DNA of 45,855 nt from Sphingomonadales bacterium. Lineage in GTDB: Bacteria > Pseudomonadota > Alphaproteobacteria > Sphingomonadales > Sphingomonadaceae. The notes under the pieces were generated by a model. That model was not told where the DNA came from. It searched no databases and saw only the letters and a program-made list of their open reading frames with translations. Numbering within the stretch: the stretch's first letter is position 1; each line of letters begins with the position of its first letter. This document shows, in pieces, positions 1 to 45,855 of this stretch. The position numbers and the translations under genes are program-made. Location: the NCBI GenBank assembly GCA_013791705.1, contig VMTF01000177.1:1-45855 (forward strand). The letters are read 5' to 3'.

Positions 1-2
1 CA

Positions 3-425
3 CTGGCGCTGATGACGATGCCGGTCATCGTCATCGCCGGCCGCAACGCGATCAAGTCCGTCCCGCCCAGCATCCGCGACGCCGCGCTCGGCATCGGCGC
101 AAGCCCGGTTCAGGTGGTGTTCCAGCATGTGCTGCCGCTGGCCCTGCCCGGCATCCTGACCGGCACGATCATCGGCATGGCCCGCGCGCTGGGCGAAACC
201 GCGCCGCTGCTGATGATCGGGATGCGCGCCTTCGTCGCCGCGCCGCCCGACAACCTGACCTCTCCGGCCAGCGTGCTCCCGGTGCAGATTTTCCTCTGGT
301 CCGATGAAATCGACCGCGGGTTCATCGAACGGACCAGCGCCGCGATCATTGTGCTCCTGCTGTTCCTCCTCGCGATGAACGGTCTCGCCATTTATCTCCG
401 CAATCGCTTCGAAAGACGCTGGTGA
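3..425 (+). CDS. pstA: Phosphate ABC transporter permease PstA (3' part, start outside window)
   Basis: This is the C-terminal end of an inner-membrane permease of the high-affinity phosphate importer PstSCAB. The frame is open from the window edge, so the start lies upstream, and the ATG at 12 is only an internal methionine. The visible part contains the permease coupling-loop region ([12 protein letters not shown], then [11 protein letters not shown]), followed by [12 protein letters not shown] and a last hydrophobic helix, as expected for PstA. Its stop overlaps the pstB GTG start by four bases (GTGA), which points to translational coupling in a pst operon. The identification rests on this motif pattern and on the pstB-phoU-phoB genes that follow. 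Confidence 0.9.
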
Positions 426-1207
426 CCACATTCCACGAACTTGACCCGGTCCACGCGAAAATCTCGGCCCGCGACGTCTCCGTCTTCTATGGCGAAAAGC
501 AGGCCCTGATCGACGTGTCGATCGACATCGCCACCGAATATGTAACCGCGTTCATCGGCCCTTCGGGCTGCGGAAAATCGACCTTCCTGCGCGCGCTGAA
601 CCGGATGAACGACACGATCGTCGGCGCCCGCGTGGAAGGCGAGATCATGCTCGACGGCGTGGACATCTACCGTTCGGGGATGGACGTCGTCCAGTTGCGC
701 GCCCGGGTCGGGATGGTGTTCCAGAAGCCCAATCCGTTTCCCAAGACGATCTATGAAAATGTCGCCTATGGCCCGCGCATTCACGGTCTTTCGGCCAACA
801 AGGCCGAACTCGACGCGATCGTCGAGCGTTCGCTCAAGCGCGCCGGCCTGTGGGACGAGGTCAAGGACCGGCTCGCCGACAGCGGCACCGCGCTTTCCGG
901 CGGCCAGCAGCAGCGGCTGTGCATCGCCCGCGCGATCGCGGTCGACCCCGAGGTGATCCTGATGGACGAGCCTTGTTCTGCGCTCGATCCGATCGCGACC
1001 GCGCGGATCGAGGAACTGATCAACGAGTTGCGAGGGCGCTACGCCATCGTGATCGTCACCCACTCGATGCAACAGGCGGCACGCGTCTCGCAGCGGACCG
1101 CGTTCTTCCACCTGGGCACAATGGTCGAATACGGGAAGACGACCGATATATTCACCAATCCGCGCGAGGAGCGGACCCAGGATTACATCACCGGCCGGTA
1201 CGGCTGA
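422..1207 (+). CDS. pstB: Phosphate ABC transporter ATP-binding protein PstB
   Basis: This cytoplasmic ATPase powers phosphate import through PstC/PstA. The 261-residue protein is a single ABC domain of normal PstB length. It has Walker [10 protein letters not shown] near residue 47, a Q-loop VFQKPNPFP typical of PstB, the signature LSGGQQQRL, and Walker [14 protein letters not shown]. The start is GTG at 422, overlapping the pstA stop. The gene is followed after a 23-base gap by phoU, the usual order. The operon is probably under PhoB control, but any Pho box would lie upstream of the window. Confidence 0.97.
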
Positions 1208-1230
1208 GCGCGGGAAGGATCGGTCAGGTC

Positions 1231-1914
1231 ATGGCTCAGGAACATACCGTCAAGGCGTTTGACGAAGACATCACCCGCTTGCGCGGCCTGGTCGCCGAAA
1301 TGGGCGGCCTGGCCGAAGTCGCCCTGAACAGCTCGCTTGAAGCCCTGATCAGCGGCAACAAGGAACTGGCGAACAACGTGATCGCGCGGGACAAGCGGAT
1401 CGACGAGCTGGAAGTGGAAATCGACAAGCTGGCCGTGCGGGTGATCGCCTTGCGCGCGCCGATGGCCGACGATTTGCGCGAGGTGGTCGCCGCGCTGAAG
1501 ATCGCCGGCGTGCTGGAGCGGATCGGCGACTATTCGAAGAACATCGCGCGCAGTGCGATGCGGGTGAAGAACCGGGCGAAGTTCGAACCGCTGACGCTGG
1601 TTCCGGCCATGGCCGACATTGCCAGCGAGATGGTGCACGACGTGATGACCGCCTTTGCCGCCCGCGATTCGCGGCTGGCCGTCGAAGTCATCGCCCGCGA
1701 TGCGAAAGTCGATGCGTTCTACGACAGCATTTTCCGCAATCTGGTGAGCCACATGATGGAAAATCCGGCATCCATCACCAGCGCGGCCGAACTGCTGTTC
1801 GTTGCCCGCAACATCGAGCGGATCGGCGACCATGCGACCAACGTGGCCGAGATGGTCTATTTCGCGGCAACCGGAGCATACCTGCCCGACCGCGAGGAAA
1901 AGACGGAAGGCTAG
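1231..1914 (+). CDS. phoU: Phosphate signalling complex protein PhoU
   Basis: PhoU links the Pst transporter to the PhoR/PhoB two-component system and represses the Pho regulon when phosphate is plentiful. The ORF track begins at 850 inside pstB, but the conserved protein begins at ATG 1231 (MAQEHTVKAFDEDITRL), giving 227 residues, the usual length. The protein is all-helical with two repeats, each carrying the metal-binding signature seen here as ERIGDYSKNIA and ERIGDHATNVAEM. It sits between pstB and phoB and is almost certainly co-transcribed with them. Confidence 0.96.
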   Translation: MAQEHTVKAFDEDITRLRGLVAEMGGLAEVALNSSLEALISGNKELANNVIARDKRIDELEVEIDKLAVRVIALRAPMADDLREVVAALKIAGVLERIGDYSKNIARSAMRVKNRAKFEPLTLVPAMADIASEMVHDVMTAFAARDSRLAVEVIARDAKVDAFYDSIFRNLVSHMMENPASITSAAELLFVARNIERIGDHATNVAEMVYFAATGAYLPDREEKTEG

Positions 1915-1920
1915 CCCGCG

Positions 1921-2610
1921 ATGGCACGACCCAAGTTGCTGCTGGTCGAGGACGATCCGGCGCTGGCCGAACTGGTGGAATTCCGCTTCAAGGCCGAAGG
2001 GTACGATGTCGTCCGCACCGAAGACGGCGACGAAGCGTTGCTGCTGGCGACCGAAGACGCGCCGGACGTGGTGATCCTTGACTGGATGATCGAGGGAACC
2101 AGCGGGATCGAGGTCTGCCGCCGCCTGCGGCGCGACAAGAACACCGCGCATGTGCCGATCATCATGCTGACCGCGCGCGGCGCCGAGGATGACCGGGTGC
2201 GCGGACTGGAAACAGGCGCCGACGATTATGTCACCAAGCCGTTTTCCCCGCGCGAACTGGTGGCGCGCGTCAGCGCGATCATGCGGCGAATCCGTCCCGC
2301 ACTGGCCGGCGAAATGCTGTCGGTGGGCGACCTGACCCTGGACGCGACCGCCCACCGGGTGACCCGGCGCGGGCGGGCACTGGCGCTTGGACCGACCGAA
2401 TTCCGCCTGCTCCGGCACTTCATGGAACATCCCGGCCGGGTATTTTCGCGCAGCCAATTGCTCGATGCGGTGGGGGGCAACGGCAGCGATATCGAACTGC
2501 GCACGGTCGACGTGCACATTCGCCGCCTGCGCAAGGGCATCGAACTCGACGAAGCGCCCGATCCGGTGCGCACGGTGCGCTCGGCCGGCTACGCGCTCGA
2601 AGCGGTTTAA
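1921..2610 (+). CDS. phoB: Phosphate regulon response regulator PhoB
   Basis: This OmpR-family response regulator is expected to bind Pho boxes and activate phosphate-starvation genes. Residues 1-120 form a receiver domain with the acidic pair ED at 10-11, the phospho-acceptor Asp54 (VVILDWM) and the conserved Lys in VTKPFSPREL. The C-terminal winged helix contains LGPTEFRLLRHFMEHPGRVFSR and VDVHIRRLRKGI, close to classical PhoB. It is 229 residues long and begins six bases after phoU. No PhoR kinase is visible and it may lie upstream of the window. Confidence 0.94.
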   Translation: MARPKLLLVEDDPALAELVEFRFKAEGYDVVRTEDGDEALLLATEDAPDVVILDWMIEGTSGIEVCRRLRRDKNTAHVPIIMLTARGAEDDRVRGLETGADDYVTKPFSPRELVARVSAIMRRIRPALAGEMLSVGDLTLDATAHRVTRRGRALALGPTEFRLLRHFMEHPGRVFSRSQLLDAVGGNGSDIELRTVDVHIRRLRKGIELDEAPDPVRTVRSAGYALEAV

Positions 2611-2615
2611 GCGTT

Positions 2616-2638
2616 CCGCACGCTCCGAATTCGTGCGG
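2616..2638 (+). terminator. Stem-loop just after phoB, possible terminator
   Basis: CCGCACG (2616-2622) and CGTGCGG (2632-2638) form a perfect 7-bp stem with a 9-base loop, starting six bases after the phoB stop. There is no T-tract, so it could be a weak or Rho-assisted end of the pst-pho operon, or an mRNA-stabilising hairpin. Confidence 0.35.
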
Positions 2639-2768
2639 CGTGCGCCTGCGCCCCTGCAGCACAGCTCGACATCGCGCGGGCCAAACCATTGTGATCGTGT
2701 GCGGTTCATGCTTTGCGCGCGTGACAAGGAACGGTTAGGGTTCGCGCCAGGTTCAGGAGATGTCTGGC

Positions 2769-3776
2769 GTGAAAAAACCGCTACGGTTCTGGTTGATCGT
2801 GTTGATCCTCGTCGCGGTTGCCGCCGCCGGCGGGGTGTGGCTATGGCGCGCCCAGCGAACCGAGGTGACGCTGGCCAGGGCGCGCATCGGCCCGGCGGTC
2901 GAACTGGTCTATGCGACCGGCTACGTCGAGGCGCAGCAGCCCGTTTCCGTGCAATCACGGCTGACCGCGCCGGTCGACAAGGTGCTGGTGAAAGAGGGCG
3001 ACCGGGTGGTGCGCGGGCAGCCGCTGATTCTGCTGGTCGACGATGAACAACGCGCGGCGACCGCGCAGGCCGCCGCCCAGCGCCGGGCAGCCGAGCAGAC
3101 CGAGGCCCGCACGGTCACGCTGTTCAAACAAGGGTGGGTAACCAGGTCCGCCCGCGATCAGGCGGTCGCCAATGCCGATGCCGCGCGCGCCGCCGAGGCG
3201 ACTGCGAGTGCGCGGCAGAACCAGTTGATCATCCGCGCCGAGATCAATGGCGTGGTGACCAAGCGCGACATCGAGCCGGGCGAACTGGCGACACCGACGC
3301 GGGTGCTGGCACTGCTGGGCGATCCCGCGCAAATCCGCGTCACGGCCACGATCGACGAGCGCGACATTGCCCGGGTACGCGTGGGGGAACCGGCGCTGAT
3401 GTCGAGCGACGCCTGGCCGGGGCAGACAATTCCCGCGCGGGTCACGGAACTCACGCCAAGTGGCGACCCGACCCAGCGGGCGTTCCGGGTGCGGCTGGAG
3501 CCCACCTCGGCGATCACTCTGCCGCTTGGGATATCGCTGGAAATCAATATCATAAGCCGCCGCGAAGAGAAGGCGGTGCTGGTCCCCGCCAGCGCCTATG
3601 GCGATGGCCACGTTTGGGTGGTGGCCGCCGGGCAGGCCCGCCGCCGCGCGGTCAAGCCGGGGATCGGCGGCACCGACACCATGCAGATCGTCAGCGGACT
3701 GCGCGCCGGCGAAGCGGTGATCGTCGCGCCGCCCGCGGACCTTGCGGACGGGCAGCGCGTAACGGTGAAAAGCTGA
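2769..3776 (+). CDS. HlyD-family periplasmic adaptor subunit of an ABC exporter
   Basis: This membrane-fusion protein would bridge an inner-membrane ABC exporter to the outer membrane. It has one N-terminal membrane segment (FWLIVLILVAVAAAGGVWLW), a biotinyl-lipoyl-like half (VSVQSRLTAPVDKVLVKEGD), a short coiled-coil hairpin rich in Ala/Arg/Glu, the second lipoyl half (RAEINGVVTKRDIEPGELA) and beta-barrel domains. I chose GTG 2769 because AGGAG at 2755-2759 is then nine bases away. The ATG at 2760 in the ORF track directly abuts that site and would have no spacing. The permease gene follows with no gap. The substrate is unknown; lipids, peptides and small molecules are all possible for this MacA/DevB-like group. 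Confidence 0.85.
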   Translation: MKKPLRFWLIVLILVAVAAAGGVWLWRAQRTEVTLARARIGPAVELVYATGYVEAQQPVSVQSRLTAPVDKVLVKEGDRVVRGQPLILLVDDEQRAATAQAAAQRRAAEQTEARTVTLFKQGWVTRSARDQAVANADAARAAEATASARQNQLIIRAEINGVVTKRDIEPGELATPTRVLALLGDPAQIRVTATIDERDIARVRVGEPALMSSDAWPGQTIPARVTELTPSGDPTQRAFRVRLEPTSAITLPLGISLEINIISRREEKAVLVPASAYGDGHVWVVAAGQARRRAVKPGIGGTDTMQIVSGLRAGEAVIVAPPADLADGQRVTVKS

Positions 3777-5030
3777 GTGTTCCCCCGGCTTGGCCTGTTG
3801 CTGCACATCGCCGCCATGCACCTGCTGGTGCGGCGCCGCCAGACCCTGGTCGCGACCAGCGGCGTCGCGGTCGGCGTCGGGTTCTTCCTGGCGGTATCGG
3901 CGCTGATGGTCGGCAGCCAGACCGACTTCGTCAAGACGCTGATCGCCGCCGCGCCGCATATCATCATCTCGGACGAGTTGCGCAGCCCCTCGCCCCAGCC
4001 CGGCGTGCGCGAATATGGCAAGACCGGCGCCGTCGAACTGCATGGCTACAAGGTCCGCAATGAAGTGCGCGGAATCAAGGACTGGCAGCAGATCCTGCGC
4101 GAGATCGATGCGATGCCGGGCGCGATCGGATCGCCCAGCCTGTCCGGCGCGGTCACGCTGCGGCAGGGCGGACGCGACGAGCCGCTCGGCGTGGTCGGGA
4201 TCGATCCGACGATCGAAACGCGGGTCAGCACGATTTCCGAAAAATTGCGGGCCGGACGGCTGATTGATCTGGAACGGGTCCAGGGCGGGGTCATCATCGG
4301 CGAGGATCTGGCGGAGCGACTGGGCCTTGGCATGGGCGATATCGTCGCCGCCACCTCCGCGCGCGGAGTCTCGCGCTCGCTGCGGATCGTCGGACTGTTC
4401 AAGAAGGGCCAGTCCGGCCTCGGCTCCGGCACCGGCTACATGCTGCTGCGCGAGGCGCAGTCGCTGCTCGGGCGGCCGTTCGTGATCAACCGGCTGGGAG
4501 TGAAACTACCCGATCCCTATACTGCGGACGCTGTGGCGAAGCAGTTGGAGGCGCGCCACGGCTACAAGGCGGAATCGTGGCAGGAACGCTCGGCGGATTT
4601 CCTTGGCCTGCTGCTGACCCGCAATGTGATCATGTACACGGTTGTTTCGGCGATCCTGCTGGTCGCGAGTTTCGGCATCTACACCGCCGTTTCGAACAGC
4701 GTCACCGACAAGCGGCGAGACATCGCGATCATGCGCTCGATGGGCTTTTCGCAAGGCGACCTGCAGTTCGTCTTCGTGGTCGAAGGCATGGCGCTGGCCG
4801 TGGCCGGGGTGATCGCCGGATGGCTGTTCGGCTTCGCGCTGATGACAGTGCTCGGTTCGCTGGAATTTCCGATCCAGGGCGAAGTGCGGCACCTGCCGCT
4901 TGATCGCAGCACGCGGCAATACCTGATCGCGGCGGCGGCCTCGCTGTTCGCGGGAATTTTCGCGGCCTGGCTGCCGGCCCGCAAGACCGCGCTGGTCGAT
5001 CCGGTCGATATCCTGCGGGGGGCGGTGTGA
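3777..5030 (+). CDS. ABC transporter permease, FtsX/MacB type
   Basis: This is the membrane subunit of the exporter encoded with its neighbours. The 417-residue protein has the MacB/FtsX layout: one N-terminal membrane helix (about residues 22-45), a large periplasmic domain, and three C-terminal helices starting near NVIMYTVVSAILLVASFGIY. The FtsX-domain motif appears as SVTDKRRDIAIMRSMGFS. The start is GTG at 3777, directly after the adaptor stop, so the genes are translationally coupled. The next gene overlaps its end. It lacks a fused ATPase domain, so it resembles DevC or LolC/E-type subunits more than full MacB. Confidence 0.85.
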   Translation: MFPRLGLLLHIAAMHLLVRRRQTLVATSGVAVGVGFFLAVSALMVGSQTDFVKTLIAAAPHIIISDELRSPSPQPGVREYGKTGAVELHGYKVRNEVRGIKDWQQILREIDAMPGAIGSPSLSGAVTLRQGGRDEPLGVVGIDPTIETRVSTISEKLRAGRLIDLERVQGGVIIGEDLAERLGLGMGDIVAATSARGVSRSLRIVGLFKKGQSGLGSGTGYMLLREAQSLLGRPFVINRLGVKLPDPYTADAVAKQLEARHGYKAESWQERSADFLGLLLTRNVIMYTVVSAILLVASFGIYTAVSNSVTDKRRDIAIMRSMGFSQGDLQFVFVVEGMALAVAGVIAGWLFGFALMTVLGSLEFPIQGEVRHLPLDRSTRQYLIAAAASLFAGIFAAWLPARKTALVDPVDILRGAV

Positions 5031-5752
5031 TGGAGGCGGCCCCGCCGGAGAGCGCCGCCCCGATCACGCCGGTGCTGGTTGCCGAACACCTGGAGCGCAA
5101 GCTGCCCGGCGATCCCCCGGTGACGCTGGTGACCGACATCGACCTGGCGATCGAGCCCGGCAAGTTCACCGCGATCGTCGGGCCGTCCGGCTGCGGCAAA
5201 TCGTCGCTGCTCTACCTGCTCGGCCTGATCGATCGTCCGACCGACGGGCGGCTGCTGCTCGAAGGGCGCGACATGATGCCGCTTTCGGGGGACGAGCGCG
5301 CGCAGATCCGGCTCCGGCATTTCGGGTTCGTGTTCCAGTTCCACTTCCTGCTGCCCGAGTTCACCGCGCTGGATAATGTGATGATGCCAATCCGCCGGCT
5401 CGGGCGCCTGTCGCTGCCCGGGGCCAGGGAGCGGGCGAGCGATCTGCTGACCTCGATGGGGCTTGGCGACAAGCTGCACAAGCCGCCCGACCACCTCTCC
5501 GGCGGCGAGCGGCAGCGCGTGGCGATCGCCCGGGCGATGGCGAACAATCCGCTGCTGGTGCTGGGCGACGAGCCGACCGGCAACCTCGACAGCACGAATT
5601 CCGCGCGGGTGGTCGAACTGTTTCGCGAACTGGCTCACGAGCAGGGCCGCGCGGTCGTCTGCGTGACGCATGACCCCGGCATTGCCGAAGTGGCCGACAT
5701 TCGCGTCTCGATGCTCGACGGGCGGATTTGCGAAGTGCTTCGGCAGACCTAG
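5030..5752 (+). CDS. ABC transporter ATP-binding protein, LolD/MacB-like
   Basis: This is the ATPase subunit for the preceding permease. Motifs are Walker [11 protein letters not shown]-loop [18 protein letters not shown], signature LSGGERQRV and Walker [14 protein letters not shown]. The EPTGNLD form is typical of the LolD/MacB/FtsE group. The ORF track starts at GTG 5027; I prefer the adjacent ATG 5030, which overlaps the permease TGA by one base (TGATG). With the HlyD-type adaptor this makes a complete DevBCA- or MacAB-like export system. What it exports cannot be read from sequence. Confidence 0.88.
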
Positions 5753-5834
5753 CGTTCCCGCGGCGCAAGGACTGGGGGAACCGACCGGCCTCTGGCGGCG
5801 TTGCTTCGGCATACCCCCAACGCAGGAGGCAAGC

Positions 5835-6317
5835 ATGAAATACCGCGACGGCGATCCGCACGAGATGAAGGACAAGTTCTGGCACGCGCTGGACCAATCG
5901 CCCTACCTGATGCTCCAGCTTGACGCGGAGCCGGGCAGTGCCGCGCCGATGACCGCCAGTCTGGACGAAGACGCCGATCACGCAATCTGGTTCTTCTGCG
6001 GGCGCGACACTCGCTTCGCCCGGCTAGGCCCGGCGACGGCAACTTTCGCGAACCGCGATCATGACCTGTTTGCCCGCTTTGCCGGGACGCTTTCGGCGGA
6101 AACGGACCGTGCCCGGCTGGACCGGCAATGGACCAAACACGTCGCCGAGTGGTTCCCCGAGGGCAAGGACGATCCGAACCTGCTGCTCGTGCGCATGGAT
6201 CTTGGCCCCGCCTCGATCTGGTGCGGCGAAGTGGGCGTGCTTGATGCGGCCAAACAGCTTCTGGGGATGGATCTCCACAAGGCGGCCAAGGGCCGGCACG
6301 CCGAAACCGCGCTCTGA
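5835..6317 (+). CDS. Pyridoxamine 5'-phosphate oxidase-like (general stress protein 26-type) protein
   Basis: This 160-residue cytoplasmic protein looks like the FMN-binding split-barrel family that includes general stress protein 26. The pattern is an initial helix (FWHALDQSPYLMLQL), then DHAIWFFCGRDTRFARLG and an ATFANRDHDLFARFAGTLS strand pair, ending in a short helical tail with a WCGEVG segment. The start is ATG 5835 behind a full AGGAGG (5824-5829, spacing 5), not the upstream 5670 start in the ORF track. Family members often bind flavin and relate to stress, but no enzymatic activity can be assigned here. It converges with the permease gene. Confidence 0.75.
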   Translation: MKYRDGDPHEMKDKFWHALDQSPYLMLQLDAEPGSAAPMTASLDEDADHAIWFFCGRDTRFARLGPATATFANRDHDLFARFAGTLSAETDRARLDRQWTKHVAEWFPEGKDDPNLLLVRMDLGPASIWCGEVGVLDAAKQLLGMDLHKAAKGRHAETAL

Positions 6318-6331
6318 CCGAACGCGGCCGG

Positions 6332-6360
6332 AAAAAGGGCCGCCAGTTGCTGGCGGCCCT
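6332..6360 (-). terminator. Rho-independent terminator for the amino-acid permease
   Basis: AGGGCCGCCA (6336-6345) and TGGCGGCCCT (6351-6360) make a perfect 10-bp stem with a 5-base loop. On the minus strand the stem is followed by a T-run (AAAAA at 6332-6336 on plus). It lies 28 bases past the permease stop, and the hairpin may also slow plus-strand transcription from the convergent gene. Confidence 0.85.
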
Positions 6361-6388
6361 GATCCGTGTTGCGCTGTGAGAGCCCCGT

Positions 6389-8005
6389 TCAGGCCTGGGT
6401 GCCGCCCGGCGTCGGCGCGCCCGGCATCGGCGGCACCGGTTGCGGCGGAGTTTCGGCATCGTCCTCGTGGACTTCGACCACTCCGCGCCCGACGTGGCTG
6501 TGTTTGCGGCTGTAGGCGAAATAGACGATCAGGCCGAGGACCGCCCATCCCGCGAACAGTTCGAGCGTATAGGCCGAGAGGCTGAAGAACAGATAGACGC
6601 AGCCCAGGATGGCGAGCGGCGCGACCAGCGCCACGGCGGGCGTGCGGAACGGCCGGTGCCGGGCCGGATCGGTCCGGCGTAGGATCATCACCGCGAGCGC
6701 AACCATCGCGAAGGCGAACAGCGTGCCCGAGTTAGAGATATCGGCCAGGATACCGACCGGGAACAGCGCGGCAAAGACCGCGACGACAACGCCGGTGATG
6801 ATCGTGACCACGTGCGGCGTGTGATATTTCGGGTGCACCTTGCTCAGGAATTCAGGCAGCAGCCCGTCGCGGCTCATCACGAAGAAGATGCGGGTCTGGC
6901 CGAACATCATCATCAGGATCACCGAAGGCAGGGCCAGCCCGGCGGCGAGGCCGACCAGGTTGCCGATCTGCCGCCAGCCGATTTCGCGCAAGGTCCACGC
7001 CAGCGCTTCCTTCGAGCAGACCACCACTTGCGAGCCCTGCGCGGCGCAGGCTGCGGCAAAATCGGTGCTGCCCGGCGCAATCCCGTTCCCGCTTGCATCG
7101 AACAGCGGCTGCGCGCCGACGCTGCCGATCACGCCGCTGGCGACGAGAATGTAGAATATCGTGCAGATCGCCAGACTGCCGATCAGGCCGATCGGCATGT
7201 TGCGCTGGGGATTCTTGGTTTCCTCGGCAGCGGTCGAAACCGCATCGAACCCGACATAGGCGAAGAAGATCGAAGCGGCCGCAGCGGAAATGCCGCCGAT
7301 CCCCAGCGGGGCAAAGGGTTCGAAATTGCTGCTCTGCATCACCGGCAGCGCCAGAATCACGAACAGCGTGAGGGCCGTGACCTTGATCGCGACCAGCACC
7401 GCATTGACCGCCGCGCTTTCGCGCGTGCCGATCACCAGCAGCCAGGTCACCAGCAGGGCGATGAGGAAAGCCGGCAGGTTCATATAGCCGCCGGTAGCGA
7501 TCGCGGTCTGGATCGCGTCGGTATCGGCCGCGCCGAACGCCAGCTTGACCTGGGCGATCAGCGCATCGGCGTTGACCAGCTCCGGAGGAAGCGAAACCCC
7601 GGCATATTCCCGCAGCAGTCCGACGAAATAGCCCGACCAGCCGACCGCCACCGCCCCGGCCGCAACCGCATATTCGAGCACCAGCGCCCAGCCGACCATC
7701 CACGCGAGCAGCTCGCCCATCACCGCATAGGAATAAGTGTAGGCGGAACCCGAAACCGGAACCATCGCCGACATTTCGGCATAGCACAGCGCCGCGACCG
7801 CGCAGACCGCGCCGGCAATGATGAAGCTCAGGATCATCCCCGGACCGGCCTTTTGCGCCGCTTCAGCGGTAAGCACGAAAATACCGGTACCGATAACCGC
7901 GCCGACGCCCAGCATCGTGAGCTGGAAGGCGCCCAGCGACCGGGTGAGCGACTTGCGTTCGGCGGTAGCGAGAATGGCGTCGAGCGACTTGACGCGTCCG
8001 AGCAT
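6389..8005 (-). CDS. APC-superfamily amino acid permease (cationic amino acid transporter type)
   Basis: This is an inner-membrane amino-acid transporter of about twelve helices. The N-terminus has the APC consensus (LTMLGVGAVIGTGIFVLTAEAA), followed by AEMSAMVPVSGSAYTYSY and FFAYVGFDAVSTAAEETKNP, which are typical of the CAT/YfnA branch. I chose ATG 8005 (MLGRVKSLDAI, 538 residues) because AGAGAGG lies five bases upstream; the ORF track start at 8035 has no such site. The C-terminal tail is hydrophilic and proline-rich (PPQPVPPMPGAP). The gene is monocistronic, divergent from panB, and ends at a clear terminator. The exact amino acid carried is unknown. Confidence 0.9.
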   Translation of the reverse strand: MLGRVKSLDAILATAERKSLTRSLGAFQLTMLGVGAVIGTGIFVLTAEAAQKAGPGMILSFIIAGAVCAVAALCYAEMSAMVPVSGSAYTYSYAVMGELLAWMVGWALVLEYAVAAGAVAVGWSGYFVGLLREYAGVSLPPELVNADALIAQVKLAFGAADTDAIQTAIATGGYMNLPAFLIALLVTWLLVIGTRESAAVNAVLVAIKVTALTLFVILALPVMQSSNFEPFAPLGIGGISAAAASIFFAYVGFDAVSTAAEETKNPQRNMPIGLIGSLAICTIFYILVASGVIGSVGAQPLFDASGNGIAPGSTDFAAACAAQGSQVVVCSKEALAWTLREIGWRQIGNLVGLAAGLALPSVILMMMFGQTRIFFVMSRDGLLPEFLSKVHPKYHTPHVVTIITGVVVAVFAALFPVGILADISNSGTLFAFAMVALAVMILRRTDPARHRPFRTPAVALVAPLAILGCVYLFFSLSAYTLELFAGWAVLGLIVYFAYSRKHSHVGRGVVEVHEDDAETPPQPVPPMPGAPTPGGTQA

Positions 8006-8191
8006 GCGGAACCTCTCTGTGGGGCAGCCGTACACCAGTGCGGACCGCGCGGATTACCAATCGCGCGAGGCTAGCGGGAGCGTTCCGGCGCGCAAGAGAT
8101 ATTACGCAGTGATCCCCATCTTCGTTGCGCCGGCGAGCGCGGCCGACTTGCGCGCTTCACCTTCAGGCCTCCAGCGGCTAAGGCATCGGCC

Positions 8192-9061
8192 ATGTCCACG
8201 ACCTTTCAGCTCGACACGAGCACCAGCCGCGCCAACCCCACTCCGGCCCCGATGAAGCGCCTGACGGTGCCGGCGATCCGTTCGCGCAAGCAGGACGGCC
8301 AGACCGCCGAGCCGATCGTGATGCTGACCGCCTATACCGCCCGGCAGGCCCAGTTGCTCGATCCGCATTGCGATCTGCTGCTGGTCGGCGATTCGCTCGG
8401 CCAGGTGATCTACGGCCTGCCCTCCAGCCTGCCGGTTACGCTCGACATGATGGCCAATCACGGCGCGGCGGTGGTGCGCGGATCGTATCATGCGGTGGTC
8501 CTCGTCGACCTGCCGTTCGGGACTTACGAAGCCTCGCCCGAGCAGGCCTTCGCCAGTTCGTCGCGGCTGCTCAAGGAAACCGGCTGCGCGGGCGTGAAGC
8601 TGGAAGGCGGCGAGGAAATGGCCGCGACCGTCAGCTTCCTCACCCGGCGCGGCATTCCGGTGATGGGCCATGTCGGGCTGACCCCGCAGGCGGTCAACGT
8701 GCTGGGCGGCTATAACGCGCGCGGGCGCAGCGAGGCCGAAGCGGCCAAGATCGTCAGCGATGCGCGCGCCCTGGCCGAGGCGGGCGCTTTCGCCATCGTG
8801 GTGGAAGGCGTGGTCGAGCCGATCGCCGTCGCGGTGACCGAGGCGGTCCCCTGCCCGGTGATCGGGATCGGCGGCTCGGCCCGGTGCGACGGCCAGGTGC
8901 TGGTGACCGAGGACATGCTCGGGATGTTCGAGCGCGTGCCCCGGTTCGTGAAACGCTATGAGGCCATCGCCGAAGTCATCTCCGGCGCGGCCGAGCGCTA
9001 TGCCGGGGAAGTGCGGGCACGGACCTTTCCCGGGATCGAGCAGACGTACCAGCCGCGCTAG
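8192..9061 (+). CDS. panB: 3-methyl-2-oxobutanoate hydroxymethyltransferase PanB
   Basis: PanB transfers a methylene group from 5,10-methylene-tetrahydrofolate to 2-oxoisovalerate to give ketopantoate, the first step of pantothenate and CoA synthesis. The 289-residue protein shows the family motifs [27 protein letters not shown] (metal-binding Asp), [19 protein letters not shown] and [15 protein letters not shown]. Its start at ATG 8192 gives an N-terminal extension of about 20 residues before the usual KRLTVPAIR segment, and the ribosome site is weak, so an internal ATG at MKRLTVPA is possible. panC is not next to it. Confidence 0.95.
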
Positions 9062-9198
9062 GCGGCCCGGGACGCCGGGAACAAACCAGGACGGCGCGCG
9101 GGCTTTGACAGGCTCTGACCCGGGCGCATGATAAACCAGTATCAATCCGGCGCGTCCGAGCCTGTTGACGGACGCCCAAATCCAGAACCGAGGCCTGC

Positions 9199-10272
9199 TT
9201 GTTCCGCTATTTCAAGGGTTCGCTCGTCTTCACGCTCATCTGCCTCGCGCTCGCGGTGGCCTATGGCTGGTCGCGCTTCGGGACCGTCTCCGGCACTCTC
9301 GAACTGGTCTGGATTGTCGTGGTCCTGTCCATCCTCGAAATTTCGCTCTCGTTCGATAACGCGGTGGTCAACGCCATCGTGCTCAAGAACATGAGCGAGA
9401 TCTGGCAGCGGCGGTTTCTCACCTGGGGCATGTTGTTCGCCGTGTTCGGGATGCGGATCGCCTTTCCGCTGATAATCGTGGCGGTAGCCGCCGGGCTCGG
9501 GCCGATCGAGGCGATCGGACTCTCGCTCAACCAGCCCCAGCAATACGAGGCCGTGGTCAGCAGCGCCCATGTCGGCATTGCGGGATTTGGCGGGGCCTTC
9601 CTGGCGCTCGTGGGGATGCGGTTCTTTTTCGACCAGGAAAAGGACGTGCACTGGATCCATTGGATCGAAGTGCAGTTGAGCGCGGTCTCGACGATCCGCT
9701 CGGTCGAGATAGCAGTGCTGCTGCTTTCGCTTTACGGAATTTCGCTGTCGCTCGAGAGCCACGAGGCGCTGGTCTTCCTCGTCGCCGGAATTCTCGGCAC
9801 GGTGACCTTCATCGCGGTTGAGGCGGTGGGCACCTTGCTGGAGATCCACGAGGCGAAGCAGGCCGCGGCCGGCATCGTCGTCCGCTCCGGGCTGGGCGGG
9901 TTCCTCTATCTGAACGTGCTCGACGCCTCATTCAGCTTCGACGGCGTGATCGGGGCCTTCGCGCTTTCGAACAACATGGTGATCATTGCCCTGGGCCTTT
10001 CGATCGGGGCGATGTTCGTCCGCTCGATGACGATCATGCTGGTTCAGCGCGGGACGCTCGACCACTATCGCTTTCTGGAACATGGCGCGTTCTGGGCGAT
10101 CATCGCGCTGGCGGCGATCATGCTGGCATCGGCGCGCTATGCCATTCCCGAAACGTTCACCGGCCTGATCGGCGCGACCCTGATCGTCGCATCGCTGGCG
10201 TGGTCGGTGCGTTACCGCAACAACCACGGTTCGGCTCCGGATGCGGAGCCGGGCGCAAGCGGCGGAGATTGA
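9199..10272 (+). CDS. DUF475/TerC-like integral membrane protein
   Basis: This 357-residue protein has eight or more hydrophobic helices. It carries two related intramembrane motifs, LEISLSFDNAVVNAIVL near residue 50 and LDASFSFDGVIGAFAL near residue 240, the duplicated acidic motif seen in DUF475 and TerC-family proteins. Members have been linked to metal ion export or tellurium resistance, but a role for DUF475 is not established here. The start is TTG 9199, giving MFRYFKGSLVFTL, which looks like the family N-terminus. No in-frame ATG or GTG lies close by and the ribosome site is poor. It ends 172 bases before a strong terminator. Confidence 0.8.
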   Translation: MFRYFKGSLVFTLICLALAVAYGWSRFGTVSGTLELVWIVVVLSILEISLSFDNAVVNAIVLKNMSEIWQRRFLTWGMLFAVFGMRIAFPLIIVAVAAGLGPIEAIGLSLNQPQQYEAVVSSAHVGIAGFGGAFLALVGMRFFFDQEKDVHWIHWIEVQLSAVSTIRSVEIAVLLLSLYGISLSLESHEALVFLVAGILGTVTFIAVEAVGTLLEIHEAKQAAAGIVVRSGLGGFLYLNVLDASFSFDGVIGAFALSNNMVIIALGLSIGAMFVRSMTIMLVQRGTLDHYRFLEHGAFWAIIALAAIMLASARYAIPETFTGLIGATLIVASLAWSVRYRNNHGSAPDAEPGASGGD

Positions 10273-10444
10273 CTGCATCCGCACAGGGCAATTGCACGTG
10301 GTTTCCGCAAGCGGCTGAGGCGGTTCCATCCCGTTCGTGCAACAAATTCGCAACATGCCTACGCAAAATGGCCTATTTCCAATTCTCGGTTTGCATGAGC
10401 CCGATTTGGCGCTAAGCAATTCATCGGGAGTTAAGGAGAGGAAG

Positions 10445-10482
10445 GAAAGGGCACTCGCGCAGGCGAGGCCCTTTCTTTTTTT
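10445..10482 (+). terminator. Strong Rho-independent terminator (plus strand)
   Basis: GAAAGGGC (10445-10452) and GCCCTTTC (10468-10475) pair perfectly and are followed by seven T residues (10476-10482). It faces plus, so it ends transcription from the DUF475 gene or from a short RNA starting in the 170-base gap before it. On the minus strand there is no T-run, so it does not serve the TPR gene. Confidence 0.85.
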
Positions 10483-10557
10483 GGGGTCGGGCAGGACTGT
10501 TGCTGCAGGCTTGCCCCCCAAATATCACAGGCCCCCAGTACCCAAACTATTCCGGCA

Positions 10558-12287
10558 TCAAAGATTGCCCGCGCGGGCTTTCGCCAGCAGGGCTTGTCCA
10601 AGCGAAACATCGGTCGACACGCCGCCGCTAAGTGCGATGCCCCACGCCTTGGCGCTTGCGGGTGCCGCGCGTTGCAGACGGTAGGCCTGTTCTCCGGCGG
10701 ACTGCGCGCCCGCGACATTGCCGCTGCGCAGGCGCGCGAACGACAAATCCGCCAGCAGCCGCGCATCCGCGCCGGACCCGGTCGCAGCGAGGAATTCCAG
10801 CAGGTGCGCCGCGCGTGCCCAGTCGCCCCGGCGCGCGGCGAAGCCGGCGGCCAGCCGCAGCGCAGTGCGGTTGCGCGGGCTGCCCGACAAGACCTGTGCG
10901 ACAAGTTTCTCGGCATCGCGCCACCGTCCGTCCCGCGTGCTCGATACCACGAGGCGCACCAGCAGACCGTCGGTCAGCCGGATCGTCGCCGCGCGGCGAT
11001 ATCCTTCGCGCGCGCCAGCTAGGTCGCCCCGGTCCAGCCGTTCATCGCCGGCGAGCAACTGATCCGCAGCGAAACCCAGCCCCGGTGTTTCGCCCGGCGG
11101 TTCGGGCGACGTTCGCGCAAATGGCGCCTCTCCCGCGATCGCCGCGCGATCGAGCAGGGGGGCGGCAAGATCGCGCTGGCCCAGATCCTCGTACGTCCGG
11201 CCAAGCAGGGTGAGCAGGTAGGCCGAGGCACCCGGCTGCCCCGCTTCGTCCGCGAAACGGTCCAGCAACTGCCGCCGGTCGCCCGAGGCATGGAGCGCGC
11301 GCGCCAGCAGCAGCTTCGCCCGCGCGTTGCGGGGCTGCTGGCGGGCGAGGCGATCGAGCAGCGCGGCGGCGGCATTGGCATTGCCCGCCTGCAGTTCGAG
11401 CGCACCTTGCAGCATCATCGCCGCCGGAACTTGCGCCATGGCCGGACCGGCGCGGCGCAGCAGCGTCCGGGCAAGCGCCACGTTGCCGGCGCGGGCGGCG
11501 AGGACGGCCTGCAGAAAAAACGCACGCGGATGGTCAGGTTCGAGCGCGATCATCCGCCGGGTAACGACCAGCATATCACGCGCCCGCCCGAGCTCGCCGA
11601 GCGTCGCGGCATATTCGCCGAGCAGCGCCAGATCGTCGGGGCGAACCTTGAGGCCGGCTTCGAACCACGGCAGCGCTGCGGCGAAACCATACTGATCGCG
11701 CACTAGCAAGCCCCGGAATTCCAGCGCACGCACGTTGCCCGGATCGAGCGCGACCGCCCGGTCCGCGGCGGCGATAGCGAGCAGTTGCTCGCCGCCGCTG
11801 TAGCGCAGCCGGGCAATATCGACCCACAACCGGCTGTCCTGCGGAGTGAGTTGCAACGCGCGATCGAATGCCCGGCCTGCGGCTGCAAGGTGGCGCTCGG
11901 CCAGTTCGAGCCGGCCCAGCATCCGCCAACCATGCGCCGCTTCGGCCGGGGCAAACCGCCCTGCCCCGAGCCATTCGCGGGCCTTCGCCAGATCGCCCTG
12001 CGCGAGATAGGCTTCACCCATCCGGGCCGCCGCCGCATCGCGCGCAAGCCCGGCCGCGATCGCCTTGCGCAACGCGGCTTCAGCCGCGATCCCGTCCCCC
12101 TGCGAGAGCGCGGCATGAGCATCTCGGACGAAGCCATCGGCCTGTCCGCCCTGCCCGCCCTCCCCGGCACTGCCCGGCGCGGAAACTGCGAGCGAAAGCG
12201 TCAGCGCCAGCGCGGCGGCCAGGCACCGTTTTGCGGCAACCGGCCTTGCCGGGTCCGGGTTCCGGCGCCGGTCAGCCCAGGCAGCCA

Positions 12288-12288
<1 letters not shown>
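10558..12288 (-). CDS. Exported tetratricopeptide-repeat protein of the prsK/prsR locus
   Basis: This 576-residue protein has an N-terminal signal (AAALALTLSLAVSAPGSAG) and then an array of TPR helices through most of its length; ALELQAGNANAAAALLDRLA and RALQLTPQDSRLWVDIARLR are examples. It is probably periplasmic. The single early Cys sits before the hydrophobic core, so there is no lipobox. The ATG overlaps the prsR stop (TAATG), indicating co-expression with the two-component system. TPR proteins occur in XrtA/PEP-CTERM exopolysaccharide loci (PrsT-type), but this one is shorter than PrsT as I know it, so I call it only TPR. A scaffolding role in polymer export is inferred. Confidence 0.8.
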
Positions 12289-13652
<1,364 letters not shown>

Positions 13653-15809
13653 CTATGCGACCCTCTTCTTGCCGGTGCCGGGCGGCACTCCGGAGCTGTC
13701 GGCATCATGGCTCGCCGCTTCCATCAGTTCCCCGGCAGCCTCGAGCGGCAGCCGGATGATGAAGCGCGAGCCAAGACCTTCGCGGCTTTCGACGTCGAGC
13801 CTGCCGCCCATCGCGCGGACCAGTTCGCGCGCCTCGAACGCGCCGATGCCGAACCCGCCGGGTTTGGACGAGACGAACGGCTTGAACAGGCCGCCACGAA
13901 TGAATCCGGGGCTCATGCCCGGGCCGCTGTCGACCACCTCGATGCGCGACTGGATGCCATCGAGCGCGTGCGTGAGAAAGACCGGTGCAGCCGGCTCGCT
14001 TGCGTCGATCGCGTTCTGGACCATATGCAGCAGCGCCTGCTCCAGCGCCTCGCGGCTGCCCCTGACCATGCCTTTGCTGCACTCGGTCACGACCACCGGA
14101 TGGCGGCTCGCGAATTGCGCCGCAACCGCATGGACCAGATCGCCGGCGTCAAAGCTGCTGATCGCATCGCCGCTGCCCTTGCCGTAGCGGGAAAGCCGGG
14201 CGATCAGCGCATTCAGCTTTTCGGTCGAGTTCTTCAGCGTCACGATCATGTCGGCCCGGAACTCCGGGTTTTCGGCGTGATGCTCGGCATTGCGCGCCAG
14301 CAGACTGAACTGGCTGGCGAGGTTCTTGATGTCGTGCATCACGAAGGCGATGCGGCGGTTGAATTCATCGAACCGGGCCGCTTCGGCCAACGCCTCCTGC
14401 CCGGCATGTTCGGCGAGATAGCTGGCGAGTTGCTGGCCGACCACGCGCAGCAGATCGAAATCTTCCCAATCGAGCGTGCGGGTCACTTGCGGTTTGCCCA
14501 GTACCACCACCCCGTGCAGGCGCTCATAGTGCAGCAACGGCACCAGCGCCCAGGCGCGCGGCTCGGCTTGCAGCCAGGCGGGAACGATCGCGGCTTCGCC
14601 CTGCCGGTCAATCCCGGCACGCACCGCATCGAGATCGACGATGTGGCCGGCCCGCTCGAAAAATGCTGCGGCCGAAGCCGTGAGCGCGGTGGCCGGGACT
14701 TCGGCCGTGGGCCATTGCCAGCGCGCGGCCAGCACCAGCTCGCCATGTTCATCGGGCATGAGCAACAGGCCGGCCGGACTGTCGGTGATGTCACACAGCG
14801 ACTGGACCGCGCGCTCGGCGAGCGGAATGCCGGTCTGGCTGCCCTGGCCGGGATCGCGGCGGCTGATCGTCCGGTTGAAGCGCAGCCATTCGGCGCGATA
14901 ATCGTAGCGGTGCTGGAACAGATGCTTGACCAGCGTGACCTTGAGCCAGCCGCGCAGCCGTTTCGAGGGCAGGATCAACAGGGCGGCGGCAATGCCCGCG
15001 ATCAGGAAGCCGAACTGGAACAGCCGCGCGAACTCGCCGCCGACATAAGCCAGCCATTTGCCGAGTGCGAACATGCCGATCAGATAGAGCCCGATCCCGA
15101 GCAGCGAGGCGAATTCGAAGGTGAAGGCGCGGGAGGGATTGATGCGCAATTCGGCCCGGCGGCGGGTGAGCCCGGGGATGACCGTTGCGACCATCACCGC
15201 GAGGACCAGGCCGCGCAGCGACGCGAGTTCGGCCGGCCACCCTTCGCTGAGATAGGCGACAGTGTAGAGATTGAGATCGAACAGCCACAGCAGCGCCAGC
15301 GCCGCAGTCGGCCAGCGCAGCACCGCGCGGGCCGGCTGCGATGCGCCGCCATAGAGATTGTGAAGCAGCACCAGCCCGCCGATCGACAGCATCAGGCGGA
15401 ACATCACCATCATGTAGAACAGCGTGTCGCGCGATGCGCCGGAAAGCTGAAAGCCCGGAACCAGCACAATCTGCAGCAACTGGAACAGCTCGATCGCGGC
15501 CAGCGAGAACATCACCGGCCGGATCGGGCGGACCAACTGGTGGCGCCCGTCGCTGCTGAACAGCCGGTAGACGACGAACAGCCACGCCAGGTTGCGCGCG
15601 GATTCGGTGATGTGGGCGGCCGGACTGTCACTGCCGGTGACCGCGATGACCAGCGCCCAGGCGGCCGAGACGGCCAGTGCGATCACGATTGCCAGCCCCG
15701 CTGGCCCGGCAGCCGAGCGGCGCCCGGCCAGCCATGCCGCCAGCGTGGCCGCCGCACTGGCCCCCAGCAGGTGCGCCAGCATGGAGAAGAGCGACCAGCC
15801 CGGGCTCAT
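13653..15809 (-). CDS. prsK: XrtA/PEP-CTERM system sensor histidine kinase PrsK
   Basis: This 718-residue membrane kinase is the partner of PrsR. Its first 290 residues hold about eight hydrophobic helices, beginning SLFSMLAHLLGASAAATLAA. A GAF-like sensing domain follows (AVQSLCDITDSPAGLLLMP). The kinase core has the H-box FVMHDIKNLASQFSLLARNA, the N-box LLHMVQNAIDAS, and ATP-lid motifs VDSGPGMSPGF and GGFGIGAFEARELVRAMGG. The unusual HDIKN H-box without a normal dimerisation helix is characteristic of PrsK. It begins 29 bases after the glycosyltransferase stop and abuts prsR. The sensed signal is unknown. Confidence 0.92.
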   Translation of the reverse strand: MSPGWSLFSMLAHLLGASAAATLAAWLAGRRSAAGPAGLAIVIALAVSAAWALVIAVTGSDSPAAHITESARNLAWLFVVYRLFSSDGRHQLVRPIRPVMFSLAAIELFQLLQIVLVPGFQLSGASRDTLFYMMVMFRLMLSIGGLVLLHNLYGGASQPARAVLRWPTAALALLWLFDLNLYTVAYLSEGWPAELASLRGLVLAVMVATVIPGLTRRRAELRINPSRAFTFEFASLLGIGLYLIGMFALGKWLAYVGGEFARLFQFGFLIAGIAAALLILPSKRLRGWLKVTLVKHLFQHRYDYRAEWLRFNRTISRRDPGQGSQTGIPLAERAVQSLCDITDSPAGLLLMPDEHGELVLAARWQWPTAEVPATALTASAAAFFERAGHIVDLDAVRAGIDRQGEAAIVPAWLQAEPRAWALVPLLHYERLHGVVVLGKPQVTRTLDWEDFDLLRVVGQQLASYLAEHAGQEALAEAARFDEFNRRIAFVMHDIKNLASQFSLLARNAEHHAENPEFRADMIVTLKNSTEKLNALIARLSRYGKGSGDAISSFDAGDLVHAVAAQFASRHPVVVTECSKGMVRGSREALEQALLHMVQNAIDASEPAAPVFLTHALDGIQSRIEVVDSGPGMSPGFIRGGLFKPFVSSKPGGFGIGAFEARELVRAMGGRLDVESREGLGSRFIIRLPLEAAGELMEAASHDADSSGVPPGTGKKRVA

Positions 15810-15838
15810 GATGCCGCCCTCATCGGAACGCCCTCATC

Positions 15839-17224
15839 TCAGCGTGCGCCTTCGCGCCACAGCACCACGCGCAGGGTCTGCAGCAGGATCAGGAGATCGA
15901 GGAACGGGGTGTAGTTCTTGGCGTAGTAGAGGTCGTATTCGAGCTTGTGCCGCGAATCCTCGATCGACGCGCCATAAGGGTAGTTGATCTGCGCCCACCC
16001 GGTGATGCCGGGCTTCACCATGTGCCGCTCGGCGAAGTAGGGCAGTTGATCCTCGAGGCTGGCGATGAATTCGGGGCGCTCCGGACGCGGCCCGACGAAG
16101 CTCATTTCGCCTTTGAGCACGCTCCACGCCTGTGGCAACTCGTCGATGCGAACCTTGCGGATGAACCGGCCGATGCGGGTGATGCGCGGATCGTCGGCGA
16201 CGGCCCACTGGGCACCGGCGGCTTCGGCGTCGACGCGCATCGAGCGCAGCTTCACGAGGTTGAAGGTCTGCCCATAGAGCCCGACGCGGGTCTGGCGGAA
16301 GAAGGCCGGCCCCTTGCTGTCAAGCTTCACCAGCAGCGCGAACAGCACGATCACCGGCAGGGTCAGCGCGAGCAGGATCAGGCTCGCGATCACGTCGAAC
16401 AGCCGCTTGGCCACGCCGGAAACCGCCCGGCCCGAGGAAAATCCGTCGGAGAAGATCAGCCAGCTCGGATTGACCGTATCGAGATCGACCCGGCCCGTTT
16501 CGCGCTCGATGAAACTGGAGAAGTCGTTCACGTGAACGCCGGCTGTCTTGATCCGCAACAGATCGTGGAGCGGAAGGGAATTGCGGCGTTCCTCGAGCGC
16601 GAGGACAACCTCGCTGACGCCGAGGTTCTCGACGAAGCGCTTGAGATTGTTGATGGCGGTGCGGTTGATCGCTTCCTCGATCACCGGCCGGGAATCGCTC
16701 ATCCCGATATAACCGACGATGACGAAGCCGGATTCGGGCCGGTCTCCCAGTTGCCGCAGCCGTTCCGCGCGAGCCCCTGCCCCGAGCACCAGCACCCGGC
16801 GGCGAAAGGCCGAAGCGCCAAGTATGCCGCCGACGATCACCCGGTTCGCCATCAGCAGGGCGATCGTGCAGCCCATCGCGTAAGCCAGGATCGACCGCCA
16901 GAAATGCGCCCCGTTGACGATCCAGTCGACAAACGAGAGCGCGATGACCCCGAGCGAAACCGCGACCAGCAGGCGCGCCCCGGCATAGCGCAGCGAACGC
17001 AGCGCTTCCGATCCATAGACTCCGATCGAGATCATCGCGGTGAGCATGACCGCGACGTAGCCGACCAGTTCCCAGCCCCGATCGAGCGGGTTGCCGAGGG
17101 TAAATCCGATCTGTTCGGCCCGGATGCGCCACGCCAGTTCCACGGAAAGCCCCAGCAGGACCACGTCGAACAGGCCGAGCAGCAATACCGCGTGCGGTAT
17201 GTAGTGTTTGAAAAGGCGTACCAT
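15839..17224 (-). CDS. TIGR03013-family XrtA/PEP-CTERM system sugar transferase
   Basis: This enzyme should start an exopolysaccharide by moving a sugar phosphate onto undecaprenyl phosphate at the inner membrane. The N-terminal half has four to five membrane helices and a nucleotide-binding-like domain (RRRVLVLGAGARAERLRQLG). The C-terminal half is a bacterial sugar transferase domain: KRLFDVIASLILLALTLPVI, then KLDSKGPAFFRQTRVGLYGQ, KLRSMRVDAE, RIDELPQAWSVLKGEMSFVG and GPRPERPEF. I prefer ATG 17224 (MVRLFKHYIPHAVLLLGL, 461 residues), the family-like N-terminus, over ATG 17239 in the track. It heads the prsK-prsR-TPR operon. The exosortase XrtA itself is not in the window. Confidence 0.9.
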   Translation of the reverse strand: MVRLFKHYIPHAVLLLGLFDVVLLGLSVELAWRIRAEQIGFTLGNPLDRGWELVGYVAVMLTAMISIGVYGSEALRSLRYAGARLLVAVSLGVIALSFVDWIVNGAHFWRSILAYAMGCTIALLMANRVIVGGILGASAFRRRVLVLGAGARAERLRQLGDRPESGFVIVGYIGMSDSRPVIEEAINRTAINNLKRFVENLGVSEVVLALEERRNSLPLHDLLRIKTAGVHVNDFSSFIERETGRVDLDTVNPSWLIFSDGFSSGRAVSGVAKRLFDVIASLILLALTLPVIVLFALLVKLDSKGPAFFRQTRVGLYGQTFNLVKLRSMRVDAEAAGAQWAVADDPRITRIGRFIRKVRIDELPQAWSVLKGEMSFVGPRPERPEFIASLEDQLPYFAERHMVKPGITGWAQINYPYGASIEDSRHKLEYDLYYAKNYTPFLDLLILLQTLRVVLWREGAR

Positions 17225-17280
17225 AACCCTGCTGCGCATGGCCCGGGGGATCCGGACAGTTGCGCAGCATTTATGGCAAA

Positions 17281-17385
17281 GGTGTAAATTGTCGGTAAAT
17301 CTGACAACCGCCCGATTTTAATTATCGGCTATAAATCAGATATTTCCGCTGTCCGCCCGAAGTTCTTGTCGGCAGAGTTTACACC
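17281..17385. promoter_or_regulatory. Paired GGTGTAAA/TTGTCGG motifs upstream of the XrtA sugar transferase
   Basis: GGTGTAAA (17281-17288) recurs inverted as TTTACACC (17378-17385). TTGTCGG occurs as a direct repeat at 17289-17295 and 17366-17372. The segment between is AT-rich in a GC-rich region. It lies 57-161 bases upstream of the sugar transferase start, a plausible place for activator (for example PrsR) binding. This is inference from position and symmetry only. Confidence 0.4.
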
Positions 17386-17387
17386 CT

Positions 17388-17420
17388 GAACGGCCGGAGC
17401 GGGGCGCGCTCCGGCCGTTC
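17388..17420 (-). terminator. Long GC-rich hairpin after the 91-residue protein gene
   Basis: GAACGGCCGGAGC (17388-17400) pairs perfectly with GCTCCGGCCGTTC (17408-17420), extendable by one more pair. It lies 25 bases beyond the minus-strand stop at 17445. No T-tract follows on either strand, so termination may be weak or factor-assisted, but the stem is very stable. Confidence 0.5.
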
Positions 17421-17444
17421 GGGGTGCGCCGGGTGCACGATCCC

Positions 17445-17720
17445 TCATTGCTTGCCGAGCGTGTCGGCGGCACCCTTGGCCGCAGCGCCAACGTCCTGCG
17501 CGGCGGCGCCGACGTTGTTGGCCGCATTGGCGATTGCATTATCCTTGACGGCCTCGCTCTGGTTCGCCTGGCTGAACAGGAAGAGCCCGGCGATCAGGGC
17601 GAGAATCACGATCAGTCCGAGCAACCATCCCATGCCGCTGCCGGCGGACGGATTGTCGCGAATGACGATAGTCTCGCGCGGCGTGGCGGTTTCGTGGGTT
17701 GTGGTGGTTTCGTCGGCCAT
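17445..17720 (-). CDS. Small single-span membrane protein, unknown function
   Basis: This 91-residue protein has a Thr-rich acidic N-terminus (MADETTTTHETATPRETIVI), one membrane helix (WLLGLIVILALIAGLFLFS) and an Ala/Asn-rich amphipathic tail (NAANNVGAAAQDVGAAAKGA). GGGGAAAG sits four to five bases before the ATG, supporting the start. I do not recognise a named family. The helix and an alanine-rich tail suggest a membrane-anchored or envelope-associated protein. It stands alone between the sugar transferase and tRNA-Leu, followed by a stable hairpin. Confidence 0.7.
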   Translation of the reverse strand: MADETTTTHETATPRETIVIRDNPSAGSGMGWLLGLIVILALIAGLFLFSQANQSEAVKDNAIANAANNVGAAAQDVGAAAKGAADTLGKQ

Positions 17721-17806
17721 GGGCTTTCCCCTTTGGTTAGGTCAGCGCTTGCAGCGCGTCGGGGATAGAAATGCCTGGACGGGATGACCGTTCCCGCAAA
17801 GTGCCC

Positions 17807-17890
17807 TGGTGCCCCTGGCCCGACTCGAACGGGCACGGATTTCTCCAACCGATTTTGAGTCGGTCGCGTCTACCATTCCACCACAGGGGC
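17807..17890 (-). tRNA. tRNA-Leu (anticodon CAA)
   Basis: Read on minus, the acceptor arm GCCCCTG pairs with CAGGGGC, followed by discriminator A and an encoded CCA. The anticodon stem ACCGA/TCGGT holds the loop CTCAAAA, giving anticodon CAA for UUG codons. The T-arm GCCCGTTCGAGTCGGGC and a long variable arm typical of tRNA-Leu are present. It is 84 nt long including CCA. Confidence 0.95.
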
Positions 17891-17924
17891 ACGGCTCAGG
17901 CGGGAGGTGCCTTAGCGATCTTGC

Positions 17925-17952
17925 CCGCGCGCATCAACTCGATTGCGCGCGG
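17925..17952. terminator. Hairpin downstream of the inositol-monophosphatase-family gene
   Basis: CCGCGCGC (17925-17932) and GCGCGCGG (17945-17952) form an 8-bp stem, 29 bases past the minus-strand stop at 17982 and ahead of tRNA-Leu. No T-run follows on the minus strand, so its role as the end of the efp operon is uncertain. Confidence 0.3.
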
Positions 17953-17981
17953 TTTGCCGCGACCGGCAATGTACCCACCGA

Positions 17982-18800
17982 TTATTTCAGCGCGCCGGCA
18001 ACCAGTTTGTGCAGCTTCGAGTGCAAGGCATCGTTGCCGGCCAGAACTTCATCGGCGCAGATCGCCTCGGACTGGCCCTTGAAGTTGGTGACGAAGCCGC
18101 CGGCCTCGCGCACCAGCAGGCAGCCGGCGGCGCTGTCCCACGACTGGAGATCGGCCTCCCAATAGCCGTCGTAACGCCCGGCGGCGACCCATGCGAGATC
18201 GAGCGCGGCGGACCCGAAGCGGCGGATTCCGGCCACGTTGGGACCGATCGCGCCGAAGATCTTCGCCCAATCGGCAAAGTTGCCATGGCCGGCGAAAGGA
18301 ATGCCGGTCGCGATCAGCGATTCGTCGAGATTGCGGCGTGACGAGACGCGCAGGCGCCGGTCCTGCAGCCAGGCACCGCGGGTCTTTTCGGCCCAGAAGC
18401 TCTCGTCGGTGATCGGCTGATAGACCAGCCCCGCGACGACATCGCCCCAGCCCTTCCCGTCGGCGCGCGGTTCCTGCACCGCGATCGAAATCGCGAAATG
18501 CGGGATGCCGTGGAGGAAGTTGCTGGTCCCGTCGAGCGGATCGACGATGAAGCGGGACTTGCCCGGCGCGCCTTCGATCGTGCCCGATTCTTCCAGCACG
18601 AAACCCCAGTCCGGCCGCGCGGCCAGCAGTTCGTCGTAAATCGTCCGTTCGGCGGCATAATCCGCCTTGGACACGAAATCGGCCGGGCCCTTGCGGCTGA
18701 CCTGCAGGTTCTCGATCTCGCCGAAATCGCGGCGGAGGCGCTGCCCGGCCTTGCGGGCGGCCTTCTCCATTACGCGCATCAGGCCGGAAATGACTGCCAT
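17982..18800 (-). CDS. Inositol monophosphatase family protein (SuhB-like)
   Basis: This cytoplasmic Mg-dependent sugar-phosphate phosphatase has 272 residues. Metal-binding motifs are in the family order: LEESG, DPLDGTSNFLHG and the C-terminal SWDSAAGCLLVREAGG. The start is ATG 18800 (MAVISGLMRVMEKAARKAG) with GAGAG upstream; the track start at 18842 adds an unlikely extension. It follows efp by 53 bases and is probably co-transcribed. The substrate may be inositol-1-phosphate or another small phosphate ester. Some SuhB proteins also act in rRNA maturation, which cannot be judged here. Confidence 0.9.
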   Translation of the reverse strand: MAVISGLMRVMEKAARKAGQRLRRDFGEIENLQVSRKGPADFVSKADYAAERTIYDELLAARPDWGFVLEESGTIEGAPGKSRFIVDPLDGTSNFLHGIPHFAISIAVQEPRADGKGWGDVVAGLVYQPITDESFWAEKTRGAWLQDRRLRVSSRRNLDESLIATGIPFAGHGNFADWAKIFGAIGPNVAGIRRFGSAALDLAWVAAGRYDGYWEADLQSWDSAAGCLLVREAGGFVTNFKGQSEAICADEVLAGNDALHSKLHKLVAGALK

Positions 18801-18853
18801 GAAGTTACTCTCAAATTGCCCCGGCCGGTGGCGGGAGCCCAATCAGGCCGGAA

Positions 18854-19417
18854 TCAGCCGACCTTGCCGACGTAAGTCCGCTCGTAGACATCGACGATGA
18901 TGCGGGTGCCGCTGCCGATGTGGGGCGGGACCATCACGCGCACGCCGTTATCGAGGATCGCCGGCTTGTAGCTCGACGATGCGGTCTGGCCCTTAACCAC
19001 AGCATCGGCCTCGACGATCGTCGCCTCGACCTGTTCGGGGAGCTGCACCGAAATCGGGCGATCATCGTACATTTCGAGCAGCACGGTCATGCCGTCCTGC
19101 AGGAACGCGGCGGCATCGCCGAGCAAATCCTTGGGCAGATTGATCTGGTCGTAGGTTTCGACGTCCATGAACACCAGGTCGTCACCCTCGGCATAGAGGA
19201 ACTGGAAATCCTTGGTGTCGAGCCGGACGCGCTCGATCGTGTCCTGGCTGCGGAAGCGGACGTTGGTCTTGCGGCCGTCGATCAGGTTCTTCATCTCGAC
19301 CTGCATGAACGCGCCGCCCTTGCCGGGCTGGGTATGCTGGGTCTTGGCGACCTTCCAGATGCCCTTTTCGTATTCCAGGATGTTGCCGGGACGGATGTCC
19401 ACGCCGCTGATCTTCAT
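18854..19417 (-). CDS. efp: Translation elongation factor P
   Basis: EF-P binds between the P and E sites and relieves ribosome stalling at polyproline stretches. It is 187 residues, the normal size, with an N-terminal KOW-like domain and two OB folds. The exposed loop [14 protein letters not shown] carries Lys33, the residue modified in many bacteria; the modifying enzyme is not in this window. The C-terminal signature region ends [20 protein letters not shown]. The ATG at 19417 gives the standard [14 protein letters not shown] start. Confidence 0.97.
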
Positions 19418-19569
19418 GACCGGTGCCTTCAGATTGGGAAAGAGCGAGATAGCTTGGAAGGCGCGCCCTTAGCGCGCGGCGCGGCCAAGAACAAGAACAA
19501 GCGCGGGGGATGCGCGGCCGGGCGCGCTAGAAGGTAGCGGCCCGCCATGCGACCTGCTAACCGGGCGCA

Positions 19570-19935
19570 ATGTTTCGCCGTGTCGTTCTTGCCGCAACGC
19601 TCCTGTCCGCCGGGTCCGCGCTGGAGGCCGCTCCGGGCGGCATGCTCGGGGTGCTGCCGCTCGGCGGCTATGTGTGCGAATTGCCGGGCGATGCGCTCGG
19701 CCCGACCGGCGATCGGCAGCCCGAGTTCGATTTCACGGTGACCCATTCTTCGAGCTATCGCACCGCGACCGGAGCCGGGACCTATCTGCTGACCGGCGAC
19801 CGGCTGACGTTCACCAGCGGACCGTTCTACGGGATGAAGTACCACCGCCTGTCCGAAGGTTTCCTGCGCCGCACCGAAGCGGACGGGAGCGACGGCCCGC
19901 TGCGCTGCGTGCGCGCGACCGCCAACAACCGTTGA
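19570..19935 (+). CDS. Small exported protein of unknown function
   Basis: This 121-residue protein begins with a signal peptide (FRRVVLAATLLSAGSALEA) and probably matures before APGG. The mature part has two Cys (YVCELPGD and PLRCVRA) that could form a disulfide, and a beta-rich look (FDFTVTHSSSYRTATGAGTY). I do not recognise a family. It is divergent from efp and convergent with thiE. Its stop codon lies inside the first unit of a 13-bp tandem repeat, so the C-terminus may vary between strains. The ribosome site is weak. Confidence 0.65.
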   Translation: MFRRVVLAATLLSAGSALEAAPGGMLGVLPLGGYVCELPGDALGPTGDRQPEFDFTVTHSSSYRTATGAGTYLLTGDRLTFTSGPFYGMKYHRLSEGFLRRTEADGSDGPLRCVRATANNR

Positions 19936-19969
19936 CCTCAGGCGTTGACCTCAGGCGTTGACCTGAGGC
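19931..19969. repeat. Three tandem 13-bp repeats between convergent genes
   Basis: GTTGACCTCAGGC is present at 19931-19943 and 19944-19956, and as GTTGACCTGAGGC at 19957-19969. The one-base change in the third unit creates a perfect hairpin CCTCAGG/CCTGAGG (19949-19955 with 19962-19968). The array starts inside the stop of the small exported gene and ends at the thiE stop. Confidence 0.9.
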
Positions 19970-20605
19970 TCAGCCCATGCCCGGGACGGCGGCGAAAGCC
20001 CGCACCGCGGCGGCCTCGTCACCGCTCCACACCGCATTCGAGACAGCCAGGAAGTCGGCGCCGGCCGGAATCAGCGGCGCGCAGTTTTCGGGCGTGATCC
20101 CGCCGATCGCAACGCAGGGCAGTTCGAAGAAGCTCTGCCACCATGTCAGGATGTCGAGCTCGGCGTGATGTTCGGTCGCTTTGGTGGTGCTTGGAAAGAA
20201 GGCCCCGAACGCGACGTAATCGGCCCCCGTCTCACCCGCTTCCATCGCCGCGTGGCGGCTGTTGTTGCAGGTCACCCCGATCTGGACATCGCGCCCGAGC
20301 CGGTCGCGGGCATCGCGCACGTCGCCGTCGTCCTGACCCAGATGGACCCCGTCCGCCCCGAGCCGCTTGGCGAGACTGATCGAATCGTTGACGATGAACG
20401 CCACATCGCGGTCCGCGCAGATCCGCTGCAACGGTTCGGCCAGCAGCGCGGCGGCGTGCTCGTCGATCCCCTTGACCCGGAACTGGAACGCGGCGACCGG
20501 TCCGGCCTCCAGCGCGCGCTCCAGCCGTGCGGGAAAATTCCCGCCGACGTCGAGCGGCGAAATGAGGTAGAGCTTGGTGGGCAGGCGCTTGATTTCGTAC
20601 GTCAT
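19970..20605 (-). CDS. thiE: Thiamine phosphate synthase ThiE
   Basis: ThiE joins HMP pyrophosphate and thiazole phosphate to make thiamine monophosphate. The protein is a TIM barrel of 211 residues from ATG 20605 (MTYEIKRLPTKLYLIS); the 420-residue track ORF is an artefact of the missing upstream stop. Motifs include FQFRVKGID in strand 1, FIVNDSISLAKRLGADGVHLGQDD, IGVTCNNSRHA, VAFGAFFPSTTK, and the phosphate loop VAIGGITPEN. No other thiamine gene and no TPP riboswitch is visible nearby. A single-gene location is common for thiE in this group. Confidence 0.9.
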   Translation of the reverse strand: MTYEIKRLPTKLYLISPLDVGGNFPARLERALEAGPVAAFQFRVKGIDEHAAALLAEPLQRICADRDVAFIVNDSISLAKRLGADGVHLGQDDGDVRDARDRLGRDVQIGVTCNNSRHAAMEAGETGADYVAFGAFFPSTTKATEHHAELDILTWWQSFFELPCVAIGGITPENCAPLIPAGADFLAVSNAVWSGDEAAAVRAFAAVPGMG

Positions 20606-20671
20606 GGCCGGCGCTCTAGCGATTAACGCGCCATTCGGGAACAGTTCATCATGATCGGCGATTGTTGGAAC

Positions 20672-21061
20672 ATGAACCGCACCGCGTCTTTTCCGGCAAT
20701 GCCTGGCCTCGCCGCCCTTGGGCTCACCCTCGCGCTGAATGGCTGCATATCGTTCCACACGGTGAACGATGGCATTACCCGCGCGCAAATAGGCGAAACC
20801 GCGCAGGTCGGCGGCATTGCGGTAACCCCAGTCAAGCTGCTCGAAGACAGCCGCTGTCCTCAGGAAACCCAGTGCGTCTGGGCCGGCCGGGTGCGGATTG
20901 AAGCACGGATCGATGGCGGCGATCCGGTTGAACTTACGCTGGGCCAGCCGCTTGCGCTTGCCGGGCGGTCGCTGACCCTCGCCGAAGTCCAGCCCGAACC
21001 GCGCAAGGACATAACCCGCTATTCCGACGAATACCGTTTCGGCTTCACGCTGAGCCCCTAA
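20672..21061 (+). CDS. Putative lipoprotein of unknown function
   Basis: The protein has a bacterial lipoprotein signal with lipobox LNGC (Cys25), so it is likely anchored in a membrane after Lgt/Lsp processing. I prefer ATG 20672 (MNRTASFPAMPGLAALGL, 129 residues), which makes a compact signal peptide; the ORF track starts seven codons earlier at 20651. The mature part has a CPQETQCVWAGRVRIEARI segment with two Cys, then beta strands ending in DEYRFGFTLSP. No named family is recognised. Its TAA overlaps the TAG of the convergent EVE gene. Confidence 0.65.
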   Translation: MNRTASFPAMPGLAALGLTLALNGCISFHTVNDGITRAQIGETAQVGGIAVTPVKLLEDSRCPQETQCVWAGRVRIEARIDGGDPVELTLGQPLALAGRSLTLAEVQPEPRKDITRYSDEYRFGFTLSP

Positions 21062-21486
21062 CCTTCCGCCATATTCAGGATCTTCGCCCATTCCACCGGC
21101 TGCACTTCGGCCACCGAGAGGCGGCCGAGGCGGACCAGTTCGGTTTCGGCGAGCGCCGGTTCGGCCTTGACCTGAGCCAGCGTGACCGGACGCGCGAGCT
21201 TGCGCACCGGCTTGATCTTCACCGCCGCCCACTTGCCGGCGGGATCGGTCGGATCGGTCAGCCCGCCCTGGCTGATGGTCACAATGCCGACGATTTCCTT
21301 GCCGATATTGGAATGGTAGAAGAACGCCTGCTCCCCCACCCGCATCGCACGCAGGTTGTTGGCCGCGCGGTGATTGCGCACCCCGTCCCAGGTGCCCTCC
21401 CCTTCGGCCACGAGATCGTCCCAGCTATAGGCATCGGGTTCCGATTTCATCAGCCAGAACCGCTGCGCCTGATCGTCTTCGCTCAT
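21058..21486 (-). CDS. EVE domain-containing protein
   Basis: This 142-residue soluble protein is essentially one EVE domain, a PUA/YTH-like fold proposed to bind modified nucleotides. Features include RFWLMKSEPDAYSWDDLV, TWDGVRNHRAANNLRAMRVG, FFYHSNIGKEIVGI and the C-terminal LVRLGRLSVAEVQPVEWAKI. I placed the start at ATG 21486 (MSEDDQAQRFW); ATG 21495 three codons upstream is equally possible. The function in this organism is unknown. It is divergent from the oxygenase gene. Confidence 0.88.
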   Translation of the reverse strand: MSEDDQAQRFWLMKSEPDAYSWDDLVAEGEGTWDGVRNHRAANNLRAMRVGEQAFFYHSNIGKEIVGIVTISQGGLTDPTDPAGKWAAVKIKPVRKLARPVTLAQVKAEPALAETELVRLGRLSVAEVQPVEWAKILNMAEG

Positions 21487-21572
21487 CAATTCCATCTGCC
21501 CCGTGCTTGCAAACCTGCCTATAGGCGTGAACATCGCCGTGCCATATCCCGAACCTGCGGAGACATGACAAG

Positions 21573-22529
21573 ATGAACCTCGCCGCCCTGCCGGTCCTCT
21601 CGCTTGCCGACGAACCGGAGCGGTTCGCCGCCGAGATCGGGGCATCGTTCCGCGCGTTCGGCTTCGCGATGGTGCGCGATCATGGGCTGGACCCCGATCT
21701 GATTGCCCGCGCGTGGCGGCTGACCGAGGAATTCTTCGCCCTGCCCGAAGCCGAGAAGCGTTCATATTGCCTTGAAGGCATGGGCGGTGCGCGCGGCTAT
21801 ACCCCGTTCGGCCGCGAGATCGCCAAAGGCGCGGCCGCGCATGACCTCAAGGAATTCTGGCACGTCGGGCGCGATTTGCCGGCTGGACATCCGCTGGCCA
21901 CAGCCTCGATGCCGCCGAACATCTGGCCCGCGCGACCCGAAGGGTTCCGCGAGACCTTCGAGCCGCTGTTCGCGGCGTTCGACCGGATCGGGGAGACGAT
22001 CCTGTCGCGCATCGCGCTGCACCTTGGCCTTCCCGCCGACTGGTTCGCGCCCGCAGTCGCCGATGGCAATTCGGTGCTGCGCCTGCTGCACTATCCGCCG
22101 GTGCCGCCTGAAGCGGCCGGTGAACAAGTGGCCGGAGGCGCGATCCGGGCTGCCGCGCACGAGGACATCAATCTGATCACCCTGCTGCTGGGGGCCGAGG
22201 AAGCGGGGCTGGAACTGCTGACGCGCGATGGCCGCTGGATCAGCGTCTCGCCGCCCGAGGGCGCGCTGGTCGTCAACATCGGCGACATGCTGCAGCGACT
22301 GACCAACCACGTGCTGCCCTCGACCACTCACCGGGTGCGCAATCCGGAAGGGCCGCGCAGCGCGTTCAGCCGCACCTCGATGCCGTTCTTCCTGCATCTG
22401 CGCAGCGATTTTCGCATCGTCACGCTGCCCGGCTGCATCACGCCGGACAATCCCGACCGCTATCCGCAGCCGATTACCGCCGATGAATACCTGCAGGAAC
22501 GGCTGCAGGAAATCGGCCTCAAGAACTAG
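21573..22529 (+). CDS. Isopenicillin N synthase-family 2-oxoglutarate/Fe(II) oxygenase
   Basis: This 318-residue cytoplasmic oxygenase has the non-haem di-oxygenase N region (FAMVRDHGLDPDL) and a double-stranded beta-helix domain. The iron ligands appear as HEDIN and THRV, and RTSMPFF holds the Arg/Ser pair that usually binds 2-oxoglutarate. The start at ATG 21573 follows GGAGA (21559-21563) with nine bases spacing. No partner gene suggests the substrate; despite the family name, beta-lactam synthesis is unlikely. Confidence 0.88.
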   Translation: MNLAALPVLSLADEPERFAAEIGASFRAFGFAMVRDHGLDPDLIARAWRLTEEFFALPEAEKRSYCLEGMGGARGYTPFGREIAKGAAAHDLKEFWHVGRDLPAGHPLATASMPPNIWPARPEGFRETFEPLFAAFDRIGETILSRIALHLGLPADWFAPAVADGNSVLRLLHYPPVPPEAAGEQVAGGAIRAAAHEDINLITLLLGAEEAGLELLTRDGRWISVSPPEGALVVNIGDMLQRLTNHVLPSTTHRVRNPEGPRSAFSRTSMPFFLHLRSDFRIVTLPGCITPDNPDRYPQPITADEYLQERLQEIGLKN

Positions 22530-22615
22530 GATCGCAGTTCATGCTTTCCCCCTATTAACCGAAACTCAACCCTGTTCGGCCATTTCCATTGCGTTGGTTT
22601 ACGTAGGAGACCGTC

Positions 22616-24274
22616 TTGGGCGGCAGGGTCGGCAGCGAAGGAAAAATCCATGATGCGCCGCGCGTGAATCGCGCGGATCGCGATGTGCTGGCGCTTGGCA
22701 TCGGCATCGCGGCGATCATCATGTTCGTCGGCACGGGCGGGAACGTCATGCCGCAAGTGGTGCACTCGCTCCAGGGCATCGGCTTGCCGCCGGACCGGTT
22801 GCTGTCCAACGCGCTCCTGCTCAACATCGCGCTGATCATCTTCGGACTGCGCCGCTATCGCGATCTCACCGCCGAAGTCCAGGAACGCCGCCGCGCCGAG
22901 ACAACCGCGCGGGAACTCGCCGAGACCGACCCGCTTACCGGCTGCCTCAATCGCCGCTCGATCGGCCCGGCCACCGACAAGCTGATGGCTGCCTGCGCCG
23001 AACGCGGCGAGATTGTCGCGTTCATGATGATCGATATCGACGACTTCAAGCGGATCAACGATGCCAACGGTCACAGTGCCGGCGACAAGCTGCTGCAACA
23101 ATGCGCCGACCGGATCGGCGAACTGATGCCCGAGCGCGGACTGCTGGCCCGGCTCGGCGGCGATGAATTCGCCTGCGTCGTGCCGTTTCGCGCCGCAACG
23201 GTCGAGCGCATCGACGACTTCGCCGACAGGATCACCCGCGAGGCGGCGCGCCCGGTCGCGCTCGACGATCTGGCGATGGACGTGACCGTCTCGGTCGGCA
23301 TCGCCCGCTCGGATTCGACCGCGATGCCGGACCGGCCGGTCGATGCGCAGGAATTGCTGCACATGGCCGACGTCGCGATGTACGTGGCCAAGAAATCGGG
23401 CAAGAGCCGCCATTGCTGGTTCGAGCAATCGATGGAACAGGAACTGCGCTTCCGCAATGAGCTGGAACAGGCGATCCGCACGGGTGTGCAGTCCGGCGAA
23501 TTCACGCCCTATTACGAACAGCAGATTGATCTCCAGACCGGCCAGATTTCCGGCTTCGAAATGCTCGCGCGGTGGAACTCGGACCGGTTCCGCGCGGTTG
23601 GCCCGGATGTATTCATCCCGATCGCCGAGGAAATCGGCCTCATCGCCGACCTTTCCGAAGCCCTGATCCGCCAGGCCCTGCGCGATGCGAAGGACTGGAA
23701 TCCGCGCCTGACGCTGTCGGTCAATATCTCGCCGGTGCAGATGCGCGATCCGTGGTTCGCGCAGAAGCTGCTGAAGCTGCTGGTCGAGGCCAATTTTCCG
23801 CCGAACCGGCTCGAGGTCGAGATTACCGAAACCTGCGTGCACGAGAACATCGCCGTGGTCCGTTCGCTTATCACCAGCCTCAAGAACCAGGGCGTGGCCA
23901 TCAGCCTTGACGATTTCGGCTCGGGCTACAGCTCGCTCGCGCAGTTGCGCAGCCTGTCGTTCGACCGGCTCAAGATCGACCGCAGTTTCGTCACCTCCAT
24001 GCCGGGAAGCCACGACAACGCCAGGATCGTCGAGGCGATCGCATCGCTGGGCAAAGGGCTTGGCTTGCCGATTACCGCCGAAGGGGTCGAGACCACCGAG
24101 GTTGTCGCCGAACTCCAGCGGCTGGGCCGGTTCATGGCGCAGGGCTATCTCTATGGCCATCCGGAAACCGCCGCGCAGACCCGCGAACGCCTTGCCGCGC
24201 TGGGCCTGCTGGCCGGCCGCAGCGAAGACGAGCCCGATCGGGCCGGATCGGAGCCGCTCTCTGGCGCGGCGTGA
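22616..24274 (+). CDS. Membrane GGDEF-EAL protein (diguanylate cyclase/phosphodiesterase)
   Basis: This 552-residue c-di-GMP turnover protein has two predicted membrane helices (VLALGIGIAAIIMFVG and LLLNIALIIFGL). A GGDEF domain follows with DPLTGCLNRRS and an intact active site RLGGDEF, then an EAL domain with EML in place of EAL (FEMLARW), EITETCV, LDDFGSGYSSLAQLR, KIDRSF and GVETTE, so phosphodiesterase residues are mostly kept. No RxxD inhibitory site precedes GGDEF. The start is TTG 22616 with GTAGGAGA five bases upstream, an excellent ribosome site. Output may be tied to the exopolysaccharide locus, but this is only inference. Confidence 0.93.
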   Translation: MGGRVGSEGKIHDAPRVNRADRDVLALGIGIAAIIMFVGTGGNVMPQVVHSLQGIGLPPDRLLSNALLLNIALIIFGLRRYRDLTAEVQERRRAETTARELAETDPLTGCLNRRSIGPATDKLMAACAERGEIVAFMMIDIDDFKRINDANGHSAGDKLLQQCADRIGELMPERGLLARLGGDEFACVVPFRAATVERIDDFADRITREAARPVALDDLAMDVTVSVGIARSDSTAMPDRPVDAQELLHMADVAMYVAKKSGKSRHCWFEQSMEQELRFRNELEQAIRTGVQSGEFTPYYEQQIDLQTGQISGFEMLARWNSDRFRAVGPDVFIPIAEEIGLIADLSEALIRQALRDAKDWNPRLTLSVNISPVQMRDPWFAQKLLKLLVEANFPPNRLEVEITETCVHENIAVVRSLITSLKNQGVAISLDDFGSGYSSLAQLRSLSFDRLKIDRSFVTSMPGSHDNARIVEAIASLGKGLGLPITAEGVETTEVVAELQRLGRFMAQGYLYGHPETAAQTRERLAALGLLAGRSEDEPDRAGSEPLSGAA

Positions 24275-24348
24275 TTCCCGGCGCGGGCCAGAGCTTGAGG
24301 CGCGCCTGACACTGGACGACAATGGCAGCAACGCCTAGATCGCGCGAC

Positions 24349-25197
24349 ATGCCTGTTCCCTTCGTCAAGATGCACGGCCTCGGCAACGACTTCGTCGTGC
24401 TCGATGCGCGCGTGGCTGCGGTCCCGCCGATCGACGCGCGCCTCGCGGCGGCGCTGGCCAACCGGCACACCGGGATCGGCTGCGATCAGGTGATCCTGCT
24501 CGAACCCCCGACCCCGGCGGCGGGTGGAAGCGCCGATTTCCGAATGAGAATATTCAATGCCGACGGCAGCGAGGTCGAAGCCTGCGGCAATGCCACCCGC
24601 GCGGTCGGCCTGCTGCATGGCCGCCCCGCGCGGATCGAAACCCTGGCCGGCCTGCTCGAAGCGACCCCGACGGATGACGGCATCGCGGTCGACATGGGCG
24701 AGCCCCGGTTCGGCTGAGAGCAAATCCCGCTTGCCTGGGCGATGGATACGCTGACCATGCCGGTCGGCTGGGAAGACCTGGCAGGCCCGGCTGCGGTGAA
24801 CGTCGGCAATCCCCACGCGATCTTCTTCGTGCCCGATTGCGACGCGGTCGACCTGGCCCGGCTCGGCCCGCTGATCGAGACCGATCCGCTGTTTCCCGAA
24901 CGGGTCAACGTCAATGTCGCAACGGTCGAAAGCCGCTCCGCGATCCGCCTGCGGGTGTGGGAACGCGGCGCCGGGCTGACGCTGGCCTGCGGCACCGGCG
25001 CCTGCGCCACGGCCATCGCCGCCATGCGGCGCGGCCTGACCGAGCGCACGGTACGCGTCACCCTGCCCGGCGGGCCGCTGACGATCGCCTGGGGGGCGGA
25101 CAATCATATCCTGATGACCGGCCCCGCGACCGAATCCTTTCGCGGCAGCTTCGATCCGGCCGCCTATGGCCCGGATATCGCAGGCGCGCGCGCGTGA
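24349..25197 (+). pseudogene. dapF: Diaminopimelate epimerase gene interrupted by an in-frame TGA
   Basis: DapF converts LL- to meso-diaminopimelate for lysine and peptidoglycan. Two ORF-track entries (24322-24717 and 24742-25197) are in the same frame and together make one DapF of about 282 codons. The first piece starts MPVPFVKMHGLGNDFVVLD and keeps the first catalytic Cys (EACGNATR). The second keeps NVGNPHAIFF and the second catalytic Cys (ACGTGAC). They are separated by TGA at 24715-24717 followed by EQIPLAW. Relatives usually have Trp or another residue here, so TGG to TGA is the simplest explanation. The break at residue 123 lies near the linker between the two half-domains. The second piece could restart at ATG 24742, but its ribosome site is poor. 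Error, mutation, readthrough or a split enzyme remain possible. Confidence 0.88.
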
Positions 25198-26366
25198 CGG
25201 TCGAAGTCGTGTCGCTGGGTTGCCGGCTCAACCTGTCCGAAAGCGAAACCATGCGGGCGATGCTGGCCGGCGCGGACGACCTTGTGGTGATCAATTCCTG
25301 CGCGGTCACGGCCGAGGCGGTGCGCCGGACCCGGCAGGCGATCCGCCGCGCCCGGCGCGCCCGGCCGGACGCGCGCCTGATCGTCACCGGCTGCGCCGCC
25401 GAAATCGAACGCGCGGGCCTGACCGCGATGGCGGAAGTCGATGGACTGGTCGCGAACGCCGCCAAGCTCGATCCCCGCGCATGGAACGTGGGCGAAGTAT
25501 CAGTAGCGCCGCCCGCCGCCTATACCCGCGCCTATATCGCCGTGCAGAACGGCTGCGACCATGCCTGCACGTTCTGCGTTATCCCGCAGGGGCGTGGCCC
25601 GAGCCGGTCCTTGGCCCCACCCGAGGTGTTGCGCGAAATCGCGGCGCATGTGGCGCGCGGCACGCGCGAAATCGTGCTGACCGGGGTTGATCTCACATCA
25701 TGGGGGCATGATCTGCCGGATGCGCCGGGACTGGGCGCACTGGTGCGGGCCATTCTGAGCGCGTTTCCCGACCTGCCCCGGCTGCGGCTGTCCTCGCTCG
25801 ACGGGATCGAGATCGACGACGCGCTGTTCGAATGCCTCGCGGGCGAGCCGCGGGTGATGCCGCATGTCCATCTTTCGCTGCAGCATGGCCATGATCTGAT
25901 TCTGAAACGGATGAAGCGCCGCCACGCCCGCGCCGATGCGATCACGCTGGTCGAGCGGCTGCGCGCGCAGCGGCCGGACATCGCGATCGGCGCGGATCTT
26001 ATCGCCGGGTTCCCGACCGAGGACGCGGCGATGCACGCGGCCAACCTGGCGATCGTGCGCGAACTTGGCATCGTCCATGGCCACGTGTTTCCGTTCTCGC
26101 CGCGCGCCGGCACCCCGGCCGCGCGGATGCCGCCGGTGCCGCCCGCGCTGGGGCGCGAGCGCGCCGCCGAGCTGCGCGCCGCCGTGGCCCAAACGCGCGG
26201 AAGCTGGCTCACCGCGCAGATTGGCAAACCCCTCGCCGTGCTTGCCGAACGCGACGGGACCGGCCATGCCGAAAACTTCGCCCGGGTGCGACTTGCGCCC
26301 GGGACCAAGCCCGGAACGATTCTGACCATGACCCCCACCCGGATCGAGGAAGGCCTGCTGGCATGA
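25194..26366 (+). CDS. mtaB: tRNA (t6A37) methylthiotransferase MtaB
   Basis: This radical-SAM methylthiotransferase adds a methylthio group to t6A37 in tRNAs reading ANN codons. It is 390 residues from GTG 25194 (MTVEVVSLGCRLNLSESE), overlapping the dapF stop as GTGA; the track start at 24837 lies inside dapF. The N-terminal Fe-S domain Cys residues are in SLGCRLN, INSCAV and VTGCAA. The radical-SAM motif CDHACTFC is followed by VIPQGRGPSRS. A C-terminal TRAM-like segment ends the protein. MtaB and MiaB are similar; the short N-terminal VEVVSLGCR start favours MtaB. Confidence 0.9.
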   Translation: MTVEVVSLGCRLNLSESETMRAMLAGADDLVVINSCAVTAEAVRRTRQAIRRARRARPDARLIVTGCAAEIERAGLTAMAEVDGLVANAAKLDPRAWNVGEVSVAPPAAYTRAYIAVQNGCDHACTFCVIPQGRGPSRSLAPPEVLREIAAHVARGTREIVLTGVDLTSWGHDLPDAPGLGALVRAILSAFPDLPRLRLSSLDGIEIDDALFECLAGEPRVMPHVHLSLQHGHDLILKRMKRRHARADAITLVERLRAQRPDIAIGADLIAGFPTEDAAMHAANLAIVRELGIVHGHVFPFSPRAGTPAARMPPVPPALGRERAAELRAAVAQTRGSWLTAQIGKPLAVLAERDGTGHAENFARVRLAPGTKPGTILTMTPTRIEEGLLA

Positions 26367-27301
26367 GTGCGGATTCCCCGCCGAAAGAAGTCTGGAGCGA
26401 ACGGCTGTTCGGCGGCTTGCGCAAGACCTCCGAACGGCTGAGCGAGAACCTGTCCGGCATCGTCAGCAAGACCAGGCTCGACGATGCGCAGCTCGACGAT
26501 ATCGAGGACGCGCTGATCCTCTCCGACCTCGGCCCGCGCGCCGCAGGGCGGATTCGCGCGCGGCTGGCCGAGGAACGGTTTGAGCGCGGGGCGGACGAGG
26601 CAGCGATCAGGGAAGCGGTCGCCGCCGAGATCGCCGCGATCCTGCGACCGGTCGCCAAGCCGCTGGAGATCACCGCCTTCCCGCGCCCGCAAGTGATCCT
26701 CGTGATCGGCGTCAACGGTTCGGGCAAGACCACCACGATCGCCAAGCTCGGGCACTTGTTCCAGGAGCAGGACTATTCGGTGATGTTCGCCGCCGGCGAT
26801 ACGTTCCGCGCCGCCGCGATCGGCCAGCTCGGCGTCTGGGCCGAGCGGCTGGGCGTCCCGCTCGTGAAGGGGCCGGAAGGCGGCGATCCCGCCTCGATCG
26901 TGTTCGACGGGGTGAAACTCGCCACCCGGCAGGGCATCGACGCGCTGATCGTCGATACCGCCGGGCGGCTGCACAACCGCCGCGAATTGATGGACGAACT
27001 GGCCAAGATCCGCCGTGTGCTCGGCCGCCTCAACCCCGAGGCACCGCACGACGTGGTGCTGGTGCTCGACGCAACCAACGGCCAGAACGCGCTGCAGCAG
27101 ATCGAGATATTCAAGGAAGTCGCCGGAGTGACCGGCCTGGTGATGACCAAGCTCGACGGCACCGCGCGGGGCGGCGTGCTGGTCGCGGCGGCGGAACAAT
27201 ATGGCCTGCCGATCCACGCGATCGGGGTGGGCGAGAAGATCGATGACTTGCGCCCGTTCGACCCCGAGCTGGTCGCGCGGGTCATGGCAGGAGTGGCATG
27301 A
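26363..27301 (+). CDS. ftsY: Signal recognition particle receptor FtsY
   Basis: FtsY is the membrane-associated GTPase that receives SRP-bound ribosomes for co-translational insertion. The 312-residue protein has a short acidic-free N-terminus (no long A domain), the N domain (SKTRLDDAQLDDIEDALILSDLG) and the G domain with GVNGSGKTTT, GDTFRAAAIGQL, DTAGRLHN, TKLDGTARGG and GVGEKIDDLRPFD. It overlaps mtaB and the next gene by four bases each (ATGA), so dapF-mtaB-ftsY-yciB form one operon. Confidence 0.97.
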   Translation: MSADSPPKEVWSERLFGGLRKTSERLSENLSGIVSKTRLDDAQLDDIEDALILSDLGPRAAGRIRARLAEERFERGADEAAIREAVAAEIAAILRPVAKPLEITAFPRPQVILVIGVNGSGKTTTIAKLGHLFQEQDYSVMFAAGDTFRAAAIGQLGVWAERLGVPLVKGPEGGDPASIVFDGVKLATRQGIDALIVDTAGRLHNRRELMDELAKIRRVLGRLNPEAPHDVVLVLDATNGQNALQQIEIFKEVAGVTGLVMTKLDGTARGGVLVAAAEQYGLPIHAIGVGEKIDDLRPFDPELVARVMAGVA

Positions 27302-27981
27302 TGCCCGACACACCCGGCGATATGCCGCCAGCCCAACCCGACGCCAAGGCGGCGCCGAAGAAATCGGGCTGGCTCAACCTGGTGGTCGATTACGGCCCGG
27401 TGCTGCTGTTCTTCATCGTCTATCGGCGCTTTTCTCCGGCCGATCACGAGGCCGCGCTGCAGGAAGTGACTGCGGTGATCTATGGAACCGTGGCCTTCAT
27501 GATCGGCGCGGTGATCGCGCTGATCGTCAGCGTGGTGAAGTTCGGCCGCGTTTCGCCGATGCTGTGGCTGTCCACCGCGCTCATCGTGTTCTTCGGTGGT
27601 CTGACCGTACTGCTGCACGACCAGTTTTATATCCAGATCAAGCCGACCGCGATCTACCTGCTGTTCGGCTTCGCCCTGCTTGGCGGCTGGCTGCGCGGCA
27701 AGGCGCTGCTGAAGACGTTGCTCGAAGCCGCGTTCGAGGGGCTCGACGATGCCGGCTGGATGCTGCTCTCGCGCAACTGGGGGTGGTTTTTCCTGGCCAT
27801 GGCCGCGATGAACGAGGGCTTTCGCCACTGGCTGAGTTTCGGCGGCTGGCTGCAGGCCAAGCTCTATGTGTTCCTGCCCGCCTCGTTCCTGTTCACTTTC
27901 GCGCACATGCCGATGCTGCTGCGGCATGGCCTTGCCGCCGAAGCGGAAGAAGATGTGATCACCCATCCACCGCACGAATAA
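27298..27981 (+). CDS. YciB/IspZ-type inner membrane septation-related protein
   Basis: This 227-residue protein has five hydrophobic helices. It shows the YciB pattern: DYGPVLLFFIVYRRF, YGTVAFMIGAVIALIVS, LFGGLTVLLHDQFYIQIKPT-like central segment, and FLAMAAMNEGFRHW near the end. It is longer than the roughly 180 residues of typical YciB because of an N-terminal Pro/Ala/Lys extension. The ATG at 27298 overlaps the ftsY stop and has AGGAG upstream. YciB proteins are linked to envelope and septum formation; the exact function is unsettled. Confidence 0.85.
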   Translation: MMPDTPGDMPPAQPDAKAAPKKSGWLNLVVDYGPVLLFFIVYRRFSPADHEAALQEVTAVIYGTVAFMIGAVIALIVSVVKFGRVSPMLWLSTALIVFFGGLTVLLHDQFYIQIKPTAIYLLFGFALLGGWLRGKALLKTLLEAAFEGLDDAGWMLLSRNWGWFFLAMAAMNEGFRHWLSFGGWLQAKLYVFLPASFLFTFAHMPMLLRHGLAAEAEEDVITHPPHE

Positions 27982-28077
27982 TCGCGGCCATGCCTCGGCT
28001 CGTCGCACGAAAGCGGGGTGACAAACCGCCGGCGATAGCGCATTAATGCGACCGATCTGGTCTCTTTCACCATCTAG

Positions 28078-28107
28078 GTGACTGAAACCGGGTCGAAACG
28101 TTATAAT
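28078..28107 (+). promoter_or_regulatory. Possible sigma-70 promoter before the PuuD-like gene
   Basis: A perfect TATAAT at 28102-28107 is preceded at 18 bases by GTGACT (28078-28083), a partial match to TTGACA. Transcription would start only about five bases before ATG 28119, giving a nearly leaderless message, although GGGGAAG lies in between. This may be a real promoter or chance. Confidence 0.35.
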
Positions 28108-28118
28108 AGGGGGAAGCA

Positions 28119-28697
28119 ATGGCCAAGTTCTTCGGCAACCTGAACCTCGTCATGCTCGTCGGCCTCTTGGCGGCGATCGGCGTGATGTTCAGCTATCAGG
28201 ATATCGAACCTGTCAGCATCAACACGGTGTTCCACTGGCTGCACGTCTTCATCGGCATCCTGTGGATCGGGCTGCTCTATTACCTGAACTTCGTGCAGGT
28301 GCCGACCATGCCGGCGATTCCGGCCGAACTGAAAAAGGGCGTCACCGGCTATATCGCGCCCAAGGTGCTGTTCTATTTCCGCTGGGCCGCGCTGCTCACC
28401 GTCGTCACCGGCCTGGTGATCGCGTGGAACGCCGGCTACGTCCACCGCGCGCTGGTTCTTCAGGGCGCAACCCGCGCCGAAGACATGATCGGCCTGGGCA
28501 TGGACCTCGCGCTGATCATGGCGTTCAACGTCTGGTTCATCATCTGGCCGGCCCAGAAGAAGATCCTCGGCATCGTTGAAGCGTCGGACGCTGAAAAGGC
28601 CGCCGCCGCACCGCGCGCGCTGATCGCCAGCCGCCTGAACACGCTGCTGTTGCTGCCGATGCTCTATTGCATGGCGAATGCCAACATCAACGTCTGA
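28119..28697 (+). CDS. PuuD-like (urate oxidase N-terminal domain) membrane protein
   Basis: This 192-residue protein has about four to five membrane helices. Its core NTVFHWLHVFIGILWIGLLYY and LNFVQVPTMPAIPAELK resembles the membrane domain of urate hydroxylase PuuD. The cytochrome c domain at the PuuD C-terminus is absent, so an enzyme role in urate oxidation is not supported. The His residues in the helices (FHWLHVF) could bind haem, which is inference. A good GGGGAAG site precedes ATG 28119. It is separate from the ftsY operon and ends at its own strong terminator. Confidence 0.8.
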   Translation: MAKFFGNLNLVMLVGLLAAIGVMFSYQDIEPVSINTVFHWLHVFIGILWIGLLYYLNFVQVPTMPAIPAELKKGVTGYIAPKVLFYFRWAALLTVVTGLVIAWNAGYVHRALVLQGATRAEDMIGLGMDLALIMAFNVWFIIWPAQKKILGIVEASDAEKAAAAPRALIASRLNTLLLLPMLYCMANANINV

Positions 28698-28732
28698 GCG
28701 CTGCTCGGGCAGTGATCCGGTCGTCCGGATCG

Positions 28733-28774
28733 AAGGCGCGGTGCTCCCCCGGAGCGCCGCGCCTTTCTGTTTTG
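28733..28774 (+). terminator. Rho-independent terminator after the PuuD-like gene
   Basis: AAGGCGCGGTGCTCC (28733-28747) pairs with GGAGCGCCGCGCCTT (28751-28765) except for one T-G wobble, with a 3-base loop. It is followed by TCTGTTTT, and lies 36 bases past the stop at 28697. Confidence 0.85.
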
Positions 28775-28900
28775 GTCGGGTCGGTTCGGCGTTGCTTTGC
28801 CGGGCCGGGCCGGGACGCGGCGCCGGACAGCCAGGGATAGCGGGCCAAGGCAAGGCCGGCAGTCCCACAGACCCCCGTTTGGCAAATTCTCTTGGTACGT

Positions 28901-28924
28901 CGCCGGCCCACCAGCTCGCCGGCG
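28901..28924 (-). terminator. Hairpin just beyond kup, possible weak terminator
   Basis: CGCCGGC (28901-28907) and GCCGGCG (28918-28924) form a perfect 7-bp stem, five bases past the kup stop on the minus strand. No T-run follows, so termination is uncertain. Confidence 0.35.
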
Positions 28925-28929
28925 CAGGT

Positions 28930-30858
28930 TCAGATTTCGACCTGGCTGCCCAGTTCGACCACGCGGTTCGACGGCAGGCGGAAGAATTCCATCGCACTGG
29001 CGGCATTGCGCAGCATCCACGCGAACAGCTTCTCGCGCCATAGCGCCATGCCCGGTTTGGCCGAGGGAATGAGAGTCTGGCGCGACAGGAAGAAGCTCGT
29101 CTTCATCATGTCAAACGGCTCGCCGCACAGATCGACCTTGGCCAGCGCCGCCGGCACGTCGGTTTCCTCGAGGAAGCCGAATTTCAGCGCGAGCTTGTAG
29201 AACCCGCCGCCGAACTGCCTGACCGTATAGCGGTCATCCGCATCGACATAGGGCACATCCTGAATCGCGATGGTGAGCACCACCACCCGCTCGTGCAGCA
29301 CCTTGTTGTGCTTGATGTTGTGAAGCAGCGCGGACGGCACGCCCGCCGCGCTCGACGACATGAACACGGCCGTTCCGGCCACGCGCGCCGCGCTGGAATG
29401 GGCACTCTTGGCGAAAACCTCGAACGGGATCGTCCCTTCGGCCATGTTCTCCCGCATCAGCGTGCGGCCCTTCGACCACGTCGTCAGCAAGGTGAAGATC
29501 GCCAGGCCCATCACCAGCGGCACCCAGCCGCCATCGGGAATCTTGGTGATGTTGGCGGAGAGGTAGGCCGCATCGAGCAGGAAGAACACCGCCAGCAGCG
29601 GGACCGACTTCCACCACTTCCAGTTCCACAGGTTGAACAGGACCACGGTGAGCAGGATGCTGTCGATCAGCATCGCGCCGGTAACGGCGATGCCATAGGC
29701 CGCCGTCAGGTTCGAGGAGTGCCTGAACACGAGCACCAGCAGGATCACCGCGATCATCAAGGCCCAGTTGATGACCGGAATGTAGATCTGGCCGGCGTTC
29801 AAGCTGGTGTACTTGATCGTCATGCGCGGAATGAAGCCGAGCTGGATCGCCTGCTGGGTTACCGAGAAGGCGCCGGTTATCACCGCCTGCGAGGCGATGA
29901 TCGCCGCCGCGCTGGCTATGATCAGCAGCGGCCACTGGAACCATTCGGGGGCGAGGAAATAGAACGGGCTCTCGAGCGCCGCCGGATTGCGCATCAGCAG
30001 CGCGGCCTGGCCCAGATAGTTCATCACCAGTGCCGGCAGCACGAACACCAGCCACGAGAGGCGGATCGGCGCGCGGCCGAAGTGGCCCATATCGGCATAG
30101 AGCGCCTCGGCCCCGGTAACGGCGAGCACGGCAGAGCCCATCGCGAGGAACCCGCGCATCGGATCGGCCAGGAACAGGGCCACCGCATGGTGCGGGCTGA
30201 GCGCGCCCAGCACTTCGGGATAGGCGGCGATACTGATGCCCCCCAGCACCGAAATCACCGCGAAGTAGATCAGCATGATCGGGCCGAAGAAGGCCGCCAC
30301 GCGTTCTGTTCCGCGGCTCTGGATCAGGAACAGGCCGATCAGGATCACCAGCACCATCGGCACCACTGCCGGAGCCAGGCCCGGATTGTAGACCGACACA
30401 CCTTCGATCGCGCCCATCACCGAGATGGCCGGAGTGATCATCGAATCGCCATAGAACAGCGAGGTGGCGAAGACCCCGAGCAGCACGATCCCGGCCGACC
30501 AGCGCTTCCCGCTGATCGACTGGTTGATCAGCGCCAGCAAGGCGAGGCTGCCGCCCTCGCCCTTGTTGTCGGCCCGCATGATGACCGTGACGTATTTCAA
30601 CGTCACGATGATCATCATCGACCAGAACATCAGGCTGACAATGCCGTAAACATGCAACTGATCGAGCGGAAGGCGATGATGCCCGGCGAACGTGTCGCGC
30701 ATCGCATAGAGCGGGCTGGTGCCGATGTCGCCAAAGACCACGCCGATTGCGCCCACGGCGAGCTTGCCGATCGAGCCGTTCCCGTGCCCGTGCCCGCCGC
30801 CCTGTCGCGGCGCCCCCGTGCCGGTGTCAGCCACGGGAGGCAATGCCGCTGCGCTCAT
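28930..30858 (-). CDS. kup: Kup-family potassium uptake protein
   Basis: This 642-residue inner-membrane K+/H+ symporter has about twelve membrane helices and a C-terminal cytoplasmic region. The N-terminal consensus [21 protein letters not shown] is diagnostic, followed by [37 protein letters not shown], and [12 protein letters not shown]. The first 30 residues are Gly/His-rich and variable. The start is ATG 30858; the ribosome site is weak. The gene is 108 bases downstream of ccmI on the same strand but likely separate in function. Confidence 0.95.
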
Positions 30859-30966
30859 CGCTGATGACCAAGAAAATGCCCCTGAGTCGCTGCCGGTACG
30901 GCAATGAACCGCCGCTTAGCAGCGCGCCCCGCGATCCGCAACGCCGTCTCACGCGGGTTGATCCGC

Positions 30967-31617
30967 TCATCGGGCGGGCGCTTCGCCAGCCGGCTGACCG
31001 CCCGCCATGAACCGGTCGAGTTCCGCCAGCCGTTTGTCGAGATCGCCGCGCCACGGCGCATCTGCGGGGCTGCGGGCGAGGAGGTCCGCCCAGACCGACC
31101 GGCCCTCGGCGAGCCGGCCCGACTGGATCAACGCCATGCCGAGGAAAAACGGCGGACCGGGACTGTCCGGCGCGGCAGTTGCGGCCTGACCGTAGGCATA
31201 GATCGATGCCGGAGAAATCGTCCCTTCGGCGTGACCGACCAGCGCATTGCCCATCGCCAGCCAGGCCTCGGCATTGGCCGGGTCCAGCTCGACCGCACCG
31301 CCCAGCACCTCGGCCGCATCGGCAAACTGGCCGTGGCGGGCGAGCGCGTCGGCGATGACCAGGTGCTTGTCACCCAGGTCGGCCTCCGATCCGAGCTTCT
31401 GGCGCTCGGCGACGCCGGCATCGCCCTTGTTCGCGATGGTTTCCGCCGGCTCACGGGGCGAACCCGGCTGGCCGGGCCGCCCCTGCAGCGCATAGCCGGC
31501 AATGCCGAGCAGCAGGGCCGCGCCGATCACTTCCCACGAAGCGCGCGGCGCCCGCAGCGCGAACGCGATCAGGCCGAAAACCAGCAGCGCGAGCCCGATG
31601 ACAATCGCCCAGGTCAT
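30967..31617 (-). CDS. ccmI: CcmI/CycH-type TPR cytochrome c biogenesis protein (short form)
   Basis: The gene is last in the ccm operon and overlaps ccmH by four bases (ATGA). The 216-residue protein has two N-terminal membrane helices (TWAIVIGLALLVFGLIAFAL and VIGAALLLGIAGYAL), then a periplasmic TPR region (DAAEVLGGAVELDPANAEAW). CcmI/CycH holds apocytochrome c for haem ligation by CcmF/H. It is about half the length of classic CcmI, so the C-terminal peptide-binding domain is reduced or missing. The track ORF 30967-31899 reads into ccmH; ATG 31617 is the real start. Confidence 0.82.
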   Translation of the reverse strand: MTWAIVIGLALLVFGLIAFALRAPRASWEVIGAALLLGIAGYALQGRPGQPGSPREPAETIANKGDAGVAERQKLGSEADLGDKHLVIADALARHGQFADAAEVLGGAVELDPANAEAWLAMGNALVGHAEGTISPASIYAYGQAATAAPDSPGPPFFLGMALIQSGRLAEGRSVWADLLARSPADAPWRGDLDKRLAELDRFMAGGQPAGEAPAR

Positions 31618-32090
31618 GCCGCGCCTCCCCCGTCCGTCCGGTCGGCCCCCGGCCGGCCAAACCCGAACCGCTTGCGCAGCAGCAGGGCCGCCAGAGCCAG
31701 GAACGCCAGCGGCGCCGCGAACAGCGGCCAGGTCAACGAAGTGACCCGCGGCGCATAAGTGATGTAGTCGCCATAGCGTTCGACCAGCCAGGTCCGGATC
31801 GCCTCCGGCTCTTCGCCCGCGGCAATCCGCTCGCGAATCTGGCTGCGCATGTCGCCGGCGAGCGATGCGTCGGAATCGGCAATCGACTGGCTCTGGCACG
31901 TCAGGCAGCGGATCGATTCCATCAGCCGCTGGGCCTTGGCCTCAAGCGCGGGATCATCGAGCTGGCGATAGGCATAGGGCGCCGGCGGCATGATGTCATC
32001 GGCGCGCAGCGTGCCGGCCGCCAGCGGTGCGAGCAGGATCGCCAGGCACAGCAAAGCCCGTTGCAGGCCGATCGGGAACCGCATCGTCAC
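31614..32090 (-). CDS. ccmH: Cytochrome c-type biogenesis protein CcmH
   Basis: This thiol-redox partner keeps the haem-binding CXXCH of apocytochrome c reduced. The 158-residue protein has a signal-like N-terminus, the motif IRCLTCQSQSIADSDA with the paired Cys, a short helical domain (RSQIRERIAAGEEPEAIRTW), and a C-terminal membrane helix (LFAAPLAFLALAALLL). The GTG at 32090 overlaps the ccmG stop as GTGA and has GGAGG seven bases upstream; ATG 32084 is an alternative. Confidence 0.95.
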   Translation of the reverse strand: MTMRFPIGLQRALLCLAILLAPLAAGTLRADDIMPPAPYAYRQLDDPALEAKAQRLMESIRCLTCQSQSIADSDASLAGDMRSQIRERIAAGEEPEAIRTWLVERYGDYITYAPRVTSLTWPLFAAPLAFLALAALLLRKRFGFGRPGADRTDGGGAA

Positions 32091-32659
32091 AGTCCGGCCT
32101 CCTTCAGCTTGTCGAGCAGCAATGGGATATGTTCGGGGCGGATTTCGCCGATGTGCTGGTAGCGGATCACGCCGCGCCCATCGATCAGATATGTCTCGGG
32201 CACACCCGACGAGCCGATCCCGACCTGGACGATGCTGCGGTCATCCGCCCCGATCCGCCGGTAGGGATTGCCGTTGCGTTCCAGAAAACCGGCCAGATCG
32301 GCCTTGCGATCGCGCACCGCAACGCCGTCGATCTCGATCCCCGCAGCCGCGAGCCGGGCGAGCTGCGGGCTTTCGACCGCGCAGGGGATGCACCAACTGG
32401 CGAACACATTGAGCAGCCGGGGCTTGCCATCCGCCAGATCCGAGCGCTTGAGGCCGGGACGCCCGGCTGCCGCCGGCGGCAGATCGAATTCCGGCAGCGC
32501 CTGGCCGACGAACCGGCTCGGCACTTCCTTGCTGGCGGGCCACAGCAGGCCATAGGCGACCAGCGCGACGAACAGCGCGAACAAGGCCAGCGGCAGCCAC
32601 ATCGTCCAGCGGCGGGCAGGCGCAAGAGGCCCGGTATCGCTTGGCCCGGTGCTGCTCAT
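32087..32659 (-). CDS. ccmG: Thiol:disulfide interchange protein CcmG/DsbE
   Basis: This membrane-anchored periplasmic thioredoxin-fold protein reduces the disulfide in CcmH or apocytochrome c. It has an N-terminal anchor (LPLALFALFVALVAYGLLW), the active site ASWCIPCAVESPQL and the cis-Pro segment GVPETYLIDGRG. From ATG 32659 it is 190 residues; the track start at 32809 reads into ccmF. It overlaps ccmF and ccmH by four bases each. Confidence 0.95.
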   Translation of the reverse strand: MSSTGPSDTGPLAPARRWTMWLPLALFALFVALVAYGLLWPASKEVPSRFVGQALPEFDLPPAAAGRPGLKRSDLADGKPRLLNVFASWCIPCAVESPQLARLAAAGIEIDGVAVRDRKADLAGFLERNGNPYRRIGADDRSIVQVGIGSSGVPETYLIDGRGVIRYQHIGEIRPEHIPLLLDKLKEAGL

Positions 32660-34602
32660 CGGCCCTGCCTTTCGCGGCGATAGGCAATCTTGTCGCGGGC
32701 AACGAGACGCTTGACGTCGCTCGCCACCCGTCCGAGCAGCGCGAGCAACCCGCCCAACGCGATCAGGACGCCGCCGAGCCAGATCATCGGCACAAACGGC
32801 TTCCACCACAACCGCAACTGCCAGCGATCACCCGCCGCCTGTTCGCCCAGGACGGTATAGAGCTGCCCGTTCCAGCGGGTGAGCAAAGCGCTTTCGGCGG
32901 TATTCTGGACCGGAGCCCAGAAGGTGCGCGATTGCGGGTGGGTGAAGACCGGTGCGGCACCCTTGTAGCGTGCTTCCAGCACCGCTTCGAGCGCGGTCCA
33001 GTTCGGACCAGCGACGGGCTCGATCCGGGCGAGGCGGATCTGCCACGGGCCAACCTCGGTCGTCTCGCCGACCCGGACTGCGACCAGCCGCTCGGTCGTG
33101 AAGGCGCTGTCGGACGCCATGCCGAACAGGCTTACCGCAACGCCGAAATGGGCCATCACCATGCCCCAGACCGGGAGCTTCACCCTCCGCAGATCGCGTC
33201 CCCGCAGCGGCAGGATGCTGGCGACCGCCAAGGCCGGAGCCAGCGCGAGGCCGATGATCGGCAGCACTTTTCCGGGCGCCAGAACCACCGCGATCACGCC
33301 GCAGATCACCAGCAGCGCGGCCGGGATCAGCAGGATTGCGCGAACCCGGCCGAAGCTGTCGCGCCGCCAGCGCAGTAGCGGCCCGATCGCAAGGACGGCC
33401 AGCATCGGCACCACGAAAATCGCGGTCATCGGGTTGAAATAGGGCGGGCCGACCGAGACCTTCTCCCCGAACGCCTCGGTAAACAGCGGATAAAGCGTGC
33501 CGAGCAGGATGATCCCGAGCGATCCGGTGAGCATCACGTTGTTGGCGACGCGCGCGGATTCGCGGCTGGTCACGGCGAAGCGCTCGCCTTCGGTGACCGT
33601 ACCGGCGCGCAGTGCGAACAGCGTCAGCGCGCCGCCGATGTAGATTGCCAGCAGGGCCAGAATGAAGGTGCCGCGCTGGGGATCGACCGCGAAGGCATGG
33701 ACGCTGGTGAGGATGCCGGAGCGGACCAGGAACGTGCCGACCATCGACATCGAGAAGGCGACCACCCCGAGCATGACCGTCCAGGCCCGCAGCGCGTTGC
33801 GCGCCGCCAACACGCTGCAGGAATGCAGCAGCGCGGTGGCGGCCAGCCACGGCATGAGCGAGGCATTTTCGACCGGATCCCAGAACCACCAGCCGCCCCA
33901 GCCAAGCTCGTAGTAGGCCCAGTAGGAACCGGCCGTGATGCCCAGCGTCAGGAATATCCACGCGCCAAGCACCCACGGGCGCATCGCGCGGGCGAAGGCC
34001 GGCCCGACTTCGCGCGTGACCAGCGCCCCGATCGCGAAGCTGAAGGCGATCGAAAGGCCGACATAGCCGAGGTAAAGCGTGGGCGGGTGAAACGCGAGGC
34101 CCGGATCCTGCAGCAGCGGGTTAAGCCCCTGCCCTTCGACCGGAACCGGGTTCAGCCGCTCGAACGGGTTCGAGGCGAACAGCAGGAAGGCATAGAACCC
34201 CAGGCTGACGAAGGCCTGCCCGGCCAGCGTCGCCAGCATGGTCCGTTCGGGCAGACGCTTTTCGACGAGCGCGACAAAACCGCCGGCCAGCCCCATGACG
34301 GTGACCCACAGGAGCATCGAGCCTTCGTGGTTCGCCCAGGCCCCGGCGATCTTGTACATCAGCGGCTTGGCCGAGGGTGAGTTCGCCGCCACCAGTTTCA
34401 CCGACAGGTCGGTCTGCACGAACACCATGATCAGCGCGAGAAACGAGAGCAGGGCCAGTCCGCCCTGCACGACCGCCGAGGGCCGCACGACGCCGACAAA
34501 GCCGGTTCCGCGCGCCGTCAGCGCGAGCGCGCCGGCGATCAATTGCAGCAAGGCCAGCGCTGCGGCCAGCCAGAGCGTTGCCAGGCCGAGTTCCGCGATC
34601 AC
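32656..34602 (-). CDS. ccmF: Haem lyase subunit CcmF
   Basis: This large 648-residue integral membrane protein, with CcmH and CcmI, attaches haem from CcmE to apocytochrome c. It has about 14 membrane helices and the WWD motif GGWWFWDPVENASLMPWL, which binds haem, with conserved His in the flanking loops (ANHEGSMLLWV, FHPPTLYLGYVG). The start is GTG 34602, overlapping the ccmE stop by one base (TAGTG). The size and domain order match the family. Confidence 0.96.
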   Translation of the reverse strand: MIAELGLATLWLAAALALLQLIAGALALTARGTGFVGVVRPSAVVQGGLALLSFLALIMVFVQTDLSVKLVAANSPSAKPLMYKIAGAWANHEGSMLLWVTVMGLAGGFVALVEKRLPERTMLATLAGQAFVSLGFYAFLLFASNPFERLNPVPVEGQGLNPLLQDPGLAFHPPTLYLGYVGLSIAFSFAIGALVTREVGPAFARAMRPWVLGAWIFLTLGITAGSYWAYYELGWGGWWFWDPVENASLMPWLAATALLHSCSVLAARNALRAWTVMLGVVAFSMSMVGTFLVRSGILTSVHAFAVDPQRGTFILALLAIYIGGALTLFALRAGTVTEGERFAVTSRESARVANNVMLTGSLGIILLGTLYPLFTEAFGEKVSVGPPYFNPMTAIFVVPMLAVLAIGPLLRWRRDSFGRVRAILLIPAALLVICGVIAVVLAPGKVLPIIGLALAPALAVASILPLRGRDLRRVKLPVWGMVMAHFGVAVSLFGMASDSAFTTERLVAVRVGETTEVGPWQIRLARIEPVAGPNWTALEAVLEARYKGAAPVFTHPQSRTFWAPVQNTAESALLTRWNGQLYTVLGEQAAGDRWQLRLWWKPFVPMIWLGGVLIALGGLLALLGRVASDVKRLVARDKIAYRRERQGR

Positions 34603-35057
34603 TACGATGTTTCCTTTACCGCTTCACGGGCCTGGGCCTCGGTCATGTCCTTCATCTCGCGCGGCACGTATTTTTCATCGTGCTTGGCCAGCAGGTTATC
34701 GGCCATGAACGTGCCGTCCGCAGCAATGCGGCCTTCCGCGACGACGCCCGAACCTTCCTTGAACAGATCCGGCACGATGCCCGTGAAAGTGACCGGAACG
34801 CGCGCCTTGCCGTCGCCGACGACGAAATGCACCGTCACGCCGTCGGGCGCGGTCTTGAGCGAGCCGGCCTGAACCATCCCGCCCAGCCGCACCGCCCGCC
34901 CGGTTTCGGGCGGCCGGGCGACCAGGTCCGCGGGCAGATAGAAATAGGACGCCTGATTGCGCAGCGCCCAGGCGGCCAGCAGGGCGGCCGCGATCAACGC
35001 CGCGAGCGCGATCAGCACGAGGACCAGCCGCTGATGCTTGGCCTTGATCCCGCTCAC
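34602..35057 (-). CDS. ccmE: Periplasmic haem chaperone CcmE
   Basis: CcmE covalently carries haem from CcmC to CcmF. It has an N-terminal membrane anchor (RLVLVLIALAALIAAALLAA) and an OB-fold with the haem-binding His in LLAKHDEKYVPREM. From GTG 35057 the protein is 151 residues, the usual size; the longer track ORF (to 35186) runs through ccmD. GTGA joins it to the ccmD stop. Confidence 0.95.
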   Translation of the reverse strand: MSGIKAKHQRLVLVLIALAALIAAALLAAWALRNQASYFYLPADLVARPPETGRAVRLGGMVQAGSLKTAPDGVTVHFVVGDGKARVPVTFTGIVPDLFKEGSGVVAEGRIAADGTFMADNLLAKHDEKYVPREMKDMTEAQAREAVKETS

Positions 35058-35209
35058 GAGCCCTGCCTCTTTTCGCGCGCATGATCGCGCCGCGCTTCTG
35101 CCCGGCGCATCGCCAGCCAGCTCTGGAGCAGCAGCGCCGCCGTGCCGCCCACGCCGATCGCGTAAGCCGCGACCACGAACGTCCACTGGTTGAGAGCTTC
35201 GTACTGCAT
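35054..35209 (-). CDS. ccmD: Haem exporter protein CcmD
   Basis: This small 51-residue membrane protein (MQYEALNQWTFVVAAYAIGV onward) has one membrane helix and an Arg-rich tail (MRRAEARRDHAREKRQ), the typical CcmD layout. It helps release holo-CcmE from CcmC. It is not separated in the ORF track, which merges it into 35054-35902. ATG 35209 lies two bases after the ccmC stop, and its stop overlaps ccmE. Confidence 0.9.
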   Translation of the reverse strand: MQYEALNQWTFVVAAYAIGVGGTAALLLQSWLAMRRAEARRDHAREKRQGS

Positions 35210-35211
35210 TG

Positions 35212-35946
35212 CTAGTCGGCTCCGGAAGTGGCGAAGGCCTTGCGCCGCAGCCGAGCCTCGGCCTGCTGGTCGGCCAGCAGGGCGCGCATCCGCATCAGCA
35301 CGACCGCACCGAACAGCAGCGAAAACCCGGCCGTCGCGGCGAGCAGCGGCACGAGAAATTCGGGCGCCATCGCGGACTTGCCCATGGTGATGCTCGGCGG
35401 CTGGTGGAGGCTGTTCCACCACAGCACGGAATAATGGATGATCGGGATGTTCACCGCGCCGACCAGCCCGAAAATGGCGGGCACCCGCGATGCCCCGGCG
35501 CCATCGCGCTGCGCCGCATCGGCCAGCGCCAGGTAGCCCAGATAGAGGAACAGCAGCACCAGCATCGAGGTCAGCCGGCCGTCCCACACCCACCACGCGC
35601 CCCACGCGGGCCGCCCCCAGATCGAGCCGGTGACGAGGCACAGGGCGGCAAAGACCGCGCCCGGAACCGCTATCGCCCGCGCCGCGATAGCGGCGAGCGG
35701 ATGGCGCCAGACCAGTCCGGTCAGGCTGGCCAGGGCGCGCGCGGTCCAGCCGCCCCTCCCCAGCCACACGGTCGGCCCATGCAGATAGACGATGCGGACG
35801 GTTTCGCCCTGCAGGGCATCCGCCGGGGCGACGAACACGCCCCACGCCAGCGAGGCTGCGGTGAGGACAATTCCCGTGAACAGCAGCAGCGGCGTCAGCC
35901 ACCGTGCCAGGCGCAGGAATCGAGCAGGATTGGCAAAGCCGTGCAT
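35212..35946 (-). CDS. ccmC: Haem exporter/transporter protein CcmC
   Basis: CcmC loads haem onto CcmE at the periplasmic face. The 244-residue protein has six membrane helices, the WWD motif WGAWWVWDGRLTSMLVLLFL and conserved His residues in VYLHGPTVW and NIPIIHYSVLWWNSLHQP. From ATG 35946 (MHGFANPARFLRLARWLTP) it matches the usual family start; the track start at 36135 is too long. It is the first ccm gene in this block. ccmA and ccmB are not here. Confidence 0.95.
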   Translation of the reverse strand: MHGFANPARFLRLARWLTPLLLFTGIVLTAASLAWGVFVAPADALQGETVRIVYLHGPTVWLGRGGWTARALASLTGLVWRHPLAAIAARAIAVPGAVFAALCLVTGSIWGRPAWGAWWVWDGRLTSMLVLLFLYLGYLALADAAQRDGAGASRVPAIFGLVGAVNIPIIHYSVLWWNSLHQPPSITMGKSAMAPEFLVPLLAATAGFSLLFGAVVLMRMRALLADQQAEARLRRKAFATSGAD

Positions 35947-36092
35947 GATCTCGCTAAGAGCGGTCCAGTGGCGGGCTCTTTGGCAGTTGGCGGACAGTCC
36001 GGCAAGCGAACTCTTGGCCGGTGACAGCCGCTTGTCCGCCGGCCTGCCAGGCGCCTGGACCCGATTTGCAATTTGATTTTCGATGGAAACGA

Positions 36093-36170
36093 TGGGGCGA
36101 CCGATGGGGTTCGAACCCACGACCTCCGGTACCACAAACCGGCGCTCTAACCAACTGAGCTACGATCGCC
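36093..36170 (-). tRNA. tRNA-His (anticodon GTG)
   Basis: On minus, the acceptor arm GCGATCG pairs with CGGTCGC (one T-G wobble). The anticodon stem CCGGT/ACCGG holds the loop TTGTGGT, giving anticodon GTG. The T-loop TTCGAAC and an encoded CCA are present. Position 73 is C and an extra G precedes position 1, so the standard G-1:C73 pair is encoded. The span given includes G-1 and CCA. Confidence 0.96.
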
Positions 36171-36325
36171 ATATCGAAGCGCCCGAACTTGCGCGATGCA
36201 GCGTTTCGGGCAGGCGCGGCCATTTGCACAGGCGGCCGGGAATGGGAAGCAAAAACTTCGCTTGCCCGCAATCCCGGCACGGCGCGCCCCCTTCCCGCCG
36301 CATTGGCACCCGCCCGGAGACCAAC

Positions 36326-36355
36326 AAAAAAGGGCGGCACCAGGCCGCCCTTTTT
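36326..36355. terminator. Bidirectional Rho-independent terminator after rpmE
   Basis: AGGGCGGC (36331-36338) and GCCGCCCT (36344-36351) form an 8-bp stem flanked by A-run and T-run, so it works in both directions. On minus it lies 21 bases past rpmE and is followed by six T residues. Confidence 0.88.
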
Positions 36356-36375
36356 CCGCACGGCGCAGGCCGCGC

Positions 36376-36600
36376 TTACTTCTTGAGGCTGAGCCCGCCG
36401 AAGCGCTTGTTGAACTGGGCAACGCGGCCGCCCTGATCGAGCTGGCGCTGGCCGCCGGTCCACGCCGGGTGCGAGGTCGGATCGATGTCGAGCACCATCG
36501 TGTCGCCCGCCTTGCCCCAGGTGGAGCGCGTTTCGAACACGGTGCCATCGGTCATCTGGACCTTGATGGTGTGATAGTCGGGGTGGAGATCGGCCTTCAT
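36376..36600 (-). CDS. rpmE: 50S ribosomal protein L31
   Basis: This 74-residue protein of the large ribosomal subunit begins [20 protein letters not shown] and contains [18 protein letters not shown] and SHPAWTGG, all diagnostic. It has no Cys, so it is the zinc-free form. I use ATG 36600; the six-codon extension from TTG 36618 in the track is unlikely. It lies 94 bases downstream of fabZ on the same strand and ends at a clear terminator. Confidence 0.97.
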
Positions 36601-36694
36601 GATTTCGTCTTTCGCCAAGGGCCGGTTCCGACCGGCCTGAAAAAGGAAGCGCCGCGCATAGCCGCGCGACCGGAGAAAATCAAGCTGTGCAGGT

Positions 36695-37180
36695 TCAGCC
36701 TTCTGGCGGATCCGCGATCATCGCGGTGAACTCGACCTCGCAGGCGATTTTATCGCCCAGCATGGCCTTGCCCCAGAATTTGCAGACCTTGGTGCGCTTC
36801 TGGATGAAGCCGACCCGCAAGTCGAGCAGCACGCCCGGTTCGACCGGCGTACGGAACTTGGCTTGCTCGATCGCCATGAAATAGACCAGTTTGCCCGTTC
36901 CGGAGAGGCCCAGACTCTCGATCGCGAGAATCCCGGCCGCCTGCGCGAGCGCCTCGATCTGCAGGACGCCGGGCATGATCGGCCGGCCGGGGAAATGCCC
37001 CTGGAAGAAGCCCTCGTTGAAGCTGACCGCCTTGACCGCATGGATCTCCTCGTCGGGGACGAGCGCAACCACGCGGTCAACCAGCAGCATCGGATAGCGG
37101 TGCGGCAATGCCGCGAGGATCGCCCGGATATCGAGCGCCTTCGCGGGCATCGCCGCCGTTTCCCCGGTTTCCACCATCAT
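36695..37180 (-). CDS. fabZ: 3-hydroxyacyl-ACP dehydratase FabZ
   Basis: FabZ removes water from 3-hydroxyacyl-ACP in fatty-acid and lipid A precursor synthesis. The 161-residue hot-dog protein has [13 protein letters not shown] and the catalytic segment [20 protein letters not shown] with His and Glu, then KFRTPVEPG. The start ATG 37180 has GGGGCAGGG upstream; ATG 37177 directly after it is an alternative. It follows ompH by 20 bases in the bamA envelope cluster. lpxA/lpxD are not adjacent here. Confidence 0.96.
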
Positions 37181-37200
37181 GCCCTGCCCCTGCCTGCCGA

Positions 37201-37872
37201 TCAGCGACCAGCGGGCTGCTTGGCGGTGGAGGCCGGAGCTTCCTTGCCGCCCTGCGCCGCTTGCTGGGCCCGCGCTTCGCGAACCTGGCGCGGCTCCCAG
37301 CCGGCCGGCGGAACGAGCTGCGCAGTGGGAACCAGTGCGTTCAGTTCCGCCAGAATTGTCGGGCTGAGGTTGTAAGTCGGCGATTCGAGAATCACCGATT
37401 CCTGCGAGAGCAGCAGCTTGACGCCGCGCTTGGTCATCGCCGCGGTAACGGCGGCCGGCAGCTTGTCGGCAACCTGTTCCTGCACATAGGCCTGCGAATA
37501 GGCGACCGGCTGCATGATCTGCTGGAGTTCGGCCGTGCCGCTCTCCTGGATCTGCTGCATCGCCTGATACTGCTGCTGGAGCGCTGCCTGATTGGCCTTG
37601 GGGTCGGCGCGGTCCTTCTCGAACTTGGCCTGCATGGCCTGAAGCTGCGCCGCCAGTTCCTTGAGGCGGGCCTCGGTACGATCATACTGTGCCTTGTAAG
37701 TGACCGGGCGCTGCTGGTTCGCGGTCTTTACGGCATTGCTGTTCTGGACCACGCCTTCCGGATTGGCATAGGCGATTTCCTGCGCGGCCGCAGCCATCGC
37801 CGGCACTGCCGGGTATGAAACGCTCATGGCGAGAGCGGCGGCCAGCGCCACCGAAAGCATGTTCTTGCTCAT
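37201..37872 (-). CDS. OmpH/Skp-family periplasmic chaperone
   Basis: This 223-residue exported protein has a signal peptide ending [12 protein letters not shown], then a long helical, Gln/Ala/Lys-rich coiled coil ([20 protein letters not shown] and [14 protein letters not shown]), the tentacle type of Skp/OmpH. It should hold unfolded outer-membrane proteins for BamA. The ATG overlaps the bamA stop (TGATG). The C-terminal extension of about 40 residues (Ala/Gln/Lys/Pro-rich) is longer than in enterobacterial Skp. Confidence 0.9.
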
Positions 37873-40505
37873 CAGAACTGGGTTCCTACATTGAAAGTGA
37901 AGGTCTTGGGATCATCGCCATCCTGCTTGAGCAGGGTCTTGGCGAAATCGAGGCGGAACGGACCGAATGGCGAGTTCCAGTTTACGCCGACGCCGACCGA
38001 AACACGCGGCTTGACGGTATTGCCGAGGAAGAATTCGCTGAAGGCCGGGGCCACCGTGGCGGTACCCGCGCATGACGGATCGGGTGCGGGCGCGGCGCCC
38101 CCCTGCGGAACCGCAGCGGTGCTTGTAGCCACCCCATCACACAGCAGGCTGTAGCCATCGAGCAGACTTGGCGTGGTAATGCCCCAGACCGAGCCGATGT
38201 CCATGAAGATCGAGGGACGCAAGCCGAGTTCGCGCGCGCCCGAACCCAGCGGAATTTCCAGTTCGGCCCGGCCCTGATAGTAGTTGCGGCCACCGATCGC
38301 ATCGTCCTGCGCATTTTCCCGGTCGGTCAGCAGCACCCCGTTCGCGTCGTAAAACTGCCGCAGCACGCGCGGACCGATGCCGCGAATGTCGAAGCCGCGC
38401 ATTTCGGGTTCGCCGAGATAGAACCGGTCGGTGAGGTAGACGTCGTCCGACCCGGCGATGTTGCGATGCTTGAACGGGCGGATCGCGCCGGCTTCGGCCG
38501 AGAGCGAGAAGATGAAGCCCTTGCCGAGCGGAAAGTACTTCGCCGCATTCAGGCGCGCCCGCACATAGCTGACCGAACCGCCAAGGCCGGCGAAATCGGC
38601 ACTGACCGACATCGTATTGCCGCGCGATGGCCGCGCGCGGTTGTCGAGCGTATCGTAGATGAACGAGGCGCCCAGGATCGAACTGGTGCGCTTGCCGATC
38701 GCATCGCACAGATAGCGGCCCGCCCGGGTGGGATCGCACAGCCCCGTGCTCGGATCATAATACGTCGCCTGATCCAGCGACACGTCATCGAAGTTGAGCG
38801 TGTAGCGGCCGACCAGGCTGGTATACTCGGTCAGCGGTACGCCAAGGCGCAACTGGAAGCCGGTCGTTTTCTGCTCGTAGAGGTTGTTGCGGTTCGAATT
38901 GAGGTAATTGAAGCTGTTGTAATCGCGCCGGTAGACGTTGGCGCCGAACGACACGCTGCGATCGAATACATAGGGTTCGACGAAGTTCAGCTCGACGCTC
39001 TTGGAATAGCGCGAATAGGATGCGCTGACGCCGACGGTCTGGCCGCGTCCGCGAAAATTGCGCTGCTGGATCGAGGCCTGGAGGATGAAGCTCTCGATCG
39101 ACGAGAAGCCCGCCGAAAGCTGGAGTTCGCCGGTCGGCTTTTCCTCGACGTTGGCTTCCAGCACGATGCGATCGGGCGCGGACCCCGGCTTCTGCTCGAC
39201 GTCGAACTTCTCCTGGAAGTAGCCGAGCGACTTGATGCGGTTGGTCGAACGCTTGACCTGCAGCGAGTTGAACGCATCGCCTTCCGCCAGCCGGAACTCG
39301 CGGCGGATCACCTTGTCCTGCGTCAGCGTGTTGCCGTTGACATCGATCCGCTCGACATAGACGCGCGGCGCCTCACCGATCTGGAAGGTGATCCCCATGG
39401 TGAGATCATCCTTGCTGCGATTGTAGTTCGGCCGCACGTCGGCGAAGGCATAACCGAATGCGCCGGCCGACTGGTTCAGGCTGTCGATCGTATCCTCGAC
39501 GAGCTTGGCATTGTACCAGTCGCCCTGCTTCATCGGCAGCCGCTTGGCGAGGACATCGCCGTCAAAGTCGCGCAACTGGCTTTCGACCTTCACGTCGCCG
39601 AACTTGTAGCGCTTCCCTTCCTCCACCACATAAGTGATGATGAAATCATGCTTGTCGGGCGTGAGTTCGGCGACGGCCGAGACGACGCGGAAATCGGCAT
39701 AGCCCTGGGTCAGGTAGAACTGCCGCAGCTTCTGCTGATCGTAGGCCAGCCGATCCGGATCGTAGCTGGTGTTCGAGGACATGAAGCGGAACAGGCGCGC
39801 CTGCTTCGTCACCATTTCGCTGCGCAGATCGCCATCGGAGAACACCTCGTTGCCGAGGATGTTGATCTGGCGGACTTTCGACTTCGGCCCTTCGCTGATC
39901 TCGTAGACGATATCGACGCGGTTCTGGTCGAGCATGACCATCTTGGGCTCGACCGTCGCGGCAAAGCGGCCCTGGCGCTTGTAGAGCTCGATGATCCGGG
40001 CAACGTCGGCGCGGACCTTGGAACGGGTGAAAATCTGGCGCGGGGCGAGTTTCACCTCCGGGCTGATCTTTTCTTCCTTGAGGCGCTTGTTGCCTTCGAA
40101 AATGATCCGGTTGACGACCGGGTTTTCCTTGACCTGAATGGTCACGATCCCGGCTTCGTTGCGGATCTGGACGTCGGCAAAGAGTTCGGTCGCGAACAGA
40201 TCCTTGAGCGCCTGGTCAGCCGCAGCGCCGCTGTAGGCCTGGCCGGCGCGCAGGCGGATGTAGGACAGGATGGTGGCCGGTTCGAGCCGCTGGGCGCCCT
40301 GCACGTCAATCCGCTGGATCACCTGCGAGGCAGCTTCGGCGCCCAGAGCGGGCGATGCCGGCGAAGTTGCCGCCGGCACGTCCTGGGCCAACGCCGCAGC
40401 GGGCGCCAGGATGGAACTGCCAAGCAATCCGGCAAGCAATGCGGCGGAACGGCGGGCCGTCTTGCTGTGAGCCTCCGTGGAGTGAGCCTCCGTGGAGTGA
40501 GCCAT
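37872..40505 (-). CDS. bamA: Outer membrane protein assembly factor BamA
   Basis: BamA is the beta-barrel that inserts outer-membrane proteins. The protein is 877 residues from ATG 40505, with a signal peptide (SAALLAGLLGSSILAPAAALA) and five POTRA domains beginning RIDVQGAQRLEPATILSY. The C-terminal barrel has VPLTEYTSL and ends NSPFGPFRLDFAKTLLKQD... with terminal Phe, the usual signal. AAGGGACGG precedes the chosen start, while the track ATG 40625 and ATG 40520 lack a good site. The N-region before the signal core contains the repeated AHSTEAHSTE. Confidence 0.96.
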   Translation of the reverse strand: MAHSTEAHSTEAHSKTARRSAALLAGLLGSSILAPAAALAQDVPAATSPASPALGAEAASQVIQRIDVQGAQRLEPATILSYIRLRAGQAYSGAAADQALKDLFATELFADVQIRNEAGIVTIQVKENPVVNRIIFEGNKRLKEEKISPEVKLAPRQIFTRSKVRADVARIIELYKRQGRFAATVEPKMVMLDQNRVDIVYEISEGPKSKVRQINILGNEVFSDGDLRSEMVTKQARLFRFMSSNTSYDPDRLAYDQQKLRQFYLTQGYADFRVVSAVAELTPDKHDFIITYVVEEGKRYKFGDVKVESQLRDFDGDVLAKRLPMKQGDWYNAKLVEDTIDSLNQSAGAFGYAFADVRPNYNRSKDDLTMGITFQIGEAPRVYVERIDVNGNTLTQDKVIRREFRLAEGDAFNSLQVKRSTNRIKSLGYFQEKFDVEQKPGSAPDRIVLEANVEEKPTGELQLSAGFSSIESFILQASIQQRNFRGRGQTVGVSASYSRYSKSVELNFVEPYVFDRSVSFGANVYRRDYNSFNYLNSNRNNLYEQKTTGFQLRLGVPLTEYTSLVGRYTLNFDDVSLDQATYYDPSTGLCDPTRAGRYLCDAIGKRTSSILGASFIYDTLDNRARPSRGNTMSVSADFAGLGGSVSYVRARLNAAKYFPLGKGFIFSLSAEAGAIRPFKHRNIAGSDDVYLTDRFYLGEPEMRGFDIRGIGPRVLRQFYDANGVLLTDRENAQDDAIGGRNYYQGRAELEIPLGSGARELGLRPSIFMDIGSVWGITTPSLLDGYSLLCDGVATSTAAVPQGGAAPAPDPSCAGTATVAPAFSEFFLGNTVKPRVSVGVGVNWNSPFGPFRLDFAKTLLKQDGDDPKTFTFNVGTQF
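40468..40503. repeat. 15-bp tandem repeat in the 5' end of bamA
   Basis: TGAGCCTCCGTGGAG occurs at 40468-40482 and 40483-40497, with six more matching bases to 40503. On minus it encodes repeats of AHSTE in the n-region of the BamA signal peptide. Because 15 is a multiple of three, copy changes would keep the frame. Confidence 0.9.
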
Positions 40506-40680
40506 TGTCCGTCCCTTCATCGACGCGATATCCTGATTATTTCTGCGGTCGCCAGCCTGCCATGGGCGTCTTGCGGGCGAAGCCTTCGGGCAGTCGCTGC
40601 CCTCTGCCCGATGCCGCATCGCCAATCAAGCAATCTGTCCGGTCCCGAGGTTAAGGTGTGGCAAGATGTGCCCGACTTTT

Positions 40681-41802
40681 TCAAGTTCCCCCGAAGGGAG
40701 AGAGCGAGACCAGATCGTTCAACGTGACGAACAGCATCAAGGCCAGCACAAAGGCCAACCCGGTGCGATACGCCCAGTCCTGACTGCGGGCGCCGAGCGG
40801 TTTGCGGCGGACGGCCTCCGCAGCGTAGAAAGCCAAGTGGCCGCCGTCGAGCGCAGGAATTGGCAACAAGTTGATGAATGCCAAGTTAATCGAGATGAAG
40901 GCCGTGAAAGACACGAACTCGAGCCAGCCAAGGCTGAGCCGTTCGCCGGAATATTTCGCGGTCTTGATCGGGCCGCCCAGTTCGCTGACCGAGCGCTGAC
41001 CGGTGACGATCTGGGCCACGCCGACGCCCAGCATCCGCACGATCCCGATCGTCTGCCTGCCCGCCAATGCGACGGCCTCGATCGGCCCGACCGGTTCGAT
41101 CGCGGGGCTGGCGCCCTTGATCCCGAGCTGGCCAACGCGGGATTCGTTCCCGAATTCGTCCTTCAGCACATTGGCGGCGGCGGTGATCCGCACCGGGAAT
41201 TCCGCGCCGTCGCGCCGGACGGTCAGCGTGAAAGTGGTATCGGGATAAGGCCAGATGCGCTGGCGCAAAGCCTCGAAATCGGCGGTCGGCTTACCATCGA
41301 CCGCAACGATGCGATCGCCCTTCTGCAGCCCCGCGACCGCGGCAGGCGAATTCGCCAGGTAGTCATCGACCACCGGCGGGGCAACGATCTTGCCGAATGC
41401 CAGGTTGAAGGCCGCGAACACGATCAGCGCGAACAGCAGGTTGGTCACCGGACCGGCAGCCACGATCAGCGCGCGCTGCCACAAGGGGTGGGCATTGAAG
41501 GTGGCGGCGCGTTCCTCGTCGGACAGCCCGGCGAACTTTTCGTCATCCGGACGCGAAGTCGGATCCATGTCGCCCGCAAACTGGACATAGCCGCCGAGCG
41601 GGATCGCCGAGAGCTTCCAGCGCGTGCCGCGCCGGTCGGTCACGCCCCACAGCTCCTTGCCGAAACCGACCGAGAACGCATCGGCCTTCACGCCGCACCA
41701 ACGGGCCACCAGATAGTGCCCCAACTCGTGAATGACGACGAGCGGCCCGAGCAGCAGCACGAAACCGATGATCGTGACGAGCAAGGAAGGCGAATGGGTC
41801 AA
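40681..41802 (-). CDS. rseP: RIP metalloprotease RseP
   Basis: This site-2 intramembrane zinc protease cleaves anti-sigma factors or signal-peptide remnants. It is 373 residues with HELGHY in the first helix, GYVQFAGD, a PDZ domain (ANSPAAVAGLQKGDRIVAVDG), and the C-terminal LLPIPALDGG third-ligand motif. The start is TTG 41802 with GGAG ten bases upstream, directly following dxr. The usual N-terminus (SLLVTIIGFVLLLGPLVVI) supports this start. Confidence 0.95.
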   Translation of the reverse strand: MTHSPSLLVTIIGFVLLLGPLVVIHELGHYLVARWCGVKADAFSVGFGKELWGVTDRRGTRWKLSAIPLGGYVQFAGDMDPTSRPDDEKFAGLSDEERAATFNAHPLWQRALIVAAGPVTNLLFALIVFAAFNLAFGKIVAPPVVDDYLANSPAAVAGLQKGDRIVAVDGKPTADFEALRQRIWPYPDTTFTLTVRRDGAEFPVRITAAANVLKDEFGNESRVGQLGIKGASPAIEPVGPIEAVALAGRQTIGIVRMLGVGVAQIVTGQRSVSELGGPIKTAKYSGERLSLGWLEFVSFTAFISINLAFINLLPIPALDGGHLAFYAAEAVRRKPLGARSQDWAYRTGLAFVLALMLFVTLNDLVSLSPFGGT

Positions 41803-41803
41803 G

Positions 41804-42961
41804 TCAGGCTGGCTCCATCATCTCGCGTGTGCGGTATCGCGCTTCGGCATCTACCGCAATAACCTCGGCCAGCGAAGTCGGCGCGGGCGGCGCAAACCGG
41901 CCGAGTGTCTCCTCCACTTGTGCCGCAATCGCGGTGAACGCCAGCTTGCCGGCCAGAAACGCCGCTACGGCGACTTCGTTGGCGGCATTGAGCACGGCAG
42001 GGGCCGCGCCGCCGGCCTCGGCCGCCTCGCGGGCCAGCCGGGTGGCGGGGAACAGCACCTCATCGGGCGCCCGGAAAGTCAGTTCGCCGATCGCGGCCAG
42101 ATCGAGCGGGGCGCACGGAGTGTCCATCCGCTCCGGCCAGGCCAGCGCCGAGGCAATCGGCACCCGCATATCGGACGGGCCGAGCTGCGCGAGCGTCGAG
42201 CCGTCGCGATATTCGACCATCGAATGGACAATCGACTGCGGGTGGACGATGATCCTGAGCCGCTCGGCGCCGACCGGGAACAGGTGGAAAGCCTCGATGA
42301 ATTCGAGTCCCTTGTTCATCATCGTCGCGGAATCGACACTGATCTTCGCACCCATCGACCAGTTGGGGTGCTTCACCGCCTCGGCCGGAGTGGCCCGGAC
42401 CAATCGTTCGAGCGGCCATTCCCGGAACGGCCCGCCGCTGGCGGTCAGGGTGATCCAGCGGACGTGTGCCAGATCGTTGCCGGCAAGGCACTGGAAGATC
42501 GCGTTGTGTTCGGAATCGACCGGCAGCAGCGTCGCGCCCGAGCGGGCAACGGCGGCGGTCATCACCTCGCCCGCCGATACCAGCGCTTCCTTGTTGGCGA
42601 GCGCGATCGTGCCCCCCTGCTCGATCGCCGCCATCGTCGGGGCCAGCCCCGCACAGCCGACGATCCCGGCCACGGTGACATCAGCCAGGCGGCTGGCCGC
42701 TTCGACCAGCGCCCCGCCCCCGCCGGCGGCAGCGATCCCGGTTCCCGCCAGCGCCTCGCGCAGCGCGGGGAGGCTCGCCTCGTCGGCCACCACGGCGATT
42801 TCAGCGGAAAATTCGCGCGCCAGCTTCGCCAGTTCCACGGCATTGGCATTGGCGGTGAGCGCCACGATGCGCCACTTGCCCGCCTCGCGCCGGATCAGAT
42901 CGAGCGTGGAGGCGCCGATCGAACCGGTCGCCCCGAGGATGGAGATGGCGCGGCGCGTCAT
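41804..42961 (-). CDS. dxr: 1-deoxy-D-xylulose-5-phosphate reductoisomerase Dxr
   Basis: Dxr converts DXP to MEP with NADPH, the committed step of the non-mevalonate isoprenoid pathway. From ATG 42961 (MTRRAISILGATGSIGAST) it is 385 residues; the 580-residue track ORF extends into cdsA. Motifs include NKEALVSAGEVM, PVDSEHNAIFQCL, TASGGPFRE, HPNWSMGAKISVDSATMMNK and LNAANEVAVAAFL. It overlaps cdsA by four bases (ATGA) and is followed after one base by rseP. Confidence 0.97.
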   Translation of the reverse strand: MTRRAISILGATGSIGASTLDLIRREAGKWRIVALTANANAVELAKLAREFSAEIAVVADEASLPALREALAGTGIAAAGGGGALVEAASRLADVTVAGIVGCAGLAPTMAAIEQGGTIALANKEALVSAGEVMTAAVARSGATLLPVDSEHNAIFQCLAGNDLAHVRWITLTASGGPFREWPLERLVRATPAEAVKHPNWSMGAKISVDSATMMNKGLEFIEAFHLFPVGAERLRIIVHPQSIVHSMVEYRDGSTLAQLGPSDMRVPIASALAWPERMDTPCAPLDLAAIGELTFRAPDEVLFPATRLAREAAEAGGAAPAVLNAANEVAVAAFLAGKLAFTAIAAQVEETLGRFAPPAPTSLAEVIAVDAEARYRTREMMEPA

Positions 42962-43701
42962 GCCGGTGAGGGCAGCAGCGAACCGCCGCTGGCCACCGTG
43001 ACGCCCATCACCACCAGGAAGAATACGCCGATGACGAACTGAACCGCCAGCAAGCCATCGACCCGATCGAACACGCCGCCATGCCCGGGAATGAGCTTGC
43101 CCGAATCCTTGACGCCCGCGCGCCGCTTCATCCAGCTCTCGAAGAAGTCGCCGGCCTGCGCCACGACTGCCGCGATCATCCCGAACAGGGCCATTTGCCA
43201 CGCCAGTGTGCCGACACCGGCCGCGTTCGCGGTCTGGCCCGCGAAAATGGCCACCGGAACAACGGCCACGGCAGCAGCAGCGGCCATTCCGCCCGCCAGC
43301 CCGGACCAGGTTTTGGAGGGGCTGATCGCGGGCGCGATCCTGGGGCCGCCGAACGCGCGGCCGGTAAAATAAGCTCCCACGTCCGTGGCTATGACCAGCA
43401 GCAGGGGCAATGCCACCGCGCCCGGCCCCATATCGCGAAGAATGAGGAGCGCCAGGCAGGCCGCGCCGACATAGATCAGCCCGCCCAGATGCCAGAGAAA
43501 GCGCGCGACCAGATGCTGCGTGAACGCCAGCACCAGCTTCGACCATTCGACCAGTACGCCCGCCGCGACGAGGCCGACAAACAGGGCCCAGACCCGGCCG
43601 CCGAGCCAGAGCGCCATTCCGGCAAGCGCGACCATGACCAGCGCCGACACGGTGCGAACGGCCAGTTCAGGCTGTTTGGCCGGCTGTTCAGCGCCCGCCA
43701 A
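42958..43701 (-). CDS. cdsA: Phosphatidate cytidylyltransferase CdsA
   Basis: CdsA makes CDP-diacylglycerol from phosphatidate and CTP for phospholipid synthesis. It is a multi-helix membrane protein with the family signature SWMKRRAGVKDSGKLIPGHG followed by GVFDRVD, plus SPSKTWSG. I choose TTG 43701 (MAGAEQPAKQPELAVRT, 247 residues), which overlaps uppS by 14 bases and has GGGAG eight bases upstream. ATG 43737 and the track ATG 43797 overlap uppS much more. The end overlaps dxr (ATGA). Confidence 0.92.
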   Translation of the reverse strand: MAGAEQPAKQPELAVRTVSALVMVALAGMALWLGGRVWALFVGLVAAGVLVEWSKLVLAFTQHLVARFLWHLGGLIYVGAACLALLILRDMGPGAVALPLLLVIATDVGAYFTGRAFGGPRIAPAISPSKTWSGLAGGMAAAAAVAVVPVAIFAGQTANAAGVGTLAWQMALFGMIAAVVAQAGDFFESWMKRRAGVKDSGKLIPGHGGVFDRVDGLLAVQFVIGVFFLVVMGVTVASGGSLLPSPA

Positions 43702-44395
43702 AGCGCCGCTCCCGGGTCGCGAATTCGGCAAGGGCATCCTCAAGCTGCTCCGGCCCGAAATCGGGCCAGAGGACGTCGGTGAATTGCATTTCGGCATAGG
43801 CAGCCTGCCATAGCAGAAAATTCGACAGCCGTACTTCGCCGGAGGTGCGGATCAGCAGATCGAGCGGCGGCAGATCGGCCGTATCGAGTTCGGCGGAAAT
43901 CGCCTCGGGCGTGATCGGCCCCTTGGCCGCAGCCTTGGCGGCGGCGCGGGCGATTTCATCCTGCGAGCCGTAATTCAGGGCGATCGCCAGCGCCATCCCG
44001 GTGTTCCCGGCGGTTCTGGCGAGCGCATTCTCGATCAGCCCTACAACGTCCGGCGCGAAGGCGGAATGGTCCCCGATGATCTTCAGGCGCACGTTGTTGC
44101 CGGCAATTTCATCGAGGTCGCTGAGGATAAAGCGCTTGAGCAGCCCCATCAGGGCCGAAATCTCGTCTTCCGGGCGGCGCCAGTTCTCGGTCGAGAAGGC
44201 ATAGAGGGTGATCGCCTCCAGCCCCATTTCACCGGCCGCACGGACCACCCGGCGCACGGCTTCGACCCCGCGCTGGTGACCGAGCGCGCGCGGCAGGTGG
44301 CGCTTCTTCGCCCAGCGCCCGTTGCCATCCATGATGATGGCGACGTGCCGGACGCCATGGCAGGCACCGCCTTTGGGAGCCGGAACGGCGCTCAC
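43688..44395 (-). CDS. uppS: Undecaprenyl diphosphate synthase UppS
   Basis: UppS adds isoprene units in cis to build the C55 carrier for peptidoglycan and polysaccharides. The 235-residue protein has HVAIIMDGNGRWAKKR with the catalytic Asp, TLYAFSTENWRRP, NYGSQDEI and RTSGEVRLSNFLLWQAAYAE. The start is GTG 44395, overlapping the frr stop as GTGA. It supplies lipid carrier for the sugar transferase and for cell-wall synthesis. Confidence 0.96.
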   Translation of the reverse strand: MSAVPAPKGGACHGVRHVAIIMDGNGRWAKKRHLPRALGHQRGVEAVRRVVRAAGEMGLEAITLYAFSTENWRRPEDEISALMGLLKRFILSDLDEIAGNNVRLKIIGDHSAFAPDVVGLIENALARTAGNTGMALAIALNYGSQDEIARAAAKAAAKGPITPEAISAELDTADLPPLDLLIRTSGEVRLSNFLLWQAAYAEMQFTDVLWPDFGPEQLEDALAEFATRERRFGGR

Positions 44396-44949
44396 TTGCC
44401 GAGGATTTCCTTTTCCTTGCTCGCCGCCACTTCGTCCGCCGCCTTGACCACGTCGTCGGTCAGCTTCTGGACTTCGGCTTCGGCCCGCTTGCGTTCGTCC
44501 TCCGAGATTTCCTTCTTGTTCTCGTCGGCCTTGAGCGCTTCCATGCCGTCGCGGCGAACATTGCGGATCGCGATACGGGCCTTCTCGGCATATTGGCTGG
44601 CGATCTTGGCCAGTTCCTTGCGGCGATCCTCGGTGAGATCCGGGATCGGCAGGCGCAGGGTGTTGCCGTCGTTGATCGGGTTCAGCCCCAACCCGGCCGA
44701 ACGGATCGCCTTTTCAACCGGGCCGATGTTCGACTTGTCCGACACCTGCACGGTGAGCATCCGCGGCTCGGGCGCGGAAATGGTCGCGCACTGGGCGAGC
44801 GGCATGTTCGCGCCATAGACGGTGACCATGATCGGTTCGAGCAGCGCGGTGTTGGCGCGGCGGGTGCGCAGGCCGGACAGATCGTGCTTGAGGGCTTCGA
44901 CCGCGCCCTTCATCCGGCGCTCAAGACCGGCCTTGTCATACTTGGCCAT
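44392..44949 (-). CDS. frr: Ribosome recycling factor
   Basis: RRF splits post-termination ribosomes with EF-G. It is 185 residues, the standard size, with ERRMKGAVEALKHDLSGLRT, the NLPIGCT-like MVTVYGANMPLAQCATI segment, NPINDGNTLRLPIPDLTEDR and the basic RRKELAKIASQYAEKARIA helix. The start is ATG 44949, three bases after the pyrH stop. Confidence 0.97.
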   Translation of the reverse strand: MAKYDKAGLERRMKGAVEALKHDLSGLRTRRANTALLEPIMVTVYGANMPLAQCATISAPEPRMLTVQVSDKSNIGPVEKAIRSAGLGLNPINDGNTLRLPIPDLTEDRRKELAKIASQYAEKARIAIRNVRRDGMEALKADENKKEISEDERKRAEAEVQKLTDDVVKAADEVAASKEKEILGK

Positions 44950-44952
44950 GGC

Positions 44953-45675
44953 TTACGTTCCCTTCTGGACTATTGTCTTCGTACCCTCGCCGCGCAGCAC
45001 CTTGGCAAGGTTGCCCGGCTCGCGGATCGAGAAGACGACGATCGGAATATCGTTGTCGCGGCACAGCGCCACCGCGGACGCATCCATGACCTTCAGGTTC
45101 CCTGCCAGGACCGTGTCGTAATCGACGGCATCGTAGCGCTTTGCGGCCGGATTGGTTTTCGGATCGGAATCGTAGACGCCGTCGACGCTGGTGCCCTTGA
45201 ACAACGCGTCGCACCTCATTTCGGCGGAGCGCAGCGCAGCGCCGGAATCGGTCGTGAAATAGGGGCTGCCAACCCCGGCGGCGAAGATCACCACGCGGCC
45301 CTTTTCAAGATGCCGTTCCGCGCGGCGGCGGATCACCGGCTCGCAGACCTGATCCATCTGTACCGCCGACTGGACCCGGGTGCACACGCCGAGCTGTTCG
45401 AGCGCGTTCTGCATCGCGAGGGCATTCATCACCGTGGCGAGCATGCCCATGTAATCGGCCTGGGCGCGGTCCATGCCCTTGGCGGCCCCGGCCATGCCGC
45501 GAAAGATATTGCCGCCGCCGATGACCAGACAGATTTCAAGGCCGGTTTCCTTGGCCTCTTTAACTTCCTTCGCCAGTTCCGCGACAAACTCGGGATCGAT
45601 CCCGAATTGCTGACTTCCCATCAGCACCTCGCCCGAGAGCTTGAGCAGGATGCGTTGGTAAGTCGGCGCAGTCAT
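44953..45675 (-). CDS. pyrH: Uridylate kinase PyrH
   Basis: PyrH phosphorylates UMP to UDP. The 240-residue protein has [45 protein letters not shown], the [16 protein letters not shown] segment, and [19 protein letters not shown]. The start ATG 45675 ([13 protein letters not shown]) lies behind a likely promoter. rpsB and tsf, usually just upstream, would lie beyond the window edge. It is the first gene of the pyrH-frr-uppS-cdsA-dxr-rseP run. Confidence 0.97.
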
Positions 45676-45707
45676 CGGAAAGGTTCACTCGCAATAAGGT
45701 GGCGGCC

Positions 45708-45735
45708 CTTATACTTGCCGCGCGGCCCATGCCAA
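45708..45735 (-). promoter_or_regulatory. Likely sigma-70 promoter for pyrH
   Basis: On minus, TTGGCA (45730-45735 on plus) and TATAAG (45708-45713) are separated by 16 bases, a good match to TTGACA/TATAAT. Transcription would start about 25 bases before the pyrH ATG at 45675. Confidence 0.6.
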
Positions 45736-45799
45736 GGGCGCGCGTTCGGCGAGTGCACAGACGCCTGACAAGCGTATCCCCGCGCCCGCAGGATAGCCA

Positions 45800-45855
45800 A
45801 ACAAAAACCCCCCCCCCGGAAACAAATGGCTCAAAAATTAAATTATGACACCCCC
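45800..45855. other. Low-complexity window end with C10 tract
   Basis: After ordinary GC-rich sequence the last bases contain AAAAA followed by ten C, then an AT-rich stretch with TTAAATTATG and a final CCCCC. No gene is visible. It may be a contig edge of poor quality or the damaged terminator of the upstream gene. Confidence 0.5.

Follow-up and report, generated by a model that had tools for sequence, protein, structure and literature searches.

An in-frame TGA in dapF of a Novosphingobium-type draft genome is most likely a base-level error in the assembly

The dapF frame is complete except for one internal stop codon

The window analyzed here is a 45,855-nucleotide stretch of a Novosphingobium-type draft assembly. 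On its plus strand, at 24349..25197, lies a reading frame of 282 codons plus a stop codon for diaminopimelate epimerase, DapF, the product of a cell-wall and lysine biosynthesis gene. Translation of this frame (MPVPFVKMHGLGNDF...EACGNATR...MGEPRFG*EQIPLAW...ACGTGAC...ARA*) revealed a sole interruption, a TGA after 122 residues that occupies codon 123 (24715..24717, plus strand). The stop separates an upstream half of 122 amino acids (24349..24714, plus strand), with the catalytic Cys79 in the motif EACGNATR (codon 79, 24583-24585), from a downstream half of 159 amino acids (24718..25197, plus strand), which shows no decay and contributes the catalytic Cys214 in ACGTGAC (codon 214, 24988-24990). 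Each half thus contains one catalytic cysteine. The first in-frame ATG past the TGA is codon 132 (24742..24744, plus strand). We found neither an internal promoter nor a terminator within dapF. Its neighbors are intact, with a gene for a GGDEF/EAL protein upstream, and with mtaB (tRNA methylthiotransferase; 25194..26366, plus strand), whose start overlaps the dapF end, and ftsY downstream.

With codon 123 entered as X, the frame matched the TIGR00652 DapF profile at 260 bits (cut-off, 114.65 bits), spanning profile positions 3-267 of 270. Taken separately, the upstream half scored 102 bits and the downstream half 147 bits against the same profile. Two PF01678 matches above the cut-off were obtained in the product, and solved DapF structures align along its entire length. 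The window DapF shares both PF01678 repeats and both cysteine motifs with Novosphingobium-type DapF (TIGR00652; PF01678; EC 5.1.1.7), and it is about 83-84% identical to the protein of Novosphingobium flavum, yet differs from this type in the TGA at codon 123, which leaves DapF without one uninterrupted frame in the given assembly. A preliminary description of this DNA had reported the TGA after 122 residues, the key motifs of both halves in one frame and intact genes on either side, and all of this is borne out by the given sequence.

Codon 123 encodes tryptophan throughout the relatives

Comparison with 120 distinct relative sequences showed residue 123 to be Trp in every one (120/120), and the codon was TGG in every relative in which it was read, in agreement with the earlier claim that the TGA stands in place of a tryptophan codon. 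At well-conserved columns of the alignment with these 120 relatives, the window DapF displayed nothing unusual besides codon 123 and an insertion around residue 56. We looked for clustered errors near codon 123, like those in thiC and cpdR described below, and found none; Gly122 is present in 20 of the 120 relatives.

A dapF match was found in all 150 genomes of the genus with at least 90% completeness and at most 5% contamination. In none of the other genomes is DapF broken at codon 123; broken copies are interrupted elsewhere or at contig ends. Some dapF rows from other genomes had been flagged as containing one TGA, but the loci that were read show TGG at codon 123, and the sole stop inside an alignment of these rows sits at the alignment’s far end. 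In two other genomes assembled into few contigs, dapF is split over two frames (G112:C1 2092610-2093409 and G031:C4 466509-467298) by apparent frameshifts, one near residue 97 and the other near residues 158-161; both are probably sequence errors too.

For synteny, we used the nearest named relative, N. flavum NBRC 111647. Across ~45 genes compared with the syntenic N. flavum region, dapF alone is interrupted in the window. Another two rows with a stop flag in this comparison were weak matches of ~53-54% identity, which we judged to be spurious antisense frames. Substitution rates against N. flavum (Nei-Gojobori) were dN 0.103 and dS 0.475 in the upstream half (dN/dS ~0.22), and dN 0.097 and dS 0.580 in the downstream half (dN/dS ~0.17). 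Both halves of dapF are under purifying selection. Given that the gene has not decayed past the stop, the TGA either is an error, or is translated across, or is very young.

Biological routes around the stop are improbable

A search of the genome returned one dapF only, and no match to a meso-DAP dehydrogenase that could bypass it. The TGA-containing copy is thus not a simple pseudogene beside a second intact dapF, an outcome that the preliminary description had considered. The lack of both a second copy and a bypass enzyme, together with the undecayed state expected of a very young mutation, fits a genuine nonsense mutation of very recent origin in the sampled strain or a sub-population, which would either build LL-DAP walls without DapF or carry the stop as a transient allele. 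Strict essentiality does not apply to DapF: E. coli strains that lack dapF are viable and build LL-DAP into the wall (PMC9794725, PMC4086706), which makes such an allele conceivable and removes the essentiality of dapF, invoked earlier, as a ground for interest in the locus. Against a recent nonsense mutation speak the retention of dapF in all 150 good-quality genomes of the genus and the similar stops that this assembly has in rplD and murE (see below), which cannot all be tolerated alleles; we consider this explanation unlikely.

Were the TGA genuine, it might instead be read through as Trp by the near-cognate tRNA-Trp(CCA), which is present in the genome, yielding some full-length DapF. TGG to TGA is the very substitution whose readthrough usually restores Trp. 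However, none of the 38 tRNA genes has the UCA anticodon that reads UGA, and the release factor 2 gene (prfB) is retained, in accordance with the earlier statement that TGA serves as an ordinary stop; neither a suppressor tRNA, nor selenocysteine, nor an alternative code is indicated for codon 123. A single tRNA-Sec match above the cut-off turned out to be tRNA-Ser(TGA). The site moreover occurs in no relative, and most of the other nonsense codons in the assembly are TAA or TAG, which reading of UGA would leave unexplained. We regard readthrough as very improbable.

The preliminary description had also raised a two-polypeptide enzyme. In such a case, the half-domains would be made separately, the second from the ATG at 24742, and would assemble into a working DapF. 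The position of the break near the domain junction, the presence of one catalytic cysteine in each half and an in-frame ATG eight codons past the TGA all lend themselves to this idea. Yet no relative shares the split, the broken copies elsewhere being interrupted at the other places given above, and the ATG at codon 132 is an ordinary internal Met of the family, found in 108 of the 120 relatives. By eye, no Shine-Dalgarno-like sequence lies at the usual distance from it. The C terminus in known structures of DapF returns to pack in the first domain, so that free halves would need to intertwine. As the assembly context favors a base error by far, a two-chain DapF is scarcely credible.

Lone stops recur in conserved genes of the same assembly

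The source assembly is a draft of 292 contigs and 3.09 Mb, with 96.7% completeness and 3.7% contamination. We scanned 1.25 Mb of the 3.09 Mb for stops on either side of which the same frame was the best coding one, scoring all six frames with a hexamer model trained in-frame on long reading frames; the six-frame comparison was adopted since a looser coding scan was confounded by antisense shadow frames. At least seven other conserved genes were found to carry a lone in-frame stop, in these seven cases TAA or TAG. The identity of the interrupted families was confirmed with NCBIfam and Pfam, and the stops fall within domains.

Among these genes, rplD, encoding ribosomal protein L4, contains a TAG (C90:2334) where relatives have A/D/E/E. 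The assembly’s only full murE is interrupted on the minus strand by a TAA (C58:2316) at a variable position, at which relatives show Q/E/E/K/R/H. In thiC, a TAA (C163:6926) replaces the E of the invariant EGPGHVPM, and the preceding residue is aberrant as well, being Ser instead of an Ile that is identical in all relatives examined. A gene for a CpdR-like receiver (cpdR) has a TAG (C188:3386) where relatives encode S, and the neighboring Asp of SDIVMPEMDG, identical in all relatives examined, is likewise aberrant. The remaining stops lie inside the Pfam domains of a D-2-hydroxyacid dehydrogenase (TAA, C80:6262, minus strand), a sigma-54 regulator (TAA, C42:7033) and a GGDEF/EAL protein (TAG, C87:12124). 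No second copies of rplD, murE or thiC were found in the genome.

For cpdR alone among the seven sites, a second contig was available for comparison. Contig C159 (1-129) overlaps C188 by 127 bases within this gene and reads TCG where C188 has TAG; the stop sits at the edge of the overlap, and this difference is one of the two mismatches within it. More generally, ~11 of 810 bases (~1.4%) differed across five dovetailing pairs of contig ends. Many contig ends also have in common short diverged repeats (~80-95% identity), which seem to belong to a dispersed repeat family where contiguity of the assembly is lost.

When applied to 0.49 Mb of DNA from relatives, the same scan returned eight candidates that we interpreted, without exception, as ordinary gene boundaries, in a control that is not independent of dapF as most of its loci surround this gene in other species. 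The assembly thus holds lone stops comparable to that of dapF, in unrelated single-copy core genes and absent from the scanned sequence of relatives.

A base error is the most probable explanation for the stop in dapF

That other core genes, among them rplD, also carry lone stops argues for a base error at codon 123 rather than a split or recoded enzyme. Reassignment of TGA provides no explanation for the stops, among which TAA, TAG and TGA all occur, and real nonsense mutations in rplD, murE, dapF and the others together are not plausible for a free-living bacterium. We infer that the stop in dapF shares its cause with the other lone stops of the assembly. Most probably, the TGA arose at the base level from faulty assembly or a mixture of strains, and the real gene specifies a full-length DapF of the usual kind, with Trp at position 123. 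A single wrong base, or the base of a minor strain, would have entered the noisy draft consensus at this codon, and the functional dapF of the organism most likely lacks the TGA. The preliminary description had named a sequence error as the first possibility to check, which agrees with this explanation.

The location of the site speaks against a base error: codon 123 is placed centrally in a 45.9 kb contig, among the larger ones of the assembly, and coverage may be better there than at contig ends. With the spurious interrupted genes of noisy draft or metagenome-derived assemblies, dapF shares a setting of scattered lone stops in single-copy core genes and of disagreeing contig overlaps; it differs in being located mid-contig, with no second contig contradicting it directly. 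A literature search for nonsense errors in metagenome assemblies retrieved no papers.

Overall, what the preliminary description had read from the letters, namely the stop itself, the replacement of Trp and the ordinary use of TGA as a stop, stands, whereas its appeal to essentiality and to a two-chain enzyme is not supported: no relative is broken here, and like stops in rplD, murE and thiC point to assembly noise. That a real, fixed TGA renders DapF two-chain or readthrough-dependent in this organism is extremely doubtful; if true, DapF would be a rare case of a cell-wall enzyme that is naturally split or depends on readthrough. Several other lone stops occur in the assembly, one of them in the gene for ribosomal protein L4, so that a lone stop in a conserved gene of this draft is no evidence of biology. 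The letters at codon 123 were read correctly, yet the organism itself most likely does not have this stop in dapF.
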